Of a stretch of DNA of 64,000 bases, positions 1 to 64,000 are shown in pieces. The translations under genes were made by a program, and so were the position numbers. Numbering within the stretch: the first letter of the stretch is position 1; every line of letters begins with the position of its first letter. The notes below the pieces were generated by a model. It was given only the letters and a program-made list of their open reading frames with translations, was not told where the DNA came from and made no database searches. Source of the stretch: Falsiroseomonas algicola (lineage in GTDB: Bacteria; Pseudomonadota; Alphaproteobacteria; Acetobacterales; Acetobacteraceae); NCBI RefSeq assembly GCF_011040385.1, contig NZ_JAAIKB010000004.1, positions 186,001 to 250,000 of the forward strand, given 5' to 3'.

Positions 1-1
1 G

Positions 2-34
2 GGCGCCGACTACGAACACATGCTGCATCGCTGA
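2..34 (+). CDS. 3' end of an upstream gene (partial)
   Basis: Ten codons followed by TGA run in from the window edge and end 8 bases before the next ATG. The tail reads GADYEHMLHR. It is too short to identify. Close spacing suggests it is cotranscribed with the decarboxylase-like gene that follows. The frame is inferred from spacing only. Confidence 0.4.
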   Translation, partial: GADYEHMLHR

Positions 35-42
35 GGATCATC

Positions 43-591
43 ATGGCCCGCCTCCCCTACCTTACCCGCGCCGACCTGGCAGACCAGGACCAGGACCTGC
101 TGAAGCGCGACATCGCGCTGAACCGCCTGCTGGCGCACAGCCCCGGCCTGGCCCGCGCCTTCACGGGCCTCGCCATGCATATCCGCCACGCCAGCCGCCT
201 GGATGCGCGGCTGCGGGAGCTCGCGATCCTGCAGATCGGCTGGCTGGCGCGCAGCCCCTATGAATGGTCGCACCATGTCCGCATCAGCCAGGATTTCGGC
301 TGCACGGAGGCTGACATCCGCGCCATCGGCGTGGAGACGGCGGGCGGCGATTCCGCGCTGGAGCCGCTGGCGAAGCTGGTGCTGCAAGGCGCGCGGGAGA
401 TGTGGGACGGCCCGGCCATGTCCACCGCCACCTTCGACGCGCTGCGCCCGCAACTCGATGCGGAGGCGCTGGTGGAACTCACGCTGATCATCGCGACCTA
501 TTGCGGCCTGGTGCGCTTCCTCGGGACCATGGAGATCGACGTGGAGCCGGACTACATGCCCTATCTCCTCGCGCATCCCCTGCCCGCATGA
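43..591 (+). CDS. carboxymuconolactone decarboxylase (CMD/AhpD-like) family protein
   Basis: 182 residues. The central helix pair has the CMD-family signature: basic LREL stretch, then E74-W75 and H77-H78 followed by a downstream DFGCTEADI turn. There is no CxxC pair, so a peroxidase of the AhpD type is unlikely. CMD proteins act on lactone or carboxy-acid intermediates of aromatic catabolism, but the substrate here is unknown. The stop overlaps the next ATG (ATGA at 588-591), and the gene is followed by a metallo-hydrolase and an alpha/beta hydrolase, which fits a ring-cleavage or lactone pathway. GAGGA precedes the ATG. Confidence 0.82.
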   Translation: MARLPYLTRADLADQDQDLLKRDIALNRLLAHSPGLARAFTGLAMHIRHASRLDARLRELAILQIGWLARSPYEWSHHVRISQDFGCTEADIRAIGVETAGGDSALEPLAKLVLQGAREMWDGPAMSTATFDALRPQLDAEALVELTLIIATYCGLVRFLGTMEIDVEPDYMPYLLAHPLPA

Positions 592-1472
592 TCGCCACGC
601 AGGTCCCGGGCGTCTTCCACCGCCGCGTCGGCGAGATCCTCGTCACCGCGCTGCATGACGGCCACCAGGATGCGCCCGTTTCCTCGATGGATGGCATCGG
701 TGCGGAGGAAGCGACGGCGCTGCTGGCCGCCTCCTTCCGCCCCGCGCGGCGCACCGCCGTCAATGCCTTCCTGATCCGGCACGGCGACCGCGCCGCGCTG
801 GTCGATGCGGGCCTTGGCCAGGGCGTGCGCTCCACCGTCGGCTTCGTCGCGAAGCACCTGGCCGATGCGGGCGTCGATCCCGGCGCGGTGGACACGCTGC
901 TGATGACGCATCTGCATCGCGACCACTGGGGCGGCATCGCCGACAGCACCGGCACCGCCGCCTTCCCGAATGCCACGCTGCACGTCCATGCCGATGAACT
1001 CGCGCATTGGGACAGCGACGAGGCGATGATGCGCCTGCCCGACCCCGCCCAGCGCCAGGCCATGTTCATCGAGACGCGCAACCGCCTCCGCCCCTATCGC
1101 GACCGCATGGCGCTCTTCACGCAGGGCGAGGTCTTCCCCGGCGTCACCGCCGTCCCGCTGCCCGGCCACACGCCCGGCCATACCGGCTTCATGGTGGCCT
1201 CCGGCGGCAAGTCGCTGCTGATCTGGGGCGACATCGTGCATGTGCCGGAAGTGCAGATCGCGCGGCCCGAAGTGACGATGAAGGTGGATACCGACCCTGC
1301 GCTGGCCATTGCCACGCGCCGCCGCATCCTCGACCAGGTCGCGACCGATCGCCTCGCCATCGCGGGCATGCACCTGCACTTCCCCGCCTTCGCGCATGTC
1401 GCGCGCGAAGGCTCCGGCTATCGCCTGGTGCCGGATGCCTGGACGCTCGACCCCGACGGAGACGCCCCATGA
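588..1472 (+). CDS. MBL-fold metallo-hydrolase
   Basis: 294 residues from the ATG that overlaps the upstream stop. The metallo-beta-lactamase zinc motif is intact: H108-x-H110-x-D112-H113 (HLHRDH), then H194 in PGHTPGH and D215 in IWGDIVH. This arrangement is typical of the lactonase and glyoxalase II-like branch, which hydrolyses lactones or thioesters in the cytoplasm. No signal peptide is seen. Its stop overlaps the next gene's start (ATGA at 1469-1472), so it is the middle member of a tightly coupled three-gene unit. The exact substrate cannot be read from the sequence. Confidence 0.87.
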   Translation: MIATQVPGVFHRRVGEILVTALHDGHQDAPVSSMDGIGAEEATALLAASFRPARRTAVNAFLIRHGDRAALVDAGLGQGVRSTVGFVAKHLADAGVDPGAVDTLLMTHLHRDHWGGIADSTGTAAFPNATLHVHADELAHWDSDEAMMRLPDPAQRQAMFIETRNRLRPYRDRMALFTQGEVFPGVTAVPLPGHTPGHTGFMVASGGKSLLIWGDIVHVPEVQIARPEVTMKVDTDPALAIATRRRILDQVATDRLAIAGMHLHFPAFAHVAREGSGYRLVPDAWTLDPDGDAP

Positions 1473-2257
1473 TGCGCTGGATCGACCTGGACGGCGCCGC
1501 GCTGCGCTACCACGACACGGGCGGCGACGGCCCCGTGCTGCTGCTGCTGCATGAGATGGGCGGCAGCCTGGAAAGCTGGGACTTCATGCTGCCGCTGCTG
1601 ACACCACGCTGCCGCGTGCTGCGCTATGACCAGCGCGGCGCGGGCCTGTCGGAGAAGCCGCGCACGCCGCTGACCATGCCCGCGCAGGGCAATGATGCGG
1701 TGGCGCTGATGGATGCGCTCAGCGTCACGCAGCCCGTCGTGACGGTCGGCATGGCCGTCGGCGGCGCACTCGCGCTGCACCTCGCCGCCGCGCATCCCGG
1801 CCGCGTCCGCGGCGCTGTCGTCTCCTCGCCAGCCACGGGCGTGAATGAGGCCGGGCGCGTCGCGCTGCTGGCCCGCGCGCAGGAGATGGAGACGAAGGGC
1901 GCGCGCGCCGTCGTCGATACCGGCCTTCAGACGAGCTACCCGCCCGCCATGCGCGGCGATGCCGATCGCTTCGCGCATTGCCGCGCCTCGCGCCTCGGCG
2001 TCGACCCCGCCGGCCAGGCCGCCACGGCGCGCATGCTGGCCGATCTCGACATGACGGCCGACCTCGCCAGCATCACCTGCCCCGTCCTGGTGCTGGCCGC
2101 GAAGCATGACCTGACGCGACCGCCGGAGCGGGTGAAGCCGGTGGCCGAGGCCATCGCCGGCGCCGAGTTCCGGGAGGTGGAGAGCGGCCACTTCATGGCC
2201 ATCCAGACCCCGGAACTCATGGCCGACGCCGTGCTCGGCTTCGTCTCCCGTCTTTAG
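1469..2257 (+). CDS. alpha/beta hydrolase with Ala in place of the nucleophile Ser
   Basis: 262 residues with the alpha/beta-hydrolase fold: oxyanion segment LLHEMGG near 26-32, RYDQRGAG near 52-59, an Asp in AAKHDLT, and the late His in ESGHFM. The nucleophile elbow, normally G-x-S-x-G, reads G94-M-A96-V-G98, so the catalytic serine is alanine (codon GCC). The usual esterase, lactonase or C-C hydrolase mechanism should therefore not work; it may be a cofactor-free or non-hydrolytic variant, or inactive. It resembles 3-oxoadipate enol-lactonase-type proteins by context with the CMD gene. Its TAG stop interlocks with the stop of the opposing gene. Confidence 0.85.
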   Translation: MMRWIDLDGAALRYHDTGGDGPVLLLLHEMGGSLESWDFMLPLLTPRCRVLRYDQRGAGLSEKPRTPLTMPAQGNDAVALMDALSVTQPVVTVGMAVGGALALHLAAAHPGRVRGAVVSSPATGVNEAGRVALLARAQEMETKGARAVVDTGLQTSYPPAMRGDADRFAHCRASRLGVDPAGQAATARMLADLDMTADLASITCPVLVLAAKHDLTRPPERVKPVAEAIAGAEFREVESGHFMAIQTPELMADAVLGFVSRL

Positions 2258-3966
2258 GAACGCACCAGCCGCCCCGGCCGCGCCCCCGTCTCCGCGCCGC
2301 GCTCCATGATGGGCACGCCGGAGACGAGGGTCATGTCGTAGCCATCCACGCGCTGCACCAGGCGGCGGCCGCCCGCGGGCAGGTCGTAGATCATCTCCGG
2401 GTGGTGCAGGCGCAGCCCGTCCAGGTCGATGACGTTGATATCGGCCTTGAGGCCGGGCTTCAGCCGGCCGCGATCATGGAAGCCGAAGAAATCGGCCGTG
2501 CCGCTGGTCTGGCGCTGCACGACGAATTCCAGCGGCAGGCGATCGCCGCGCTGGCGATCGCGCGTCCAATGCGTGAGGCCGAAGGTCGGCATGGAGGCAT
2601 CGCAGATCACGCCGCAATGCGCGCCGCCATCGGACAGCCCGACCACCGTATGCGGGTCCTGCAGCAGCCCGTGCAGGCGGTTGAAGTCGCCACCGACATA
2701 GTTGACGACGGGGAAGTAGAGCATCCGCCCGCCATCGCCGCCCGTCAGGTAGTCGTAGCAGAAGGCGACGGGGTCCTGCCCCGCCGCGGCCGCCATCGCG
2801 GCCATGCTGCGCTCCGGCGGCGGCTCGTAATCCGGCGGGTCGCCGAGGGCGAACATCTGGTCCCAGCGCGTCGCGATCTGGCGCGACAGCGGCGGCACGA
2901 CATGCAGCAGGCGCGGCGACGCCTCCTCCGCCAGGATCTTCGCCCGTACCGCGGGATCGCGCAGCTTCGCCAGCTGCTCGGCCGGCGGCAGGTTGGCGAG
3001 CTCCGCGAAGCTTTCGCGCAGCGCGAAGGGATTGAGCGAGGTCGTCAGGCCGAGGATCAGCCCGACGGGGCGCGATGCCACCTGCGCCGCCAGCGGCAGG
3101 CCATCCGCCCGCGCGGCACGCACATGGCCCAGCAGCCGCTGCAGGCGTCCCGGATCGGCGTTGCGGTCCGTCAGCAGGAACCAGACGGGGCGCTGCGTGC
3201 TGGCCGCCACCTGGCGCAGCCAGGCGAATTCCGCGGCCTCATCCTCGAAGTCGCTCAGCATGCCGAAGGTGCCGCGGCCCGAACGGCCGATGGCCTGGCC
3301 GATCGCCAGCAATTCCCGATGCTCCGCATAGCGCGCGGGCACCAGGTCGCCGGTCGGCGTCTTGTGCTGGTCGGTGCGGCTGGTGGTGAAGCCGAAGGCG
3401 CCGGCGCGCAGCGCCTCCTCCGTCAGCTTCGCCATCTCCGCGATGTCGTCATCCGTCGCGGCCTGGCGGTTCAGCCCCCGCTCGCCCATGACATAGACGC
3501 GCAGCGGGTGATGCGCGACCTGTGCGGCGACGTCGATGGTGCGCGGCATGGCATCCAGCGCATCGAGATAGTCGGGGAAGCTTTCCCAGTTCCACTGCAG
3601 ACCCTCGGCGAGGGTGATGCCGGGAATGTCCTCCACGCCTTCCATCAAATCGATCAGCGCTTGGTGATCGCGCTTCCGCACGGGAGCGAAGCCGACACCG
3701 CAATTCCCGAACAGGATCGTCGTCGCGCCGTGCCAGACGGAGGGCGCGAGCACCGGGTCCCAGGTGGCCTGCCCGTCGTAATGCGTATGCACATCGACCC
3801 AGCCCGGGGCGACGATGCGACCTTCGGCCTGCACGTCGCGCTTCGCGGGCCCGGCCTTGCCGCCGACCTGCGTGATGCGGTCGCCATCGATCGCCACGTC
3901 ACCGGTAAAGCGGGGCGCCCCCGTGCCGTCCACGATGGTGCCGCCGCGGATGACCACGTCGTGCAT
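2254..3966 (-). CDS. N-acyl-D-amino-acid deacylase-type amidohydrolase
   Basis: 570 residues from an ATG preceded by AAGGAG; an in-frame start 28 codons upstream lacks family similarity. This is the D-aminoacylase branch of the amidohydrolase superfamily: N-terminal beta-sandwich (VVIRGGTIVDGTG), metal motif H60-T-H62 in VDVHTHYDG, a conserved C89 in GNCG, D446 in LSDGGAH, and the C-terminal PGLKADINV sandwich strand. Such enzymes release D-amino acids from N-acyl derivatives. It is divergent from a complete peptide ABC transporter, suggesting coupled uptake and hydrolysis of acylated or D-residue peptides. A dihydropyrimidinase- or dihydroorotase-like substrate is less likely. Confidence 0.88.
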   Translation of the reverse strand: MHDVVIRGGTIVDGTGAPRFTGDVAIDGDRITQVGGKAGPAKRDVQAEGRIVAPGWVDVHTHYDGQATWDPVLAPSVWHGATTILFGNCGVGFAPVRKRDHQALIDLMEGVEDIPGITLAEGLQWNWESFPDYLDALDAMPRTIDVAAQVAHHPLRVYVMGERGLNRQAATDDDIAEMAKLTEEALRAGAFGFTTSRTDQHKTPTGDLVPARYAEHRELLAIGQAIGRSGRGTFGMLSDFEDEAAEFAWLRQVAASTQRPVWFLLTDRNADPGRLQRLLGHVRAARADGLPLAAQVASRPVGLILGLTTSLNPFALRESFAELANLPPAEQLAKLRDPAVRAKILAEEASPRLLHVVPPLSRQIATRWDQMFALGDPPDYEPPPERSMAAMAAAAGQDPVAFCYDYLTGGDGGRMLYFPVVNYVGGDFNRLHGLLQDPHTVVGLSDGGAHCGVICDASMPTFGLTHWTRDRQRGDRLPLEFVVQRQTSGTADFFGFHDRGRLKPGLKADINVIDLDGLRLHHPEMIYDLPAGGRRLVQRVDGYDMTLVSGVPIMERGAETGARPGRLVRS

Positions 3967-3991
3967 GAAGGCTCCTTGCCAATTGAACAGG

Positions 3992-4003
3992 TTGTCCGGA
4001 CAA
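3992..4003. promoter_or_regulatory. candidate operator TTGTCCGGACAA (perfect palindrome)
   Basis: A perfect 12-bp palindrome in the 123-bp divergent region between the deacylase (start 3966) and the peptide-binding protein (start 4090). The form TNGT-N4-ACNA fits operators of FadR/FCD-type GntR regulators (family knowledge). A near copy with the same flank (AATGG) lies upstream of livH at 29050. No GntR gene is in the window, so the regulator is unknown. Confidence 0.45.
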
Positions 4004-4089
4004 TGGCCCCGGCCGCGCGGGATGGCAACGGGGATCGGGGACCGATCCACAGGCTGTGACCGGAGACGGCCGAGACGGGGGAAAGACCA

Positions 4090-5673
4090 ATGGCGATCGA
4101 ACGGCGCGACATCCTGCTCGGCACCATGGCCATGGCGGCCGGTGCACCGCTAGCCACCCCCGCGCTGGCGCAGCCGCGCGCCGGCCGCACGCTGCTGCTG
4201 GCAGCACCTGGTGCGCCGGAGGGCTTCGATGGCGACGCGCTGCGCCCCGGCACGCAGGAGACCGTCGTGCAGGTCTATGAGGGACTCACGCGCTATGGCC
4301 GCGTGATCCGCGACGGCCGGCCCTACCTGAATCCCGATGTCATCGAAGGCCATCTCGCCGAAAGCTGGACGACGTCGCCCGACGGCAAGACCTGGGTCTT
4401 CAAGCTCCGCCAGGGCGTGCGCAGCTTCTTCGGGAACGAGATGACGGCCGCCGATGTCGAATGGGGCTGGGCCAAGTCCTTCGCGCAGCGCCGCACCGGC
4501 GCCTTCATCGCCAATGTCTCCAACGTCACTGCCGTGAAGGCGATCTCGAAATACGAGGTCGAGTTCACCCTCTCCGCCCCCAGCATGATCCTGCTGAGCG
4601 CGCTGACGCTCTACCTGCCGGCGGTCTATGACAGCACGGAGGTGAAGAAGCACGCGACGCCGGAAGACCCCTGGGCGCTGAAGTGGATGGAGACGAATAC
4701 GGCGGGCTTCGGCGCCTATCACCTGGAATCGATCCGCGCCGGCGAACAGGCCGTCTTCGTCGCCAATCCCAACTACTTCCGCGAACAACCCTACTTCACG
4801 CGCGTGGTCTATCGCGCCGTCCCCTCCGCCGCGTCCCGCATCACGCTGCTCCGCAGCGGCCAGGTGCAGTGGATCCATCGCCCGCTGCTGCAGCAGGTGG
4901 CGGAGCTGCGCAATGACCGCCGCGTCAAGACGCAGGACAGCTTCGGCCGCACCATCTCCTCCGTGCGGATGAACCTCCGCTTTCCGCCCTTCGACAACAA
5001 GCTGGTGCGGCAGGCCTTCAACTATGCGGTGGACAAGCCCGCGCTGATCCAGGGCGTCTTCTTCGGGCTTGCCGAACAGGCGCGCTCCATCGTGCCGCCC
5101 ATCGTGGCGGGCTACGACCCGAGCTTCTTCAACTACGACTACGATCCCGCCAAGGCGCGCGCACTGCTGGCACAGGCCAACTTCAACTTCGACCAGCAGA
5201 TCGAAATCCTCTACTCCCAGATCTTCAACTGGGAGGAGCCGATGTCGATCCAGGTGGCGGCGCAGCTCCAGGCCGTGGGCGTCAAGGCCCGCGCGGTGCG
5301 GATCAGCGACAGCGACATGCGCGCCCGCGGCGCCCCCAACCGCCAGGACATGCCGATGTTCTCCTTCGAGGACGGGCCCATCGTCCTCGACCCCGTCTAT
5401 GCCACCTTCCTGCTGGCGCATTCCCAGGGCGTCTCCAACCGCGCCCGCTTCGCCGATCCGCGCATGGATGCGATCATCGACGAGGCGCGGCAGACGCTCG
5501 ACGTGCCGCGCCGCAACGAACTGATGCGCCAGGCGCAGCAGCTCTGGATGGAGGAAGCCCCCTGGATCGTCACCGTCTATCCCACGGTGTGGGAGGCGAT
5601 GGCCGGCAACATCTCCGGCTGGTGCCCGCACCCCGATGAGCATGAACGCTGGTACGATCTGAAGGTGGCCTGA
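4090..5673 (+). CDS. ABC transporter substrate-binding protein, family 5 (peptide type)
   Basis: 527 residues. The N-terminus has a twin-arginine signal (RRDILLG) and an Ala-rich stretch ending near ALAQP, so Tat export to the periplasm is likely. The mature part has family 5 features: VYEGLTRYG, LAESWTTSPDGKTWVFKLRQGV near residues 80-105, and PVYATFLLAHSQG later. It captures oligopeptides, opines or similar solutes for the permease and ATPase genes that follow (gap 7 bases). It is the first gene of a six-gene operon; GGGGGAAAG lies just upstream of the ATG. Confidence 0.9.
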   Translation: MAIERRDILLGTMAMAAGAPLATPALAQPRAGRTLLLAAPGAPEGFDGDALRPGTQETVVQVYEGLTRYGRVIRDGRPYLNPDVIEGHLAESWTTSPDGKTWVFKLRQGVRSFFGNEMTAADVEWGWAKSFAQRRTGAFIANVSNVTAVKAISKYEVEFTLSAPSMILLSALTLYLPAVYDSTEVKKHATPEDPWALKWMETNTAGFGAYHLESIRAGEQAVFVANPNYFREQPYFTRVVYRAVPSAASRITLLRSGQVQWIHRPLLQQVAELRNDRRVKTQDSFGRTISSVRMNLRFPPFDNKLVRQAFNYAVDKPALIQGVFFGLAEQARSIVPPIVAGYDPSFFNYDYDPAKARALLAQANFNFDQQIEILYSQIFNWEEPMSIQVAAQLQAVGVKARAVRISDSDMRARGAPNRQDMPMFSFEDGPIVLDPVYATFLLAHSQGVSNRARFADPRMDAIIDEARQTLDVPRRNELMRQAQQLWMEEAPWIVTVYPTVWEAMAGNISGWCPHPDEHERWYDLKVA

Positions 5674-5680
5674 CGCACCC

Positions 5681-6688
5681 ATGCCGATCGGGCGGATGCT
5701 GGCGCGGCGCCTGGTCCTGGTGGTGCCGCTGCTGTTCGTGATCCTGCTGGGCACCTTCATGCTGGTGCGCCTGAGCGGGCAGGACCCCGTGGGACTGCTG
5801 GCCGGACCGACGGCCACAGCGGCGGAGATCGAGCTGGTGCGCGCCTCGCTGGCGCTCGACCAGCCGATCTGGGTGCAGTTCGGCGTCTATCTCGGCAAGG
5901 TCGTGCAGGGCGATCTCGGCGCCTCCTGGCTCAGCAACCGTCCGGTGCTGGCGGAGATCCTGGAGCGCGCGCCGGCAACGCTGGAGCTGATGCTCTGGGG
6001 CGTGCTGATCGGCGCGGGCATCGGCATCCCCGTGGGGCTGCGCGCCGCCTTCCGGCCGGACCGCGCCTTCGACCAGTTCAGCCGCTTCTTCTCCCTGCTC
6101 GGCTTCTCCGTGCCGACCTACTGGCTCGGCCTCATCATGCTCTTCGTCTTCTTCTACCTCCTGGAATGGGCGCCGCCCGGCATGGGACGAATCAGCCTGT
6201 TCCTGGAACCGCCACCGCGCGTCACCGGCAGCTACCTGATCGATGGCCTGATCGCCGCGGATTGGGAAGTCGCCTCCTCCGCCGCCTCGCAGCTCATCCT
6301 GCCCGTGCTCTGCGTCGCCATCATCTGCGCCGCGCCGATCATCAAGCAGACCCGCGCCATCGCGCTGGAGGTGCTGGCCAGCGACTACATCCGCTACGCC
6401 CGCGCCCAGGGACTGCCGAAGCGGGAGATCCGCGCCATGGCGCTGCGCAACAGCGCCACGCCCATCGTCACCTTCATCGGCACGGAGATCACGGGCCTGG
6501 TCGGCACCACCTCCCTCATCGAATACGTCTTCGCCTGGGGCGGGCTCGGGCAATACGGGTTGTCCGCGATCATCGCTGGCGACTTTGCCGCGGTGCAGGG
6601 CTATGTGCTGATGCTGGCACTCTTCTCCGTCCTCGTCTTCCTGGTGGTGGACATCTACGTCACGCTGACGGAGCCCCGCGCGGCATGA
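5681..6688 (+). CDS. ABC transporter permease, DppB/OppB type
   Basis: 335 residues with the multi-span topology of the first permease of peptide importers: an N-terminal helix (LVLVVPLLFVILLGTFMLVR), a periplasmic segment with VRASLALDQPIWVQFGVYL, then the BPD transport domain. The EAA coupling loop is visible in ALEVLASDYIRYARAQGLP around residues 227-245. It forms the membrane channel with the next gene product. The stop overlaps the next start by four bases. Confidence 0.92.
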   Translation: MPIGRMLARRLVLVVPLLFVILLGTFMLVRLSGQDPVGLLAGPTATAAEIELVRASLALDQPIWVQFGVYLGKVVQGDLGASWLSNRPVLAEILERAPATLELMLWGVLIGAGIGIPVGLRAAFRPDRAFDQFSRFFSLLGFSVPTYWLGLIMLFVFFYLLEWAPPGMGRISLFLEPPPRVTGSYLIDGLIAADWEVASSAASQLILPVLCVAIICAAPIIKQTRAIALEVLASDYIRYARAQGLPKREIRAMALRNSATPIVTFIGTEITGLVGTTSLIEYVFAWGGLGQYGLSAIIAGDFAAVQGYVLMLALFSVLVFLVVDIYVTLTEPRAA

Positions 6689-7557
6689 GCGCCACCATCG
6701 CCTCTCCCCGCTGGGTCCGGCGCATCGGCGGCATCTCCCGCCGCAGCCCGACGCTCGCGGCCGGCGTCTTCATCATCCTGGGCTTCGCGGTCATGGCCGT
6801 GCTGGCGCCCTGGATCGCGCCCTTCGACCCGGAATTCGCGCAGCCCCGCAACGTGCTGGCCGCCCCAGGTGGCGCGCATCTCATGGGCACCGACGGCAAC
6901 GGGATGGATGTCTTCTCCCGCGTCATCGCCGGCGCGCGCTGGGCCTTCGGCATCGCCATCCCCGCCGTGCTGGTCGGGCTGCTCGCCGGCGTGCCGCTCG
7001 GCCTCTACACCGGCTATCGCGGCGGCTGGTTCGACGAGATCGCGATGCGCTTCTTCGATGCGCTGCGCGTCTTCCCCTCCATCATCCTGGCCCTCGCCGT
7101 CGTCGCCGCGGCCGGTCCCTCGCTGCTCAACGTCGTGCTGGTGATCGGCTTCCTCGACAGTCCCGTCTTCGCCCGGGTGGTGAGGGCGGAGGTGCTGGCG
7201 CTGCGCCATTCCACCTTCGTCGAAAGCGCCGTCTCCGCCGGCAATCCCACCTGGCGCATCCTCTTCGTCCATATCCTGCCCAACGCGCTGCAAGGCGCCA
7301 TGGCGCAGACGGCGGTGCGCGCGGCCTGGGCAGTGCGCATCAGCGCGACGCTCGCCTTCCTCGGCGTCGGCATCCAGCCGCCGACACCGGAATGGGGGGC
7401 CATGATCCGCCAGGGCGCCGAGTACCTCGTCACCGGCCAGTGGTGGGTCGGCGTCTTCCCCGGCATCGCGCTGATCCTGATGGTGCTCGGCCTCAACATG
7501 CTGGGCGATGGGCTGCAGGACTTGCTGGACCCGAGGCGGAAGGCGGCCACGCGATGA
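6685..7557 (+). CDS. ABC transporter permease, DppC/OppC type
   Basis: 290 residues starting at the ATGA overlap. It has the typical DppC N-terminal helix, then FDPEFAQPRNVLAAPGGAHLMGTDGNGMDVFSR-type periplasmic segment (residues about 47-80; LMGTD is the family hallmark), five further helices, and an EAA loop near VLALRHSTFVESAVSAG. It pairs with the upstream permease in the inner membrane. The TGA overlaps the ATG of the first ATPase gene. Confidence 0.92.
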   Translation: MSATIASPRWVRRIGGISRRSPTLAAGVFIILGFAVMAVLAPWIAPFDPEFAQPRNVLAAPGGAHLMGTDGNGMDVFSRVIAGARWAFGIAIPAVLVGLLAGVPLGLYTGYRGGWFDEIAMRFFDALRVFPSIILALAVVAAAGPSLLNVVLVIGFLDSPVFARVVRAEVLALRHSTFVESAVSAGNPTWRILFVHILPNALQGAMAQTAVRAAWAVRISATLAFLGVGIQPPTPEWGAMIRQGAEYLVTGQWWVGVFPGIALILMVLGLNMLGDGLQDLLDPRRKAATR

Positions 7558-8525
7558 GCCTTCTCCGCGTCGAGGACCTGCACACCCACTTCATCTCGCG
7601 CGACCTGGACAATCAGATCCAGGTGGCGAAGGCGCTGAACGGCGTCTCCTTCTCCCTCGATGCAGGGCGCATCCTGGGTCTTGTCGGCGAAACCGGCGCG
7701 GGCAAGTCGCTCACCGCCACCTCCATCATGGGCCTGCTCCGCCCGCCCGCGCGCATCATGGGCGGCCGCGCGCTGTTCCAGGGGCAGGATCTGCTCGCCA
7801 TGCCCGATGACGACCTCAACGCGCTGCGCGGCCGCGACATCGCGCTGGTGGTGCAGAGCCCGAAATCCTCGCTCGATCCGCTGTCGCGCATCGGCGACCA
7901 GTTGATCCGCATCCGGCGCGCCCATCGCGGCGGCACGGCTTCGGAGGCGCGGGAGAAGGCGATCGCGACGCTCGGTGCGCTCGGCATCCCGGACCCCGCG
8001 CGGCGCATGCAGGCCTGGCCGCATGAACTTTCCGGTGGCATGGCGCAACGCGTGCTGATCGCGCTGGCGCTGATGAACGAGCCGCGGCTGCTGATCGCGG
8101 ATGAGCCGACCACGGGTCTCGACGTCACCGTGCAGGCGCAGATCCTGGACTTGCTGCGGGATCTGGTGCGGCGCACCGGCATCGCCGCCATGATCATCAC
8201 GCACGACCTCGGCGTGGTCGCGCATTACTGCGACGAGATGGCGGTGATGTATGCCGGCGCCATCGTCGAAAGCGGCCCCGTCCGCCAGGTCTTCCGCCGT
8301 CCCGCGCATCCCTACACCGTCAACCTGATCGGCGCGACGCCGGAGCGCCTGAGGCTCGGCGCCACGCGCACCGTGGGCGGCCCGCCACCGAACCTGAAGG
8401 CGCTGCCGCCCGGCTGCCCCTACCAGGATCGCTGCCCGCAGGCCGGCGCGGATTGCACCATGGTGCCGCCGGACGTGCCCCTGGGCGAGGGCCATGTCGC
8501 GCGCTGCCACCGGGTGGCGGCATGA
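7554..8525 (+). CDS. ABC transporter ATP-binding protein, DppD/OppD type
   Basis: 323 residues. Walker A is GETGAGKS at 45-52, followed by the Q-loop (VVQSPKSSLDP), signature LSGGMAQR, Walker B LLIADEPTTGLD and the switch His in IITHDLG. The C-terminal oligopeptide domain carries a cysteine cluster (CPYQDRCP then C near residue 302), which in this family can bind an iron-sulfur cluster. It hydrolyses ATP to power the peptide importer. It is translationally coupled on both sides by ATGA overlaps. Confidence 0.93.
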   Translation: MSLLRVEDLHTHFISRDLDNQIQVAKALNGVSFSLDAGRILGLVGETGAGKSLTATSIMGLLRPPARIMGGRALFQGQDLLAMPDDDLNALRGRDIALVVQSPKSSLDPLSRIGDQLIRIRRAHRGGTASEAREKAIATLGALGIPDPARRMQAWPHELSGGMAQRVLIALALMNEPRLLIADEPTTGLDVTVQAQILDLLRDLVRRTGIAAMIITHDLGVVAHYCDEMAVMYAGAIVESGPVRQVFRRPAHPYTVNLIGATPERLRLGATRTVGGPPPNLKALPPGCPYQDRCPQAGADCTMVPPDVPLGEGHVARCHRVAA

Positions 8526-9520
8526 CCGCGCCGATCCTCGAGGTCGAAGGCCTGGTCAAGCATTTCGACGTCTCCCGCCATGTGAAGGTGCATGCCGTCA
8601 ACGGCGTCAGCTTCTCGATCCGGGAAGGGGAGACGCTCGGCGTCGTCGGCGAAAGCGGGTCCGGCAAATCCACTATCGGCCGCAGCGTGATCCGCCTGCT
8701 CTCGCCCACCGGCGGCACCATCCGCTTCCGTGGACGCGACATTACCAACCTCCCGGAATCCGCCTGCCGCCCGCTGCGGGCGGAGATGCAGATGGTGTTC
8801 CAGGACCCCTGGTCCGCCCTCAACCCCCGCATCCGCATCGGCGACCTGATCGCGGAACCGCTGAAGCTGCACACCAGGCTCTCCGCCGCCGAGCGGCGCG
8901 ACCGCGCCGAAGCCCTGGCCATCCGCGTCCGCCTCACGCCCGAGCTGCTGACGCGCTTCCCGGCCGAACTCTCCGGCGGCCAGCTCCAGCGCGTCTGCAT
9001 CGCCCGCGCCATCGCGACCAGCCCGAAGCTGATCGTGCTGGACGAGCCCACTTCCTCCCTCGACCTCTCCGTCCGTGCCGGCATCCTGGAATTGCTGGCG
9101 GAGCTGAAGGCGGAGACAGGGGCGGCGATGATGTTCATCAGCCACGACCTCGGCACGGTGAAGCTGATCAGCGACCGAATCCTGGTCCTCTATCTCGGCA
9201 GCGTCGTCGAATACGCGCCCACGGCGCAGGTCTTTGCCGATGCCGCGCATCCCTATTCGCAGGCGCTGATGTCCGCGCATCTGCCGGCGGACCCCGACGC
9301 CGTGCTGAAGCGCCATGTGCTGCAGGGGGAGATCCCCTCCCCCATCAACCTGCCACCCGGCTGCCATTTCGCCAGCCGCTGCCCCGTCGCCGTGCCGCGC
9401 TGCCGCATCGAAACCCCGCGCCTCGATGCCGTCGCGGGCGATGCCGAGCATCGCGCCGCCTGCCTCCGCATCGCGGAAGGCGCCAACCGGATTCCCGCGC
9501 TGGAGGATGCCCATGGATGA
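8522..9520 (+). CDS. ABC transporter ATP-binding protein, DppF/OppF type
   Basis: 332 residues. Walker A is GESGSGKS near 45-52; then Q-loop (MVFQDPWSALNPR, the DppF form), signature LSGGQLQRV, Walker B LIVLDEPTSSLD and switch His ISHDLG. The C-terminal domain has GCHFASRCP and further Cys residues. With the preceding gene it forms the heterodimeric ATPase of the importer. Its last eight bases overlap the start of the class II aldolase gene, so that enzyme is part of the same operon. Confidence 0.93.
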   Translation: MTAPILEVEGLVKHFDVSRHVKVHAVNGVSFSIREGETLGVVGESGSGKSTIGRSVIRLLSPTGGTIRFRGRDITNLPESACRPLRAEMQMVFQDPWSALNPRIRIGDLIAEPLKLHTRLSAAERRDRAEALAIRVRLTPELLTRFPAELSGGQLQRVCIARAIATSPKLIVLDEPTSSLDLSVRAGILELLAELKAETGAAMMFISHDLGTVKLISDRILVLYLGSVVEYAPTAQVFADAAHPYSQALMSAHLPADPDAVLKRHVLQGEIPSPINLPPGCHFASRCPVAVPRCRIETPRLDAVAGDAEHRAACLRIAEGANRIPALEDAHG

Positions 9521-10244
9521 GGCGACGCTGCGGCGCGAATTGCTGGCCGCCTACCACATCCTCGATGTCCACGGGCAGAATGCCGGCATCGCCGGCCATC
9601 TGACCGCGCGCCTGCCCGGCGGCGACAGCTTCTGGTGCCATGGCTATGGCCAGGGGTTCGAGGAGGTGCGCGCCGACGATCTCCGCCATGTGGACATGGA
9701 CCTCAAGGTCCTCCATGGCGGGAAGATCAACCCCTCCCTCGTCATCCACACCGGCCTCTACCGCGCGCGGCCCGATATCGGCTGCGTCATCCACACCCAC
9801 AGCCTGAACGCGGTCATGCTGACCGCCACGGGCACGCCGCTGCTGCCGCTGTTCCAGTCCGCGCTGATGTTCCACAACGACTGCGCGTTGCATGCGGAGT
9901 ATGGCGGCATCGTCGATACGGTGGAGACGGGGGTGGAACTCGCTGCCGCCCTCGGCCCGCGCCGCGCCCTGCTGCTGGCCAACCACGGCACACTCGTCGT
10001 CGGGCGGAATGTGCGGGAGGTCGTGCACTGCGCCATCATGCTGGACGATGCCTGCCGCATCCAGCTCGGCGCCATGGCCGCCGCCGCGGGCAAGCCGCTC
10101 TCCCCGGTCGATGACGCCACCGCGCAGGAGGCGAAGCGCTTCCTGCTGTCCGACAAGGTGCTCGGCCTGCGCTGGGACCACTACCTCCGCCGCGCCATCG
10201 CCGCGCGGCCCTGGCTGGCGGCGGAGATCGCCAGCATCGCCTGA
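9513..10244 (+). CDS. class II aldolase/adducin family protein
   Basis: 243 residues. Class II aldolase zinc ligands are visible in VIHTHSLNAV and in the LLANHGTLVVG motif; the active-site N-terminal segment is HILDVHGQNAGIAGHLTAR. Family members cleave or epimerise phosphorylated or free sugar acids, or decarboxylate related acids. The ATG lies inside the DppF reading frame (8-base overlap), tying it to the transporter operon. The usual phosphate-binding residues are not obvious, so the substrate may be an unphosphorylated hydroxy acid. A second paralogue lies at 18207. Confidence 0.85.
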   Translation: MDEATLRRELLAAYHILDVHGQNAGIAGHLTARLPGGDSFWCHGYGQGFEEVRADDLRHVDMDLKVLHGGKINPSLVIHTGLYRARPDIGCVIHTHSLNAVMLTATGTPLLPLFQSALMFHNDCALHAEYGGIVDTVETGVELAAALGPRRALLLANHGTLVVGRNVREVVHCAIMLDDACRIQLGAMAAAAGKPLSPVDDATAQEAKRFLLSDKVLGLRWDHYLRRAIAARPWLAAEIASIA

Positions 10245-10790
10245 CTACAGCGCGACCTCGATCGTCACGCCGAGCCGCGCGGCCAGGTCCTTCTTGTCGA
10301 GGTCAGGCCCGCGCGCCTCATTGCCCTCGACATGCTGCAGGTCCCGCGCGGTGTCGCGGCGGATGGCGATGATGAGGCTTGTCCCATCCACCAGCGCCAG
10401 CGGGAATTCGTGCCAGGTGCCGAGATGCAGCATCAGCCCCGCGCTGCCGTCGAAAAGCAGCGCGCGCGCCTCCTCCAGCACCGGCACCTCGCCCTCGCCG
10501 GGCGGCGCCAGCACCATCAGGAAGGGACGGCCGCCGAGCGGGAAGAAGCTCTGCGTGTGCAGGAAGTGGCGCTCCATCCACACCGCGCGCAGGGGGCGGC
10601 GCTCCAGCGTGGCGACGGTGAATTCCAGCGTGTCGTCGGCCACGAAGCGCCCCGGCTTCCGCAGCGCGACGCGGTCGCCATAGAAGGGGCTGCGGATCAC
10701 CGGCGTGGGCGCGGTCGGGCCCATCAGCGTGCCGAAGGGCGCGACATTCTCCGCCGTCGCCGCCTCGGCCCTCAGCGTGATCACCCGCAT
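10245..10790 (-). CDS. allA: ureidoglycolate lyase-like protein
   Basis: 181 residues matching the AllA fold: N-terminal PFGTLM segment, central ERHFLHTQSFFPLGGRPFLMVLA-type strand (residues about 72-95), and GTWHEFPLAL followed by an Asp-rich C-terminus. AllA converts ureidoglycolate to glyoxylate and urea in purine catabolism. No other purine-ring genes are adjacent, although a PuuE-like protein lies at 21995, so the substrate may be a related ureido acid. Its stop abuts the convergent aldolase stop. It follows the TAXI gene by 33 bases and may share its transcript. Confidence 0.8.
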   Translation of the reverse strand: MRVITLRAEAATAENVAPFGTLMGPTAPTPVIRSPFYGDRVALRKPGRFVADDTLEFTVATLERRPLRAVWMERHFLHTQSFFPLGGRPFLMVLAPPGEGEVPVLEEARALLFDGSAGLMLHLGTWHEFPLALVDGTSLIIAIRRDTARDLQHVEGNEARGPDLDKKDLAARLGVTIEVAL

Positions 10791-10823
10791 CGCCCGCCCC
10801 CCGTTGCGGGGGCAGGATAGCGG

Positions 10824-11768
10824 TCAGCGCGCTGGCGTGAAGCGCGTCCAGCCCGGCACCTCCGCCGCCAGGTTCACCTCCCGCCACTTCGGGTGGCGGG
10901 GCGGCCGCAGGAAGGCGTCGAAGCGCTCCGTCAGCGCGTCGACGAAGCGGGAGACCTTGCGATGCCGCTCCGTCCCCGGCGCCCAGCCATAGACGGCCAG
11001 CACGGCGCCGACCGCCATGGTCTCGATCCCGCCTTCCGGCACCAGCGCGGGATAGTCCGCGCGCTCGAACCGCGCGGGCAGGTAGGTGTCGAGCAGCGCG
11101 GGTTCCGCCGGCAAAGGCAGCAACCGCAGCCCCTCCTCCGGCCGCACACCGGCGAAGAGCCGCGCCGGCTTGCCCGCGACATAGACCAGCGCCGCGATCT
11201 CGCCGCGGCGGAGCCGCTCCAGCGCCGCGTCCTGCGGCGCATTCTCCTCCCGCACCCGCACGCCCAACCCGCTGAAGACCAGCGAGGCGGTCATGGCCGT
11301 GCCGCTGCCCGGCAGGTCCACATTCACGGCCTTCCCCGCCAGATCCTGGACCGAGGCAATGCCCGGCGCGGCGAGGATGTGGATCTCCTCGTCATAGAGC
11401 TTGCAGACATACTGGATCAGGCGATCGACGGAGGGGAACAGCCGCTCCCGCCGCGCATAGGCCAGGACATCGGATTGCACGATGCCAAGGTCCACGCCGC
11501 GCAGCACCATGATGTCGGCGATGTTCTGCACGGAACCGCGACCGATCATGGCGATGACGCGCAGCCGGTCCGCATCGTCCAGCACCGCGGCGAGGTCCGC
11601 GGCGATGCGGATGTAGGTGCCATCCACGCCGCCGGCGACGATGCCAACCGTGCCCGCATTGGCGCGCGCCGCCATGGCGTTGAGCTGCGCCACGGGATTC
11701 CCCTGTGCCAGCGCCGGCATGGCCAGCAGCGTGCCCGCCGCCGTCAGAAGGCTGCGTCGTCCCGTCAT
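10824..11768 (-). CDS. TAXI family TRAP-type solute-binding protein
   Basis: 314 residues from the ATG at 11768, 13 bases after the upstream gene's stop; a longer in-frame start would overlap that gene and put 24 unrelated residues before the signal peptide. The signal is GRRSLLTAAGTLLAMPALAQ, with RR compatible with Tat export. The mature protein has the TAXI pattern: TVGIVAGGVDGTYIRIA near residue 40, a ligand-loop segment KAVNVDLPGSGTA, and ETMAVGAVLAV near the C-terminus. TAXI proteins feed organic anions to TRAP permeases, but no DctQ/DctM membrane gene is present here, so the partner must be elsewhere. Confidence 0.85.
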   Translation of the reverse strand: MTGRRSLLTAAGTLLAMPALAQGNPVAQLNAMAARANAGTVGIVAGGVDGTYIRIAADLAAVLDDADRLRVIAMIGRGSVQNIADIMVLRGVDLGIVQSDVLAYARRERLFPSVDRLIQYVCKLYDEEIHILAAPGIASVQDLAGKAVNVDLPGSGTAMTASLVFSGLGVRVREENAPQDAALERLRRGEIAALVYVAGKPARLFAGVRPEEGLRLLPLPAEPALLDTYLPARFERADYPALVPEGGIETMAVGAVLAVYGWAPGTERHRKVSRFVDALTERFDAFLRPPRHPKWREVNLAAEVPGWTRFTPAR

Positions 11769-11781
11769 GGAAGCTCCCGTC

Positions 11782-13332
11782 TCAGCGAACGCCGCCGAGT
11801 TCGGCGGCGCGTCGGTGCCAATAGTCGGCCTGCGCGGCATCCGGCCGGATGCCCCGGGCGCCGAGGCCGGCCAGCACCGTGGCGTCGAAGCTGCGCGCCA
11901 TGGCCAGCGCGCCTTCCGCGCTGCCGGCCTGGGCGGCGCGGCTGAACAGCAGCCGCGCGCCCGAAATGTCGCCCCGCGCCATCAGCGCCTCGCCTCGCGT
12001 CAGCAGCGCCGTGACCAGCCGCGGGTCGAGCGCCGCGACGCGTGGCCCCGTGGGCGCTGCCGCCGGGCTGGGGCGCGCCGGCGCGGTCACCGGCGGCGCC
12101 ACGCGCGGCGCCTCGGCGGCCAGGTCAGGCAGACGCGCCGCCTCCGGCTCCGGCACCGGCTCCACCCGCTCCGCCACGCGCGGCGCCTCGGCGGCAAGGT
12201 CGGGCAGACGCGCTTCCTCCGGCTCCGGGACGGGGTCCACCCGCTCCGCCACGCGCGGCGCCTCGGCGGCCAGGTCGGGCAGGCGCGCCTCCTCCGGCTC
12301 CGGCACCGGCTCCACCCGCTCCGCCACGCGCGGTGCTTCCGCCGCCAGGTCGGGCAGGCGCGCCTCCTCCGGCTCCGGCACCGGCTCCACCCGCTCCGCC
12401 ACGCGCGGTGCTTCCGCCGCCAGGTCGGGCAGGCGCGCCTCCTCCGGCTCCGGCACCGGCTCCACCCGCTCCGTCCCGCGCGGCGGCTCGGTGGCCGGCG
12501 GGGCGTCGGCCGGTGGCGTGTCCAGCACGGGCAGGGAATCGGCCTCCGCCGAGGCGAGCAGCAGAAGGCGCGGTTCCGGCCTGGTGCTCCGTTCCAGCGC
12601 AGCCAGGGCTCGATCGAAGGCGGCCAGTGGATCGGCCGCGGGCAGGGCCGGCACCTCCACCGCATCGCTGCCGGCATCGCCGGCCAAGCCGGCCAACACG
12701 ACATCCGTCGAGGCGGCGATCGCGGCCGGGGGGGCGACCGGCAGCCGCACCGCCAGCATCGCCACGGCCAGGCCCAGCCCGGCCGCGCCAAGGCACGCCG
12801 CGCCGGCCAGCTTCCGGCGACGAGAGGCCTGGGCGGGCCGCCGATCCGTCGGCACCTGCCCCGGCAGCGGCAGGCCGCCGGGCAGGGAGGTCAGGGCGCG
12901 CCGCAGCGGCCCCATCCAGGCCTCGCCCTCCGGCAGGGTCAGGGGCGCGGTCGCCCGGAAGGCCTCATCCAGCCGTCGCACCAGGCCGGGCAGCGCCGCT
13001 TCCGTCACGCCGAGATGCAGCACCGGCAGATGCCCCGGGAAGACCTGCGGGAAGCCGGCGGCGCAGAGCCGCCCCTGCAGCGCCACCACCGTCGCCGCGG
13101 ACTCGCGCGGGGAAAGCGGCGGCGCCTCCTCCGCCATCAGGTCAAGGATCGCGACGCCGCGCCGGGGATGCAGCAGCGCCACGCGCCGTTCGGGCGGGCG
13201 GGTGCCGCTTGGCAGGCCGAGCAGGCTGGCGCCGGGCAGGGCCTGCCAGTCAGGCGCCAGCGCTTCCCAGCCGCCCTCCGCATCCCGGCCTTCGACCAGC
13301 CGCAACCGGGCTTTCGCCGCCATCGCGATCAT
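11782..13332 (-). CDS. membrane-anchored protein with five 25-residue repeats and a Sel1/TPR-like tail
   Basis: 516 residues, function unknown. Residues 1-170 are a globular cytoplasmic region (ALLHPRRGVAILDL suggests a nuclease-related NERD-like or similar fold, weakly). A single hydrophobic helix spans about 174-198. Residues 288-412 are five near-identical repeats of ERVEPVPEPEEAR + LPDLAAEAPRVA, acidic and proline-rich, probably an extended periplasmic spacer. The tail (about 430-516) has ALMARGDISGARLLFSRAA and ADYWHRRAAELG, like Sel1/TPR repeats. Two ATGs (13332 and 13323) compete; GGAGG lies closest to the first. It may be cotranscribed with the TAXI gene. Confidence 0.75.
   Translation of the reverse strand: MIAMAAKARLRLVEGRDAEGGWEALAPDWQALPGASLLGLPSGTRPPERRVALLHPRRGVAILDLMAEEAPPLSPRESAATVVALQGRLCAAGFPQVFPGHLPVLHLGVTEAALPGLVRRLDEAFRATAPLTLPEGEAWMGPLRRALTSLPGGLPLPGQVPTDRRPAQASRRRKLAGAACLGAAGLGLAVAMLAVRLPVAPPAAIAASTDVVLAGLAGDAGSDAVEVPALPAADPLAAFDRALAALERSTRPEPRLLLLASAEADSLPVLDTPPADAPPATEPPRGTERVEPVPEPEEARLPDLAAEAPRVAERVEPVPEPEEARLPDLAAEAPRVAERVEPVPEPEEARLPDLAAEAPRVAERVDPVPEPEEARLPDLAAEAPRVAERVEPVPEPEAARLPDLAAEAPRVAPPVTAPARPSPAAAPTGPRVAALDPRLVTALLTRGEALMARGDISGARLLFSRAAQAGSAEGALAMARSFDATVLAGLGARGIRPDAAQADYWHRRAAELGGVR
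12097..12471 (-). repeat. five tandem 75-bp in-frame repeats
   Basis: Five contiguous 75-bp units encode residues 288-412 of the membrane-anchored protein. Units differ at a few bases (EAAR for EEAR in the last; VDPV for VEPV in the fourth). Several adjacent units are nearly identical at the DNA level, suggesting recent expansion by slippage or unequal crossover. Confidence 0.95.
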
Positions 13333-13366
13333 TCCCTCCGAAGGGGAAGATCAGCACGGCGGCGGC

Positions 13367-13392
13367 ATCAAATACTTTATACAATCGAGTGA
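13367..13392 (-). promoter_or_regulatory. AT-rich candidate promoter
   Basis: An AT-rich island in otherwise GC-rich DNA, in the 70-bp gap before the repeat protein. On the minus strand it contains TATAAA (13381-13376), 44-49 bases upstream of the ATG at 13332, a plausible -10 element. No clear -35 is seen. It suggests the repeat protein and TAXI genes start their own transcript. Confidence 0.35.
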
Positions 13393-13402
13393 TCGGGACG
13401 TC

Positions 13403-13714
13403 CTACCCCGCCGGCGACAGCACATGGATGACACGGCTGGCGATCATCTCCCGCACCTTGGCGCCATAGGCCGCCATGTGCGGCGCGGCGGCATGGGCGG
13501 CCAGGTGCGCGGGGCTCTCCCACTTCTCCACCACCACGAAGCTGTCGGGACCGAGCTTCGTCTGGATCGCCCCGATGCCCTCGGCATCGACCGCCGGGCC
13601 GTATTCGAGACAGCCTTCCTCCGCGTGCACGGCCGGCATGTTGGCGCGAAAGGCCTCCAGCACCGCCTCCCGCATGCCGGGCTTGGTGGTGACGATGGCG
13701 AGGACGTGGATCAC
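13403..13714 (-). CDS. antibiotic biosynthesis monooxygenase (ABM) domain protein
   Basis: 103 residues, a single ABM ferredoxin-like domain. It starts with IHVLAIVTTKPGMREAVLEA, has EEGCLEYGPAVD around residues 32-43 and VVEKWESPAHLAAHAAAPH around 61-79, which is the classic ABM pattern. Members oxygenate small quinones or act as cofactor-free monooxygenases; many have housekeeping or unknown roles. The start codon is GTG (13714), preceded by GGAAGG. It lies 30 bases downstream of the DUF808 gene on the same strand. Confidence 0.85.
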   Translation of the reverse strand: MIHVLAIVTTKPGMREAVLEAFRANMPAVHAEEGCLEYGPAVDAEGIGAIQTKLGPDSFVVVEKWESPAHLAAHAAAPHMAAYGAKVREMIASRVIHVLSPAG

Positions 13715-13744
13715 GCGGCGCTTCCTTCCCTGGACGGGGGAAGG

Positions 13745-14737
13745 CTAGGCCCGCCGGAAGCGCTTCGCCAGCGGGGCCAGCACGCGTTCCACCAGCGGGA
13801 TCAGCGCGAAGCCCACCACCAGCCCGACCAGGCCGGAGAAGGCCGCGCCCGCCAGCCAGCCCAGCGCGCCGCCGATGCCAGGCACCGCATGCGCGGCCGC
13901 CTCCGACAGGGCATGGGAGAGGTGCCCCGGCCCTGCCACGCCGAATTCCTCCAGCCCATGGATCAGGATACCGCCGCCGACCCAGACCATGGCCGCAGTG
14001 CCGACGATGCTGAGCAGCTTGAGGAAGGGCGGCATGCCCTTCACCAGGCCGCGCCCCAGGGCGCGGGCCGCCGGCCGCAGACCGCCAGGCAGCCGCATCG
14101 CCACCCCTTCCTCCCGCGCCAGCGCCACGCCGGCATCATCCGCCTTCACGATCAGCGCCACCGCGCCATAGACGACGACGGTGATGCCGATGCCGACCAC
14201 GGCCAGGATCGCGGCCTGGGAAACGAAGCTGCTCTCCGGAATGGAGGAGAGCGAGATGGCCATGATCTCGGCCGAGAGGATGAAGTCGGTCTGGATGGCG
14301 CCCGCGACACGCGCCTCCTCCAGCGCCGCCGGATCGGCCGGCGCGACGCCGACCGCTTCCTCATGCGCATGGGCGGCATGGGGGCGGATGGCCTCCAGCA
14401 CCTTCTCCGCACCCTCGTAGCAGAGAAAGGCGCCGCCCAGCATCAGCAGCGGCGTGATCGCCCAGGGCGCGAGCAGGCTGAGCGCGAGCGCCACCGGCAG
14501 CAGGATCAGCAGCTTGTTCTTCAGCGATCCCATGGCAATGCGCCGGACGATCGGCAATTCGCGGCTGGCGGCGAAGCCCACGACGTAGCGCGGCGTCACT
14601 GCCGCATCGTCGATGACGACGCCGGCGGCCTTGGCGCCCGCCTTGCCCGCCTGGAAGGCGACATCGTCCAGGCTGGCGGCGGCGACCTTGGCCAGCGACA
14701 CCACATCATCCAGCAGCGCAATCAGGCCCGTGCTCAC
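13745..14737 (-). CDS. DUF808 (YedI-like) inner-membrane protein
   Basis: 330 residues from a GTG start with GGAG five bases upstream. It begins STGLIALLDDVVSLAKVAAASLDDVAFQ-like (first 30 residues), diagnostic of DUF808/YedI, followed by several hydrophobic helices (LLILLPVALALSLLAPWAI, ILAVVGIGITVVVYGAVALI, LGWLAGAAFSGLVGLVVGFA). The biochemical role of the family is unknown. The adjacent ABM gene is probably cotranscribed. The region upstream is shared with the divergent decarboxylase-like gene. Confidence 0.88.
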   Translation of the reverse strand: MSTGLIALLDDVVSLAKVAAASLDDVAFQAGKAGAKAAGVVIDDAAVTPRYVVGFAASRELPIVRRIAMGSLKNKLLILLPVALALSLLAPWAITPLLMLGGAFLCYEGAEKVLEAIRPHAAHAHEEAVGVAPADPAALEEARVAGAIQTDFILSAEIMAISLSSIPESSFVSQAAILAVVGIGITVVVYGAVALIVKADDAGVALAREEGVAMRLPGGLRPAARALGRGLVKGMPPFLKLLSIVGTAAMVWVGGGILIHGLEEFGVAGPGHLSHALSEAAAHAVPGIGGALGWLAGAAFSGLVGLVVGFALIPLVERVLAPLAKRFRRA

Positions 14738-14842
14738 GGCATCTCCGGCGGAATCGTTCCGCCTGCCCGTGCCGTGCCGGACGCGGCGCGTCAATGAAAA
14801 GCCGCGTTTGCGGACCTCACATCCAACGGTAGGTTGGCGGCC

Positions 14843-15565
14843 ATGACCCCGCGAATCCGCCTCGGCATGCTCACCCCCTCCTCCAACACGGTGCTGGAGC
14901 CCGTGACCCAGGCGATGGTCGCCGGGCTGCCGGAGGTCTCGGTCCATTTCGGCCGCTTCAAGGTGACGGAGATCGCGCTGAGCCCATCGGCGCTGGCCCA
15001 GTTCGACGACAGCGCCATCCTGGCGGCGGCGGAGCTGCTGGCCCATGCCAAGGTGGACTGCATCACCTGGAACGGCACCTCCGCCACCTGGCTGGGGTTC
15101 GAGACGGACCAGCGCCTCTGCGAACGCATCACCGCCGCCACGGGCATCCGCGCCACCACCTCCATCCTGGCGATGAACGAGGCGCTGGGCCTGCTCGGCG
15201 CGAAAAGCCTCGGCTACGTCACGCCCTATACCGACGACGTGCAGGCGAAGATCGTGGCGCAGTATGAGCGCCATGGCCTGGCCTGCCGCGGCGACGCCCA
15301 TGCCGGCATCCGCGACAATTTCGCCTTCGCGGAGGTCACGGAAGACCAGCTGCGCGCGATGACCCGGGCCGTGGCGGCGGAGCGCCCGGACGCCATCGCC
15401 GTGGTCTGCACCAACCTCCGCGCCGGCCCGCTGGTGGCGGAACTGGAGGCCGAGCTCGGCATCCCCATCCTCGACAGCATCGCGACCGCGGTGTGGAAGA
15501 GCCTCTCGGTCGCGGGCCTCGACCCCGCCCGGGTCCAGGGCTGGGGCCGGCTGTTCAGCCTGTGA
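14843..15565 (+). CDS. arylmalonate decarboxylase-like protein (single-cysteine Asp/Glu racemase superfamily)
   Basis: 240 residues from the ATG at 14843; a TTG three codons earlier has no spaced ribosome site. The fold is that of maleate isomerase and arylmalonate decarboxylase. The first catalytic cysteine is missing: the site reads N77-G78-T79-S80. The other key residues are Y129 (TPYTDDV) and C189 (VVCTN). Arylmalonate decarboxylase from Bordetella is known for exactly this set (Gly74-Thr75-Ser76, Tyr126, Cys188), so decarboxylation rather than cis-trans isomerisation is the better guess. Its stop overlaps the next start (GTGA). Confidence 0.83.
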   Translation: MTPRIRLGMLTPSSNTVLEPVTQAMVAGLPEVSVHFGRFKVTEIALSPSALAQFDDSAILAAAELLAHAKVDCITWNGTSATWLGFETDQRLCERITAATGIRATTSILAMNEALGLLGAKSLGYVTPYTDDVQAKIVAQYERHGLACRGDAHAGIRDNFAFAEVTEDQLRAMTRAVAAERPDAIAVVCTNLRAGPLVAELEAELGIPILDSIATAVWKSLSVAGLDPARVQGWGRLFSL

Positions 15566-16215
15566 CCCGCCTGCTGCTGGTCAATCCGAACACCAATACC
15601 CGCACCGCGGCGGTGATGGCGGCCATCGCGCAGCGCGCGGCGCCGTCGGGCGTGACGGTGGAGGGTGCCACCGTCGCCACCGGCGCGCCGCTGCTGGATG
15701 ACCCGGCCAAGCTGGCGGAGGGCGCGCTTGCCGTGCAGGCGCTGCTCGCCGCGACGGACCTCTCCCCCTTTGCCGGCGTCATCGTCGCCGCCTTCGGCGA
15801 TCCCGGCTTGGCGGAGAGCCGCGCCGCCGCCCCCGTGCCGCTGACCGGCATCGCGGAGGCCGCGATGGCGGAAGCCGCGGCGGCGGGCCGCTTCGTCATC
15901 GTCACGACGACGGGGCTGCTGAAGCCCGCCATCGATGCCCGCGTGGCGCAGTACGGCCACGCCCCGCGCCACGCCGGCACCTTCCTGACGGAGGGTGCCG
16001 CCGCCGCGCTGATGGCGGACCCCGCCAGGCTGGAGGCCGCACTGGAAGCCACCGCCCGCCACGCCCTGGCAGAGACCCGCGCCGACGCGATCATCATCGG
16101 TGGCGGCCCGCTGGCCGCGGTGGCGGAAGCGCTTCGCCCGCGCTTCCCCGTGCCGATCATCGAACCCGTGCCCGCCGCGGTGCGGCTGGCGGTCAGGCGC
16201 GCCGCATCACGCTGA
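15562..16215 (+). CDS. hydantoin/Asp-Glu racemase-like protein lacking both catalytic cysteines
   Basis: 217 residues from a GTG that overlaps the upstream stop. It has the hydantoin-racemase start LLLVNPNTN and VIVAAFGDPGL near residues 73-83. The family normally has Cys in ACFGDPG and in a later GC(A/T)G motif. Here these positions are A77 and G181 (IIIGGGPLA), so the two-base racemisation mechanism is not available. It may bind a carboxylate without racemising it, or use another chemistry. Coupling to the single-Cys decarboxylase-like gene suggests a joint role. Confidence 0.78.
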   Translation: MTRLLLVNPNTNTRTAAVMAAIAQRAAPSGVTVEGATVATGAPLLDDPAKLAEGALAVQALLAATDLSPFAGVIVAAFGDPGLAESRAAAPVPLTGIAEAAMAEAAAAGRFVIVTTTGLLKPAIDARVAQYGHAPRHAGTFLTEGAAAALMADPARLEAALEATARHALAETRADAIIIGGGPLAAVAEALRPRFPVPIIEPVPAAVRLAVRRAASR

Positions 16216-16228
16216 GACGGGCGATTCA

Positions 16229-16245
16229 GGCTTTTCGGCGAAGCC
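16229..16245. terminator. weak hairpin between convergent genes
   Basis: GGCTT, a seven-base loop, then AAGCC, in the 48-bp gap between two convergent genes. There is no long T tract on either strand, so it is only a possible terminator. Confidence 0.25.
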
Positions 16246-16263
16246 GCCTCAAGCCATCGCACG

Positions 16264-17235
16264 TCACTCCGGCTTGATGTTCCCGGCCTCCACCACGCGC
16301 TTCCAGCGCGCGATCTCGCCCGCCTGGAAGGTGGCGAATTCCTCCGGCGTATCGCCGCCGATGTCGAAGCCCGCCTCCACCAGCCGCTGCGCCGTGGCCG
16401 GCACGCGCAGCGCGCCCATGAAGCTCTCCCGCACCCGCTCCACCAGCGCGGGCGGCATGCCGGGCGGGCCGCCCAGCGCCTGCCAGGAATAGACGACGAA
16501 GTCGCGCAGCCCGGCCTCCTGCCCTGTCGGCACATCGGGCAGCACGGGCGTGCGCTGGGATGCCGTGACCATCAGCGCCTTGAGCCGCCCGGACTGGATG
16601 TGCGGGATGACGGCGCCCAGGTTCTGGAAGGAGATATGCGTGGTCCCTGCCATCAGGCTCGTCATGGCCGGCCCGCCCCCGGTGTAGGGGATATGGGCCA
16701 TCTCCGTCCCCGTCGCCTGCTTGAACATCTCCGCCGTCAGGTGGTCCGACGAGCCGACGCCGGAGGAGGGGTAGGACGCCGTGGCCGCGTTGCGCTTCAT
16801 CCAGTCGATGAGCCCCGCGAAATCCTGCACCGGCACCGCCTGCGGGTTCACCACCAGCACATTGGGCGTGCGCACGGTGACGGTGATGCGCGTCAGCTGC
16901 GTCGTCGGGTCGTAGCCGAGGTTCGGCCGCAGCGCGACGTTGATGGCCCAGGTGCTGATCGGGGCGTGCATCAGCGTGTAGCCATCCGGCGCCGTGCGGA
17001 TCACCTGCCGCGCGCCGACCTCTCCGGTCGCGCCCGGGCGATTCTCCACCACGAAGGGTTTCCCCAGCGTCTGCTGCATGTGCTGCGCGGCGATGCGGGC
17101 GATGAGGTCCGAGGGCCCGCCCGTGGCGAAGGGCACCACGATGGTGACGGCGCGGGATGGCCAATCCTGCTGCGCGAGCACGGGCCGGATGAAGGCGGGC
17201 GCGGCGAGCGCGCCCATCAGCGTACGGCGATACAT
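16264..17235 (-). CDS. Bug/TctC-type tripartite tricarboxylate transporter binding protein
   Basis: 323 residues from an ATG preceded by GGAGGAAC. Signal peptide: YRRTLMGALAAPAFIRPVLAQ, with RR compatible with Tat. The mature protein has Bug hallmarks: WPSRAVTIVVPFATGGPSDLIAR, VVENRPGATGEVGA, and HIPYTGGGPAMTSLMAG around residue 190. Such periplasmic proteins bind carboxylates or other small organics. No TctA or TctB gene is nearby. It follows the RraA-like gene on the same strand across a 103-bp gap with two strong hairpins. Confidence 0.92.
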   Translation of the reverse strand: MYRRTLMGALAAPAFIRPVLAQQDWPSRAVTIVVPFATGGPSDLIARIAAQHMQQTLGKPFVVENRPGATGEVGARQVIRTAPDGYTLMHAPISTWAINVALRPNLGYDPTTQLTRITVTVRTPNVLVVNPQAVPVQDFAGLIDWMKRNAATASYPSSGVGSSDHLTAEMFKQATGTEMAHIPYTGGGPAMTSLMAGTTHISFQNLGAVIPHIQSGRLKALMVTASQRTPVLPDVPTGQEAGLRDFVVYSWQALGGPPGMPPALVERVRESFMGALRVPATAQRLVEAGFDIGGDTPEEFATFQAGEIARWKRVVEAGNIKPE

Positions 17236-17277
17236 CGTTCTTGTTCCTCCCTGTGATTGATTGCTTTTCACGACGGT

Positions 17278-17298
17278 CCAGGCCCGTCTCGGGCCTGG
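17278..17298. repeat. perfect hairpin, 9-bp stem, 3-base loop
   Basis: CCAGGCCCG, loop TCT, CGGGCCTGG, between the RraA-like gene and the Bug gene on the minus strand. It is the second of two adjacent strong stems. No T tract follows. It could attenuate transcription, stabilise mRNA ends or be a REP-like element. Confidence 0.6.
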
Positions 17299-17308
17299 CG
17301 GATGGGGT

Positions 17309-17333
17309 GTGGGGAAGGCAGCGCCTTCCCCAC
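17309..17333. terminator. perfect hairpin, 11-bp stem, 3-base loop
   Basis: GTGGGGAAGGC, loop AGC, GCCTTCCCCAC. On the minus strand it begins 5 bases after the RraA-like stop codon, the usual place for a terminator or attenuator. No U tract follows, so readthrough into the Bug gene or mRNA end protection are alternatives. Confidence 0.5.
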
Positions 17334-17338
17334 GGACT

Positions 17339-18055
17339 TCACCGCCCCTTGGCGGCCCGCCACCCCTTGAACTCCTCCAGATTGGCCGGATTGGTCGCGG
17401 GATAGAGCCCGACGATCGTCCGCCCCTCCGCCACCTTCTCCGCCACGAAATCCTCATAGGCCGTCATCTCGGTGGCCTCGGCCGCGATCTCATCCGCCAG
17501 GTGGGCGGGGATGACGATGACGCCGTCGCAGTCGCCGACCAGCACGTCCCCCGGAAACACCGGCGCATCGCCGCAGCCGATCGGCACGTTGATGTCGATG
17601 GCGTGGTTCAGCGTCAGGTTCGTGGGTGCCGAGGGCCGGGTGTGGAAGGCCGGGATGCCGAGTGCGGCGATTTCCGCGCTGTCACGGAAGCCGCCATCCG
17701 TCACCACCCCCGCCACGCCGCGCGCCTTCAGGCGGCCGACCAGGATGGCGCCGGCGGAGGCCGCGCGGGCGTCCTTCCGGCTGTCGAAGACCAGCACATG
17801 GCCTGGCGGGCAGGCCTCGATCGCCTTCCGCTGCGGGTGGTTCGGGTCCTTGAAGGCCTCCAGCGTGTTGAGGTCCTCCCGCGCCGGGATGTAGCGGACG
17901 GTGAAGGCCTCCCCCACCATGCTTTCCGTCGGCGTGTGCAGCGGCAGCGGGCCCTGGATCATCTGCGTGCGGAAGCCGCGCTTGAACAGGGCGGTGGCCA
18001 GGGTGGCGGTGCTCACGCGGCGCAGTCTGTCACGGGTCTCGGGGCTCAGGGCCAT
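17339..18055 (-). CDS. RraA/HMG aldolase-like family protein
   Basis: 238 residues of the RraA fold, which includes 4-hydroxy-4-methyl-2-oxoglutarate aldolases and oxaloacetate decarboxylases. Metal and substrate motif: G102, then R124-D125 and E128 (TDGGFRDSAE). Other hallmarks are FTVRYIPARED near 51-61 and VFPGDVLVGDCDGVIVIP near 184-201. The presence of these catalytic residues favours an aldolase/decarboxylase over the RNase E inhibitor function. A Bug gene downstream suggests uptake of the acid substrate. GAGGAAC precedes the ATG. Confidence 0.87.
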   Translation of the reverse strand: MALSPETRDRLRRVSTATLATALFKRGFRTQMIQGPLPLHTPTESMVGEAFTVRYIPAREDLNTLEAFKDPNHPQRKAIEACPPGHVLVFDSRKDARAASAGAILVGRLKARGVAGVVTDGGFRDSAEIAALGIPAFHTRPSAPTNLTLNHAIDINVPIGCGDAPVFPGDVLVGDCDGVIVIPAHLADEIAAEATEMTAYEDFVAEKVAEGRTIVGLYPATNPANLEEFKGWRAAKGR

Positions 18056-18206
18056 GATGCGTTCCTCAACGGGGCTTCGTTGCCCCTTTCATGCACATGG
18101 TCGGGCCGGATCGTGAACCCCGTCCAGCCCCGGCGGACCTCCTGGCCCTTCCCGCCGCGCCCGCGATGCGGGACACTCCCCGCTATCCCAGCGCGAGACC
18201 CCTCCC

Positions 18207-18986
18207 ATGAACATGGCCGCCCCCTCACCCATCCCCGCCGGCATCAGCGAGGAGGAATGGAAGATCCGCTGCGACCTGGCCGCGCTCTACCGCCTGGTCG
18301 CGCATCACCGGATGACGGACCTGATCTACACCCATATCAGCGCCCGCATCCCGGGGCCGGAGCACCATTTCCTCATCAACAGCTATGGCGTGATGTTCCA
18401 CGAGATGCGCGCCAGCGACCTGGTGAAGATCGACGTGGACGGCAACATCCTGGAACCCGAGGGCCGCAGCGGCCTGCATGTGAACGCCGCCGGCTTCACC
18501 ATCCACTCCGCCATCCACATGGCGCGGGAGGATCTGGTGGCCGTGATCCACACCCACACCTCCGCCGGCATCGCCGTCTCCGCCCAGGAACACGGGCTGC
18601 TGCCGATCAGCCAGCACGCGCTGAAGTTCTACGGCTGCCTCGCCTATCACGGCTATGAGGGCATTGCGCTGGACCTCGATGAGCGGGACCGCCTGGTCGC
18701 CGATCTCGGCCCGCACAAGGCGATGATCCTGCGCAACCACGGGCTGCTGGTCGGCGGCACGACCATCCCCGATGCCTGGAACCAGATCTACTACCTGGAG
18801 CGTGCCTGCCAGGCGCAGGTCGCGGCGCTGGCCGGCGGTGCGAAGCTGGTGCTGCCGCCGGAGGAAGTCCGCCTCAAGACCGCGCAGCAATTCGCGCCGA
18901 AGAACCCGCCCAGCCCGCACATCAACCTGGCCTGGGAAGCCTCCCTCCGCCTGATCGAGAACGACCCGGTCAGCTACCGGAGCTGA
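18207..18986 (+). CDS. class II aldolase/adducin family protein
   Basis: 259 residues. It has the family zinc site (AVIHTHTSAGIAV, then ILRNHGLLVGG) and an N-terminal CDLAALYRLVAHHRMTDLIY segment followed by HISAR. The length and the soluble, signal-less N-terminus fit the branch that acts on hydroxy acids and often sits beside monooxygenases or racemases. The gene is five bases upstream of the flavin monooxygenase gene and is likely cotranscribed. A paralogue is at 9513. Confidence 0.87.
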   Translation: MNMAAPSPIPAGISEEEWKIRCDLAALYRLVAHHRMTDLIYTHISARIPGPEHHFLINSYGVMFHEMRASDLVKIDVDGNILEPEGRSGLHVNAAGFTIHSAIHMAREDLVAVIHTHTSAGIAVSAQEHGLLPISQHALKFYGCLAYHGYEGIALDLDERDRLVADLGPHKAMILRNHGLLVGGTTIPDAWNQIYYLERACQAQVAALAGGAKLVLPPEEVRLKTAQQFAPKNPPSPHINLAWEASLRLIENDPVSYRS

Positions 18987-18991
18987 TCAGC

Positions 18992-20362
18992 ATGACGCGC
19001 CGCGCACAGGGCCACGACGCGCTCCGCGCGATGCGCCTCAACGCCTTCGACATGGCGACGCCGGGCCACATTCAGCAGGGGATGTGGACCCACCCGCGCG
19101 ATCGCAGCACCGGCTACAACAGCCTGGCGCACTGGATGGAGCTGGCGCGGCTGCTGGAACGCGGGCTGTTCGACGGGTTGTTCCTGGCCGATGTGCTCGG
19201 CATCTACGACGTGCTGGGCGGCAGCCCGGATGCGGCGCTGCGCGGTGGCGTGCAGGTGCCACTCATCGATCCCGTCGTCACCATCCCCGCCATGGCCGCG
19301 GTGACGACCCATCTCGGCTTCGGCGTCACTTGCAACCTGGCCTATGAGGCGCCCTACCTCTTCGCCCGCCGCATGTCCTCGCTGGACCATCTGACGGGCG
19401 GGCGCATCGGCTGGAACATCGTCACCGGCTACCTCGACAGCGCCGCCCGCGCGCTGGGCCATGACGCCCAGATGCAGCATGACGACCGATACGACCTGGC
19501 CGAGGAATACATGGACGCGGTCTATGCGCTGTGGGAGGGCAGCTGGGCCGATGATGCGGTGAAGCGTGACAGGGCGGGCGGGATCTATACCGACCCCGCG
19601 CGCGTGCGGCGCATCCGCCACCAGGGCAAGCAGTACCGGCTGGACGCCGTGCATCTCTGCGAACCCTCGCCGCAACGGACCCCCGTGCTCTACCAGGCCG
19701 GTGCCAGTGACCGCGGCCGCGCCTTCGCCGGCCGCCATGCCGAATGCGTCTTCGTCAACGGCACCAGCCCCGCCATCGTGGCGCGGCAGGTGGCGGACCT
19801 CCGCGCCCGCGCCGCACCCCGGCCCATCCAGGTCTTCGTCGGCGCCACCATCGTGACGGGCCGCACGGAAGCGGAAGCCCGCGCGCTGCTGGCCGACTAT
19901 GCCAGCCACGCCAATGCCGAGGCGACGCTGGCCCATGCCGCCGCCTCCCTCGGCATCGACTTCGCCAGGTATGGGATGGACGAACCCATCGAGGCCGGCC
20001 CCACCCAGGCCATCCAGTCCAACGTCCAGGCCATGAAGCAGGTCGCCGGCCCCGCCTGGACCAAGCGCAAGCTGCTGGAGCAATCCGTCCTCGGCAGCCG
20101 CCAGCCCCCCATCGTGGGCGATCCGCACCAGGTGGCCGATGCGCTGGAGGGCTGGATGCGGGATGCCGATGTGGACGGCTTCAACCTCTCCCGCACCGTC
20201 ATGCCGGAATGCCTGGAGAGCTTCATCGAGCTTGTCGTGCCCGTGCTGCAGGAACGCGGCCTCTTCAAGACCGGCTACGCCCCCGGCACCTATCGGGAGA
20301 AGCTGTTCGGCGCCGGCCCGCGGCTGCCGGATACCCACGCGGCAGCAACCCACCGCTGGTGA
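18992..20362 (+). CDS. LLM-class flavin-dependent monooxygenase (NtaA/SnaA/DszA type)
   Basis: 456 residues of the bacterial luciferase-like TIM-barrel. The start MRLNAFDMATPGHIQQGMW-like segment, the DPVVTIPAMAAVTTHLGFGVTCN strand region, and RIGWNIVTGYLDSAARALG around residues 135-155 are diagnostic of the NtaA/SnaA/DszA group. These enzymes use FMNH2 from a separate reductase to oxidise C-N or C-S bonds. No reductase is adjacent. The gene ends 4 bases from the convergent SH3 gene. Confidence 0.9.
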   Translation: MTRRAQGHDALRAMRLNAFDMATPGHIQQGMWTHPRDRSTGYNSLAHWMELARLLERGLFDGLFLADVLGIYDVLGGSPDAALRGGVQVPLIDPVVTIPAMAAVTTHLGFGVTCNLAYEAPYLFARRMSSLDHLTGGRIGWNIVTGYLDSAARALGHDAQMQHDDRYDLAEEYMDAVYALWEGSWADDAVKRDRAGGIYTDPARVRRIRHQGKQYRLDAVHLCEPSPQRTPVLYQAGASDRGRAFAGRHAECVFVNGTSPAIVARQVADLRARAAPRPIQVFVGATIVTGRTEAEARALLADYASHANAEATLAHAAASLGIDFARYGMDEPIEAGPTQAIQSNVQAMKQVAGPAWTKRKLLEQSVLGSRQPPIVGDPHQVADALEGWMRDADVDGFNLSRTVMPECLESFIELVVPVLQERGLFKTGYAPGTYREKLFGAGPRLPDTHAAATHRW

Positions 20363-20366
20363 GCGA

Positions 20367-21095
20367 TCAGGGAACCTCGACCAGGCTCCCATGCACCCAG
20401 CCGCCGCCGGCGCCATCATCCACCTGTAGCCAGCCACCCGCGGCGCGATCCAGCACGGTCAAGCTGGCGCCACGCGGCGCAACCCGCAACACCGCCGCGC
20501 CGCCCCCGGGGCCGCTGCGGATATTGCCGGGGCCACGCATCACGACCTGCCATCCGCCACCGTCGGGCGCGGCGGCGGCAACCGGCGTGACCGCAGCGGG
20601 CACTTCCACCATCGGCGTGGCCGCCGGTGGCTGGACCGCCTGCTGCGTCGCCGCCTGGCAATGCCGCCGCCAGGCCTCTCCCTGAGGCCGGTTGCGATTC
20701 AGCCCCGGCCCATCCTCCAGCACCACGAAGGGCGGCAGGGGGCGGGAGGCGCTGGAGGCCATGGCGGCGTTGCTGCGCGGCGATTCCATCACCCGCGCCA
20801 CCACATCGACAAGCCCGCCACCCTGGCGGCTCGCGATTCGGCCACACACCACGACGGCCTCCCGCCCGCCATCCTGCCGGTGGGTCTCGAGCCCCAGCAA
20901 CTCATCGGACAGCCCCGCGCGCCGGAGATGCAGGCGCACCGCTTCCACCGCGCTCTGCCCTTCCACCGCATCGTCAGCCGCCCGAGGCGCGGCCGCAGGC
21001 GTGATGGTGGGCGCCGGCGTGGCCAGCGTGGCCGCCAGCGCGCCGGCGCCGACCGCCATCAACAGGCCAAGGATCCAAAGGGAACGGCCGGGCAT
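20367..21095 (-). CDS. exported SH3-domain protein
   Basis: 242 residues. N-terminal hydrophobic segment LWILGLLMAVGAGALAATLA is a signal peptide or anchor. Residues about 48-130 look like a small alpha/beta domain (AVEAVRLHLRRAGLSDELLG and VVVCGRI). The C-terminus (about 178-242) is a bacterial SH3 domain: VVMRGPGNIRSGPG, then GASLTVLDRAAGGWLQVDDGAGGGWVHGSLVE-like ending. SH3b domains often bind peptidoglycan. Two lone Cys (in VVCGR and RRHCQ) could form a disulfide. Its role is unknown and it looks unrelated to its catabolic neighbours. Confidence 0.75.
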   Translation of the reverse strand: MPGRSLWILGLLMAVGAGALAATLATPAPTITPAAAPRAADDAVEGQSAVEAVRLHLRRAGLSDELLGLETHRQDGGREAVVVCGRIASRQGGGLVDVVARVMESPRSNAAMASSASRPLPPFVVLEDGPGLNRNRPQGEAWRRHCQAATQQAVQPPAATPMVEVPAAVTPVAAAAPDGGGWQVVMRGPGNIRSGPGGGAAVLRVAPRGASLTVLDRAAGGWLQVDDGAGGGWVHGSLVEVP

Positions 21096-21106
21096 CGGCT
21101 CCTCGC

Positions 21107-21128
21107 GAAGGGGGTTGCAGCCCCCTTC
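21107..21128 (-). terminator. hairpin downstream of the maleate isomerase-like gene
   Basis: GAAGGGGG, a six-base loop (TTGCAG), CCCCCTTC: a perfect 8-bp stem between the isomerase stop (21165) and the SH3 gene start (21095), both on the minus strand. It is placed like a terminator but lacks a clear U tract. Confidence 0.5.
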
Positions 21129-21164
21129 AAAGCCGGAATGCCCCCGCCGGTTCCGCCGCCGGGC

Positions 21165-21899
21165 TCAGGCCTCGGCGAAAAGCCTCCCGCCTGCCCGGTC
21201 AGGCCGCTGCCCCAGCGCCCGCGCGATGGCCCAGAGCATCGCCTGGTTGCTGCTGACGACGGGCTTGCCGATCCGCGCCTCGAGCCCCGGCAGCGCGGCG
21301 ATGGTCGGCAGGTCCGTGCAGCAGATCAGCACCCCGTCGGCCCCGGCATGGTCCAGACCCTCCAGATGCGCGGCCAGCGCCTCGCTGCCGGTGCGCGACA
21401 CCACGCGGAAGCGCTCCAGGCTCGTATTCAGCCCGAGCCCGAGCGACGCCGTCGTCTCGATCCCCGCCGCAGCGAGATAGGCGATGACCGCCGCATTCGT
21501 CGTGTCGAGATAGGGCGTGAACAGGGCGATCCGGCCGAGCTGCAGCGCCCGCAGCGCCGCGACGATCGCCCCGCCGACCTCCAGCCCGCCCTTCGCCTGC
21601 GCCGCGGCGACCATGCCCAGCGACCGTTCAGGGCCAAGCGCCATCGCCGCGCTGGTGCAGCCCAGCATCACCAGGTCGAGCTGGCAGGCGGAGAGATGCT
21701 GCAACGGCACCGCCGCATTCTCCCGCAGCTTCGTCGCCAATTCCTCCCCGGTCAGGCCCAGCGGCAGCGTCATGCGCGCGGCGTGGAAGCTGGCCCCGGG
21801 CAGGCCGGCGCGATTCATCTCCGCCTCCACCGTCGTGTTGCTGCCGGGCACGAGGAGGCCGACGCGTTGCGGAAAGGCGAAGGGGGCGACGTTCTGCAT
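21165..21899 (-). CDS. maleate cis-trans isomerase/Asp-Glu racemase family protein
   Basis: 244 residues from the ATG at 21899. It has the two-cysteine catalytic set of maleate isomerases: C81 in LGCTS and C194 in CCTD, with Y130 in FTPYLDT. The N-terminal VGLLVPGSNTTVE segment is the family substrate loop. Maleate isomerase converts maleate to fumarate, notably in nicotinate catabolism, but broader substrates are possible. It is divergent from the PuuE-like gene. An alternative ATG 12 codons upstream is possible. Confidence 0.85.
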   Translation of the reverse strand: MQNVAPFAFPQRVGLLVPGSNTTVEAEMNRAGLPGASFHAARMTLPLGLTGEELATKLRENAAVPLQHLSACQLDLVMLGCTSAAMALGPERSLGMVAAAQAKGGLEVGGAIVAALRALQLGRIALFTPYLDTTNAAVIAYLAAAGIETTASLGLGLNTSLERFRVVSRTGSEALAAHLEGLDHAGADGVLICCTDLPTIAALPGLEARIGKPVVSSNQAMLWAIARALGQRPDRAGGRLFAEA

Positions 21900-21994
21900 C
21901 CCTCGACCATGCCATGGCAGCGCGCGCCGCGTCATCCCTATCGCGCCGCCATTCCCCGTGGTGAAGTACGGACAACTGCAGGAGAGCCCGCGCG

Positions 21995-22897
21995 ATGCGC
22001 TACGACTTCGTCCCGATGCCCCACCGCAAGCCGCTCCGCTGGCCCAACGGCGCACGCATCGCGATGCTGCTGACCACCAACTTCGAGTACTGGGACCAGA
22101 CGAAGGACACCGACAAGCCCTTCTATCCCGGCGGCCCCTCCATCATCACGGACATGCTGCCCGGCAATGTCTATGACAATCCCAACTGGACCTGGCGCGA
22201 ATACGGCCAGCGCGTCGGCGTCTGGCGGATGTTCGAGACCTTCGAGCGGGCGGGCGTGCCGACCAGCTGCACCATGAACGCCAAGATGGGGCTGGAGCGC
22301 CGCCCCGTGGTGCAGCACGCGATCGACCGGGGCTGGGAGATCGTCGCCCACAACTATGTGCAGACCGACCTGCTGACCAACTACCAGTTCGACATGGAGG
22401 GTGAGCGGAACGTCATCCGGGAGACGCTGCGCGTCTACAAGGACGTGGTCGGCAAGCCCGCCCGTGGCTGGCTCTCCTGCTCGCTGCGCTCCACGCCGAA
22501 CACCGCCAACATCCTGGCGGAGGAAGGGCTGATCTTCTTCACCGACCTGCTGAACGACGACCAGCCCTACCTGATCCACACGGAATCCGGGAAGCCGATG
22601 GTCTCCATCCCCTACACCTCGGAGGTCAACGACTTCACCGTCTTCCTCCGCCAGGGGAAGGATGCGAATGGCGGCTTCGGCGTCTTCAAGGAGCAGTTCG
22701 ACGAGCTGTATCGCGAAGGGGCCACAAGCGGCCGGCTGATGAATATCGGCCTCCACCCCCACGTCATCGGCCAGCCCTTCCGCATCCGCGCGCTGCGTGA
22801 CTTCGTGGACTATGCCCGCACCTTCCCCGATGTCTGGTGGACGACGCGGGAGGAGATCGCGGAATGGTACCTGGCCAACCACCAGGACCACATCTAG
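21995..22897 (+). CDS. polysaccharide deacetylase-family protein (PuuE allantoinase-like)
   Basis: 300 residues of the NodB-type barrel. The N-terminus has LLTTNFEYWDQ where a catalytic Asp motif is expected, GWEIVAHNYVQ with H119 but no second histidine of an HxxxH, and a late NIGLHPHVIGQP segment typical of the PuuE/allantoinase-like branch. Such proteins hydrolyse amide or cyclic amide bonds; PuuE opens allantoin. The changed metal motif makes the exact activity uncertain. GGAGAG precedes the ATG. The stop overlaps that of the convergent MBL gene. Confidence 0.83.
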   Translation: MRYDFVPMPHRKPLRWPNGARIAMLLTTNFEYWDQTKDTDKPFYPGGPSIITDMLPGNVYDNPNWTWREYGQRVGVWRMFETFERAGVPTSCTMNAKMGLERRPVVQHAIDRGWEIVAHNYVQTDLLTNYQFDMEGERNVIRETLRVYKDVVGKPARGWLSCSLRSTPNTANILAEEGLIFFTDLLNDDQPYLIHTESGKPMVSIPYTSEVNDFTVFLRQGKDANGGFGVFKEQFDELYREGATSGRLMNIGLHPHVIGQPFRIRALRDFVDYARTFPDVWWTTREEIAEWYLANHQDHI

Positions 22898-23751
22898 CGA
22901 AGGCCGAAGGCGTCCCCTTCCCGCACCACATCCCACACCACGCGCCCCCGCGCGTGGTGTGGCACGAGCGAGAGTCCGTCATCCGCCGCCTCCGCCAGCA
23001 GCGCGCGCCGCGTCGCCACCGCCTGCTCCGCATCGCTGCAGAAGCGGGAGACGATCTCCGGCATCGCCAGCTGCACCGGGTGATGCACCGCATCGGCCGC
23101 GATCAGCACCTGGCGCTTCGTGCCCGTCAGCGTGATGCCGACCTGCCCCGGCGTATGCCCCGGGAGCGGCCGGAAGCGGATGCCGGGGTGGGGCGAATGG
23201 TCATCCGGCACCTGGTCGATCAGCCCGGCCTCCGCCACCGGCAGCACGCTGTCGCGGAAGCAGCCATGACCGACCGGCGCCACCGCATCCATCGCCGCCC
23301 AATGGGTGAACTCCCGCTCCGCCACGACGTAGCGCGCCTTCGGGAACGTCGGCACCCAGCGCCCCTCCTGCCATCGCGTCGCCCAGCCGACATGGTCGGC
23401 GTGCAGATGCGTGAACAGCATCCCGTCCACGTCCTCGGGCGCCACGCCGAGTCTCTTGAGAAAATCCGTCTTCCGGCGATGCCAGGAGGATCGCGCCGGG
23501 CGTTCCTTGTCGTCGCCGACGCCGCCATCGACGACGAAGGTGCGGCCGGCGGCCTCGATGACGAAGACCTGGATGCGCAGCAGCAGGCTGTCCGTCTCCG
23601 GCTCCACGCTCAGCGGATCCAGCGCCGCGCCGCGCGTCAGGATCGAGGGATCGGTGCGCAGGAACAGCACCTCCCGCGGCAGCCGGAAGGGATCCTCATC
23701 CGCCACCCCGCGCAGCACGATGCCGCCGAGGTCGAGCGACCAGTCACTCAT
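22894..23751 (-). CDS. MBL-fold metallo-hydrolase (lactonase-like)
   Basis: 285 residues. Zinc motif H115-x-H117-x-D119-H120 (HLHADH), a following His in PGHTPGQ, an Asp in IAADAVH, and His in VPHHARG. The pattern resembles quorum-quenching and other lactonases. It is the last gene of the seven-gene branched-chain-type ABC operon, coupled by ATGA to the SDR gene, which suggests it hydrolyses a lactone or ester derived from the imported compound. It is distinct from the MBL protein at 588. Confidence 0.87.
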   Translation of the reverse strand: MSDWSLDLGGIVLRGVADEDPFRLPREVLFLRTDPSILTRGAALDPLSVEPETDSLLLRIQVFVIEAAGRTFVVDGGVGDDKERPARSSWHRRKTDFLKRLGVAPEDVDGMLFTHLHADHVGWATRWQEGRWVPTFPKARYVVAEREFTHWAAMDAVAPVGHGCFRDSVLPVAEAGLIDQVPDDHSPHPGIRFRPLPGHTPGQVGITLTGTKRQVLIAADAVHHPVQLAMPEIVSRFCSDAEQAVATRRALLAEAADDGLSLVPHHARGRVVWDVVREGDAFGLR

Positions 23752-24479
23752 GGCATATAGGCCCCGCCATTCACCCAGAGCACCTGGCCCGTCATGTAGG
23801 CGCTGTCGGCGCCGAGCAGGAACATCACCGGCCCCACCACATCGGACGGCACGGCGATGCGCTTCAGCGGCATCATGGCGCTGTAGGCGGCGATGTCGAG
23901 GTTGGTCTGCCCATCCTCGCTGGACCGTCCGGTGCCGCCGCGCAGGAAGGCGGTATCGACCGCGCCCGGCCCGACCGCGTTCACCCGGATCAGCGGCGCT
24001 GCCTCCAGCGCCATGGTCTTGGTCATGGACACCATCGCGGCCTTGCAGGCGGCATAGGGCCCGTAGCCCGGCCGCGTATGCGCGGCGAGGCCCGAGACCA
24101 TCTGCACCATCGCGGGGCTGTCGCCCTTGGCCAGCAGTGGCAGCGCGGCGCGCGCGGTCAGGAAGGCGGCGCGGAGATTGCCCGCGACCACCTCGTCCCA
24201 GAAGTCAGGCTCGACGCTCTCCAGCTTCCGCATCCCCAGCAGGAAGCCCGCCAGGTTCACGAAACCCTCGAGCCCGTCTTCCAGCTGCGCGAAGGCCGCG
24301 CGCACCGAGCCCGCATCCGTGGCGTCGATGGGAATCGCCCGCACGCCGTCCGGCACCGGGTGGCGCTCCAGCGAGGCCGGCAGGTCCAGCACGGAAACCC
24401 GCCATCCCTCCGCCACCGCGCGCGCCACCAGCGCGCGCCCGATGCCGCCGGCGCCGCCGAGGACCGCGAGGCGCCTCAT
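23748..24479 (-). CDS. short-chain dehydrogenase/reductase
   Basis: 243 residues. Cofactor motif GGAGGIG at 8-14, NLAG at 75-78, catalytic S129, Y142 and K146 (YAACK). The C-terminal TGQVLWVNGG is standard. D32 after beta-2 (VSVLDLP) favours NAD+ over NADP+. It sits between the ABC binding protein and the lactonase-like hydrolase with four-base overlaps on both sides, so it probably oxidises an alcohol imported by the transporter. Confidence 0.9.
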   Translation of the reverse strand: MRRLAVLGGAGGIGRALVARAVAEGWRVSVLDLPASLERHPVPDGVRAIPIDATDAGSVRAAFAQLEDGLEGFVNLAGFLLGMRKLESVEPDFWDEVVAGNLRAAFLTARAALPLLAKGDSPAMVQMVSGLAAHTRPGYGPYAACKAAMVSMTKTMALEAAPLIRVNAVGPGAVDTAFLRGGTGRSSEDGQTNLDIAAYSAMMPLKRIAVPSDVVGPVMFLLGADSAYMTGQVLWVNGGAYMP

Positions 24480-25663
24480 GCGCAGGTATCAGCCGGGAAG
24501 CTGTCGAAGAGCGACCAGGCCTGGTTCTTGATCTCGATGATGAAGCCCGGCAGTTCGGCGTCGCGCGCCGCGTCGAAGCAGGTGTTCTCGCCCGTCACGC
24601 CGGTGAAGCGGATGCCGCGCAGCGCGTCGCGGAAGGCGGTGCGCTCGGCGGCGATGCGCGATGCCTCGCCCGTCACCTGCGCGCGCTCCGCCGCCTGCTT
24701 CATCAGGTAGACGATGTCATAGGCCTGGGCATCGCTGTGGTGCGGGATGCGCTTGCTGGTCAGGCCGCGCTTCGCATTCTCCTCCGCGTATTTGCGGGTG
24801 AAGGCGCGCGTGGCATCGTTGCGGTCCCACCAGAAGCCGGCGACGATGATCATGCCCTCGCCCTCCGGTCCGAAGAGCTCGACAGAGTTCGGATCGGCGA
24901 AGATCTGGCTGCCGATGACACGGCCGGTGAAGCCCTGGCGGCGCAATTCGCGCAGCACCTTGCCCGCGCCATCCGGCGTCGCCGCCAGCGCCACCACCTC
25001 CGGCCCGCGCTGCAGGATCTGCGTGACCTGCGGCGCCACGTCGAAGGTGCGGTACTGGAAGCTCACCGGCTCCCCGAAGCTGATGTTCCGCGCACGCAGC
25101 AGGCCCGGATAGAACTGCGTCGCCGTGATGTTGGAGATGCGCTCATCGGAGATGAACATGATCTCCGCCTTGCTCGCCGGCACGCCCTTGCGCGTCAGCG
25201 ACGTCAGCAGCCGCCCGAACTGCTTGCCCTCATCCTCCGTCAGCCGCCAGGCATAGCTGAAATTGCCGGTGAGGCCAGGCTGGGAGGCGGAGTTGGAAAT
25301 CTGCACGATGCCCAGCCGTTCGCCGACCGGAAACGCCACCGCCGATTCGCCGGAGGAGAAGGGCCCGATGATCGCCAGCGCATTGTCGTCACGCGCGAAT
25401 TTCTGCGCCGCCGTCGCGGCCTGGCGGGGGTCGGAGCCGGTGTCGAACTTCTCGATCCGGATGCGGCGGCCATTGATGCCGCCGGCGGCGTTGATCTCCG
25501 CCACCGCGATGTCGACGCAGGTCTCCGTCGCCTCCCCCGGCGTCTTCAGCGGCCCGGACTTCACCATGGTGAGCCCGATCACGATGTCCCGCGCCTGCGC
25601 CAGCGCGGGCAGGGCGAGAAGGCCGCCCGAGGCGGCGAGAAGGGTCCTGCGCTTCATCATCAT
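24476..25663 (-). CDS. branched-chain-type ABC transporter substrate-binding protein (LivJ-like)
   Basis: 395 residues; three ATGs in a row (25663, 25660, 25657) compete, and GGAG lies five bases before the first. Signal: MKRRTLLAASGGLLALPALAQA, with RR suggesting Tat. The mature protein is a type I periplasmic fold: IVIGLTMVKSGPLKTPGE, then NAAGGINGRRIRIEKFDTGSDP-type segment and IIGPFSSGESAVAFP. It delivers ligand to the LivHMGF proteins encoded just upstream. Despite the name, family members bind aromatic acids, amides and urea as well as amino acids. Confidence 0.9.
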   Translation of the reverse strand: MMMKRRTLLAASGGLLALPALAQARDIVIGLTMVKSGPLKTPGEATETCVDIAVAEINAAGGINGRRIRIEKFDTGSDPRQAATAAQKFARDDNALAIIGPFSSGESAVAFPVGERLGIVQISNSASQPGLTGNFSYAWRLTEDEGKQFGRLLTSLTRKGVPASKAEIMFISDERISNITATQFYPGLLRARNISFGEPVSFQYRTFDVAPQVTQILQRGPEVVALAATPDGAGKVLRELRRQGFTGRVIGSQIFADPNSVELFGPEGEGMIIVAGFWWDRNDATRAFTRKYAEENAKRGLTSKRIPHHSDAQAYDIVYLMKQAAERAQVTGEASRIAAERTAFRDALRGIRFTGVTGENTCFDAARDAELPGFIIEIKNQAWSLFDSFPADTCA

Positions 25664-25677
25664 CGTCTCTCCGTCCC

Positions 25678-26385
25678 TCAATGCGATCCGAGATACGCCG
25701 CCGCCAGCGCCTCATTGTCGGCCAGCCGGTCCGCCGGACCGTCCAGCACGATGCGGCCGAGTTCCATCACATAGCCCCGTGACGCCGTGCGCAGCGCCAT
25801 CCGCGTGTTCTGCTCCACCAGCAGGATCGCGAGCCCGTCGCGGTTCAGCTCCCGCACCAGCTCGAACAGCCGCCCCACCAGCAGCGGCGAGAGGCCGAGA
25901 GAGGGCTCGTCCAGCATCATCAGCCGCGGCCGTGCCAGCAGCGCGCGGCTGATCGCCAGCATCTGCTGTTCACCGCCCGAGAGCACGGAGGCCAGCATGT
26001 CCCGCCGCGCCGCCAGGTTGGAGAAGCGGGCATAGATGCCCTCGATGTCGCGCGCGACATCGCCATCCCGGCGCCCATAGGCGCCCATCAGCAGGTTCTC
26101 ATGCACCGTCAGGCTGACCAGGATCTGCCGCCCCTCCGGCACCAGCACCAGGCCGCGCTTCACGCGCTCCGGCGCGCTCAGCGCCGTGACATCGGCGCCG
26201 TCGAAGATGATGCGCCCGCCCGCCGGCGTCACCGCGCCGGCGATCGCCTTCAGCAGGCTCGACTTGCCCGCGCCATTGGCGCCGAGCACCGTCACCACCT
26301 CCGCCGTGGCGACGCCAAGCGACACCCCGCGCACGGCATGGGTGCGGCCGTAGCGGACCTCCAGCCCCTCGATCTCAAGCAGCAT
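25678..26385 (-). CDS. livF: ABC transporter ATP-binding protein LivF
   Basis: 235 residues starting at MLLEIEGLEVRYG; the ATG lies inside the end of livG (11-base overlap). Walker A GANGAGKS near 36-43, signature LSGGEQQM, Walker B LMMLDEPSLGLSP, and the LivF-type LLVEQN switch region. Together with LivG it energises the branched-chain-type importer. The binding-protein gene begins 14 bases downstream. Confidence 0.93.
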   Translation of the reverse strand: MLLEIEGLEVRYGRTHAVRGVSLGVATAEVVTVLGANGAGKSSLLKAIAGAVTPAGGRIIFDGADVTALSAPERVKRGLVLVPEGRQILVSLTVHENLLMGAYGRRDGDVARDIEGIYARFSNLAARRDMLASVLSGGEQQMLAISRALLARPRLMMLDEPSLGLSPLLVGRLFELVRELNRDGLAILLVEQNTRMALRTASRGYVMELGRIVLDGPADRLADNEALAAAYLGSH

Positions 26386-27139
26386 CGGCACCGAGATAGG
26401 CCTCCCGCACCAGCGCATCGGCCCGCGCGCCGGCCATGCTGCCCTCGTAGATCCGCTTGCCGAAATTCAGCACCACGACGCGGTCGCAGACCTCGTCCAC
26501 GAAGCCCATGTCGTGCTCCACCACCAGCAGCGCCGTGCCGCCCTCCGCGATCTTCCGCAGGAAGCGCGCCAGCTCCGCCGTCTCCGCCGGGTTCAGCCCC
26601 GCCGCCGGTTCGTCCAGCAGCAGCAGCTTCGGCCGGCTGGCCAGCGCGCGCACCACCTCGATCTTCTTGCGGATGCCGTAGGGAAGGCTGGAGACGACGT
26701 CGCCCGGATCGATGTCGAGCCCCGCCTCCGCCAGCAGCGCCTCGGCATCCCGCCGCCAACGGCCCCGGGGCATCCAGCCGATCGGCGTCAGCAGCGCGCC
26801 GAGACCCGAGGCGCGCGCCTGCTGGCCGAGCATGACATTCTCCACCGCCGAGAGATGCGGCATCAGCCGGATGTTCTGGAAGGACCGCGCCATGCCCGCC
26901 AGCACGCGGTCCCGTGGCGGCAGCGTGCCGATGGCCTTCCCATCCAGCGTGATCGTCCCCGCATCCAGCGGATAGACGCCGGAGATCAGGTTGAAGACCG
27001 TCGTCTTCCCCGCGCCATTCGGCCCGATCAGGCCAAGCCTGCCGCCGCGCGGCACGGTGAAGGAGACGTCGTCCACCACGCGCAGCCCGCCGAAGGCCTT
27101 GCCGATGCCGGCGACCGTCAGCAGCGCCTCATCCGGCAT
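26375..27139 (-). CDS. livG: ABC transporter ATP-binding protein LivG
   Basis: About 254 residues. Two ATGs, 27145 and 27139, are possible; GGAGG is one base from the first and seven from the second, so 27139 is preferred. Walker A GPNGAGKT near 39-46, a LivG-type Q-loop (ARSFQNIRLMPHLSAVENV), a SLPYGIRKKIEVVRALA signature, Walker B LLLLDEPAAGLNP and switch VVEHDM. The start overlaps the end of livM by about 11 bases. Confidence 0.92.
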   Translation of the reverse strand: MPDEALLTVAGIGKAFGGLRVVDDVSFTVPRGGRLGLIGPNGAGKTTVFNLISGVYPLDAGTITLDGKAIGTLPPRDRVLAGMARSFQNIRLMPHLSAVENVMLGQQARASGLGALLTPIGWMPRGRWRRDAEALLAEAGLDIDPGDVVSSLPYGIRKKIEVVRALASRPKLLLLDEPAAGLNPAETAELARFLRKIAEGGTALLVVEHDMGFVDEVCDRVVVLNFGKRIYEGSMAGARADALVREAYLGADAA

Positions 27140-27974
27140 CGGCATGCCTCCGCCTTCCCATGAGGCGCGCGAGCAGGGTGCGCGTGACCATCCCCTCCGG
27201 CCGGAACATCATCATGGCGACGATCATCACGCCGAAGACGACGTAGCGCCAGGATCCACCGATGCGCAGCAGCTCCGGCACGATGGTGAAGAAGGAGGCG
27301 CCCACCAGCGGCCCCCAGGCGGTCTGCGTGCCGCCGATCAGGACGAAGAGCAGCACGTAGATCGACAGCAGCGGCGAGAAATACTGCGCCTCCACGAAGG
27401 AGAAGTGATGCGCGTAGAGCGCGCCCGCCAGCCCCGCCAGCCCGCCGCCGATGGCGAAGCCCGCCACCTGCACGGCCCGCGCCGGCACCCCCATCAGCAC
27501 CGCCACCAGTTCGTCATCATGCAGCGCCCGCATCGCCAGGCCGAGCCTGGTCGCCGTCAGCCAGAAGACCCCGATCGTCACCGCCGCGGCCACGCCCAGC
27601 AGCACCGGCAGGTCCACGTATTCGGTGACGACCAGGCCCATCGCACCGCCGAGCGCCGGCTGCGTCAGGATGATGCCGGTGACGACCTGCGCGAAGGCGA
27701 AGGTCGCCAGCACCATGTAGACGCCCCGCGTGCGCAGCACGGGAAAGGCGATGCCGATGCCGACCAGCGCGGTCAGCAAGGTCGCCGCCGGCACGGTCAA
27801 GGCCGGCGTCCAGCCCAGCTGTTCGCCGAGCATCGCCGCGCCATAGGCGCCGATCGCCATGAAGCCCGCGCCACCCAAATTCAGCTGCCCCGCCGTCGCG
27901 GTGACGAAGATGCCGTAGGCGAAGATGATGTTGATGGCGAGGATCGCCAGGATGCCGGACCAGTAGCCGGACAT
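27129..27974 (-). CDS. livM: branched-chain-type ABC transporter permease LivM
   Basis: 281 residues starting one base after the livH stop. It is highly hydrophobic, with LivM motifs: ATAGQLNLGGAGFMAIGAY near 26-44, RTRGVYMVLATFAFAQV near 83-99, and FAIGGGLAGLAGALYAHH near 172-189. It forms the channel with LivH. It is cotranscribed with livHGF, the binding protein, SDR and MBL genes. Confidence 0.92.
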   Translation of the reverse strand: MSGYWSGILAILAINIIFAYGIFVTATAGQLNLGGAGFMAIGAYGAAMLGEQLGWTPALTVPAATLLTALVGIGIAFPVLRTRGVYMVLATFAFAQVVTGIILTQPALGGAMGLVVTEYVDLPVLLGVAAAVTIGVFWLTATRLGLAMRALHDDELVAVLMGVPARAVQVAGFAIGGGLAGLAGALYAHHFSFVEAQYFSPLLSIYVLLFVLIGGTQTAWGPLVGASFFTIVPELLRIGGSWRYVVFGVMIVAMMMFRPEGMVTRTLLARLMGRRRHADAG

Positions 27975-27975
27975 G

Positions 27976-28992
27976 TCAGAGCTTCCCCTTGCCGATGCGC
28001 GAACCGCCGAACAGCCCCTGCGGCCGCAGCACGATGGCCAGCAGCAGCACGGTCCAGACCACCACCTGCGCCGCGTCGCCGCCGAAGAAGTGGATGCCGA
28101 GCGTCTCCAGCAGCCCCACCAGCAGCCCACCCGCGATGGCGCCCCAGATCGATCCCAGCCCCCCCAGCACCATGGCCGCGATCGCCTTGGTGCCGACATG
28201 GTCGCCCATGAAGGGGGAGACATCGCTGTAGTTCACGACAAACAGCGCACCGGCGACGCCGCAGAGCAGCCCGCTCAGCAGGAACACCACCGGCACGATG
28301 CGCGTGACCTCCACGCCCAGCAGCGTCGCGGTATCGGGGCTTTCCGCGATGCTCCGCAGGGCACGCCCCGTTCGCGTCCGGGCCAGCAGCCAGGACAGCC
28401 AGAACACGATCGCGAGCGACAGCAGCAGCGAGGCCAGCTGCGGCAGCCCCACCACCAGCGGGCCCACCTGCCAGTCCAGCCGGAAGCGCACCGGGAAGCT
28501 CTGCGCGTCCGACCCCAGCACGATCAGCACCAAGTGCTCGAAGATCAGCAGGAAGCCGAGGGACGACACCAGCGGGATCGCATGTTCCGTCGCATCCCCA
28601 TGCCGCGTCTTGAGGTAGCGGAAGGTGAAGCGCTCCACGACCAGGGAGGCGAGGATCGCCACCACGATCCCCGGCGGCAGGGCGAGCGCCCAGTGCCAGG
28701 CCTCCGTGAAGGGCAGCCCATGCCGCGCCAGGCCCCAGGCCACCATGCCCGTCAGCATGAACATCGTGGGGATAGTAAAATTGAGAAAATTCAGGACGCC
28801 GATGGTGAGCGTGAAGGCCACCGCCACCGCGACATAGATGCCGCCCAGCATCAGGCCGGACACCACCTGCTGCGCCAGCGTCGCGCCCCCCGGCAGCGCG
28901 GCCAGGCCCGCGATGGCCGCCACGCAGCCCACCGCCACCCCCGCCGAGACCACCAGCGGATGCGCCCCGCGCACCCCGGCCGCGGCGCTCAT
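27976..28992 (-). CDS. livH: branched-chain-type ABC transporter permease LivH
   Basis: 338 residues from the ATG at 28992; longer in-frame starts add a non-hydrophobic Arg-rich stretch. It has LivH motifs: LMLGGIYVAVAVAFTLTIGV near 46-65, ARTRTGRALRSIAESPDTATLLGV near residue 205, and AIAAMVLGGLGSIWGAIAGG near 275-294. It is the first gene of the operon. A near-palindromic TTGTCCGGACCAA lies 58-70 bases upstream. The ribosome site is weak. Confidence 0.91.
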   Translation of the reverse strand: MSAAAGVRGAHPLVVSAGVAVGCVAAIAGLAALPGGATLAQQVVSGLMLGGIYVAVAVAFTLTIGVLNFLNFTIPTMFMLTGMVAWGLARHGLPFTEAWHWALALPPGIVVAILASLVVERFTFRYLKTRHGDATEHAIPLVSSLGFLLIFEHLVLIVLGSDAQSFPVRFRLDWQVGPLVVGLPQLASLLLSLAIVFWLSWLLARTRTGRALRSIAESPDTATLLGVEVTRIVPVVFLLSGLLCGVAGALFVVNYSDVSPFMGDHVGTKAIAAMVLGGLGSIWGAIAGGLLVGLLETLGIHFFGGDAAQVVVWTVLLLAIVLRPQGLFGGSRIGKGKL

Positions 28993-29049
28993 GCGCGGAG
29001 TTTCACCCAGCGAGAAAACACGCGATGCGGCAAGCGCGGCTCCTGCGAT

Positions 29050-29062
29050 TTGTCCGGACCAA
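29050..29062. promoter_or_regulatory. candidate operator TTGTCCGGACCAA upstream of livH
   Basis: Near-palindrome in the 112-bp gap upstream of livH. It differs from the perfect TTGTCCGGACAA at 3992 by one inserted base, and both are followed by AATGG and a GC-rich run. The same orientation relative to the minus-strand gene suggests a shared regulator, plausibly GntR-type, that is not encoded here. Confidence 0.4.
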
Positions 29063-29104
29063 TGGGGCCCAGATTCGCGGCACCGCGCAAGTCTCATTAA
29101 CGCA

Positions 29105-30727
<1,623 letters not shown>

Positions 30728-30845
30728 GGAGGGCCCGGTGCGGTTTCGCGGCCCCTATGCCACAGCGCCCCCGCCCGCGCGACCGCCCCGCATTGTCCGC
30801 GCCCGCCCCATGGGGGATGCTCCGGCCCACGCGAAGGAGACGCCC

Positions 30846-31829
30846 ATGCCCCCCTTGCCCCGCCGCCCCCTGCTGGCGGCCCTGCTCGCCGCCCCCGGCC
30901 TGGCGCCGGGCCTGGCCCGTGCCCAGGCCACCTGGCCGAGCCAGCCCGTGCGCCTCGTACTGCCCTACGCCGCGGGCGGACCCACGGACATCATCGCCCG
31001 CCTGATCGCCGATGCCCTGTCCCAGCGCCTGCCGCAGCGCGTGGTGGTGGAGAACCGGACCGGCGCGGGCGGCAATATCGGCGCCTCCGCCGTCGCCAAG
31101 TCCCGGCCGGATGGCGGGACCTTCCTCTTCACCAATACCGGCCATGCCGTGAACCGCGCGCTCTATGCGCGGCTGGACTACGACCCGGCGAAGGACCTCA
31201 CCCCCGTCACCATCGTGGCCGAAAGCCCCATGGTGCTGCTGGTGCCGAACAGCTCCCCCGCCCGCACGCTGGCCGAGTTCGTGGAGCGGGTCCGCGCCCA
31301 GCCCGGTGCCTTCAGCTATGGCAGCACCGGCACGGGCGGGGCGCTGCAGCTGGTCAGCCTGCTGCTGCTGAAGGCCGCCGGGCTGCGCATGGAGGAAGTT
31401 CCCTATCGCGGCAGCGCCCCCGCCGCGCAGGACCTGATCGCGGGGCGGATCGAGATGCTCTACGACGCCGGCGCCACGGCCTTCCCGCTGGCCACCGGCG
31501 GCCAGGCCCGCGCGCTCGTCGTCTCCTCCGCCCAGCGCAGCGCCGTCATGCCGGCGGTGCCGACAGTGGGCGAGGCCGGCTTCCCCGCCGCCACCTTCAG
31601 CGTCTGGCAGGGCATCCTGGCGCCGACGGGCACGCCCGAGCCCATCATCACCCGCCTGCGTGACGAAGTCGCTTCCCTGCTCGGCGATGGCCCGCTCCGC
31701 GCGCGCCTCACGGAACTCGGCGCGGAGCGCATCGTGGCCAATACCCCCGCCGAGGCCCGCGCCTATGTCGAGGCGGAGATGACGCGCTGGGAAGCGGTGC
31801 TGCGCGACGCCGGGGTGCAGCCGCAATGA
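30846..31829 (+). CDS. Bug/TctC-type binding protein
   Basis: 327 residues. Signal RRPLLAALLAAPGLAPGLARAQ, then the Bug signature WPSQPVRLVLPYAAGGPTDIIARL, VVENRTGAGGNIGAS and EEVPYRGSAPAAQDLIAG. GAAGGAG precedes the ATG. Its stop overlaps the start of a CaiB-type CoA transferase (ATGA at 31826-31829), so it probably imports the acid that the transferase activates. No TctAB membrane genes are present. Confidence 0.92.
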   Translation: MPPLPRRPLLAALLAAPGLAPGLARAQATWPSQPVRLVLPYAAGGPTDIIARLIADALSQRLPQRVVVENRTGAGGNIGASAVAKSRPDGGTFLFTNTGHAVNRALYARLDYDPAKDLTPVTIVAESPMVLLVPNSSPARTLAEFVERVRAQPGAFSYGSTGTGGALQLVSLLLLKAAGLRMEEVPYRGSAPAAQDLIAGRIEMLYDAGATAFPLATGGQARALVVSSAQRSAVMPAVPTVGEAGFPAATFSVWQGILAPTGTPEPIITRLRDEVASLLGDGPLRARLTELGAERIVANTPAEARAYVEAEMTRWEAVLRDAGVQPQ

Positions 31830-33022
31830 CTACGCTGCCCCTGCATGGCGTTCGCGTACTGGACCTGACCAACGTCCTGGCCGGCCCCTTCGCCACCTAC
31901 CAGCTGGCCCTGATGGGCGCCGAGGTCATCAAGATCGAGCAGCCCGTGCGCGGTGACTTGGCGCGGCGCCTCGGCGCGGATCCGGAGGCTGCGAAGCGCA
32001 ACATGGGTGCCTCCTTCGTCGCAGTGAATGCGGGCAAGCAATCCGTCACGCTCGACCTCAAGCACCCCAAGGGGAAGGAGGTCTTCAAGCGCCTGGTCGC
32101 GGAGGCCGATGTGTTGGTGGAGAATTTCCGCCCCGGCGTGATGGACCGCCTCGGCCTGGGGTGGGAAGCGCTGTCTGCGATCCGCCCGAGCCTCGTCTTC
32201 TGCGCCATTTCCGGCTTCGGCAAGGACGGGCCGCTGGCCAAGCGCCCGGCCTATGACCAGATCGTCCAGGGCATGGCGGGAGTGATGAGCATCACCGGCA
32301 GCGCCGAGAGCGCGCCGCTGCGCGTCGGCTTCCCGGTCTCCGATACGGTGGGCGGCCTCACCGCCGCCTTCGCCGTCGCCTCCGCGCTGGTCGGCGCCCG
32401 CGCCACGGGCCAGGGCCGCTTCCTTGATGTCTCCATGCTGGAATCGACGCTGGCGACAATGGGGTGGATCGTCTCCAACTTCCTCAATGCCGGCGTGGTG
32501 CCGACGCCGATGGGCAACGACAATTTCAGCGCCGCCCCCTCCGGCGCCTTCCGCACCGGCGATGGCCTGATCAACATCGCGGCGAATGAGGACAAGCAAT
32601 ACGCCGCGCTCTGCGAGCAGATCGGCCGGCCGGACCTGCTGACCGACCCGCGCTTCAGCGACCGCCACGCCCGCAAGGCCAATCGTGCCGCGCTGACGGT
32701 GGAAGTTGAATCGGCACTCGCCGCGAAGGACGCCGCCAGCTGGGAATCGCTGCTGGTCGCCGCCGGCGTGCCTGCGGGCCAGGTGCTCAGCGTGCCCGCC
32801 ATCATCAACCACGCCCATGTCCAGGACCGCGGCTTCGTGACGGAGATCGAAGCGCCCGAGGGCACCCAGCGCCTGACGCGCTGCGGCTTCCGCTTCGGCG
32901 ATGCCAACCCCGCCCCCGCCGGCCCGGCGCCCGCGCTCTCCGCCCAGACGGCAGATTGGCTGCGGCGCCTCGGCTATGACGAGGCCGCCATCGCCGCGAT
33001 GCGCGACGAAGGCGTGGTCTGA
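31826..33022 (+). CDS. CaiB/BaiF-family CoA transferase
   Basis: 398 residues of the class III CoA transferase family. Motifs include GVRVLDLTNVLAGPFATYQLALMGAEVIKIEQP-type N-terminus (residues 7-38), VTLDLKHPKGKEVFKRLV, VLVENFRPGVMDRLG near 93-107, and FCAISGFGKDGP. The catalytic Asp of the family is expected near residue 170 (in FLDVSMLE-type context nearby). It transfers CoA from a donor acyl-CoA to a carboxylate. Coupling with a Bug protein suggests uptake and activation of an organic acid. Confidence 0.91.
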   Translation: MTTLPLHGVRVLDLTNVLAGPFATYQLALMGAEVIKIEQPVRGDLARRLGADPEAAKRNMGASFVAVNAGKQSVTLDLKHPKGKEVFKRLVAEADVLVENFRPGVMDRLGLGWEALSAIRPSLVFCAISGFGKDGPLAKRPAYDQIVQGMAGVMSITGSAESAPLRVGFPVSDTVGGLTAAFAVASALVGARATGQGRFLDVSMLESTLATMGWIVSNFLNAGVVPTPMGNDNFSAAPSGAFRTGDGLINIAANEDKQYAALCEQIGRPDLLTDPRFSDRHARKANRAALTVEVESALAAKDAASWESLLVAAGVPAGQVLSVPAIINHAHVQDRGFVTEIEAPEGTQRLTRCGFRFGDANPAPAGPAPALSAQTADWLRRLGYDEAAIAAMRDEGVV

Positions 33023-33023
33023 A

Positions 33024-34268
33024 TCAGAGGAAACGCTCCGCCCGATAGGGCTCCGGCGGAATGAAGGGCGCCTCCCCCGTCATCATCTCCGCCAGCAGCC
33101 TTCCCGTGGTCGGGCCCAGCGTCAGCCCCTGATGCGCATGGCCGAAGGCGCACCAGGCGCCTTCCTGGCCGGGTAGCGCCCCGATCACCGGCAGCATGTC
33201 CGGCATGCAGGGGCGCGTGCCCATCCAGGGCGTGTCCTCCACCCGCTCCGCCAGCGGCAGCAGGCCGCGTGCGATGGGCTCCGCCTGTTCCAGCTGGACG
33301 GGCGTCGGCGGCGCGTCCGGCGCGGCAAACTCCGCGCCCGTGGTAAGCCGGATGCCGGCGCGCATCGGCGCCAGCAGGAAGCCGCTCGGCGTATCGAGGA
33401 TCGGGCGATGCAGGACTGCATTGCCGCGCAGGCGGAAATGACGGTGGTAGCCCCGCTTGCCGAAGAGCGGCGGCGCATAGCCGAGCTTGCGCGTGACTTT
33501 CGTGGCCGCGGCGCCGAGCGCGATGACGACCTCCGCCGCCTCCACCGCGCCCTCGACGGTCTGCACGCGCCAGCCCGCGCCCGCGCGTTCCAGCGTCGTC
33601 GCATCGCCATGCAGGAAGCGGCCGCCCGCCTCCGCGAAGCGCGCGGCGTATGCCAGCACCAGCGCCTGCGGATCGCTGACGGAGAGCGGATCGGTCCAAT
33701 GGATCGCCCCCGCGCGCCCCACCATCAGATGCGGCTCCGCCGCCGCCAGCCCCTGGCCGTCCAGCGCGACGAAATTCACGCCATGCTCCGCCCGCGCGCG
33801 TTCCGCCTGGCGCAGCGCCGCCTCCAACCCCGCGGCATCGCCATACAGCCGCATCCAGCCGATCGGCCGCAGCAGCGCCATGGCGGACGTGCCGCGCACC
33901 AGCGCCAGGTGTTCGTCGAGGCAGGTCTCGATCAGCGCCGCATGGGCCGAGGCCGCGGCCTCGTAGCGCTCGGGTTCCGAATGCCACCAGTATTGCAGCA
34001 GGGGGGAGGCGACGCCCGGCAGCGCGCCCCAATGGTAGCGTGCGTCGATGGCGCGGTTGCCGGCGATGCGCAGGATCTCCCGCACCTGGCGCGGGAAGGC
34101 GTGCGGAAAGACCGCTTCCCGCTGGATCAGCCCGCCATTGCCGAAGGAAGCGCCCTCACCGGGGTCCTGCCGGTCCACCAGCACCACGTCGCGCCCGCGC
34201 CGTGCCACGTGCAGCGCGACGGAGACGCCGACCATGCCGGCGCCGAGCACCAGGACCGAGGATGCCAT
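33024..34268 (-). CDS. FAD-dependent amino acid dehydrogenase/oxidase (DadA-like)
   Basis: 414 residues. The FAD dinucleotide motif GAGMVG is at 9-14, followed by ASFGNGGLIQ near 40-49, the DadA-type flavin contact. The C-terminus has FGHAHQGLTLGPTTGRLLAE, the second FAD motif of the DAO family. DadA-like enzymes oxidise D-amino acids to keto acids at the membrane. It is 15 bases downstream of a peptide-binding protein gene on the same strand, so it may act on imported D-residues. A second DAO-family gene is at 53068. Confidence 0.89.
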   Translation of the reverse strand: MASSVLVLGAGMVGVSVALHVARRGRDVVLVDRQDPGEGASFGNGGLIQREAVFPHAFPRQVREILRIAGNRAIDARYHWGALPGVASPLLQYWWHSEPERYEAAASAHAALIETCLDEHLALVRGTSAMALLRPIGWMRLYGDAAGLEAALRQAERARAEHGVNFVALDGQGLAAAEPHLMVGRAGAIHWTDPLSVSDPQALVLAYAARFAEAGGRFLHGDATTLERAGAGWRVQTVEGAVEAAEVVIALGAAATKVTRKLGYAPPLFGKRGYHRHFRLRGNAVLHRPILDTPSGFLLAPMRAGIRLTTGAEFAAPDAPPTPVQLEQAEPIARGLLPLAERVEDTPWMGTRPCMPDMLPVIGALPGQEGAWCAFGHAHQGLTLGPTTGRLLAEMMTGEAPFIPPEPYRAERFL

Positions 34269-34283
34269 CCGTCGCCCCGACGT

Positions 34284-35867
34284 TCAGCGTGCAGGCCGCG
34301 CATGCACGGCCACCACCTGCTCATCCATCCGCGGCGTGTAGGTGATGGTCCTGCGCGTGCCGATCGCGCTCATCTGCACATAGAGCGGGATCTGGACATG
34401 CATCGCCTCCACGTCCTTCATCATCTCGCGCAGCGCGGCCTCCCGCCCCTCATCCATCCGCACCATCACCGCGCGGATGCGCGCATCCAGCGCCGCGTCG
34501 CTGAAGCCGGACCGGTTGGCGCCGCCCAGCACGCCATCCGCCTGCCGCGTATGGAACGACGTGGACAGCACATAGGACGCATCGCCGGAGGAGAAGGAGC
34601 GCCCGACGAAATGCATCGGCAGCGTCACGCGCGCCGGCCGGATGCGCGGGAAGAACACCGTGCTCGGCGTGACGTCCACAGTCATCTTGAGACCCGCGCG
34701 GGACAGCATCTGCCCCACCGCCTGGCAGATGCGCGCATCATTGACGTAGCGGTCATTGCTGCAGGCGATGGTCAGGCCGAAGCCATCGGGATAGCCCGCC
34801 TCCGCCAGCAGCCGCCGCGCCGCGGCGGGATCGCCCGCCGGCACGCGCGCCGACGGGTCGTAGCCGCCGAAGCCCTCCGGCGTCAGCTGGCCGGACGCCA
34901 CGGCCTGGCCTTCCATCACGCGCTCCACCAGCGCCGTACGGTCGATGGCCAGCGACAGCGCCTGGCGCACCCGCACATCCGATAGCGGGTTCACCGGCAG
35001 CGGCTGCCCCGCCCCATCCACGGCAAGCGGCAGCGGGTCCCGCGCCACGTTGAGCGAGAGGTACATGATCCGGTCGGTCGGCCGCGTCGCGATATTCACC
35101 CGGCCCTCGCGCCGCAGCCGCGCGATGTCGCCGAGCGGCACGTCCTCGATCAGGTCGAAATCGCCGGCCAGCAGCCCCGCCAGCCGCGCCGCGTCATTCG
35201 ACACGACGCGCACATTCACCCTCTCCCAGGCCGGCTGCGCGCCGTGATAGCCCGGGAAGCGTTCCAGCTGCATGCCGGAAGGCGAGACGCCGCCCCCCAC
35301 CACGCGATAGGGCCCGGTGCCGATCGCCGCGCGCCCCGCGTTGAAATCCTGCGTGCTGGCCTGCGCGGCGGCACGGGCAGAGACGATGAAGACATTCGTC
35401 ATCTGCCCCGGGATCACGGGATTTGGTTCGCTGGTGTGCAGCCGCACCGTCAGCGGGTCCACCACCTCCACCCGGCTGATGGTGCGCAGGTTGATCGTGT
35501 AGGGCCCGATATTGCCCGGCACGTCGGGGATGCGGGCGATGGAGAAGGCGATGTCCTCCGCCGTGAAGGGCGTGCCGTCATGGAAGGTCACGCCCGGGCG
35601 CAGCTTCAGCTCCCAGATCTGCGGCTCCACGGCGCGCCAGCTCTGCACGGCGCCCGGCACCTGGCGGCTGTTCTCGTCGCGGCTGATCACGGTGTCGTAG
35701 ATGTGCCGCGCGGCCGCCATGTTGGGGCCGTTGAAGAAGAAATGCGGGTCGATGCCGAAGGTCGATTGCACGGCCATGGTCAGCGTCTGCGCCGCCGCCG
35801 GCAGCGGTGCCAGCAGCGCGCCCATCAGCGCCAGGCGGCGGAGCGTGGTCGGGAGCTTCGGCATCAT
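34284..35867 (-). CDS. ABC transporter substrate-binding protein, family 5
   Basis: 527 residues, with two possible ATGs (35867, 35864) behind GGAGG. Sec-type signal LRRLALMGALLAPLPAAAQ. Family 5 features: ELKLRPGVTFHDGTPFTAEDIAFS near 87-110, IGTGPYRV near 185, and SDVRVRQALSLAIDRTALVERVM near 280-302. It lacks permease and ATPase partners locally. It lies between a GNAT gene and the DadA-like gene, so the likely ligand is a peptide or amino-acid derivative. A related truncated gene is at the window end. Confidence 0.9.
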   Translation of the reverse strand: MMPKLPTTLRRLALMGALLAPLPAAAQTLTMAVQSTFGIDPHFFFNGPNMAAARHIYDTVISRDENSRQVPGAVQSWRAVEPQIWELKLRPGVTFHDGTPFTAEDIAFSIARIPDVPGNIGPYTINLRTISRVEVVDPLTVRLHTSEPNPVIPGQMTNVFIVSARAAAQASTQDFNAGRAAIGTGPYRVVGGGVSPSGMQLERFPGYHGAQPAWERVNVRVVSNDAARLAGLLAGDFDLIEDVPLGDIARLRREGRVNIATRPTDRIMYLSLNVARDPLPLAVDGAGQPLPVNPLSDVRVRQALSLAIDRTALVERVMEGQAVASGQLTPEGFGGYDPSARVPAGDPAAARRLLAEAGYPDGFGLTIACSNDRYVNDARICQAVGQMLSRAGLKMTVDVTPSTVFFPRIRPARVTLPMHFVGRSFSSGDASYVLSTSFHTRQADGVLGGANRSGFSDAALDARIRAVMVRMDEGREAALREMMKDVEAMHVQIPLYVQMSAIGTRRTITYTPRMDEQVVAVHARPAR

Positions 35868-35930
35868 GTCGCCTCCGGTGATCGAACCGGGGCAAGCTTC
35901 GGGGCCTGCGACGGCAGCGTCAACCGCCTA

Positions 35931-36380
35931 TCAACCCTGCCGCCGCAGGCTGCGCGTGAAGCGCGCGCCGCCCTCCACAAAGCCCGTGGCCTCGCAGAAG
36001 CCGCGCATGGTCGCATCCGCCTCCGGCAATGCCATCTCCAGCGCCCCGCAGCCGGCGCTGCGCGCGGCCTGCGACGCGGCCTTCACCAGCAGACGCCCGA
36101 TGCCGCGCCGCCGGCTGTCCTGCCCCACCAGCAGGAACGTGATCTGCGCCACGGGCCGGTCCTCCAGCAGCGACGCGTACCAATGCAGCGCGATGACGCC
36201 GCTCGGCGGCCCCCATTCCTGCGCGATCAGCACCGTGCCGGCCCCCTGGCGCAGCGCCTCCACCCGCGCCGCGACCACGCGCCCGGCCGCATCCTGCCCC
36301 GCTTCCGCAAGCAGTTCCGCCAGCCCCGGCGCATCGGCCGCCGTCGCGGCGCGGATCTCCAACCCGTAACGGGATGTCAT
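35931..36380 (-). CDS. GNAT-family N-acetyltransferase
   Basis: 149 residues. Acetyl-CoA pyrophosphate-binding loop RRRGIGRLL is near 90-98, preceded by AQITFLLVGQDSR (beta-4). The C-terminal FCEATGFVEGGARFTRSL is the usual GNAT ending. It probably acetylates an amine, perhaps an amino acid or peptide given its downstream neighbours. The gap to the peptide-binding protein gene is 63 bases, so cotranscription is possible. Confidence 0.87.
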   Translation of the reverse strand: MTSRYGLEIRAATAADAPGLAELLAEAGQDAAGRVVAARVEALRQGAGTVLIAQEWGPPSGVIALHWYASLLEDRPVAQITFLLVGQDSRRRGIGRLLVKAASQAARSAGCGALEMALPEADATMRGFCEATGFVEGGARFTRSLRRQG

Positions 36381-36462
36381 GCGCAGGCCATCCGCCCGGC
36401 GTTGACGGCATCAAGCCACCCATGCCACCGACTGCACCCTGTCAATCCGAAGGCCTCCCCCG

Positions 36463-36888
36463 ATGCGCCGCCTGCTGATGATGGCCTGCCTGCTGCTCTC
36501 CGCCACCCCCTCCCTGGCGGCGGAACTGGTCGTCGGCGTCACCAACATCCGCTCCGCGGATGGCACGATCGGCTGCCTGCTGTTCAGTGCGGAACGTGGC
36601 TTCCCGGGCGACCCGGCCGCCGCCCAGGCACGCCTGTCCCTGCCCGCCAGGCCCGCCGGCGTCACCTGCCGCTTCACCGGCATTGCGCCGGGCACCTATG
36701 CCGTCGGCGTCAGCCATGACGCCAACGGCAATGGCCGCACGGACACCAACTTCTTCGGCATCCCGACGGAGGATTGGGGCGTCTCCAACAACATCCGCCC
36801 CGGCATGCGCGCCCCCCGCTTCGACGAAGCCGCCCTGCCGGTCACGGAGGGCCCGGCGTGGCGGATCGAGGTTCAGCTGGGCCGCTGA
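36463..36888 (+). CDS. DUF2141 exported protein
   Basis: 141 residues. Signal peptide MRRLLMMACLLLSATPSLAA is followed by a single DUF2141 domain: LVVGVTNIRSADGTIGCLLF, then PGTYAVGVSHDANGNGRTDTNFFG-type core (residues about 78-101) and PTEDWGVSNN. The DANGNGR segment resembles a calcium-binding loop. The family is periplasmic or secreted and of unknown role. It stands alone between divergent and convergent neighbours. Confidence 0.88.
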   Translation: MRRLLMMACLLLSATPSLAAELVVGVTNIRSADGTIGCLLFSAERGFPGDPAAAQARLSLPARPAGVTCRFTGIAPGTYAVGVSHDANGNGRTDTNFFGIPTEDWGVSNNIRPGMRAPRFDEAALPVTEGPAWRIEVQLGR

Positions 36889-36910
36889 CGACCCCGGCCG
36901 GCAGCGCCGT

Positions 36911-36937
36911 GCCGTCGCCTGACCGCCAAGCGACGGC
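36911..36937. terminator. bidirectional terminator candidate
   Basis: GCCGTCGC, an 11-base loop, GCGACGGC: a perfect 8-bp stem that fills the 49-bp gap between the DUF2141 gene and the convergent DUF6282 gene. No strong T tract is present. Confidence 0.5.
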
Positions 36938-37861
36938 TCAGGCCGCTTCCTCCAGCCCCACGAGCCGGGCGGCGTTGGTGGAGACCATGGCGCGGATATC
37001 CGCCTGCGGCACCTTCTGGTCCAGCAGCAGGCGCACCACCTGCCGGAAGCCCTCGACCGGCCGCGGCGACCCGACCAGGCCGAGGTCGGAGGAAAGGATG
37101 GTGCGGTCCACGCCCGCCACCTCGATCAGGTGCACCAGTTCCTCCGGCGTGAACTTCTTCGACTTGCCCTCGACCCACATGCAGATCGAGTGCTCGATAT
37201 GCGCGCCGATCGAGACCAGTTCCCGGATGTCGTCATCCGCGCAGCCGATCAGGTAGGTCGGGTGGTTCACCAGCATGCGCTTCACGCCACGGCGCCGCGC
37301 TTCCCCGAACACCTTGATCATCTCCGCGGCATCGAGATGCCCGCCCGCCAGGATCACGTCACCCGCCGCGATGATGTCGAGCACCTGCTTCGTCGCATCC
37401 GTCACCACGCCATTGGCGTCCGTCGCCCGCAGCGGGATGGCGTCCAGCATCTTCTTCGCGGTCTTCGGAAAGCTCTTCCCCTGGCCCATCGCCTGTTCGA
37501 TGTGGTTCGCGGCGGACAGCGTGGGCATCCAGACGATCTTCGCGCCGATCTGCACCGCATGGTCCACCGCATGCGGGTTGATGCCGCCCGAGGCGTTGTT
37601 CAGCGCGATGCCGGAGAACAGCTTCACGCCGAGATCGGGGAACAGCTTCTCCAGGATCACGGCATGGGCGACGCCGAGATAGAAGTGATCCTTGTAGAGC
37701 AGGCCGCGGAAGCCGGCCGCGGCGCATTCCAGCAGCGCCTCGTGGTGGTCGAGCGTGCGCGGCATCGCCGCGGGACCGCTGTGGCAATGCAGGTCGACGG
37801 CGCCGACCAGCAGCTCCGCGACCTCGGCATCATGGGGGGCGTTCATCGTTTCCGTGCTCAT
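36938..37861 (-). CDS. DUF6282 family metal-dependent hydrolase-like protein
   Basis: 307 residues of an amidohydrolase-like barrel. Metal-type motif VDLHCHSGP near 23-31, then KDHFY near 57, GGHLD near 173, NHPTYL near 199-204, and a late SSDLG. These His and Asp sites fit a binuclear TIM-barrel hydrolase. The biochemical function of this family is not established. It follows the HpaI-type aldolase gene by 24 bases on the same strand and is probably part of the IclR-controlled unit. Confidence 0.8.
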   Translation of the reverse strand: MSTETMNAPHDAEVAELLVGAVDLHCHSGPAAMPRTLDHHEALLECAAAGFRGLLYKDHFYLGVAHAVILEKLFPDLGVKLFSGIALNNASGGINPHAVDHAVQIGAKIVWMPTLSAANHIEQAMGQGKSFPKTAKKMLDAIPLRATDANGVVTDATKQVLDIIAAGDVILAGGHLDAAEMIKVFGEARRRGVKRMLVNHPTYLIGCADDDIRELVSIGAHIEHSICMWVEGKSKKFTPEELVHLIEVAGVDRTILSSDLGLVGSPRPVEGFRQVVRLLLDQKVPQADIRAMVSTNAARLVGLEEAA

Positions 37862-37885
37862 GGCGTCCTCGTTCCTTGGTCGATC

Positions 37886-38665
37886 TCAGGCGCCCAGGGC
37901 CCGCAGATCCGCCAGCGCCTTGCCGGCGGCCTGCTTCATCATGCCCTGGTCCGATGAGTGCACGAAGGCGGTGGCGCCGATGGAGCGCAGCCACTCCGCC
38001 TCCTTCATGCCGCCGACGAAGACCATCACGGGCTTGCCGGCACGCTTCGCCGCGGCCGCGATGCGGTCCACCGCATCCCGGATCACCGGCGCGTCATTGG
38101 TCGGCGCGCCGAGCGCGGCCGTCAGGTCGCCGCGGCCGATGAACAGCGCATCGATGCCATCCGTCGCGGCGATGGCATCGATCTCGTCCAGCGCCTCCGG
38201 ATCCTCGATCTGCGCGACCACGGTGGTGGCGGCATCCGCCGCCGCGATGTAGTCCCACATCTTCCCGCCGCCATGGCCCGCCGCGCGGACCGATCCCGAA
38301 TAGCCCCGCTTGCCGCCGCGATAGCGGCAGGCGGCGGCGACCTGGCCGGCCAGCGCCGCCGTCGCGACATGCGGCACCAGCACGCCCGTCGCGCCGCAAT
38401 CCAGCACGGACAGGATGTGGTGCGCTGCAGGGCTCTGCACGCGCACCAGCCCCGCCGCGCCGGTGGCGCGCGCGGCGAAGAGCGCGGCATCGGTGGATTG
38501 CCGGTCGAAGGGCGAATGCTCCTCATCCACCACCAGGAAGTCGAAGCCCATTCCGCCCAGGATCTCCGCGGCGTGGAGCGTCGGCGTCTTCAGGAAGCTG
38601 CCGACGAGGAGCTCGCCGCGCAGCAGGCGCGCGCGGAATCCTTCGCCAAGGGGGGCTGGGGCCAT
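37886..38665 (-). CDS. HpcH/HpaI-family aldolase
   Basis: 259 residues. Class II pyruvate aldolase features: E49-H50 (DEEHSPF), R75 (VRVQSP), E154 (QIEDPE) and D180 (GRGDL), which are the metal and pyruvate contacts. Members cleave 2-keto-4-hydroxy acids to pyruvate or a related keto acid and an aldehyde. An operator-like inverted repeat is centred 27 bases upstream of the ATG, and iclR is divergent, so repression and induction by its substrate are likely. Confidence 0.88.
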   Translation of the reverse strand: MAPAPLGEGFRARLLRGELLVGSFLKTPTLHAAEILGGMGFDFLVVDEEHSPFDRQSTDAALFAARATGAAGLVRVQSPAAHHILSVLDCGATGVLVPHVATAALAGQVAAACRYRGGKRGYSGSVRAAGHGGGKMWDYIAAADAATTVVAQIEDPEALDEIDAIAATDGIDALFIGRGDLTAALGAPTNDAPVIRDAVDRIAAAAKRAGKPVMVFVGGMKEAEWLRSIGATAFVHSSDQGMMKQAAGKALADLRALGA

Positions 38666-38683
38666 GGGACGCTCCCGACGCTT

Positions 38684-38700
38684 GTTCCGCTTTGCAGAAC
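38684..38700. promoter_or_regulatory. IclR-type operator between aldolase and iclR
   Basis: GTTCCGCTTTGCAGAAC: arms GTTCCG and CAGAAC (5 of 6 positions complementary) separated by five bases. It lies 18 bases upstream of the aldolase ATG and 37 upstream of the iclR GTG. The TTCYG-N5-CRGAA form is typical of IclR-family operators (family knowledge). A copy with perfect arms is at 39588. Confidence 0.65.
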
Positions 38701-38737
38701 GGGTTAACTACTCTGAGAAACATCAAGGCAGCTCCGC

Positions 38738-39556
38738 GTGAAGTCAAGCGCACCCCGCTCCCCCGAGGCCCAGGCGGGCGAGGGGCTGCACTCCGTCAGC
38801 ATGGCTTTCCGCATCCTGGAATACCTGGCGGCCCAGCGCGGCGGCGTCGGCGTCACGGCGCTGGCGGAGGCGCTCGGCACCACGAAAAGCCGCGCCCATC
38901 GCCACCTGCGCACCCTGGTGGAGACCGGCTACATCGTGCAGTCGCCGGAATCGGAAAAGTACCGCGTCGGCAGCCGGCTGGTGACGCTCGGCCGCGCCGT
39001 GGCGGAGAATTTCGACCTCGCCACCATCGCGCGGGGGGAGATGCGCGCGCTGCGCGATGCGCTCGGCCAGTCGGTCGTGATCAGCCGCACGGAAGGCGCC
39101 ACCGCCGTGGTGCTGGCGACGCTGACGGGGCGGGAGGCGATCGAGATCGCGGTCAAGCCGGGCTCCATCCTGCCGCCGCACTGCACCGCCCAGGGCAAGC
39201 TGGCGCTGGCGCATGCGGAGGAGGCGGTGCGGGAACGCGTGCTGCTGTCCCGCCTCGACATGCGGACCCCCCACACCATCACCAGCCCGGCCACGCTGCG
39301 GCAGGAACTGGGGCGCATCCGGGAGCGCGGCTGGGCGGTGGCGCCGGGCGAGAGCCTGGTCGGCGTGAACGCACTCGCCGCCCCGATCTTCGAGGGCGAT
39401 GGCCGCATCGTCGGCAGCATCGCGATCCTCGGCTCCATCCAGTTCATCGAAGCCGAGCCCGAGGCCGCGCAGATCAGCCAGCTGCGCCAGGCCGCGTCGC
39501 GCCTTTCCGCCCAGCTCGGCTGGACGAATGGGAGCGTTGACAGGCCCCCGGCCTGA
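38738..39556 (+). CDS. IclR-family transcriptional regulator
   Basis: 272 residues from a GTG. Winged helix-turn-helix near 20-82 (SMAFRILEYLA, then VTALAEALGTTKSRAHRHLRTL), followed by the IclR effector domain with PPHCTAQGKLALA near 146-158 and SLVGVNALAAPIF. It probably controls the divergent aldolase/DUF6282 operon and the downstream bicupin gene, since a matching inverted repeat lies in both control regions. Autoregulation is also likely. The ribosome site is weak, and an ATG at codon 22 is a less likely start. Confidence 0.88.
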   Translation: MKSSAPRSPEAQAGEGLHSVSMAFRILEYLAAQRGGVGVTALAEALGTTKSRAHRHLRTLVETGYIVQSPESEKYRVGSRLVTLGRAVAENFDLATIARGEMRALRDALGQSVVISRTEGATAVVLATLTGREAIEIAVKPGSILPPHCTAQGKLALAHAEEAVRERVLLSRLDMRTPHTITSPATLRQELGRIRERGWAVAPGESLVGVNALAAPIFEGDGRIVGSIAILGSIQFIEAEPEAAQISQLRQAASRLSAQLGWTNGSVDRPPA

Positions 39557-39587
39557 CAACACACTCCAGCGCAGAAATCGGAAACAT

Positions 39588-39604
39588 GTTCTGCAGAACA
39601 GAAC
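39588..39604. promoter_or_regulatory. IclR-type operator upstream of the bicupin gene
   Basis: GTTCTGCAGAACAGAAC: perfect six-base arms GTTCTG and CAGAAC separated by five bases. It also contains the overlapping 14-bp palindrome TGTTCTGCAGAACA (39587-39600). It lies 21 bases upstream of the bicupin ATG, directly after iclR, and matches the site at 38684 in spacing and arms. Confidence 0.65.
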
Positions 39605-39625
39605 AACTGCTTCAGGAAACCTCCG

Positions 39626-40531
39626 ATGGCCTATGACGCCTCCGACCCCCGCGCCGCCCTCGCCGCCCCGGCCTCGGCGCCCAAGGCGGTCACCGGCCCC
39701 TTCACGCCGGCCCACTACGCCAAATTCTACGAGACCGCCCCGCAGGAGGAGGCCGAGGGCGTCCGCACCTGGTACGCCCGCGGCCGCAACTTCATCGTTG
39801 CCTATTCCGAAGTGCAGCCTGGCGCCGTCTTCGCCCGCGACGACCAGCCCGACGAATACGTGCTGATGCTGCCCGATCGCGGCATGGAGGCGGACATCAC
39901 CGCCGGAGCCGAGACGCGGACGGTGGAGGGCTATTCCCTCGCCTTCATCCCGCCTGGCGCCAGCCGCATCGTGATTCGCGCCGCCGGCCGCATCGTGCGG
40001 CTCTTCACCCCGCGCAGCACGGACCTCGCCGAACGCTGCAGCAACGCCGCCGGCTTCGTCGCCGACGATCCGCGCATCCCGCCGCTGCAGGACTGGCCGA
40101 CGCCGCCGGACGGCTTCCGCATCCGCAGCTACACGCTGGATGTCCCGCCGGAGCCGGGGCGCTTCGGCAAGATCTGGCGCTGCACGACCTTCATGGTGAA
40201 CTACCTGGAACCCGCCGCCGGGCCGCGGGACCTGACGAAGCTGTCGCCGCACCATCACGACGATTTCGAGCAATGCTCGCTGATCCTCGACGGCGCCTAC
40301 ACCCACCACATCCGCTGGCCCTGGACCACGAACATGAACCACTGGCAGGCGGATGAGCATGAATACTGCCGCGGCCCCTCCGTCACCGTGATCCCGCCGC
40401 CTTCGATCCACACCTCCCGCGCCGAGGAAGCGGGGCAGATGGTGGACATCTTCTGCCCGCCGCGGATGGATTTCTCGCTGAAGCCGGGCTGGGTCCTGAA
40501 CGCCGCCGACTATCCGATGAAGGGGGGTTGA
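39626..40531 (+). CDS. bicupin family protein
   Basis: 301 residues with two cupin-like halves. The second half has a good metal site: SPHHHDDFEQ near 210-219 and a late His in PPSIHTS. The first half has DQPDEYVLMLPDRG and PPGASRIVI, without a clear His cluster. Bicupins include dioxygenases, isomerases and decarboxylases. The location beside an IclR regulator, HpaI aldolase and DUF6282 hydrolase suggests a catabolic step before or after aldol cleavage. I cannot assign a reaction. Confidence 0.72.
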   Translation: MAYDASDPRAALAAPASAPKAVTGPFTPAHYAKFYETAPQEEAEGVRTWYARGRNFIVAYSEVQPGAVFARDDQPDEYVLMLPDRGMEADITAGAETRTVEGYSLAFIPPGASRIVIRAAGRIVRLFTPRSTDLAERCSNAAGFVADDPRIPPLQDWPTPPDGFRIRSYTLDVPPEPGRFGKIWRCTTFMVNYLEPAAGPRDLTKLSPHHHDDFEQCSLILDGAYTHHIRWPWTTNMNHWQADEHEYCRGPSVTVIPPPSIHTSRAEEAGQMVDIFCPPRMDFSLKPGWVLNAADYPMKGG

Positions 40532-40540
40532 GCGCCCCCT
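40521..40540. terminator. GC hairpin at convergent gene ends
   Basis: AGGGGG, an eight-base loop, CCCCCT. The stem spans the bicupin stop and touches the stop of the convergent LigI-like gene. No T tract is seen. Confidence 0.3.
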
Positions 40541-41391
40541 CACGGCGCGAAGCCGTAGAGCGCGGCGGGGTTGTCCACCAGCAGCCCCTGCCGCTCCTCC
40601 GGCAGCGGTGCGAATTCGGCGACCAGGTCGAGCAGCACCGCCTCATCGACGGGCGTCGCCAGGTTGGGGTGCGGGAAATCCGTCCCCCACAGCACACGCC
40701 GCGGCGCCGCCCGCATCAGGGCGCGCGCGAAGGGCAGCGCCTCCGCAAACGGCGCGCGGGCCATGCGCTCGATCCCGCTGAGCTTCACCCAGATGCGCTC
40801 GTCGCGCAGCAGGTCGAGCAGCACGCGGAAGGCCGGGCCCTCGACCCCCAGCGCCGGATCGACGCGGCCGAGATGGTCGATCACCACAGGCATCTCCAGC
40901 GCGCGGATCATCGGCGCCATCTCCGCCACGCCATCGCCCTGCACATGCAGCACCACGTGCCAACCTAAAGGCCGCACGCGGTCGAGGCAGCGATGGACCA
41001 GCGCCATGTCCGGCCCCTCGCCCAGGGCCTTGATGAAGTTGAAGCGGATGCCGCGCACGCCGGCCGCCTGCATCGCCTCCAGCTCGGCATCCGTCGTCAG
41101 GTCGTCGATCATCGCGACGCCGCGCCGATGCGGGGGATCCGCCAGCAGCGCATCGACCATGGCGCGGTTGTCCGTGCCGTGGCAGCTCGCCTGCACGATC
41201 ACGGCACGGCCGAAGCCCAATCGCCGATGCAGCGCCGCCAGCGCCTCCTTCGGCTTGTCCTCCGGCGTGTAGCGGCGCGTCGCGGCATAGGGGAAGCGAT
41301 CGGCCGGCCCGAAGACGTGGCAATGCGCGTCGCAGGCCAGCGCCGGCACGGCGAAGCGCCCGGCGCGCGGCGCCTCATCCTGATGCTGCAT
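40540..41391 (-). CDS. LigI-like amidohydrolase (2-pyrone-4,6-dicarboxylate hydrolase family)
   Basis: 283 residues. It matches the LigI branch closely: CDAHCHVFGPADRFPYA near 20-36, YTPEDKPKEAL, VIVQASCHGTDNRAMVDALL, GVRGIRFNF, VVIDHLGR and the late WGTDFPHPN. Metal ligands are the H-x-H pair, a His in VLHVQ, and Asp in GTDFP. LigI opens the pyrone PDC in lignin-derived aromatic catabolism; other lactone substrates are possible. It is divergent from the large Bug operon with a 43-bp palindrome between them, so both sides are probably coregulated. Confidence 0.86.
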   Translation of the reverse strand: MQHQDEAPRAGRFAVPALACDAHCHVFGPADRFPYAATRRYTPEDKPKEALAALHRRLGFGRAVIVQASCHGTDNRAMVDALLADPPHRRGVAMIDDLTTDAELEAMQAAGVRGIRFNFIKALGEGPDMALVHRCLDRVRPLGWHVVLHVQGDGVAEMAPMIRALEMPVVIDHLGRVDPALGVEGPAFRVLLDLLRDERIWVKLSGIERMARAPFAEALPFARALMRAAPRRVLWGTDFPHPNLATPVDEAVLLDLVAEFAPLPEERQGLLVDNPAALYGFAP

Positions 41392-41446
41392 GCGGCGTCC
41401 CCTCTTCGTGGCCGGAAGCTAGGACCGGGATGCGGGACGGCGAAGC

Positions 41447-41489
41447 GCCATGTGGCAGCATTCCGCATGCCGGAATGCTGCCACATGGC
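41447..41489. promoter_or_regulatory. 43-bp perfect palindrome containing an IclR-type operator
   Basis: Left arm GCCATGTGGCAGCATTCCG, spacer CATGC, and an exact 19-base complementary right arm. The core ATTCCG-N5-CGGAAT recurs at 51746. It lies in the divergent region between the LigI-like gene and the Bug operon, 55 and 71 bases from the two starts. The divergent location argues for an operator rather than a terminator. The nearby IclR gene at 49864 is the likely regulator. Confidence 0.75.
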
Positions 41490-41491
41490 CC

Positions 41492-41519
41492 CTGACGCCG
41501 CGCCTCCGGGTGCTAGGCT
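41492..41519 (+). promoter_or_regulatory. candidate sigma-70 promoter of the Bug operon
   Basis: CTGACG (41492-41497) and TAGGCT (41514-41519) are 16 bases apart, directly downstream of the palindrome and 42 bases before the ATG. The match to consensus is partial. Confidence 0.3.
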
Positions 41520-41560
41520 CCCCCGCAACGGCACGCCACGACGCGCCGTGGAGGAAGCGA

Positions 41561-42541
41561 ATGTCGCCTGGCATTGCCACGGCCGCCCTGCGGCGACGCC
41601 TGCTGCTGGGCGCCTGCATCGCCGCACGACCGCTCGCCGCGCAGGAAGCGTGGCCAGCGCGCCCGTCGCGCATCATCGTGCCCTTCGCGCCCGGCGGCAC
41701 CACGGACATCCCTGCCCGGCTGATCGCCGACCATCTGGCCCGCCGCCTCGGCAAGCCCTTCGTCGTGGAGAACCGCTCGGGCGCCGGCGGCGCCGTCGGC
41801 ATCCGCGCGGTGGCGCAATCGGCGGATGGCCACACGCTGCTGCACACCACCTCCGCCATCGCCGTGCTGCCAGCCCTGCAGCGCGATCCCGGCTTCGACC
41901 CGCTGGCGGATCTCGTGCCGATCACCATGACGGCCGCCTCCCCGATCCTGCTGATGGTGCGGGCGGATTCGCCGTTCCGCGATGCCGCCGCCTACCTGGC
42001 GCGCGCCCGCGCCGCGCCAGGGCAGGTCAGCTTCAGCTCCTCCGGCATCGGCACCACCGTGCATCTGGCGGGCGAGGTGCTGCGCGCCCGCGGCGCGGTC
42101 GATCTGCTGCACGTCCCCTATCGCGGCTCCGCCCCCTCCGCCACCGCACTGCTGGGTGGGGAGGTCGATAGCGCCTTCCTCAGCCCGATCGAGGTCCTGC
42201 CGCACATCCGCGCGGGTCGCCTCCGTGCGCTTGCGACCTGCGCGCCCGCGCGCAGCCCGCTGCTGCCCGATGTGCCTGCCCTGTCCGACTTCGTGCCGAG
42301 CTACGATGGCGTGCAGCTCTGGTTCGGCCTCTTCGGCAGCCGTGACCTGCCGGCCGGGGCCGTGGAGCTGCTGCTGCGGGAACTGGCGCCGCTGCAACGC
42401 GGATCGGCGCTGAGCGAGCGCATGGCGGAACTGGGCGCGGAGACGCTGCTGGACGGGCCGGAGGCCCTCCTCGCGCGGCTGCGCGTCGAACTGCCCCTCT
42501 GGAAGACCATTGCCGAAAGAGCCGGAATCCCCCGCGAATGA
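41561..42541 (+). CDS. Bug/TctC-type binding protein
   Basis: 326 residues from the ATG at 41561, preceded by GGAGGAAGC; longer in-frame starts would run through the palindrome. Signal ALRRRLLLGACIAARPLAAQ. Bug signature: WPARPSRIIVPFAPGGTTDIPARL, VVENRSGAGGAVGIR and HVPYRGSAPSATALLGGE. It is the first gene of a nine-gene operon with four Bug proteins, coupled to the next gene by an ATGA overlap. Confidence 0.92.
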   Translation: MSPGIATAALRRRLLLGACIAARPLAAQEAWPARPSRIIVPFAPGGTTDIPARLIADHLARRLGKPFVVENRSGAGGAVGIRAVAQSADGHTLLHTTSAIAVLPALQRDPGFDPLADLVPITMTAASPILLMVRADSPFRDAAAYLARARAAPGQVSFSSSGIGTTVHLAGEVLRARGAVDLLHVPYRGSAPSATALLGGEVDSAFLSPIEVLPHIRAGRLRALATCAPARSPLLPDVPALSDFVPSYDGVQLWFGLFGSRDLPAGAVELLLRELAPLQRGSALSERMAELGAETLLDGPEALLARLRVELPLWKTIAERAGIPRE

Positions 42542-43359
42542 ATGACGCCTTGCCCATCCCCGACGCGCCGCTCGTGGACACGCATTTCCACGTCTATACG
42601 CGCGACATGCCGATCACGCCCTGGGCGTGGCACCACCCGCCGGAGGATGCCTCCGCCGAGCAGTTCATCGAGGTGATGGACAAGCATGGCGTCGGCTTCG
42701 GCGTCATCGCCGCCGCCAGCCTCTACGGCCAGTACAACGACTACGTCATCCGCTCCATGCGCCGGCATCCCCGCCTGCGCGGCACCGCCTATGTGCGGCC
42801 GGAGACGGACATGTACACGCTGGAACGCATGAAGGCGGATGGCATGGTCGGCATCCGCCTCTTCTTCCGCCGCGTGCCGGATCCGCCCGACCTGACCTCG
42901 CCGGAATACCGGCTGCTGCTGCGCCGCGTGCGGGACCTCGACTGGCACGTCCACACGCTGGTCAGCGGGGAGATGCTGCCGGGCGTGATCGCAGCCATCG
43001 AGGATGCGGGTGTGAAGCTCGTCATCGACCATTTCGGCAAGCCCGATGAACGGCTCGGCGTCAACTGCCCCGGCTTCAAGGCGCTGCTCGCCGCGGTGGA
43101 GCGCGGTCGCACCTGGGTGAAGCTCTCCGGCGGCTTCCGCCAGGGATCGCGGGAGGCCGCGCGGTCCTACGCCCAGGCGCTGCTGCGCGTCTCGGGCGGG
43201 GAGCGGCTGATGTGGGGCAGCGACTGGCCCTTCGCCGCCTTCGAGGACAGCGTGACTTATGCGCAGACCATCGCCGACCTGCATGACTGGGTGCCCGACG
43301 CGGCGACGCGGCGCCTGATCGGCGCGGAGACGCCGATGCGTCTCTATTTCGGCGCCTGA
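42538..43359 (+). CDS. amidohydrolase family 2 protein
   Basis: 273 residues. Metal motif VDTHFHVYT near 13-21 (H-x-H), DWHVHTLV, VIDHFGKP near 162-169 and GSDWPF near 225. This is the LigI/LigW/ACMSD-type amidohydrolase-2 branch, which hydrolyses lactones or decarboxylates aromatic and muconic acids. It is a distant relative of the divergent LigI-like protein. It begins within the stop of the first Bug gene, so uptake and hydrolysis are coupled. Confidence 0.87.
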   Translation: MNDALPIPDAPLVDTHFHVYTRDMPITPWAWHHPPEDASAEQFIEVMDKHGVGFGVIAAASLYGQYNDYVIRSMRRHPRLRGTAYVRPETDMYTLERMKADGMVGIRLFFRRVPDPPDLTSPEYRLLLRRVRDLDWHVHTLVSGEMLPGVIAAIEDAGVKLVIDHFGKPDERLGVNCPGFKALLAAVERGRTWVKLSGGFRQGSREAARSYAQALLRVSGGERLMWGSDWPFAAFEDSVTYAQTIADLHDWVPDAATRRLIGAETPMRLYFGA

Positions 43360-43389
43360 GCAACGAACGAAGAGCCAAGGGGAAGCAGC

Positions 43390-44373
43390 ATGTCGAGCAT
43401 CACACGGCGCCAATTGGGGTCGGCGGGACTGGGTGCGGCGCTCGTCGCCGCCACGCGGCCCGCTTCGGCGCAGGCCTGGCCCACGCGGCCCGTCACCATC
43501 ATCGTCCCCTGGCCCGCCGGCGGATCGACCGATGTGCTGGCGCGCTCCGTCGCGCAGAATTTCGGCGCGCGCTTCGGCCAGCCCTTCGTGGTGGACAACC
43601 GCTCCGGCGCCAACGGCAATATCGGCGCGGCCGCCGTGGCACGCGCGGCGCCGGATGGCCACACGCTGATGATCAGCACCAATGGGCCCATCACGAACAA
43701 CACGCTTCTCTACCGCTCCATGCCCTTCAACCCCACGACGGACCTGACGCCGATCGCGCTGCTCGCGGAACTGCCGATCGTCCTCGCCGCGCGCAGCCAG
43801 ATGCCCTATCGGGACGTGCAGGGGCTGATCGCCCATGCGAAGGCCAATCCCGACAAGATCAATTGCGGCACGCCGCCGCTGGGTTCGGCCGCGCATCTGG
43901 CGATCGAATTGCTGATGCATCGCGCCGGCATCCGCCTGAACCTGGTGCCCTATCGCGGCTCGGCGCCGCTGACGAACGATCTCCTCGGCGGCGCCGTGGA
44001 CATGGGCATCGACCTCGTCACCACCTACCTGCCCCACATCCAGGCCGGCACGCTGCGGGCCCTGGGCGTGACCGCGACGGAAGCGATCCCGCAGCTGCCG
44101 AATGTGCCCCCGGTGCAGGCGCAGGGCGTGCCGGAGTACCGCGCCACCGGCTTCATCTCGATCCTCGGCCCCGCCAATCTGCCGGAGGAGATCACCGGCC
44201 GCCTGAATGCCGCCAGCAACGCCTATCTGGCGCTGGAGGAAACCAAGGCGCTGCTGCCGCCGCTCGGCCTCACGGCGCTGGGTGGCAGCCCCACCGACCT
44301 CACCCGGCGCATGGCGGCGGAGATCGTGCAGTGGCGCCCGATCATCCAGGCCGCCAACATCTCGGTCGATTAG
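43390..44373 (+). CDS. Bug/TctC-type binding protein
   Basis: 327 residues. Clear twin-arginine signal TRRQLGSAGLGAALVAATRPASAQA. Bug signature WPTRPVTIIVPWPAGGSTDVLAR, VVDNRSGANGNIGAA and LVPYRGSAPLTNDLLGGA. It is the second Bug gene of the operon, 30 bases after the amidohydrolase. Sequence differences from the other three suggest different ligands rather than recent tandem copies. Confidence 0.92.
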   Translation: MSSITRRQLGSAGLGAALVAATRPASAQAWPTRPVTIIVPWPAGGSTDVLARSVAQNFGARFGQPFVVDNRSGANGNIGAAAVARAAPDGHTLMISTNGPITNNTLLYRSMPFNPTTDLTPIALLAELPIVLAARSQMPYRDVQGLIAHAKANPDKINCGTPPLGSAAHLAIELLMHRAGIRLNLVPYRGSAPLTNDLLGGAVDMGIDLVTTYLPHIQAGTLRALGVTATEAIPQLPNVPPVQAQGVPEYRATGFISILGPANLPEEITGRLNAASNAYLALEETKALLPPLGLTALGGSPTDLTRRMAAEIVQWRPIIQAANISVD

Positions 44374-44374
44374 C

Positions 44375-45334
44375 ATGGTCGAACGGCCCGGCGTCACCAA
44401 CGGCGCCATCGGCAGCGTGCCCTATATGCGCGACCTCATCCTGGCCGAGTATCCGCGGGCGAAGTTCAATGAGGATATCCGCCACCGCATGAATGCGGCG
44501 GAGGTCATCGATTTCCTGCGGGATTGCGATGGCGCCATCATGGGCGGCGATGTGGTGAATGAGGAGGTGCTGGCGGCGCTGCCGAACATCCGCCGGATCG
44601 GCATCTTCGGCGTCGGGCTGAACACCGTGGATCTGGCGGCCTGCCGGCGCCACGGCGTGCGGCTCGGCTTCACGCCCGGGGTCAACCGCCTGGCCGTCGC
44701 CGAACTGGCGCTGTGCTTCATGATCGCGGGGCTGCGCTGGGTGGCGCCGCTCAGCCTGGCCATGCGCAATGGCGAGCGGCCGCGCACCCGCGTCGGCCGC
44801 AGCCTGACGGGCCGCACCATCGGGCTGCATGGCTGCGGCCATATCGGCAAGGAAGTGGTGCGGCTGCTGCAACCCTTCGGCTGCACCATCCTGGCACATG
44901 ACATCCGCGACTATCCCGATTTCTACCGAAGCCATGGCATCACACCGGTCAGCTTCGACGATTTGCTGACGCGGTCGGAGGTCCTGTCCCTGCACATTCC
45001 GCGCAGCCGCGCGACGGAAGGGCTCTACGATGCCGCCACCCTGGCCCGGCTGCGTCCGGATTGCGTGCTGGTGAATACCTGCCGCGGCGGCATCGTGGAT
45101 GAGGATGCGCTGCTGGCGCGTCTGGAATCCGGGGCGCTTGTCGCCGCCTGCCTCGATGTCTTCGCGCAGGAGCCGCCTGACAATGACCGCCTGCTGCGCC
45201 ACCCCAACCTGCTCTCCACGCCCCATGCCGGCGCCAGCACGCGCGAAGCGCGCATCGCCATGGTGCAGGCAGCGCTGGATGGGCTCCGGCACGGCACGCT
45301 CGTCGATCCCGCCGCATTCACCGACTACCTCTGA
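44375..45334 (+). CDS. D-2-hydroxyacid dehydrogenase, NAD-dependent
   Basis: 319 residues. NAD motif G153-x-G155-x-x-G158 (GCGHIG), and the catalytic triad R237 (TCRGG), E266 (AQEPP) and H284 (STPHAG) are complete. It interconverts a 2-keto acid and a D-2-hydroxy acid; SerA-like enzymes are the closest general group. The N-terminus begins close to the first strand, so it is slightly short. One base separates it from the Bug stop. It could reduce or oxidise the hydroxy acid made by the amidohydrolase. Confidence 0.9.
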   Translation: MVERPGVTNGAIGSVPYMRDLILAEYPRAKFNEDIRHRMNAAEVIDFLRDCDGAIMGGDVVNEEVLAALPNIRRIGIFGVGLNTVDLAACRRHGVRLGFTPGVNRLAVAELALCFMIAGLRWVAPLSLAMRNGERPRTRVGRSLTGRTIGLHGCGHIGKEVVRLLQPFGCTILAHDIRDYPDFYRSHGITPVSFDDLLTRSEVLSLHIPRSRATEGLYDAATLARLRPDCVLVNTCRGGIVDEDALLARLESGALVAACLDVFAQEPPDNDRLLRHPNLLSTPHAGASTREARIAMVQAALDGLRHGTLVDPAAFTDYL

Positions 45335-45349
45335 AGGAAGAAGACCGCC

Positions 45350-45787
45350 ATGGCCATCGATGCGCTGCGCATCCGTCAGGAGCTGGAAATCCTCAACATC
45401 GCCTTCTGGCACGATGTGGATTCGAACTGGGGCCGCAAGGCTCATGAGTTCTTCACGGAGGACGGCGTCTACACCACCAGCCACAAGGCCCGCATTGGCC
45501 GCGATGCCATCCGCGCCTTCTACACGGAACGCCAGGGCCGCGGCGAACGCGTCGCGCGCCACCTGATCCACAACTTCCATGTCACCGTGCGCGACGAGAA
45601 CCACGCCACCGCCGAATGGACGATGTGCCTCTATGCGGAGGATGGCGTGGCGCCGCTGATGTCCGAACCGCCGATCCTGATCGGCGCCGTCACGGATGAA
45701 TGCGTCCGCGGCGCCGATGGGCAGTGGCGCTACGCCGCCCGCACCACCAGGCCGCTCTTCAAGGGCAGCCGGCCGACCTCCGGCTGA
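45350..45787 (+). CDS. SnoaL/NTF2-like fold protein
   Basis: 145 residues of the cystatin-like alpha+beta cone: LRIRQELEILNIAFWHDVDSNW near 6-27, FFTEDGVYTTSHKARIGRDAI near 34-54, and TRPLFKG at the end. Family members are small isomerases, cyclases, dehydratases or the small subunits of ring dioxygenases. No dioxygenase large subunit is nearby, so an isomerase or lyase role is likelier. It lies between the hydroxyacid dehydrogenase and SDR genes. Confidence 0.82.
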   Translation: MAIDALRIRQELEILNIAFWHDVDSNWGRKAHEFFTEDGVYTTSHKARIGRDAIRAFYTERQGRGERVARHLIHNFHVTVRDENHATAEWTMCLYAEDGVAPLMSEPPILIGAVTDECVRGADGQWRYAARTTRPLFKGSRPTSG

Positions 45788-45797
45788 GGACAGCACG

Positions 45798-46571
45798 ATG
45801 AACGAGGTGAAGCCCGGCAATCTTGGCACCTATGGTCTGCAGGGGCGCGTGGCCGTGATCTCCGGCGGCAGCAGCGGGATCGGGGCCGCCTGCGCGCGGC
45901 GCCTGGCCGCGCTCGGGGCCCGTGTCGCCATCGGCTACAACAGCGGGCGTGATCGCGCGGAGGCCCTGGCGGCGGAACTGCCCGGCGAGGGCCACCTGCC
46001 GGTCTTCCTGCCGATGACGGACAGCGCCGCCATCGCCGCGGCCGCCACGCTGGTGGAAGCGACCTTCGGCCGCGCCGATGTGCTGGTGAATTCCGCCGGC
46101 ACCACCCGCGCCGTGCTGCATGGCGACCTGGATGCGTTGGATGACGAGACCTTCGACCGCATCCTGGTGACGAATGTGCGCGGCCCCTTCGCCACCATCC
46201 GCGCCTTCGCGCCCCTGCTGAAGCGCGGCGGCGATGCGGTGGTGGTGAACATCTCCTCTCTCGCGGCGCTCAACGGGCTCGGCAGCAGCATCGCCTACTG
46301 CGCCTCCAAGGCCGCCATGGACACCATGGCCATGTCGCTCGCCCGCGTGCTGGGGCCGGAGATCCGCATCATCGGCATCTCGCCCGCCGGCGTGGACACG
46401 GATTTCGTGCCCGGCCGCAGCCGGGACGCCGTGCTGAAGCAGGCCTCGCTCTCGGCGCTGAAGACCGTCTGCCAGGCCGATGACGTCGCCATGGCGGTGG
46501 AGGCGGCGGTGACGCATCTGCGGCTGACCACGGGCTCGGTCGTTCTCGTCGATGGGGGAAGGCGGCTGTGA
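45798..46571 (+). CDS. short-chain dehydrogenase/reductase
   Basis: 257 residues. Cofactor motif GGSSGIG at 23-29, NSAG at 98-101, catalytic S153/S154, Y167 and K171 (YCASK). C-terminal GSVVLVDGG is standard. The YNSGRDRAE region after beta-2 with Arg suggests NADP(H). It is coupled to the third Bug gene by a GTGA overlap. Likely substrates are ring or chain alcohols in the operon's pathway. Confidence 0.9.
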   Translation: MNEVKPGNLGTYGLQGRVAVISGGSSGIGAACARRLAALGARVAIGYNSGRDRAEALAAELPGEGHLPVFLPMTDSAAIAAAATLVEATFGRADVLVNSAGTTRAVLHGDLDALDDETFDRILVTNVRGPFATIRAFAPLLKRGGDAVVVNISSLAALNGLGSSIAYCASKAAMDTMAMSLARVLGPEIRIIGISPAGVDTDFVPGRSRDAVLKQASLSALKTVCQADDVAMAVEAAVTHLRLTTGSVVLVDGGRRL

Positions 46572-47530
46572 TCAGACTGACGCGACGCGCGGCCCTCGCC
46601 GCCGCGCTGGCGCTGCCCGCCACGGCACGCGCGCAGGCCTATCCGAGCGGCCCTGTCCGCATCATCGTGGGCTTCGGTGCCGGCGGGCTGGCCGACCTCA
46701 CCGTGCGGCTCGTCGGTGAACAGCTGTCGCGTCGCCTCGGCCAGCAGGTGGTGGTGGACAACCGGCCGGGTGCCGGCGGCGGCATCGCGGCGAGGGCGGG
46801 CGCGACGGCGGCGCCGGATGGCCAGACGCTGATCGTGCTCAGCACCGGCAACGCCATCAACGCCTCGCTCTTCCGCAGCCTGCCCTATGATCCCGTCGCG
46901 GATTTCGCGCCCATCTCCGCCATGGTGTCCTTCGACCTGGTGCTGCTGACTGCCGCCGGCTCCCGCTTCCGCTCGGTGGCCGACGTTCTGGCCGCGGGGC
47001 GCCAGGGCGGGCGCCTCACCATGGCGACGATCAGCCCGGGCAGCACGCAGAACCTGGCCGCGGAGTGGCTGCGCGTGGCCGCCGGGCTGGAGGCGACCGT
47101 CGTGCCCTACCGCACGACGCCGGAGGTGCTGACCGCCGCGCAACGCGGCGATGCCGACATCGCCTTCGAATCCTTTGCCGCCGCGCGCGGCGTGATCGAG
47201 GGCGGACAGCTGCGCCCCGTGGCCAGCACGGGCGAACGTCGATCCGCCCTGCTGCCTGCCGTGCCGACGCTGCGGGATGAAGGTCTGCCGGACTATGCCG
47301 TCACCGGCTGGAACGCGCTCTTCGCGCCCGCCCGCACGCCGCGGCCGGTGATCGACCTGCTCAACCGCCATGTCGCGGAGATCCTGCAGGAACCCGCCAT
47401 GCGCGCCCGCGTGCTCGCCCTCGGCGTGGAGCCGCTCACCAACACGCCTGAAGCAATGGCCGCGCTGCTGCGCGACGACATCGCGCTCTGGGCGCGCATC
47501 ATCGACCGTGCCGGCATCGAGAAGCAGTAG
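46568..47530 (+). CDS. Bug/TctC-type binding protein
   Basis: 320 residues from a GTG that overlaps the SDR stop. Signal LTRRAALAAALALPATARAQA with RR. Bug signature YPSGPVRIIVGFGAGGLADLTVRL, VVDNRPGAGGGIAAR and VVPYRTTPEVLTAAQRGD; the usual PYRGSAP loop is PYRTTPE here, so ligand contacts differ. It is the third of the operon's four Bug genes. Confidence 0.91.
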   Translation: MIRLTRRAALAAALALPATARAQAYPSGPVRIIVGFGAGGLADLTVRLVGEQLSRRLGQQVVVDNRPGAGGGIAARAGATAAPDGQTLIVLSTGNAINASLFRSLPYDPVADFAPISAMVSFDLVLLTAAGSRFRSVADVLAAGRQGGRLTMATISPGSTQNLAAEWLRVAAGLEATVVPYRTTPEVLTAAQRGDADIAFESFAAARGVIEGGQLRPVASTGERRSALLPAVPTLRDEGLPDYAVTGWNALFAPARTPRPVIDLLNRHVAEILQEPAMRARVLALGVEPLTNTPEAMAALLRDDIALWARIIDRAGIEKQ

Positions 47531-47545
47531 GGGCAGGAGACGACC

Positions 47546-48517
47546 ATGCGTGACGCAACAGGGATCGCCCGGCGCGGGCTGCTGGCCTTCGCGGCGACGG
47601 CCGGCATCGGTGCCGCCCGCGCCCAGAGCTTTCCCGACCGGCCGCTGCGCCTGGTCGTGGCCTATGCCGCCGGCGGCACCGGCGACCTGGTCGGCCGCCT
47701 CGTCGGTGAGGCGCTTGCCACGCGCCTCGGCGTGCCGGTGGTGGTGGAGAACCAGGGCGGCGCCGGCGGCGCCATCGCGGCGCGGGCCGTCAGCCGCGCG
47801 GCGCCGGACGGCCACACCATCCTGCTGGCGGGCAACGCCATCTTCGCCATCCTGCCGCACATGGCGAATGTCGGCTACGACCCTGTCGCGGGCTTCACGC
47901 CCATCGCCAACATCAGCGAATCCCAGCGCCTGCTGGCGGTGCGGAACACGCTGCCGGTGACGACGCTCGCGGCGCTGGTCGCGTACGGGAAGGCCAATCC
48001 CGGCAAGCTCAACTACGGCTCCTCCGGCATCGGCTCCACCCTGCATGTGATGACGGAGATGTTCCGGCGGGAAGCGGGGTTCGAGGCCGTGCACATCCCC
48101 TTCCGCGGCTCCGCGCCCGGCGTGCAGGCGATGCTGGGCGGCGATGTGGACTTCATGATCGACACCGTCGTGATCCAGCATGTGCAGCAGGGCCGGCTGC
48201 GCGGCCTGGCCGCCGTCGGCGATCGCCGCCTCCCGCAATTCCCGGACATCCCGACCCTGGCGGAGCAGGGATACCCCAATGTCCGCACCTCCGGCTGGCA
48301 GGCGCTGATGGGGCCACCGGGCATGAACCCCTCCACCGTGGCGCTGCTCGCCGGCCATGTGGAGGCGATGCTGCGCGACGCCGCCTTCGTGGAGCGCCTG
48401 GGCCGCATCGGCGTGGTGCCGAGCTACCGCTCGCCATCCCAGCTGGCGGACGACCTCGCCGAGGATACGCGCCAGTTCGGCGCGCTGATCCGCAGCGCCG
48501 GCATCACCGCGGAATGA
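47546..48517 (+). CDS. Bug/TctC-type binding protein
   Basis: 323 residues. Signal ARRGLLAFAATAGIGAARAQ with RR. Bug signature FPDRPLRLVVAYAAGGTGDLVGRL, VVENQGGAGGAIAAR and HIPFRGSAPGVQAMLGGD. It is the fourth Bug gene of the operon, directly after the third, and coupled by ATGA to the MmgE/PrpD gene. GGGCAGGAGAC precedes the ATG. Confidence 0.92.
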   Translation: MRDATGIARRGLLAFAATAGIGAARAQSFPDRPLRLVVAYAAGGTGDLVGRLVGEALATRLGVPVVVENQGGAGGAIAARAVSRAAPDGHTILLAGNAIFAILPHMANVGYDPVAGFTPIANISESQRLLAVRNTLPVTTLAALVAYGKANPGKLNYGSSGIGSTLHVMTEMFRREAGFEAVHIPFRGSAPGVQAMLGGDVDFMIDTVVIQHVQQGRLRGLAAVGDRRLPQFPDIPTLAEQGYPNVRTSGWQALMGPPGMNPSTVALLAGHVEAMLRDAAFVERLGRIGVVPSYRSPSQLADDLAEDTRQFGALIRSAGITAE

Positions 48518-49887
48518 GCGGCCTCAACGCAAGCGCCGCGTCCTGGGCCGCCGGTGTCACGCTGGAGCGCGTGCCGACCGAGGTGATCGAAAGCACGAAG
48601 CTCCGCATCCTCGACCTCATCGGCGTCATGCTGGCGGCGCGACCGCTGCCGCTGGTGGCGGCGGCCCGGCAGGCGGCGCTGTCCATCGATGGCGGCGGCG
48701 GCGCGCGCATCCTGGGCGACACGCAGGATGTCTCCCCCATGGCGGCCGCCTTCGTGAACGGCGTGATGACGGCGGTGCTGGAGTTCGATGACACCCACAT
48801 CGAAAGCTTCATCCACCCGACCGCGCCCGTCGTCTCCGTCGCCTTCGCGGAAGTCACGCGCCGCCGCGTCTCCGGCGCCGACCTCATCCGGGCCGTGCTG
48901 GTTGGCAGCGAGCTGACCTGCCGGCTTGGTCGCATCACGCCCGTTCGCCTGCACACGCTGGGCTTCCACCCCACCGCCGTCTTCGGCGTCTTCGGCGGCG
49001 TCTATGCGCTGGCGGCGCTGCGCGGGCACGGCGCGGGGCTGATCGCGGACGCCATCGGCGCCGCGGGCAGCCTCTCCGCCGGGCTGAACGCCTCCTTCGA
49101 GGATGGCAGCTCCACCAAGATGATGCATGTCGGCACGGCGGCGACCGGCGCGCTGCGGGCTCTGGCGCTGGCGGAGGCCGGCATCAGCGGCCCTCTGCCC
49201 GTCTTCGATGGCCGCTTCGGCTGGTTCCGCAGCCATGTGCAGGGCCGCGACGACCTCCGCTTCGATGCGCTCGGCGATGGCCTTGGCGAGGTGTGGGAAG
49301 TGCTGAACATCGCCGCCAAGGTGCATCCCTGCGCCTTCACCATGATGCCGCATATCGAATGCGCCATCGTGCTGCGCGACCGCCACGCCATCCGGCCGGA
49401 GGAGATCACCGGCGTCACCTGCCGGATCGGCAAGCGGTCCTTCGCCACGGTCTGCGAACCCGTCGCCGACAAGCGCCGCCCCTCCACCACCTGGCATGGC
49501 CGCATCAGCCTGCAGCACACGGTGGCGGAGGCGCTGGTCCGCGGCCGCATGGACAAGGACGCCTATGCGGAGGCCGCGCTGCACGACCCCGGCATCAACC
49601 GCATCGCCGACCTCGTGGAGTACGAGGACGATCCCGACACCACGGCAACGCGCTCCGGCGGCATGGTCACGGTGCACCTCCGCGATGGGCGCGTGGTAAG
49701 CCATCGGATCGACGACATGCGGGGCACCCGCGCCAACCCGATGACGGCTGCCGATGTCATCCGGAAATTCCGCGCGAATGTGGATGGCGTGCTGACCAGT
49801 GCGCAGGCGGACAGCGCCATCGACGCGGTGCTGCGCCTGGAAACACTGGAGGACGTCGCGCCGCTACTCGACGGCCTGGCCGGATGA
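48514..49887 (+). CDS. MmgE/PrpD-family protein
   Basis: 457 residues of the 2-methylcitrate dehydratase family. Motifs: ESTKLRILDLIGVMLAA near 30-46, VNGVMTAVLEFDDTHIES near 82-99 (active-site Asp-Asp-Thr-His), GFHPTAVFGVFGG near 150-162, and KVHPCAFTMMPHIE near 268-281. Family members dehydrate citrate-like tricarboxylates or act on related hydroxy acids such as itaconate or iminodisuccinate. As the last operon gene it could dehydrate the acid produced by upstream steps. Its end overlaps the convergent iclR gene by 24 bases. Confidence 0.88.
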   Translation: MSGLNASAASWAAGVTLERVPTEVIESTKLRILDLIGVMLAARPLPLVAAARQAALSIDGGGGARILGDTQDVSPMAAAFVNGVMTAVLEFDDTHIESFIHPTAPVVSVAFAEVTRRRVSGADLIRAVLVGSELTCRLGRITPVRLHTLGFHPTAVFGVFGGVYALAALRGHGAGLIADAIGAAGSLSAGLNASFEDGSSTKMMHVGTAATGALRALALAEAGISGPLPVFDGRFGWFRSHVQGRDDLRFDALGDGLGEVWEVLNIAAKVHPCAFTMMPHIECAIVLRDRHAIRPEEITGVTCRIGKRSFATVCEPVADKRRPSTTWHGRISLQHTVAEALVRGRMDKDAYAEAALHDPGINRIADLVEYEDDPDTTATRSGGMVTVHLRDGRVVSHRIDDMRGTRANPMTAADVIRKFRANVDGVLTSAQADSAIDAVLRLETLEDVAPLLDGLAG

Positions 49888-50670
49888 CGGCCGCGCGTTG
49901 CGCTGCAGCCGCTCGATCGCGGCGGTGATCTGCCGGCTGGCCTCATGCAGCGCCGGCACCAGCTCCGTCACCAGCGTCTCGTGGTTGACGGCGGAGCGGA
50001 AGTAGCTGAGGCCGATCGTGCCCGCGACGCCGTCGCCCAGCCGGATCGGCACGGCGACGGTGTTGGACCCCAGCGGCTCCGCCTTCGGGTCCCGCAGCGC
50101 ATAGCCCTGGCGCCGCACCGCGGCGATGGCCGCCGCGGCGACGCGCACGAGGTTCGGCGGATTATCCTCGGGATCGCTGGCGGCAGCCAGCATGCGCATC
50201 AGGATCCGCCGCTCCGGATCCGGGCAGAAGGCGAGGTAGGCCCGCCCGATGGCGCGCGTCACCAGGCTGTAGCGCGTGCCGATCGTGGCATGGAACGGGG
50301 AGACGGTGCTCTCCGCCAGGGTGCTGACGCTGACGGCCATGCGCGCCTGGTCGAGCACGGCAATGACGGCGGGCCATTTTAGCCGCCGCGTCAGGTCCGC
50401 CGCCCAGGCCCGCCCCGCCTCCGCCACCAGCGGCCCGCCATGGAAGCCCGCGCTGAGCTGCGCGACCTGCGACGTGATGCGGTAGCCCAGCGCCCGCTCC
50501 GCCTTCGCGACCAGCCCGGCCTCGATCAGCGTGCCGAGCAGCCGCATGATGGTCGGCTTCGGCAGGCCCGTCGCGCGATGCAGTTGGTCGACCGTCGTCG
50601 TCCGCTGCCGGTTCAGCAGCTTCAGCAGGGCGATCGCCCGCAGCACGGACTGGACCGGCGGGTCGCTCAT
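49864..50670 (-). CDS. IclR-family transcriptional regulator
   Basis: 268 residues. Winged HTH near 8-68 (SVLRAIALLKLLN, then TVDQLHRATGLPKPTIMRLLGTLIEAGL), then the effector domain with ATIGTRYSLVTRAIGRAYLAF near 130-150 and NTVAVPIRLGDGVAGTIGLS. It is coupled by ATGA to the quinone oxidoreductase gene upstream. The ATTCCG-N5-CGGAAT repeat upstream of that gene and before the Bug operon makes it the likely regulator of both, and of the divergent AMDase-like gene. Confidence 0.88.
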   Translation of the reverse strand: MSDPPVQSVLRAIALLKLLNRQRTTTVDQLHRATGLPKPTIMRLLGTLIEAGLVAKAERALGYRITSQVAQLSAGFHGGPLVAEAGRAWAADLTRRLKWPAVIAVLDQARMAVSVSTLAESTVSPFHATIGTRYSLVTRAIGRAYLAFCPDPERRILMRMLAAASDPEDNPPNLVRVAAAAIAAVRRQGYALRDPKAEPLGSNTVAVPIRLGDGVAGTIGLSYFRSAVNHETLVTELVPALHEASRQITAAIERLQRNARPSSGQAVE

Positions 50671-51674
50671 CCCGGCCGCTCATCCGCCATGTCGCCGATG
50701 CGCAGCACCAGCTTGCCGATCTGCGCATTGGCATCCAGCACCGCCTGCGCAGCGGCCACATCCGCCATGCCGTGCACACCGCAGATATGCGTGCGGATGC
50801 GGCCATCCTCCAGCAGCGGCCAGACCTGCTCCACCAACTCCCGCGCGATGCGGCCCTTATACGCCGGCGGCCGCGACCGCAGCGTGGACCCGGTGAGGGT
50901 CAGGCGGCGGATATAGATCTCGCGCGTGCTGATCTCCGCCTTCGGCGCGCGATGGCTGGCGATCAGCACCAGGCGCCCGTCCGGCGCCAGCAGCGCCATC
51001 TCCCGCGCCGTATAGTCGCCGCCCTGGGAGTCCAGGATCACGTCGATGCCGCGCCCGCCCGTCATGGCGCGAAGCTGGTCGTCCCAATCGGCATCGCGGT
51101 AGTCCACCACGCCGCTCGCCCCCATCTCCCGGCACACCGCCTGCTTGTCCACGGAACTGCTGGTGGCGAGGACGGTCGACCCGCGAAGGTGCCGCGCGAT
51201 CTGCATCGCCGCCAGCCCCACGCCGCTGGTGCCGCCCTGTACCAGCAGCGTCTCGCCCTCCGCCAGGCGGCCGAGCCAGATGACGTTGTTCCAGGCCGTG
51301 AAGAACACTTCCGGCAGCGTCGCCGCCTGCACGAAGCTGAAGCCGCGCGGCACGGGCATGCACTGCGGCGCGGGCACCGCGCAGAACTCCGCATAGCCGC
51401 CGCCGGAGACCAGCGCGCAGACCGCGTCCCCCACGCACGGCCAGGCGACATCCGGCGCCACCGCCGCCACAACGCCCGCGACATCCAGGCCCGGGATGTC
51501 GGTCACCCCGGGAGGCGGCGGATAGAGCCCCTTGCGCTGCTGCACATCGGGCCGGTTCACCCCGGCCGCTTCCACCTTGACCAGCACCTCGCCCGCCGCC
51601 AGGGACGGCACCGGCCGCTCCGTGAGGGCAATCACCTCCGCCCCGCCCGCGCCCCTGTATTCCACCACCCGCAT
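50667..51674 (-). CDS. quinone oxidoreductase-like NAD(P)H-dependent MDR
   Basis: 335 residues of the medium-chain dehydrogenase/reductase family, zinc-free PIG3/QOR type: VNRPDVQQRKGLYPPPPG near 39-56, IPGLDVAGVV, VQGGTSGVGLAAMQIA near 144-159 (Rossmann), LDSQGGDY near 213-220. It reduces quinones or enones with NADPH. It precedes iclR with a four-base overlap, so enzyme and regulator are expressed together. An operator-like repeat lies 72-96 bases upstream. Confidence 0.89.
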   Translation of the reverse strand: MRVVEYRGAGGAEVIALTERPVPSLAAGEVLVKVEAAGVNRPDVQQRKGLYPPPPGVTDIPGLDVAGVVAAVAPDVAWPCVGDAVCALVSGGGYAEFCAVPAPQCMPVPRGFSFVQAATLPEVFFTAWNNVIWLGRLAEGETLLVQGGTSGVGLAAMQIARHLRGSTVLATSSSVDKQAVCREMGASGVVDYRDADWDDQLRAMTGGRGIDVILDSQGGDYTAREMALLAPDGRLVLIASHRAPKAEISTREIYIRRLTLTGSTLRSRPPAYKGRIARELVEQVWPLLEDGRIRTHICGVHGMADVAAAQAVLDANAQIGKLVLRIGDMADERPG

Positions 51675-51745
51675 TGCCGGTGCTTCCTTCCCCTCGATGC
51701 CACCAGCCTAGCATCGCCGGGGCGGCACAGGCTGAGAGGCGCGGC

Positions 51746-51770
51746 GCGCATTCCGCCATACGGAATGCGC
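51746..51770. promoter_or_regulatory. IclR-type operator between the quinone oxidoreductase and AMDase-like genes
   Basis: GCGCATTCCG, spacer CCATA, CGGAATGCGC: perfect 10-bp arms. The core ATTCCG-N5-CGGAAT is identical to that of the 43-bp palindrome at 41447. It is in a 184-bp divergent region, 71 and 88 bases from the two starts. Confidence 0.7.
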
Positions 51771-51858
51771 CGGGTCGAGCCGCACGGCAGAGCCGGCGAT
51801 CGTCGTCGAGCGCGCCCGCCTCATTCCATCAGTCCCGCTCCTGCCCTAACGTCAGGTC

Positions 51859-52602
51859 ATGCAGGAAGAACAGCCACGGCTGCTGATGGGCGTGGTGGCG
51901 CCCGCCACCAACATCTCGGTCCAGCCGGAGATGGAAGCGCTTCGCCCGGCCGGCGTCATCAATGCCCATGCGCGCATCCCCAACCCCGACCGTTCGGTGA
52001 CGAGCGATGCCGATACGCTCGCGGTGCGGGCATCCATGGTGAACGGCCTGAACGCCGCGCTGGACACGCTGCTCCCCGCGGCCCCCGGCCATGTCGTGCT
52101 CGGCGTGATGGTGGAGAATTTCGTGGGGGGCGGGGCGGCCGGCCAACGACTCGTGGCCGATTGCGCCGCGCGCATGGGCTGCCGCGTGACGGACTACACC
52201 ACCGCCATCCTCGCCGCGCTGGACGTCCTGTTCGGCCGGAAGGTCAGGCTGTCCCTGCTCACCCCCTTCATGCCGGTGGGCGACGTCGCCGCCCGCGCCC
52301 TGTTCGAGGATGCGGGCCATGAGGTGGTGCGCCTGACCGGCCTGAAGGCACCAAGCCCGGCGGCCATCGCGCGCATTCCGCGCGACCGCATCGTTCAAGC
52401 CGTGCGGGACCTGGCGGGGCCGGAGGTCGAGGCCATCGTCCAGCTCGGCACCAACGCCGCCTTCCGGACCCTGGCGCGTGAGATGGAGGACGAGTTGGGC
52501 ATGCCCGTGCTGGCCTCCAACCCCGTCCTCTACTGGCGGGCGCTGCGCAAGGAGGGCATCGTCGACGCCATGCCCCAGCACGGCCGGCTGTTCACCTTGT
52601 AG
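51859..52602 (+). CDS. AMDase/maleate isomerase-fold protein without catalytic Cys or Tyr
   Basis: 247 residues of the Asp/Glu racemase superfamily, recognisable from LLMGVVAPATNISVQPEMEAL and the final QHGRLFTL. All three usual catalytic positions are changed: V83 for the first Cys (LGVMV), F137 for Tyr (LLTPFMP) and G197 for the second Cys (QLGTN). The known racemase, isomerase and decarboxylase mechanisms are therefore unavailable. It may be a hydratase-like or binding protein. Divergence from the oxidoreductase-iclR operon and a shared operator place it in the IclR regulon. Confidence 0.8.
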   Translation: MQEEQPRLLMGVVAPATNISVQPEMEALRPAGVINAHARIPNPDRSVTSDADTLAVRASMVNGLNAALDTLLPAAPGHVVLGVMVENFVGGGAAGQRLVADCAARMGCRVTDYTTAILAALDVLFGRKVRLSLLTPFMPVGDVAARALFEDAGHEVVRLTGLKAPSPAAIARIPRDRIVQAVRDLAGPEVEAIVQLGTNAAFRTLAREMEDELGMPVLASNPVLYWRALRKEGIVDAMPQHGRLFTL

Positions 52603-53067
52603 CGGATGGCCAGCGCGTCTCCCGGGGGCGCGTCTGTTGCACCCGCGCGCCGCTCACGCGCCATGCCGCCTTGCGCCTCCCAGGTCGATCACGCGGCACA
52701 CATGGAAGCACCCGATACCAGCGGACCGGTCACTTGGCCGGACCGAGCGCCCGACTGGGCCCGCGGCACCTGCGCCACGCCGAAGCCGTGCCTTCGGGAC
52801 GATGCGTCTGAGCCGTGCCCTCGGCAAGATGCGTCTGAGCCGTGCCTTCGGCACGATGCGTCTGAGGGTGCCTTGGCCGGCCGCGCGAGAAGGCCGCTGG
52901 CACGGACACCTTTCCTGCTGGCGACCTCGCACCGGCAGTCGATCGCCAACACCATCCGACCGGGGTTCCGGTCCAGGAAGGCGTCCACTCGCTGCGCTTG
53001 CGCAAGCACAACAGCCGGACTCGCGCCGTGGCCCGCCATCGAACCACGGCGGCCTGGCCCGTCACCG
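52603..53067. other. 465-bp gene-free stretch between convergent genes
   Basis: No convincing gene: open frames on both strands here are Arg/Ala/Pro-rich and resemble no family I know. It contains three 27-bp tandem repeats (52784-52864). A 101-residue-scale frame on the minus strand (around 52700-53039) has a short ordinary-looking part but no ribosome site that I can support. It may be decayed coding DNA or a 3' non-coding spacer. Confidence 0.55.
52784..52864. repeat. three tandem 27-bp repeats
   Basis: Three head-to-tail units of 27 bases (52784-52810, 52811-52837, 52838-52864), each containing GATGCGTCTG or AGATGCGTCTG and a GTGCC...GGCAC-type mini-hairpin that is perfect only in the third unit (CGTGCC-TTC-GGCACG). 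They sit in the gene-free gap. Confidence 0.85.
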
Positions 53068-54216
53068 TCATCCCCGCTGCGGTCCCGGCGGCGTGGATGA
53101 TGCAGCGGCGAAGCGGCCGATGTGGAAGGGCTCGATCGGCACGCTGGTGCGGCCGGTCGCGATCAGCTCCGCCATCGTCGCGCCGACGCCGGGGCCGAGC
53201 TGGAAGCCGTGGCCGCAGAAGCCGAAGGCGTAGAACAGGCCGGGCGTCACGCCGCTCGGCCCCATCACCGGGATGTCGTCGCGCAGATAGCCCTCCACGC
53301 CGCTCCAGGTGCGGATGACGCGCAGCTGTGCCATGGCAGGCAGCAGCCGCCGAAGATGCGGCATCTGGGCCATGGTGTTCAGCGGATTCAGCGTCGCGCG
53401 CTTCGTGTCCAGCGACGCGGCATCGCGCCGGCCGCCGCCGAAGACGATGTTGCCGCGCTGCACCTGGCGCAGATAGACGCCCTCCTCCGTGACATCGGTA
53501 TGGATGCCCATCACCTCCGGGATGCGATACGGGGCGGGCTCCGTCACCCCCATCTGGGGACCGGCCGGGGTCAGGGGCACATCCTCCCCCAGCGCCGCTG
53601 AAAGCCGCTGGCCCCAGGCGCCCGCCGAGACCTGCACCATCGGCGCGCGAAAGGTCCCGGCGCGCGTCTCCACGACGAAATCCTCCGCGCCGCGGGCGAT
53701 GCCGACCACCTCGGCATGCTCCACCACCACGGCGCCTTCGCGCCGCGCGGCGCGCGCAAAGGCCGGCGCCGCGAGCCGCGGATTGGCATGGCCATCCAGC
53801 GGCGAGTAGGAGGCCATGACCGCCTCCGGCGACAGGTAGGGGAAGCGGTCGCGCAGTGCATTGCGGCTGATCAACTCGAGCTTCAGCCCATAGGGCGCGC
53901 AGTCCCGCGCGTACTGCTCCATCCGGCCGATCTCGGCGTCGCGGAAGCAGACGCGCAGATGGCCGCTGGCCAGGAACTCCACATCCTCCCCGATCAGCTC
54001 CGGCACGCGGCCCCAGAGGTCGCGCGAGAGGTTGGCCAGCGGCAGCTGGGGCAGGAAGCGGCCCTGGCGGCGGATATTGCCGAAGCTGGCGACGGTGGCC
54101 GCCTGCCCGACGAGGTCGCGCTCCAGCAGGATCACGGAGAGGCCGCGGCGGCGCAGGAAGAAGGCGGTGGCACTGCCCATGAGGCCGCCGCCGACGATGA
54201 TGACGTCAGCCTTCAT
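53068..54216 (-). CDS. FAD-dependent amine/amino-acid oxidoreductase, catalytic subunit (HcnC/OoxB-like)
   Basis: 382 residues of the DAO family. FAD motif GGGLMG at 9-14, ASFGNIRRQGR near 43-53, and a C-terminal FCGHGFQLGPGVG. With the two genes upstream it matches the three-part HcnABC and opine-oxidase layout, in which this subunit oxidises a secondary or primary amine (glycine, octopine, nopaline or a similar compound). The ATG overlaps the end of the previous gene by 11 bases. The stop faces the gene-free gap. Confidence 0.87.
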   Translation of the reverse strand: MKADVIIVGGGLMGSATAFFLRRRGLSVILLERDLVGQAATVASFGNIRRQGRFLPQLPLANLSRDLWGRVPELIGEDVEFLASGHLRVCFRDAEIGRMEQYARDCAPYGLKLELISRNALRDRFPYLSPEAVMASYSPLDGHANPRLAAPAFARAARREGAVVVEHAEVVGIARGAEDFVVETRAGTFRAPMVQVSAGAWGQRLSAALGEDVPLTPAGPQMGVTEPAPYRIPEVMGIHTDVTEEGVYLRQVQRGNIVFGGGRRDAASLDTKRATLNPLNTMAQMPHLRRLLPAMAQLRVIRTWSGVEGYLRDDIPVMGPSGVTPGLFYAFGFCGHGFQLGPGVGATMAELIATGRTSVPIEPFHIGRFAAASSTPPGPQRG

Positions 54217-55582
54217 CGGGGCCGAGCTCCGCAGTCAGCGGCAGGGGCTTGATCGGCGCGGCGCCGCGCAGCTGCCCCACCTCCTCCACCGGAACGCCGC
54301 GGGCAGCGGCGATGACCTCCGCGGCCGCCAGGCCGCAGATCCGTCCCTGGCAGCGCCCCATGCCGACGCGGCCCAGCGACTTGGCCCGGTTCATCTCGGG
54401 CGCGCCCGTCTCGGCGACAGTGCGACGGATGGCGCCGGCGGTGATGGCCTCGCAGCGGCAGATGATCGTCTCGTTCGGCAGCATCGCGGCCAGGTGGCCG
54501 GGCCAGGGGAAGCCGTTCTCCAACCCCTGGCGGAAGCGCGACATCGGCCGCAGCGCCGCGCGCAGGCGAGAGAACTCCTCCTCCGGCACGGCATGGCCGA
54601 GGTCCCGCAGCGCGGCACAGGCGGCGAGCCGCCCCGCCAGCTCCGCCGCATCGGCGCCGCGCACCACGGCGCCATCGCCAGCCAGGTAGACAAGCGGGAC
54701 GCTGCTGCGCCCATCCGCATCCGTCTCCGGCAGCCACTGGCGGGCCACGGCGTCGAAGCCGAAGCGCGCCTTCGCCAGGTCCGCCAGCTGCGTCTCCGAT
54801 CGCAGGCCATAGCCAAGCCCGACGGCGTCCGCTTCCACCCGCCGCTCCCGCCCCGCACGGTCGCTCACGACCACGCCGGCGACGCGGCCATGCCCCTCGA
54901 TCCGCAGCGGCGTGACGCCGGTGAGCACCGGAATGCCGGCGCGCCGCAGGCCCGCCAGATAGCGCAGCCCCTGCGCCAGCACCGCCGGCCGCGCGGCCAG
55001 CGCGGCGGCGGCCAGCACGCGCCGCCGGGACGGGCTGGTGTCCAGCACGGCGGCCACCGTGGCGCCGGCCTTCACGTATTGCCAGGCCACGAGGTAGAGC
55101 AGCGGCCCCGTGCCCATGAACACCACGCGCGACCCGATCGCGCAGGCCTGCGCCTTCAGCGCGATCTGCGCCGCGCCCAGGCTGTAGACGCCGGGCAGGG
55201 TCCAGCCGGGCAGCGGCATGATCCGGTCCGTCGCGCCGGAGCAGAGGATCAGCGCGGCATAGGGCAGGCGCTCCAGCCGGTCCCCGCGCTGCGTCAGCAC
55301 CGCGCCATCGGCGATGCCCCAGACCAGCGTGCCGGGGCGGTAGTCCAGCCGCGGGGCCAGCGCATCGGCGGCCGCGTGCAGCGCCACCGCCTTGGCTGCC
55401 TCCGATCCGTAGAGCGCCGAGGCCGGCCGCGTGAAACCGGCGGGCTGGCGGCGATAGATCTGGCCGCCGCTGCGCTCATTCTCGTCGATCAGCACCGGCC
55501 GCAGCCCGGCCTCCACGAGCCGCGCCGCCGCGCGGATGCCCGCCGGCCCGGCGCCGATGACGATCACGGCAGGGCTGGCCAC
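54206..55582 (-). CDS. pyridine nucleotide-disulfide-type subunit (HcnB/OoxA-like) with C-terminal [2Fe-2S] domain
   Basis: 458 residues from a GTG preceded by GGGAGG. FAD/NAD Rossmann motif GAGPAG at 10-15, SGGQIYRRQ, a second dinucleotide motif FMGTGPLLYL and YLAGDGA. The C-terminus carries CRCEAI and GRCQGRICG, the four cysteines of a BFD-like [2Fe-2S] domain. It passes electrons from the DAO subunit. It overlaps both neighbours, so the three subunits are translated together. Confidence 0.87.
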   Translation of the reverse strand: MASPAVIVIGAGPAGIRAAARLVEAGLRPVLIDENERSGGQIYRRQPAGFTRPASALYGSEAAKAVALHAAADALAPRLDYRPGTLVWGIADGAVLTQRGDRLERLPYAALILCSGATDRIMPLPGWTLPGVYSLGAAQIALKAQACAIGSRVVFMGTGPLLYLVAWQYVKAGATVAAVLDTSPSRRRVLAAAALAARPAVLAQGLRYLAGLRRAGIPVLTGVTPLRIEGHGRVAGVVVSDRAGRERRVEADAVGLGYGLRSETQLADLAKARFGFDAVARQWLPETDADGRSSVPLVYLAGDGAVVRGADAAELAGRLAACAALRDLGHAVPEEEFSRLRAALRPMSRFRQGLENGFPWPGHLAAMLPNETIICRCEAITAGAIRRTVAETGAPEMNRAKSLGRVGMGRCQGRICGLAAAEVIAAARGVPVEEVGQLRGAAPIKPLPLTAELGPDEG

Positions 55583-55884
55583 GGAACCTCCCGCGTCACG
55601 ATGCGGAGCGATTCGATGACGGTGGTGCTGCAGGCGCGCAGCCTGCCGCCTTGCTCCGTCCAGACCCAGCAATCCTGGCAGGCGCCCATCATGCAGAAGC
55701 CGGCCCGCGCGCCGTCGCCGAATTCGCTGTGCCGCAGCACCAGGCCCTGGGTGAGCAGCGCCACCATCAGCGTGTCGCCTTCCAGCGCCTCGATGGGCTG
55801 GCCGTCGACCCATAGCCGAACAGGTCGCCGCCCGGTTTCCGCCAATCGGCGGAACAGCCCCGCCTCGTGCCCGCTTGCGCTCAT
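55564..55884 (-). CDS. small [2Fe-2S] ferredoxin subunit (HcnA-like)
   Basis: 106 residues from the ATG at 55884, with GGAGG nine bases upstream. A single plant-type ferredoxin domain with ligands C64, C69, C72 and C85 (C-x4-C-x2-C-x12-C). This is the small subunit of the three-part dehydrogenase. It is the first gene of the operon, divergent from a LysR gene across a 93-bp region with a LysR-type box. Confidence 0.88.
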   Translation of the reverse strand: MSASGHEAGLFRRLAETGRRPVRLWVDGQPIEALEGDTLMVALLTQGLVLRHSEFGDGARAGFCMMGACQDCWVWTEQGGRLRACSTTVIESLRIVTREVPWPALP

Positions 55885-55941
55885 GAAGCCCAGCCTCCGC
55901 CCGCGGGTCGGGGCTGTCCAATCGGCATCCGCCTTGCTTGC

Positions 55942-55956
55942 ATAAGCCCGACCTAT
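55942..55956. promoter_or_regulatory. LysR-type box ATAAG-N5-CCTAT
   Basis: ATAAGCCCGACCTAT, one mismatch from ATAAG-N5-CTTAT, with the T-N11-A spacing of LysR operators. It lies 57 bases upstream of the ferredoxin gene start and 21 upstream of the lysR start. Confidence 0.55.
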
Positions 55957-55977
55957 GGCGGAGCCTGTGAGCGGCCC

Positions 55978-56877
55978 ATGAACGCACGGCAGATCGAAGT
56001 CTTTCGCACCATCATGCGCTGCGGCACGCTGACGGCCGCCGCCCAGGCGCTCAATGTCTCCCAGCCCGCGCTGAGCCAGCTTCTGCTGCATGCCGAGGAC
56101 CAGCTGGGCTTCCGCCTGTTCCAGCGCCTGCACGGCCGGCTGACGCCGACGCCGGAGGCCAATCTGCTGTTCCCGGAAGCCGAGCGCCTGCACCGGGACC
56201 TGGAAGGCTTCCGCCGCTTCGCGGCCGATCTCCGCCACGGCAAGCAGGGGGCGCTACGGCTGGCGGCCTCCGCCCCCACGGCCCTGTCCTTCGTGCCGCA
56301 GGCACTGGCCGATTTCCGCATCGCCTGCCCGGGTGTGCGCGTGATCTCCTACATCGTCTCCATGGCCGTGCTGACCACCATGCTGGACAATGGCGAGGCC
56401 GATCTCGGCGTCGCGCTGAACGACACGCCGCAGCCGCTGATCCAGACCGAGCGGATCGGCCGCAGCGAGGTGCTCTGCCTGCTGCCGCAGGGCCACCGCC
56501 TGGCCGCCCAGCCCAGCATCGGCCCCGCCGATCTGGAGGGAGAGACGCTGATCTCCTATCGCCCGGACAGCCTGCAGGGCGTGATGCTGGCGGAGGCCTT
56601 CGCGGAGGCGGGCACGCGCTACCTGCCGCAGGTGGAAATCGACGTCTCCATCGCCGCCATCGGCTTCGTGCAGCAGGGGCTGGGCGTGGCGCTGGTGGAT
56701 GCGCTGGTGCCCTGGAGCGGCTTCCAGGACCTGGTGACGCGGCGCTTCCTGCCGCAGCAGACCCTGCCCATCTCCCTGCTGTTCAGCACGCGGCGGCCGC
56801 TTTCCACCACCCAGAATGTGCTGCGCCGGAAGCTGCGGGAGGCCGGCAGCCGCTACACGCCCCACCTGCCCTCATAA
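55978..56877 (+). CDS. LysR-family transcriptional regulator (opine/amino-acid regulator type)
   Basis: 299 residues. N-terminal HTH: RQIEVFRTIMRCGTLTAAAQALNVSQPALSQLLLHAE-type (residues 4-40), followed by the periplasmic-binding-like effector domain. It resembles OccR/NocR and related regulators by position beside an opine-oxidase-like operon. Matching ATAAG-N5-CTTAT boxes lie in its divergent promoter, directly over its stop codon upstream of hyuA, and upstream of the last binding-protein gene, so it may control all three units. Confidence 0.88.
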   Translation: MNARQIEVFRTIMRCGTLTAAAQALNVSQPALSQLLLHAEDQLGFRLFQRLHGRLTPTPEANLLFPEAERLHRDLEGFRRFAADLRHGKQGALRLAASAPTALSFVPQALADFRIACPGVRVISYIVSMAVLTTMLDNGEADLGVALNDTPQPLIQTERIGRSEVLCLLPQGHRLAAQPSIGPADLEGETLISYRPDSLQGVMLAEAFAEAGTRYLPQVEIDVSIAAIGFVQQGLGVALVDALVPWSGFQDLVTRRFLPQQTLPISLLFSTRRPLSTTQNVLRRKLREAGSRYTPHLPS

Positions 56878-56888
56878 GGGCGGCTTAT
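56874..56888. promoter_or_regulatory. LysR-type box ATAAG-N5-CTTAT upstream of hyuA
   Basis: ATAAGGGCGGCTTAT: perfect five-base arms with T-N11-A spacing. It overlaps the lysR stop codon and lies 75 bases upstream of the HyuA-like gene. Confidence 0.6.
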
Positions 56889-56963
56889 CGCGGACCCTGC
56901 ACTCGGTCTTGGACGCCTGGCCGCCGCCGCCCGACACTGCGCCCGCTTCGACGGGGATACGGC

Positions 56964-59006
56964 ATGGGCTGGCGCATCGGCGTGGATATCGGCGGCACCT
57001 TCATCGATTTCTGCGCGCTGGATGAGAAGACCCGGCAGATGCACACGCTGAAGGTCCTCACCACGCCGGACGAGCCGGGGCGCGAGGTGATGGAAGGCAT
57101 CGCGCTGCTGCAGCAGCGCCACGGCATGGACCCCGCGGAGGTGACCAGCTTCGTCCATGGCACCACCGTCGGCATCAATACCGTCATCCAGCGCAAGGGC
57201 GCCGACCTCGCGCTGATCACCAATGCCGGCTTCGAGGATGTGATCGAACTGGCGCGGCTGCGCATGCCGGAGATGTACAGCCTGTTCTGCGCGCGGCCGG
57301 AGCAGCTGATCCCCCGTGACCGCATCTTCGGCGTCGCCGGCCGCATCCTGGCCGATGGCAGCGAGGCAGAGGCGCTGGACGAGCAGGCCGTGGCGAACGC
57401 GCTGGAGCTGGCGCGCGCACGCGGCGCGCGGGGCGTCATCATCGCCTTCCTGCATGCCTATCGGAACCAGGCGCAGGAACAGGCGGCCAAGGCCGTCGTG
57501 CAGCGTCTGGCGCCGGACCTCTTCGTCTTCTGCGCCGCAGAGATCTGGCCGGTGATCCGCGAATACGAACGCACGACGACAGCAATCCTCAACGGCTACG
57601 TCTTCCCGCGCGTCGATGGCTACCTGCATTCGCTGGAACAGGCGCTGCGCGGCCGCGGCGTGACGGCGCCGCCGATGATCACCAAGTCCAATGGCGGGAT
57701 GATGAACATCGCCATGGGGCGCAGCTCCTGCGTCTCCATGCTGCTGTCGGGCACCGCCTCCGGCGTCATGGGCGCCTCCTTCCTGACGCGGCAGGCCGGC
57801 GTGCCGAATGCGCTGACGCTCGACATCGGCGGCACCAGCGCCGATGTCGCGCTGATCATCGAGGGCCGCGCGCAGTTCGGCACCGGCGAGCTGATCGGCG
57901 AATTCCCGCTCTACGTCCCCAGCGTCTCCGTCACCTCGATCGGCGATGGCGGCGGGTCCATCGCCACGGTGGATGGCTTCGGCATGCTGAAGGTGGGGCC
58001 GGAGAGCGCGGGCTCCGTCCCAGGCCCCGCCTGCTACGGGCGCGGCGGCGACCGCGCGACCATCACCGATGCCATGGCCGTCTGCGGCTTCCTGGGCCAT
58101 GCGCCGCTCGCCTACCGATCCGTCACCATGGAGCGCGGCAAGGCGGAGGCGGTCGTGGGCGCACTGGCCCGAAAGCTCGGCCGCGGGCTGCATGAGACGG
58201 CGGAGGCCATCATCATGGTCTCCATCTCCTCCATGTTCGCGGAGGTGAACAAGCTCGTGGCGCGCTACGGCGTCGATCTCGGCGATTTCACCCTGGTGCC
58301 CTTCGGCGGCGCGGGCCCGATGATGGGCTGCCTGCTGGCGCGGGAACTCGGCATCCGCCGCGTCATGGTGCCGCGACGCCCTGGTGTCGTCAGCGCCCTC
58401 GGCGGCCTGGTGGCCGAGGTCAAGAACGACTTCATCCGCACCATGTTCATCGAGCTGCGGGCGGAGGGGCTGGCGGCACTGCAGGCCGCCCTGGCAGCGC
58501 TGCGCGCGGAGGCCGAGCGCTGGCTGCGCCCGGACCAGAATTTCGCGGGCGTCGCCGCGCTGCAGGTCTCGGCGGACATGCGCTACCGCGGGCAATCCTT
58601 CGAGATCGAGACGGTGCTGGAGGAGGCCTGGATCGAGGGCGGCGACCTCGACGCCATCCGCGCCGCCTTCCATGCCCGGCACACCGCCATCTACGCCTTC
58701 GCGGACGAAGCCGCGCCCGTGCAACTCGTCAATCTCCGCCTCGTCATCGCCGGCGCGACGGAGCCGCCCGATTTCGCGGTGCAGGAAAAGGTCGCCGGCA
58801 CGCCGCGACCCGAACGGCTGGTCGATGTCTGGCACGACGGCGCGCTGCACCGCATGCCGCTCTTCCTGCGGGAGAACCTGCGGCACGGCCATGAATTCTC
58901 GGGCCCCGCCGTGGTGGCGCAGGAGGACAGCACGGTCTGCATCCCCGCGGGCTATGCCGGCACCGTCGATGCGCATGGCAATTTGCACCTGGCGGCGGAG
59001 GGCTGA
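56964..59006 (+). CDS. hyuA: hydantoinase/oxoprolinase family protein, subunit A
   Basis: 680 residues of the ATP-dependent hydantoinase A family. N-terminal actin-like site VDIGGTFIDFCALD near 7-20, FVHGTTVGINTVIQRKGA near 64-81, TNAGFEDV, and the second domain DIGGTSADVALI near 288-299. The full set is compatible with ATP use. Such enzymes open hydantoins, N-methylhydantoin, 5-oxoproline or acetone-type substrates together with subunit B. The B gene follows after five bases. Confidence 0.9.
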   Translation: MGWRIGVDIGGTFIDFCALDEKTRQMHTLKVLTTPDEPGREVMEGIALLQQRHGMDPAEVTSFVHGTTVGINTVIQRKGADLALITNAGFEDVIELARLRMPEMYSLFCARPEQLIPRDRIFGVAGRILADGSEAEALDEQAVANALELARARGARGVIIAFLHAYRNQAQEQAAKAVVQRLAPDLFVFCAAEIWPVIREYERTTTAILNGYVFPRVDGYLHSLEQALRGRGVTAPPMITKSNGGMMNIAMGRSSCVSMLLSGTASGVMGASFLTRQAGVPNALTLDIGGTSADVALIIEGRAQFGTGELIGEFPLYVPSVSVTSIGDGGGSIATVDGFGMLKVGPESAGSVPGPACYGRGGDRATITDAMAVCGFLGHAPLAYRSVTMERGKAEAVVGALARKLGRGLHETAEAIIMVSISSMFAEVNKLVARYGVDLGDFTLVPFGGAGPMMGCLLARELGIRRVMVPRRPGVVSALGGLVAEVKNDFIRTMFIELRAEGLAALQAALAALRAEAERWLRPDQNFAGVAALQVSADMRYRGQSFEIETVLEEAWIEGGDLDAIRAAFHARHTAIYAFADEAAPVQLVNLRLVIAGATEPPDFAVQEKVAGTPRPERLVDVWHDGALHRMPLFLRENLRHGHEFSGPAVVAQEDSTVCIPAGYAGTVDAHGNLHLAAEG

Positions 59007-59011
59007 GGACG

Positions 59012-60988
59012 ATGGACAAGGTCACGCTGCAGGTCTTCGCCAACCATGCCCGCGCGGCGGCGGAGAACATGGCCTACACGCTGTACCGCACGGCGCATTC
59101 CACCTTCGTCAAGGAGACGGAGGATTTCACCATCCAGATCCTCGACCCCGCGGGCCAGGTCAGCGCCGTGCCGATGGATCTCGGCGCCACCTGGTATGTC
59201 GGGCTGAACTACGGCCCCGCCATCGGCATGATCCCGGACTACAGGCCGGGCGACATCGGCGCCACCAACGATCCCTATAGCGGCTTCCTGGCGACGCATG
59301 CGCCGGACCTGCACATGTGGAAGCCGATCTTCTGGGAGGATCAGATCGTCGCCTTCGCCAGCGGCCATATCCACAACACCGATATGGGCGGCGCGGTCCC
59401 GGCGAGCCTGTCGCGCACCCTGACGGAGATCCACCAGGAAGGCGTGCGCATCCCGCCGCTCAAGATGTATCGCGAAGGCGCGCTGAACGAGGAAGCGCTG
59501 CGCATCATGCTCCTCAACGTCCGCAAGCCGGAGCAGAATCTCGGCGACCTCAAGGCCTTCGTCGGCGCGCTCAATACCGGGGAGCGCAAGGTGCTCGCCA
59601 TGGTGAAGAAGTTCGGGCTGGAGGGTTTCCGCGCCGGCCAGGCCGGGCTGCTCGATTACGCCGAGCACCAGGCGCGGGAGATCCTGCGATCCATCCCCGA
59701 CGGCGACTACTTCTTCTGCGACTACACGGATGAGGATTCGGCCGGCGGCAATCCCTGCCGGCTGGCGCTGACGCTGCGGATCCAGGGTGACAGCGCGACG
59801 CTGGACTTCACCGGCACCGACCCGCAGCTGACCTCGGCGCTGAACGTGCCGACGGGCGGCGCGGCGCGGCACACGCTGCTGCTGGTCGGCGTCTACTACG
59901 TGCTCTACACGCTGAACCCGCAGATCCTGCTGAATGCGGGGCTGGTGCGTCCCTTCACCTGCATCGCGCCGGAAGGCACGGTGCTGAACCCGACCTTCCC
60001 GGCCGCGGTCGGCATGCGGTCGCTCACCTGCGCGCGGCTGCGCTCCCTCATCTTCGGTGCCTTCAGCCTGGCGATCCCGGACCGCATGCCGGCCGCGCCC
60101 GCCGGCACCAGTTCCATCATGAATGTCCGCACCGTGGATAATCGGACGCGGGAGACGGTGCTGGCGGCGATCAATCCCGTGGTCGGCGGCGCCGGCGGCA
60201 TGCCGCATCGGGATGGCACCAACGGATCGGGCGCCGATGGTGCCTATCTCAAGAACACGCCGATCGAGATCACGGAGACCGAGGTCCCGATCCAGTTCCT
60301 GCGCTACGGGCTGATGCCGGATTCCGGCGGCGCCGGGCAGCATCGCGGCGGCCTCGCCTCCGTGCTGGAATTCAAGGTCTTCTCGCCCAATACCCACATC
60401 ACCGCCCGCAACCGCGACCGCTGCCGCTTCCGCCCCTGGGGCACGCTGGGCGGCCATAGCGGCAAGCCCTCCGACTTCCTGCTCAACCCCGGCACGGATC
60501 GCGAGAAGAAGCTGGGCAATACCGATATCACCAGCATGGACCCGGGCGATGTGCTGCATATTCATTCGCCCGGCGGCGGCGGCCGTGGCAGCCCGCTGAA
60601 GCGCGACGTGGCGCTGGTGCTGCAGGATGTGCGGCGCGGCTACGTCTCCGTGAATGCCGCGGCCGCCGACTACGGCGTCATCATCCGAGACGGCGCCGTC
60701 GACGAGGCCGCGACAGCGGCGCGGCGCGCGGAGCTGCGCGCCGGCGAGACGGAGCGCCATTTCTTCTTCGGCCCGGAACGCGACGCCTTCGAGCGGGTCT
60801 GGAGCCGCGATGTCTACGCCGCCATGACAACGGTCATCGCCAGCCTGCCCGTGCATTGGCGTTTCTTCCTGAAGTCCCGGCTGTTCGAGATGGTGCCGGC
60901 CATCGCGCAGGAGACGCGGGCCTGCCCGGTGACGGAGGCCGTCTCGCGCCTGCGCCTTCGCTACCCGGAGATGTTCACCGCGGGCTGA
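59012..60988 (+). CDS. hyuB: hydantoinase/oxoprolinase family protein, subunit B
   Basis: 658 residues of the HyuB family. Motifs: FANHARAAAENMAYTLYRTAHSTFVKE near 10-36, GDIGATNDPYSGF near 83-95, HIHNTDMGG near 118-126, and SPGGGGRGSP near 522-531. It is longer than many N-methylhydantoinase B proteins, with a C-terminal extension (ETERHFFFGPERDAFERVW). It forms the catalytic complex with HyuA. The downstream aldo/keto reductase is 48 bases away. Confidence 0.9.
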   Translation: MDKVTLQVFANHARAAAENMAYTLYRTAHSTFVKETEDFTIQILDPAGQVSAVPMDLGATWYVGLNYGPAIGMIPDYRPGDIGATNDPYSGFLATHAPDLHMWKPIFWEDQIVAFASGHIHNTDMGGAVPASLSRTLTEIHQEGVRIPPLKMYREGALNEEALRIMLLNVRKPEQNLGDLKAFVGALNTGERKVLAMVKKFGLEGFRAGQAGLLDYAEHQAREILRSIPDGDYFFCDYTDEDSAGGNPCRLALTLRIQGDSATLDFTGTDPQLTSALNVPTGGAARHTLLLVGVYYVLYTLNPQILLNAGLVRPFTCIAPEGTVLNPTFPAAVGMRSLTCARLRSLIFGAFSLAIPDRMPAAPAGTSSIMNVRTVDNRTRETVLAAINPVVGGAGGMPHRDGTNGSGADGAYLKNTPIEITETEVPIQFLRYGLMPDSGGAGQHRGGLASVLEFKVFSPNTHITARNRDRCRFRPWGTLGGHSGKPSDFLLNPGTDREKKLGNTDITSMDPGDVLHIHSPGGGGRGSPLKRDVALVLQDVRRGYVSVNAAAADYGVIIRDGAVDEAATAARRAELRAGETERHFFFGPERDAFERVWSRDVYAAMTTVIASLPVHWRFFLKSRLFEMVPAIAQETRACPVTEAVSRLRLRYPEMFTAG

Positions 60989-61036
60989 TCGCGGGGTAGA
61001 GATCGGCGCGGCCACGACGCGTGGAAAGGTCTTCGC

Positions 61037-62002
61037 ATGAGATACGTCCAGCTCGGCCGCAGTGGCCTGACCGTCTCCGCCATCTGCCTCGGCGGCAATT
61101 CCTGGGGGGCGGCGGGCCGCCGCGGCTGGGCGCCGATCGACCAGGAAGGCGCCCGTCCCTTCTTCCGCGCGGCGCTCGATGCCGGCATCACCTTCTTCGA
61201 CACCGCGAATGTCTACAATGCCGGTGAGAGCGAGCGGATCATAGGCGCCACCCTGCTGAAGGAGGTGCCGCGTGAAGAGGTCGTGATCTCCACCAAGGTC
61301 GGCATTCCGACCGGCCAGAAGCCGAATGCCGGCGGCGTCGGGCGCAAGCATCTGATGGCCGCGGTGGAGGCCTCGCTGAAGCGCCTCGATACGGACCATA
61401 TCGACCTGCTGCAGCTGCATCGCCTCGATACGGTGACGCCGGTTGAGGAGACGATGGCGGCGCTGAACGACCTCGTCCGCGCCGGCAAGGTGCTCTACAT
61501 CGGCGGCTCCACCATGCCGGCCTGGCGCTTCGCGCAGATGTGCACCATGGCATCGGAGCGCGGCTGGGCGCGGCCCGTGGCGATGCAGAACCTCTACAAC
61601 CTGGTGCAGCGGGAGGAGGAGCGCGAGATGATCCCGCTCTGCCTCGACCAGGGCGTCGGCCTGGTGCCCTATTCGCCGCTCGCCCGCGGCTTCCTCGGCG
61701 GCAACCGCACGCGGGAAGGCGCGGCGACCCAGCGGGCGCGCACCGACCATCTCGCGGAAGGCCTGTACCGGGAGAGCGACTTCGCAGTGCTGGATGCCGT
61801 GCTGGAGATCGCGCGGGCGCGCGGCGTGAAGCCGATGCAGGTGTCGCTGGCCTGGCTGATGGGCAAGGCCGTGATGGCCGCGCCCGTCGTGGGTGTCAGC
61901 GACCCCGCCCAGATCGCCGATGCGGCCGCCGCCACGGCGCTGCGCCTGACGGCGGAGGAGGTGGCGCGGCTGGAAGCGCCCTACGCCAGCCGCACCCTCT
62001 GA
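61037..62002 (+). CDS. aldo/keto reductase
   Basis: 321 residues. The catalytic tetrad is complete: D55, Y60, K87 and H128 (FFDTANVYN, ISTKVG, LLQLHR). The NADPH-binding C-terminal region includes YSPLARGFLGG and SLAWLM. Soluble, without a signal. It likely reduces an aldehyde or ketone formed from the hydantoinase or amine-dehydrogenase steps. Its stop is 4 bases from the convergent amidohydrolase stop. Confidence 0.9.
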   Translation: MRYVQLGRSGLTVSAICLGGNSWGAAGRRGWAPIDQEGARPFFRAALDAGITFFDTANVYNAGESERIIGATLLKEVPREEVVISTKVGIPTGQKPNAGGVGRKHLMAAVEASLKRLDTDHIDLLQLHRLDTVTPVEETMAALNDLVRAGKVLYIGGSTMPAWRFAQMCTMASERGWARPVAMQNLYNLVQREEEREMIPLCLDQGVGLVPYSPLARGFLGGNRTREGAATQRARTDHLAEGLYRESDFAVLDAVLEIARARGVKPMQVSLAWLMGKAVMAAPVVGVSDPAQIADAAAATALRLTAEEVARLEAPYASRTL

Positions 62003-62006
62003 GGCC

Positions 62007-63026
62007 CTATCGGGACATGCCGCCGAGGAAGCTCTGCAGGTAGCGGCCCAGCGAAGGGCTGAGATAGCCGCCCTCCTGCACCAGAAGCGTGGGGCAGCCG
62101 AGCGCGGCGATCCTGGCCGCCGCCTCCGCGAAGCCGGCCTCGGTGATGCGGAAGGTCGCCACGGGGTCCTGCTCCGCGGCATCGAGGCCGAGGGCCACGA
62201 CGAGCGCGCCCGGCGCGAAGCTGCGGAGACGAGACAGCGCGCCGTCGATGGCCGCAAGCCAGGGCGCATCGGTCGTGCCGCGCTGCAGCGGCTGGTTGTG
62301 GTTGCACCCGAGCGCGGCGGCGCCGCCGACCTCATCGGCATGACCGGCATAGAGCGGCGCGCCGGCATTGGGATCGACATGCACGGAACAGGTCATCACA
62401 TCCGCGCGGTCCCAGAAGATCGATTGCGTGCCGTTGCCGTGGTGCACGTCGATATCGAGGATGCCGACGCGGCCGAAGCGGTTGGTGAGACGTTGCGCGG
62501 CGATTGCGGTGTTGTTCAGGTAGCAGCCGCCGCTCATCAGGTCGGCATAGGCATGGTGGCCGGGCGGGCGGCACATGGCATAGATGGGCGCCTCGGCGGC
62601 GGTCAGGCGCTCGGCGCCGTGGATCGCCACCTGCGCGCTGGCCAGGACCGAATTCCAGGTCTCGGCGGCGATCGGGCAGGTCGTGGAATTGCTGTACCAG
62701 CCGAGCTCACCGATCAGGTCGGTGGGCCTGCGATGCATCCGGTGCGTGGGATGCACGCTCGGCACCGCGACGGGGCCGAAATCCGGCCGCTGCATCCAGC
62801 GCGCATGCACGCCCTTCAGGAAGTCGACATAGGCGGGATCGTGCACGGCGGTGATCGCCTCCAGCACCCCGATCGGCGCCTGCACCACCGCATGGCCCGC
62901 GCGCATCACCGCATCCAGGAAGACCCGGTAGCGCTCGGCGCGGTCGAAATGCGGGATGAACTTGCCGGTGCGGAACACGCTGTCGACGTCATGCCTGGCC
63001 TGGTCGGGGTGATGGATGACGAGCAT
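62007..63026 (-). CDS. histone deacetylase-family amidohydrolase (acetylpolyamine amidohydrolase-like)
   Basis: 339 residues of the arginase/deacetylase fold. Charge-relay H157-H158 (PPGHHAY), zinc ligands D193 and H195 (DIDVHHGNGT) and D282 (GLDAAEQDP), and the catalytic Tyr Y321 (EGGY). This matches bacterial acetylpolyamine amidohydrolases, which free polyamines or other amines from acetyl groups. It fits a locus that handles amines and amides. The divergent region upstream carries a LysR-type box. Confidence 0.89.
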   Translation of the reverse strand: MLVIHHPDQARHDVDSVFRTGKFIPHFDRAERYRVFLDAVMRAGHAVVQAPIGVLEAITAVHDPAYVDFLKGVHARWMQRPDFGPVAVPSVHPTHRMHRRPTDLIGELGWYSNSTTCPIAAETWNSVLASAQVAIHGAERLTAAEAPIYAMCRPPGHHAYADLMSGGCYLNNTAIAAQRLTNRFGRVGILDIDVHHGNGTQSIFWDRADVMTCSVHVDPNAGAPLYAGHADEVGGAAALGCNHNQPLQRGTTDAPWLAAIDGALSRLRSFAPGALVVALGLDAAEQDPVATFRITEAGFAEAAARIAALGCPTLLVQEGGYLSPSLGRYLQSFLGGMSR

Positions 63027-63118
63027 CTGGCGCTTCCCTGATGGACGATCATGCCAGGTGATACGCCGCGGGCCGCCGCCTGCCCACCGCTTCGGCCAGG
63101 CCGATCGCGGTCTTCGGT

Positions 63119-63133
63119 ATAAGACACCCTTAT
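63119..63133. promoter_or_regulatory. LysR-type box ATAAG-N5-CTTAT upstream of the last binding protein
   Basis: ATAAGACACCCTTAT: perfect arms with T-N11-A spacing, 92 bases upstream of the deacetylase-like start and 168 upstream of the binding-protein ATG. It is the third copy of this box in the locus. Confidence 0.6.
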
Positions 63134-63301
63134 GAAGGCCGGCGCGGATTGTCTTGGCATCTCGCGCGCCTGCGGATGAGGATCGCCTCCGGAGCGCAGG
63201 ATACGCGGCAGTGCCCTCGCGAATGTCGGTGGTTCCCGACAGGTCCCCGCACGGAAGAAGCGGAACCCGGACGGCCAGCCCGATACAGGATGGAGTAGGC
63301 C

Positions 63302-64000
63302 ATGGGGTTCACGACGAAATCCCGCTTGCCGCTGCGTGCAGCCATCGCCCTGCTTGGACTGGGCCTTGGCTTCCCGGCGGCACAAGCGACCGATCTGCGC
63401 ATCGGCACCACCGGCACGCCCACGCTCGATCCGCATTTCATGCTGATCGACACCAACATCGCCTACAACCAGCACATCTACGGCGCGCTGATCGACCAGG
63501 ATGCGCGCGGCCAACTGCACCCCGACCTGGCGCTGTCCTGGGCGCCAGAGGGCGACAATGCCTGGCGCTTCAGGCTTCGCCCGGGCGTCACCTTCCATGA
63601 CGGCACGCCCTTCACCGCCGATGACGTGGTCTTCAGCCTGCAGCGCGTGCCGAACATCCCGAACAACCCGGCACCCTATACCGGCGCGCTGCTCGGCGTG
63701 ACGGAGGTTCGCAAGGTCGATGACCTGACCGTCGATCTCGTGACCGACGGCTTCGTGCCGATGCTGCCCAACCAGATCGCGAAGCTGTCGATCCTCTCCC
63801 GCCACGCGGCGGAAGGCCGGGGCACGGAGGAGTTCAACCAGGGGCGCGCCGCCATCGGAACCGGCCCCTATCGCCTGGTGCGACTGCAGGGCCGGGACCG
63901 GCTGCAGCTGCAGCGCAACGACAGCTATTGGGGCGAGAAGCCCGCCTGGAATGCGGTGGAATTCCGCGTGCTGCCGAACGACGCCGCGCGCAGCGCCGGG
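63302..64000 (+). CDS. ABC transporter substrate-binding protein, family 5 (3' truncated by window)
   Basis: First 233 codons, open to the window end. ATG at 63302 with GGAG upstream. Sec signal LPLRAAIALLGLGLGFPAAQA. Family 5 features: LRIGTTGTPTLDPHFML near 33-49, FRLRPGVTFHDGTPFTADDVVFSLQRV near 90-116, and IGTGPYRLV. It resembles the protein at 34284 (TPFTAEDIAFS, IGTGPYR). A LysR-type box upstream suggests coregulation with the dehydrogenase and hydantoinase operons. Permease and ATPase genes probably follow outside the window. Confidence 0.88.
   Translation, partial: MGFTTKSRLPLRAAIALLGLGLGFPAAQATDLRIGTTGTPTLDPHFMLIDTNIAYNQHIYGALIDQDARGQLHPDLALSWAPEGDNAWRFRLRPGVTFHDGTPFTADDVVFSLQRVPNIPNNPAPYTGALLGVTEVRKVDDLTVDLVTDGFVPMLPNQIAKLSILSRHAAEGRGTEEFNQGRAAIGTGPYRLVRLQGRDRLQLQRNDSYWGEKPAWNAVEFRVLPNDAARSAG

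Follow-up and report, generated by a model that had tools for sequence, protein, structure and literature searches.

Gene content of the locus

We analyzed a 64,000-nt stretch of DNA (the window) in which a LysR-type regulator gene lies between the genes of a three-subunit dehydrogenase and those of HyuAB. The dehydrogenase genes are on the minus strand and, by domain search, encode a [2Fe-2S] subunit (Fer2_4; 55579..55884), a FAD/NAD-type subunit with a BFD [2Fe-2S] domain (54206..55582), and a DAO-family FAD subunit (53068..54216, also assigned by further comparison). The trio of Fer2_4 small subunit, FAD/BFD subunit and DAO subunit, which we take to be the mark of the three-subunit opine/amine dehydrogenase family, is thus complete. 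This family definition is partly backed by the portion of PMC6733357 consulted. No solved relative of the FAD/NAD-type subunit was found at 1e-8.

The following genes were likewise assigned by domain search. Downstream of lysR on the plus strand are hyuA (56964..59006) and hyuB (59012..60988), whose products carry Hydantoinase_A and Hydantoinase_B domains and belong to the HyuAB/oxoprolinase superfamily. Assignment as the caprolactamase CapAB was rejected, since the two models scored 460.7 and 266.2 bits, under half of the NCBIfam equivalog cut-off of 1000 each. An aldo/keto reductase gene (61037..62002, plus strand) starts 49 bases past hyuB; tblastn gave no match to it in L059, a near relative in which hyuB is directly followed by the deacetylase. 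The acetylpolyamine-amidohydrolase-type deacetylase (62007..63026) is encoded on the minus strand, and a family-5 solute-binding protein on the plus strand (63302..64000, extending to 64873 in the genome). The latter is followed by a second binding protein, RidA, and a DegT aminotransferase. The gene at 48514-49887 in the window is presumably of the mmgE/prpD type.

Sequence and frequency of the boxes

A search of the window for ATAAG-N5-CTTAT, allowing one mismatch, returned three places, 55942 (one mismatch), 56874 and 63119 (both perfect), exactly the set described in an earlier sequence-only reading. The T-N11-A spacing and the intergenic or gene-edge positions described there were also borne out for all three. 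Box 1 (55942..55956, minus strand), ATAGG-N5-CTTAT when read towards the dehydrogenase, lies in the gap separating the dehydrogenase from lysR. Box 2 (56874..56888, plus strand; ATAAGGGCGGCTTAT), the putative operator of hyuA, overlaps the end of lysR, the stop codon TAA forming its positions 2-4. Box 3 (63119..63133, plus strand; ATAAGACACCCTTAT) is in the gap between the deacetylase and the binding-protein gene.

When the window was shuffled 100 times, the mean was 0.05 boxes (up to one mismatch) and three boxes were never obtained (0/100). We also counted the motif over the whole genome (6,560,827 bases in 90 contigs) with the reversed pattern as control. The exact box occurred twice, both times in the window (control, 0), and ATAA-N7-TTAT three times, two of them in the window (control, 1). 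One-mismatch boxes numbered six, three in the window, against eight for the control, so that allowing one mismatch leaves no genome-wide enrichment, and only the clustering stands out. In all 12 genomes carrying the cluster, the one-mismatch count was below the control.

Conserved geometry of box and promoter

LysR orthologue loci were collected by protein similarity, the window included, and 28 of them were tabulated (LysR 47-100% identical), spanning at least five families of Alphaproteobacteria. The gene divergent from hyuA is the dehydrogenase in 26 of the 28 loci and tctC in the other two (L049 and L056, among the first 12 loci). Boxes were located without reference to the -35 element at 26 hyuA and 24 divergent promoters, and nT.GAC was present at offset 20 in every one (26/26 and 24/24). 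With a further two and four sites, respectively, picked with the help of the -35 element, the figure was 56/56. At the remaining offsets from 8 to 32 there were three matches, all at offset 14. The -35-like element reads TTGGAC or TTTGAC in these loci. Box and -35 element are invariant or nearly so over the 28 loci, whereas most surrounding intergenic columns vary. Two boxes in the orthologue loci have no -35 element at 20 nt (L158:4368, perfect; L150:7557, one mismatch), and a further one-mismatch box was found at L052:5687.

In the window, locus comparison placed TTGGAC exactly 20 nt past box 1 (55916..55921, minus strand) and past box 2 (56909..56914, plus strand). The -10-like elements are GAGGCT for the dehydrogenase (55892..55897, minus strand; 18 nt past TTGGAC, proposed from the locus alignment) and GACACT for hyuA (56933..56938, plus strand; locus alignment). 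A generic sigma-70 scan gave 0 promoters at its thresholds, the present -35/-10 pairs being weaker. The 20-nt distance puts the box ~64 bp ahead of the predicted transcription start; the classical LysR recognition site is centered near -65 of the target. The starts are predicted at about 55885 (minus strand), 56945 (plus strand) and 63190 (plus strand).

The sites stay with their target promoters where lysR is elsewhere. In six rhizobia the boxes and lysR are ~6 kb apart, and two Azospirillum show a gap of ~23-24 kb; in all of these the interval that separates hyuA from the DAO-type dehydrogenase gene contains both boxes. In Methylobacterium nodulans, a hyuA with 55% identity had no box, and no lysR was annotated alongside it. 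From the recurrence of these sites, at constant spacing, at the promoters of the same dehydrogenase and ring-opening genes in many relatives, we predict that they are LysR sites; the three palindromes are very probably the binding sites of the neighboring LysR.

The mismatch in box 1 is itself conserved: the distal half reads ATAGG in 22 of the 28 divergent promoters, and it is thus not decay. Since the dehydrogenase ATG (55884) coincides with the predicted +1, its mRNA may be leaderless. The lysR start codon is ~29 bp beyond box 1 on the other side, which makes autorepression of lysR probable in the source lineage.

Box 3 and its probable target

Towards the binding-protein gene, the -35-like TTGGCA begins exactly 20 nt past box 3 (63154..63159, plus strand; locus comparison), followed by the -10-like GAGGAT (63178..63183, plus strand), which is the same in the three genomes compared. 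On the deacetylase side the 20-nt TTGGAC was looked for and was absent. A promoter-like pair, TGGGCA-N17-TATCAC (63058..63086, minus strand), is present there in 3/3 genomes, 12 bp (about one helical turn) farther from the box than in the other promoters, which makes control of the deacetylase less certain. Box 3 is oriented chiefly towards the binding-protein/RidA/aminotransferase genes, and the evidence for the deacetylase is weaker. Joint control of dehydrogenase, hydantoinase, deacetylase and transporter had been predicted; comparison supports it for the dehydrogenase, hyuA and the binding-protein side, and less firmly for the deacetylase.

One might suppose that boxes 1 and 2 are genuine operators and that box 3 is a chance occurrence or separately used, with the deacetylase and binding proteins outside the regulon. 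The missing TTGGAC would fit this, as would the small number of genomes with box 3 (three, two of them close relatives) and the ambiguous controller in one genome, G006. We nevertheless regard it as unlikely. Box 3 and TTGG at +20 were kept in all three of the 59 genomes examined that have a close deacetylase orthologue; the three agree fully in the box arms, TTGG and the -10-like GGATGAGGAT, amid intervening stretches that vary, and a perfect box is rare by chance (two in 6.56 Mb, both in the window).

The LysR regulator and other possible readers of the box

The regulator (55978..56877, plus strand; 299 aa) has HTH_1 and LysR_substrate domains, both above curated cut-offs, and the recognition helix SQPALSQ (Gln34) by profile and sequence comparison. 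Among solved sensor domains its best match was OccR (E = 4.5e-20; the next, 3.3e-13), a likeness that indicates homology only.

The source genome contains 32 other LysR-like matches, and a different LysR-type regulator from another locus might share the box preference and read some or all of the sites, making the local LysR one reader among several. G006 carries a second LysR, 25% identical to that of the window and also with Gln34; the accBC/pxp-like operon where it lies has two perfect boxes, again with the 20-nt spacing, ~10 kb from the deacetylase box. For this reason G006 was rejected as independent proof that box 3 is controlled by the present LysR. ATAAG boxes in other genomes are also adjoined by LysR-type genes of three unrelated groups. 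Still, the closest copies of the second LysR are only 32% identical in the window's genome and 34% in G013, though both genomes possess box 3, and every perfect box in these two is at the present cluster. We consider control from elsewhere improbable here. In a family scan, 10 of the 30 composite loci examined were at the present cluster, so the element is common to several LysR-type proteins; the box is apparently not private to the window LysR and would serve unrelated LysR proteins too.

Gln34 alone does not dictate ATAAG, since five Acetobacteraceae loci (L116, L118, L129, L131 and L132) have the ATAAG composite with Ala or Met at 34, the pairing of regulator and box being putative. A search of 200 genomes for ATAAC-N5-GTTAT-N20-TTGG gave three sites (control, 4); one adjoins a Lys34 LysR, and no LysR was found at the other two. 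Speculatively, and with low confidence, ATAAG-N5-CTTAT, 20 nt, TTGGAC, 18 nt and -10 might form a rigid module used by two or more unrelated LysR lineages, each able to carry the stop codon of its own regulator gene within the operator. Residue 34 might then set the fifth base pair (Gln34, ATAAG; Lys34, ATAAC), and the regulon here might handle opine-type amines and their lactams in free-living Alphaproteobacteria, as an OccR-like catabolic system.

That the palindromes are incidental AT-rich repeats or products of unselected shared ancestry is hardly credible: the window and L059 are close relatives and one-mismatch boxes are no commoner than the control, but box and -35 element are nearly invariant among variable columns and remain with the promoters in rhizobia and Azospirillum.

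Proposed regulation

The comparison of sequences supports a real, conserved LysR regulon, and we think it likely that the three boxes are the recognition operators of the intervening LysR, through which it co-activates its targets. Each would be a high-affinity operator placed ahead of a weak promoter with the -35-like TTGGAC (TTGGCA at box 3), the box center being at about -64. A LysR dimer would occupy the box whatever the inducer state; with inducer bound, a second dimer would cover the -35 region and polymerase would be recruited. The divergent dehydrogenase, hyuAB and the binding-protein/RidA/aminotransferase operon would be switched on together, probably with the deacetylase. The regulon would likely serve to break down a secondary-amine or opine-like compound along with its lactam, with HyuAB opening the ring and the dehydrogenase oxidizing the amine.

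Such a regulon would have its operator defined at base level across five or more alphaproteobacterial families. Hydantoinase/oxoprolinase-type ring-opening enzymes, a three-subunit amine dehydrogenase and transport proteins would be tied to one sensor, which narrows the search for the substrate. The possible residue-to-base rule is open to direct testing and concerns a very large regulator family.

Comparison with known systems

Our literature search, limited in depth and covering part of PMC6733357, found no description of the present regulon. CynR of E. coli recognizes 15-bp inverted repeats, ATAA-n7-TTAT, with the half-site ATAAG, according to the part of PMC5002191 consulted. The present box resembles this repeat, whereas the CynR targets (cynTSX) differ. 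The closest solved sensor domain is that of OccR, the regulator of octopine catabolism in Agrobacterium and likewise LysR-type. The strongest OccR operator is at about -64 (same part of PMC5002191), as is the box center here when measured from predicted starts. Sequence identity to OccR is low, and the boxes here are at three promoters, with hyuAB, the three-subunit dehydrogenase and binding proteins as targets. The succinamopine region of pTiEU6 holds a Nox-like dehydrogenase, hydantoinase A/B, LysR and mmgE together, and its hydantoinase A/B was proposed to open the ring of a lactam opine (PMC6733357, in the part consulted). As judged from the published description, that gene set parallels the present cluster; pTiEU6 belongs to a plant-tumor context, whereas the present cluster occurs outside it.

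Frequency of the boxes

A pattern scan of the window confirmed the three ATAAG-N5-CTTAT boxes proposed in the sequence-only reading; two match perfectly and the third has a single mismatch, whereas shuffled sequence gave a mean of 0.05. Box 1 (55942) lies between the three-subunit dehydrogenase and lysR, box 2 (56874) before hyuA, and box 3 (63119) between the deacetylase and a binding protein. The genome-wide count suggested at that stage was performed: the exact box occurs twice in 6.56 Mb, both times in the window, and the reversed pattern used as a control does not occur. With one mismatch allowed, six places were found in the genome, three of them within the window, vs. eight for the control. 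Thus only the exact form is rare, and the evidence for the weaker form is clustering rather than genome-wide excess; its count was below the control in 12 of 12 cluster-carrying genomes scanned. Among 59 genomes, seven have a close LysR (63-100% identity). These seven account for 12 perfect boxes, against 4 for the control; seven of the boxes precede hyuA, three precede the deacetylase, and the remaining two are at an accBC/pxp-like operon of genome G006. Nine perfect boxes were present in the 28 other genomes of the family. Additional perfect boxes outside the cluster were seen in cluster-holding genomes (G060, C132:32081-32095; L158:4368).

Conservation in LysR orthologue loci

LysR orthologues were looked for by protein similarity only. 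In 12 of 15 loci on genome contigs LysR identity was 49-93%, and all 12 have a site resembling the box centred 16-52 bp upstream of lysR (one mismatch in ten loci, two in L050 and L051), a perfect box downstream of lysR, and hyuA-hyuB next. All three dehydrogenase subunits are divergent from lysR in nine of the 12; the subunits are split in arrangement in L058 (Mesorhizobium), and a tctC gene stands in their place in L049 and L056. The box pair is absent from three remoter LysR loci (L060-L062, 26-36% identity), L060 having a single box with one mismatch.

Fifteen plasmid records were fetched from 25 listed of 2389 matches. LysR identity was 47-54% in 13 of them (from Azospirillum, Paracoccus, Roseobacteraceae, Mesorhizobium, and Rhizobiaceae), all of which were counted, with the Azospirillum hyuA regions taken separately as L160 and L161; L159 and L162 (45% identity, ATAAC variant) were left out of the counts. 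The distance from lysR to the boxes is ∼6 kb in L153-L158, where the gene stands at the far end, and 23-24 kb in Azospirillum; the boxes are still between hyuA and the DAO gene in both arrangements. No box was found in L163 (Methylobacterium nodulans), which has a more distant hyuA and no annotated lysR.

Fixed geometry of box and promoter

The element nT.GAC, mostly TTGGAC or TTTGAC, is located exactly 20 nt past the box towards the target gene in 28/28 hyuA and 28/28 divergent promoters, and at other offsets from 8 to 32 in three cases only, all at 14. Besides the window, the 28 loci comprise the 12 on contigs, 13 from plasmid records, and L136 and L137, which were discovered with the composite of box and -35. 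A -35 filter also served to choose the divergent sites in L160 and L161; without these, the selection-free counts are 26/26 for hyuA and 24/24 for divergent promoters. By a rough random-sequence estimate (3 Mb), the chance of a one-mismatch box per 150 bp is 0.00015 and that of a -35 at a given place is 0.0024. Two boxes in orthologue loci lack a -35 (L158:4368, perfect; L150:7557, one mismatch). A T at +57, the final base of a -10-like element, is kept in 86% of hyuA promoters, which predicts a transcription start near +64. An in-frame ATG for the [2Fe-2S] subunit lies at the predicted start, 65 bp from the box 1 centre (55884-55949), and is placed likewise in L052, L054, L055, L057, and L059; the dehydrogenase mRNA may therefore be leaderless.

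The hyuA box is perfect in 26/28 loci (ATAGG in L151 and L152). In the divergent box the distal half-site reads ATAGG in 22/28, so the single mismatch noted earlier in box 1 is conserved and presumably marks a half-site tuned to be weaker. Box positions 2-4 form the lysR stop codon in 12 of 13 loci, window included (exception L048), and in four of five plasmid loci with lysR beside hyuA (exception L148). The stop of the unrelated LysR of L121 also overlaps a box (ORF end 1504, box start 1501).

A close deacetylase orthologue was detected in three of the 59 genomes (100, 87, and 83% identity); matches elsewhere did not exceed 48% across most of the protein, apart from a single fragment of 100 residues at 53%. 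In each of the three, a perfect box precedes the gene. The TTGG at +20 of box 3 faces the binding protein (window and L059 of G013) or RidA-DegT (G006), and the box arms, the TTGG, and the block GGATGAGGAT are identical across the three intergenic regions. On the deacetylase side, TGGGCA-N17-TATCAC at +40/+63 in all three, about one helical turn past the usual place, is a candidate promoter-like pair.

Recognition helix and composite element

Gln occupies recognition-helix position 34 in 28/28 orthologues (SQPALSQ or TQPALSQ). The Lys34 relatives L016, L017, and L030 pair with ATAAC...GTTAT, as does L018 via a one-mismatch box. In the Sinorhizobium fredii plasmid loci L159 and L162, also Lys34, the box ATAACCGGAGGTTAT (L159:4843-4857 and L162:1843-1857) is distant from lysR, likewise 20 nt ahead of TTGG, and precedes a different hyuA in L159. 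L033 (Lys34) has the GTTAT half only, L032 (Arg34) has ATAAC, and L060 (Gln34) a mixed box; several further Lys34 relatives have no ATAAC...GTTAT box upstream. ATAAG boxes adjoin Gln34 regulators of three unrelated groups (L075; L121/L135; L141-L143), with the ATAAG-N20-TTGG element directed away from the LysR gene in L141-L143. A counter-case is an Ala/Met34 LysR group near the ATAAG composite (L116, L118, L129, L131, L132). The link of residue 34 to box sequence is a lead.

The composite ATAAGN5CTTATN20TTGG was found at 42 sites in 33 of 397 family genomes (control, 2). By tblastn of 30 sites, 10 are at the LysR-hyuA cluster and 20 elsewhere; the other 12 are box 3 of the window plus 11 more. 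The scan misses cluster-bearing G007 and G014 because they have GTGGAC. Downstream of an unrelated LysR in L121 come the element and an ORF reading like biotin carboxylase. A version of this regulator with 76% identity occurs in G006, with two boxes on an operon with Pfam matches to biotin carrier, biotin carboxylase, CT_A_B, and LamB_YcsF, which we take to be accBC/pxp. Given this occurrence at unrelated LysR lineages, we regard the element as a class of operator-promoter used by LysR proteins. The L121-type regulator is absent from the window's genome and G013 (best matches 32 and 34%), which leaves the local LysR as the most probable protein to read the boxes in the window's genome.

In L121, L102/L103 (G006 C11), and G018 C179, an unrelated LysR lineage is placed, judging by position, over an operon of biotin-carboxylase/LamB_YcsF type, and a second box lies about 4.6-4.7 kb further along. 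The LysR near the composite in L118 stands before a long ORF of membrane-protein look, and the element in L142 is directed at an ORF resembling an MFS transporter.

Genes of the cluster and comparison with known systems

Pfam searches assigned a LysR-type regulator, three dehydrogenase subunits (Fer2_4; Pyr_redox_2 with Fer2_BFD; DAO), HyuA, HyuB, an aldo/keto reductase, a family-5 solute-binding protein, and an amidohydrolase of histone-deacetylase fold, whose closest solved relatives are acetylpolyamine amidohydrolases. The stretch from 63302 to L004:8011 holds a tandem pair of family-5 binding-protein genes, the second past the window end, and then RidA (assigned by an 80% match to its G006 counterpart) and a DegT aminotransferase. 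The ten ORFs scanned from 63302 onward include neither a permease nor an ATPase. Azospirillum and Rhodobacterales neighbours include semialdehyde dehydrogenase, tartrate dehydrogenase, and ABC transporter genes, and in Azospirillum additionally an aminotransferase and an ArgE-type deacetylase; these are compatible with nitrogenous carbon catabolism, without naming a compound.

The proposal that the boxes mark a LysR regulon is supported by sites conserved at fixed geometry in orthologue loci, where binding is predicted. We regard the LysR regulon as genuine, conserved, and canonical in design, and our literature searches found no paper describing it. It is ordinary in mechanism and useful in its precision; the sequence does not name the substrate.

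A sensor profile built from 12 orthologues matched OccR first, ahead by nearly seven orders of magnitude. One published analysis (PMC5002191) places the best OccR site at -64 and describes ATAA-n7-TTAT repeats at the target of CynR. On a succinamopine Ti plasmid, a Nox-like dehydrogenase, HyuA/B, LysR, and mmgE occur together, and HyuA/B were suggested to open opine lactams (PMC6733357). On the basis of the OccR-like sensor and the Ti-plasmid gene combination, we favour a regulon that would break down an opine-like secondary amine together with its lactam.
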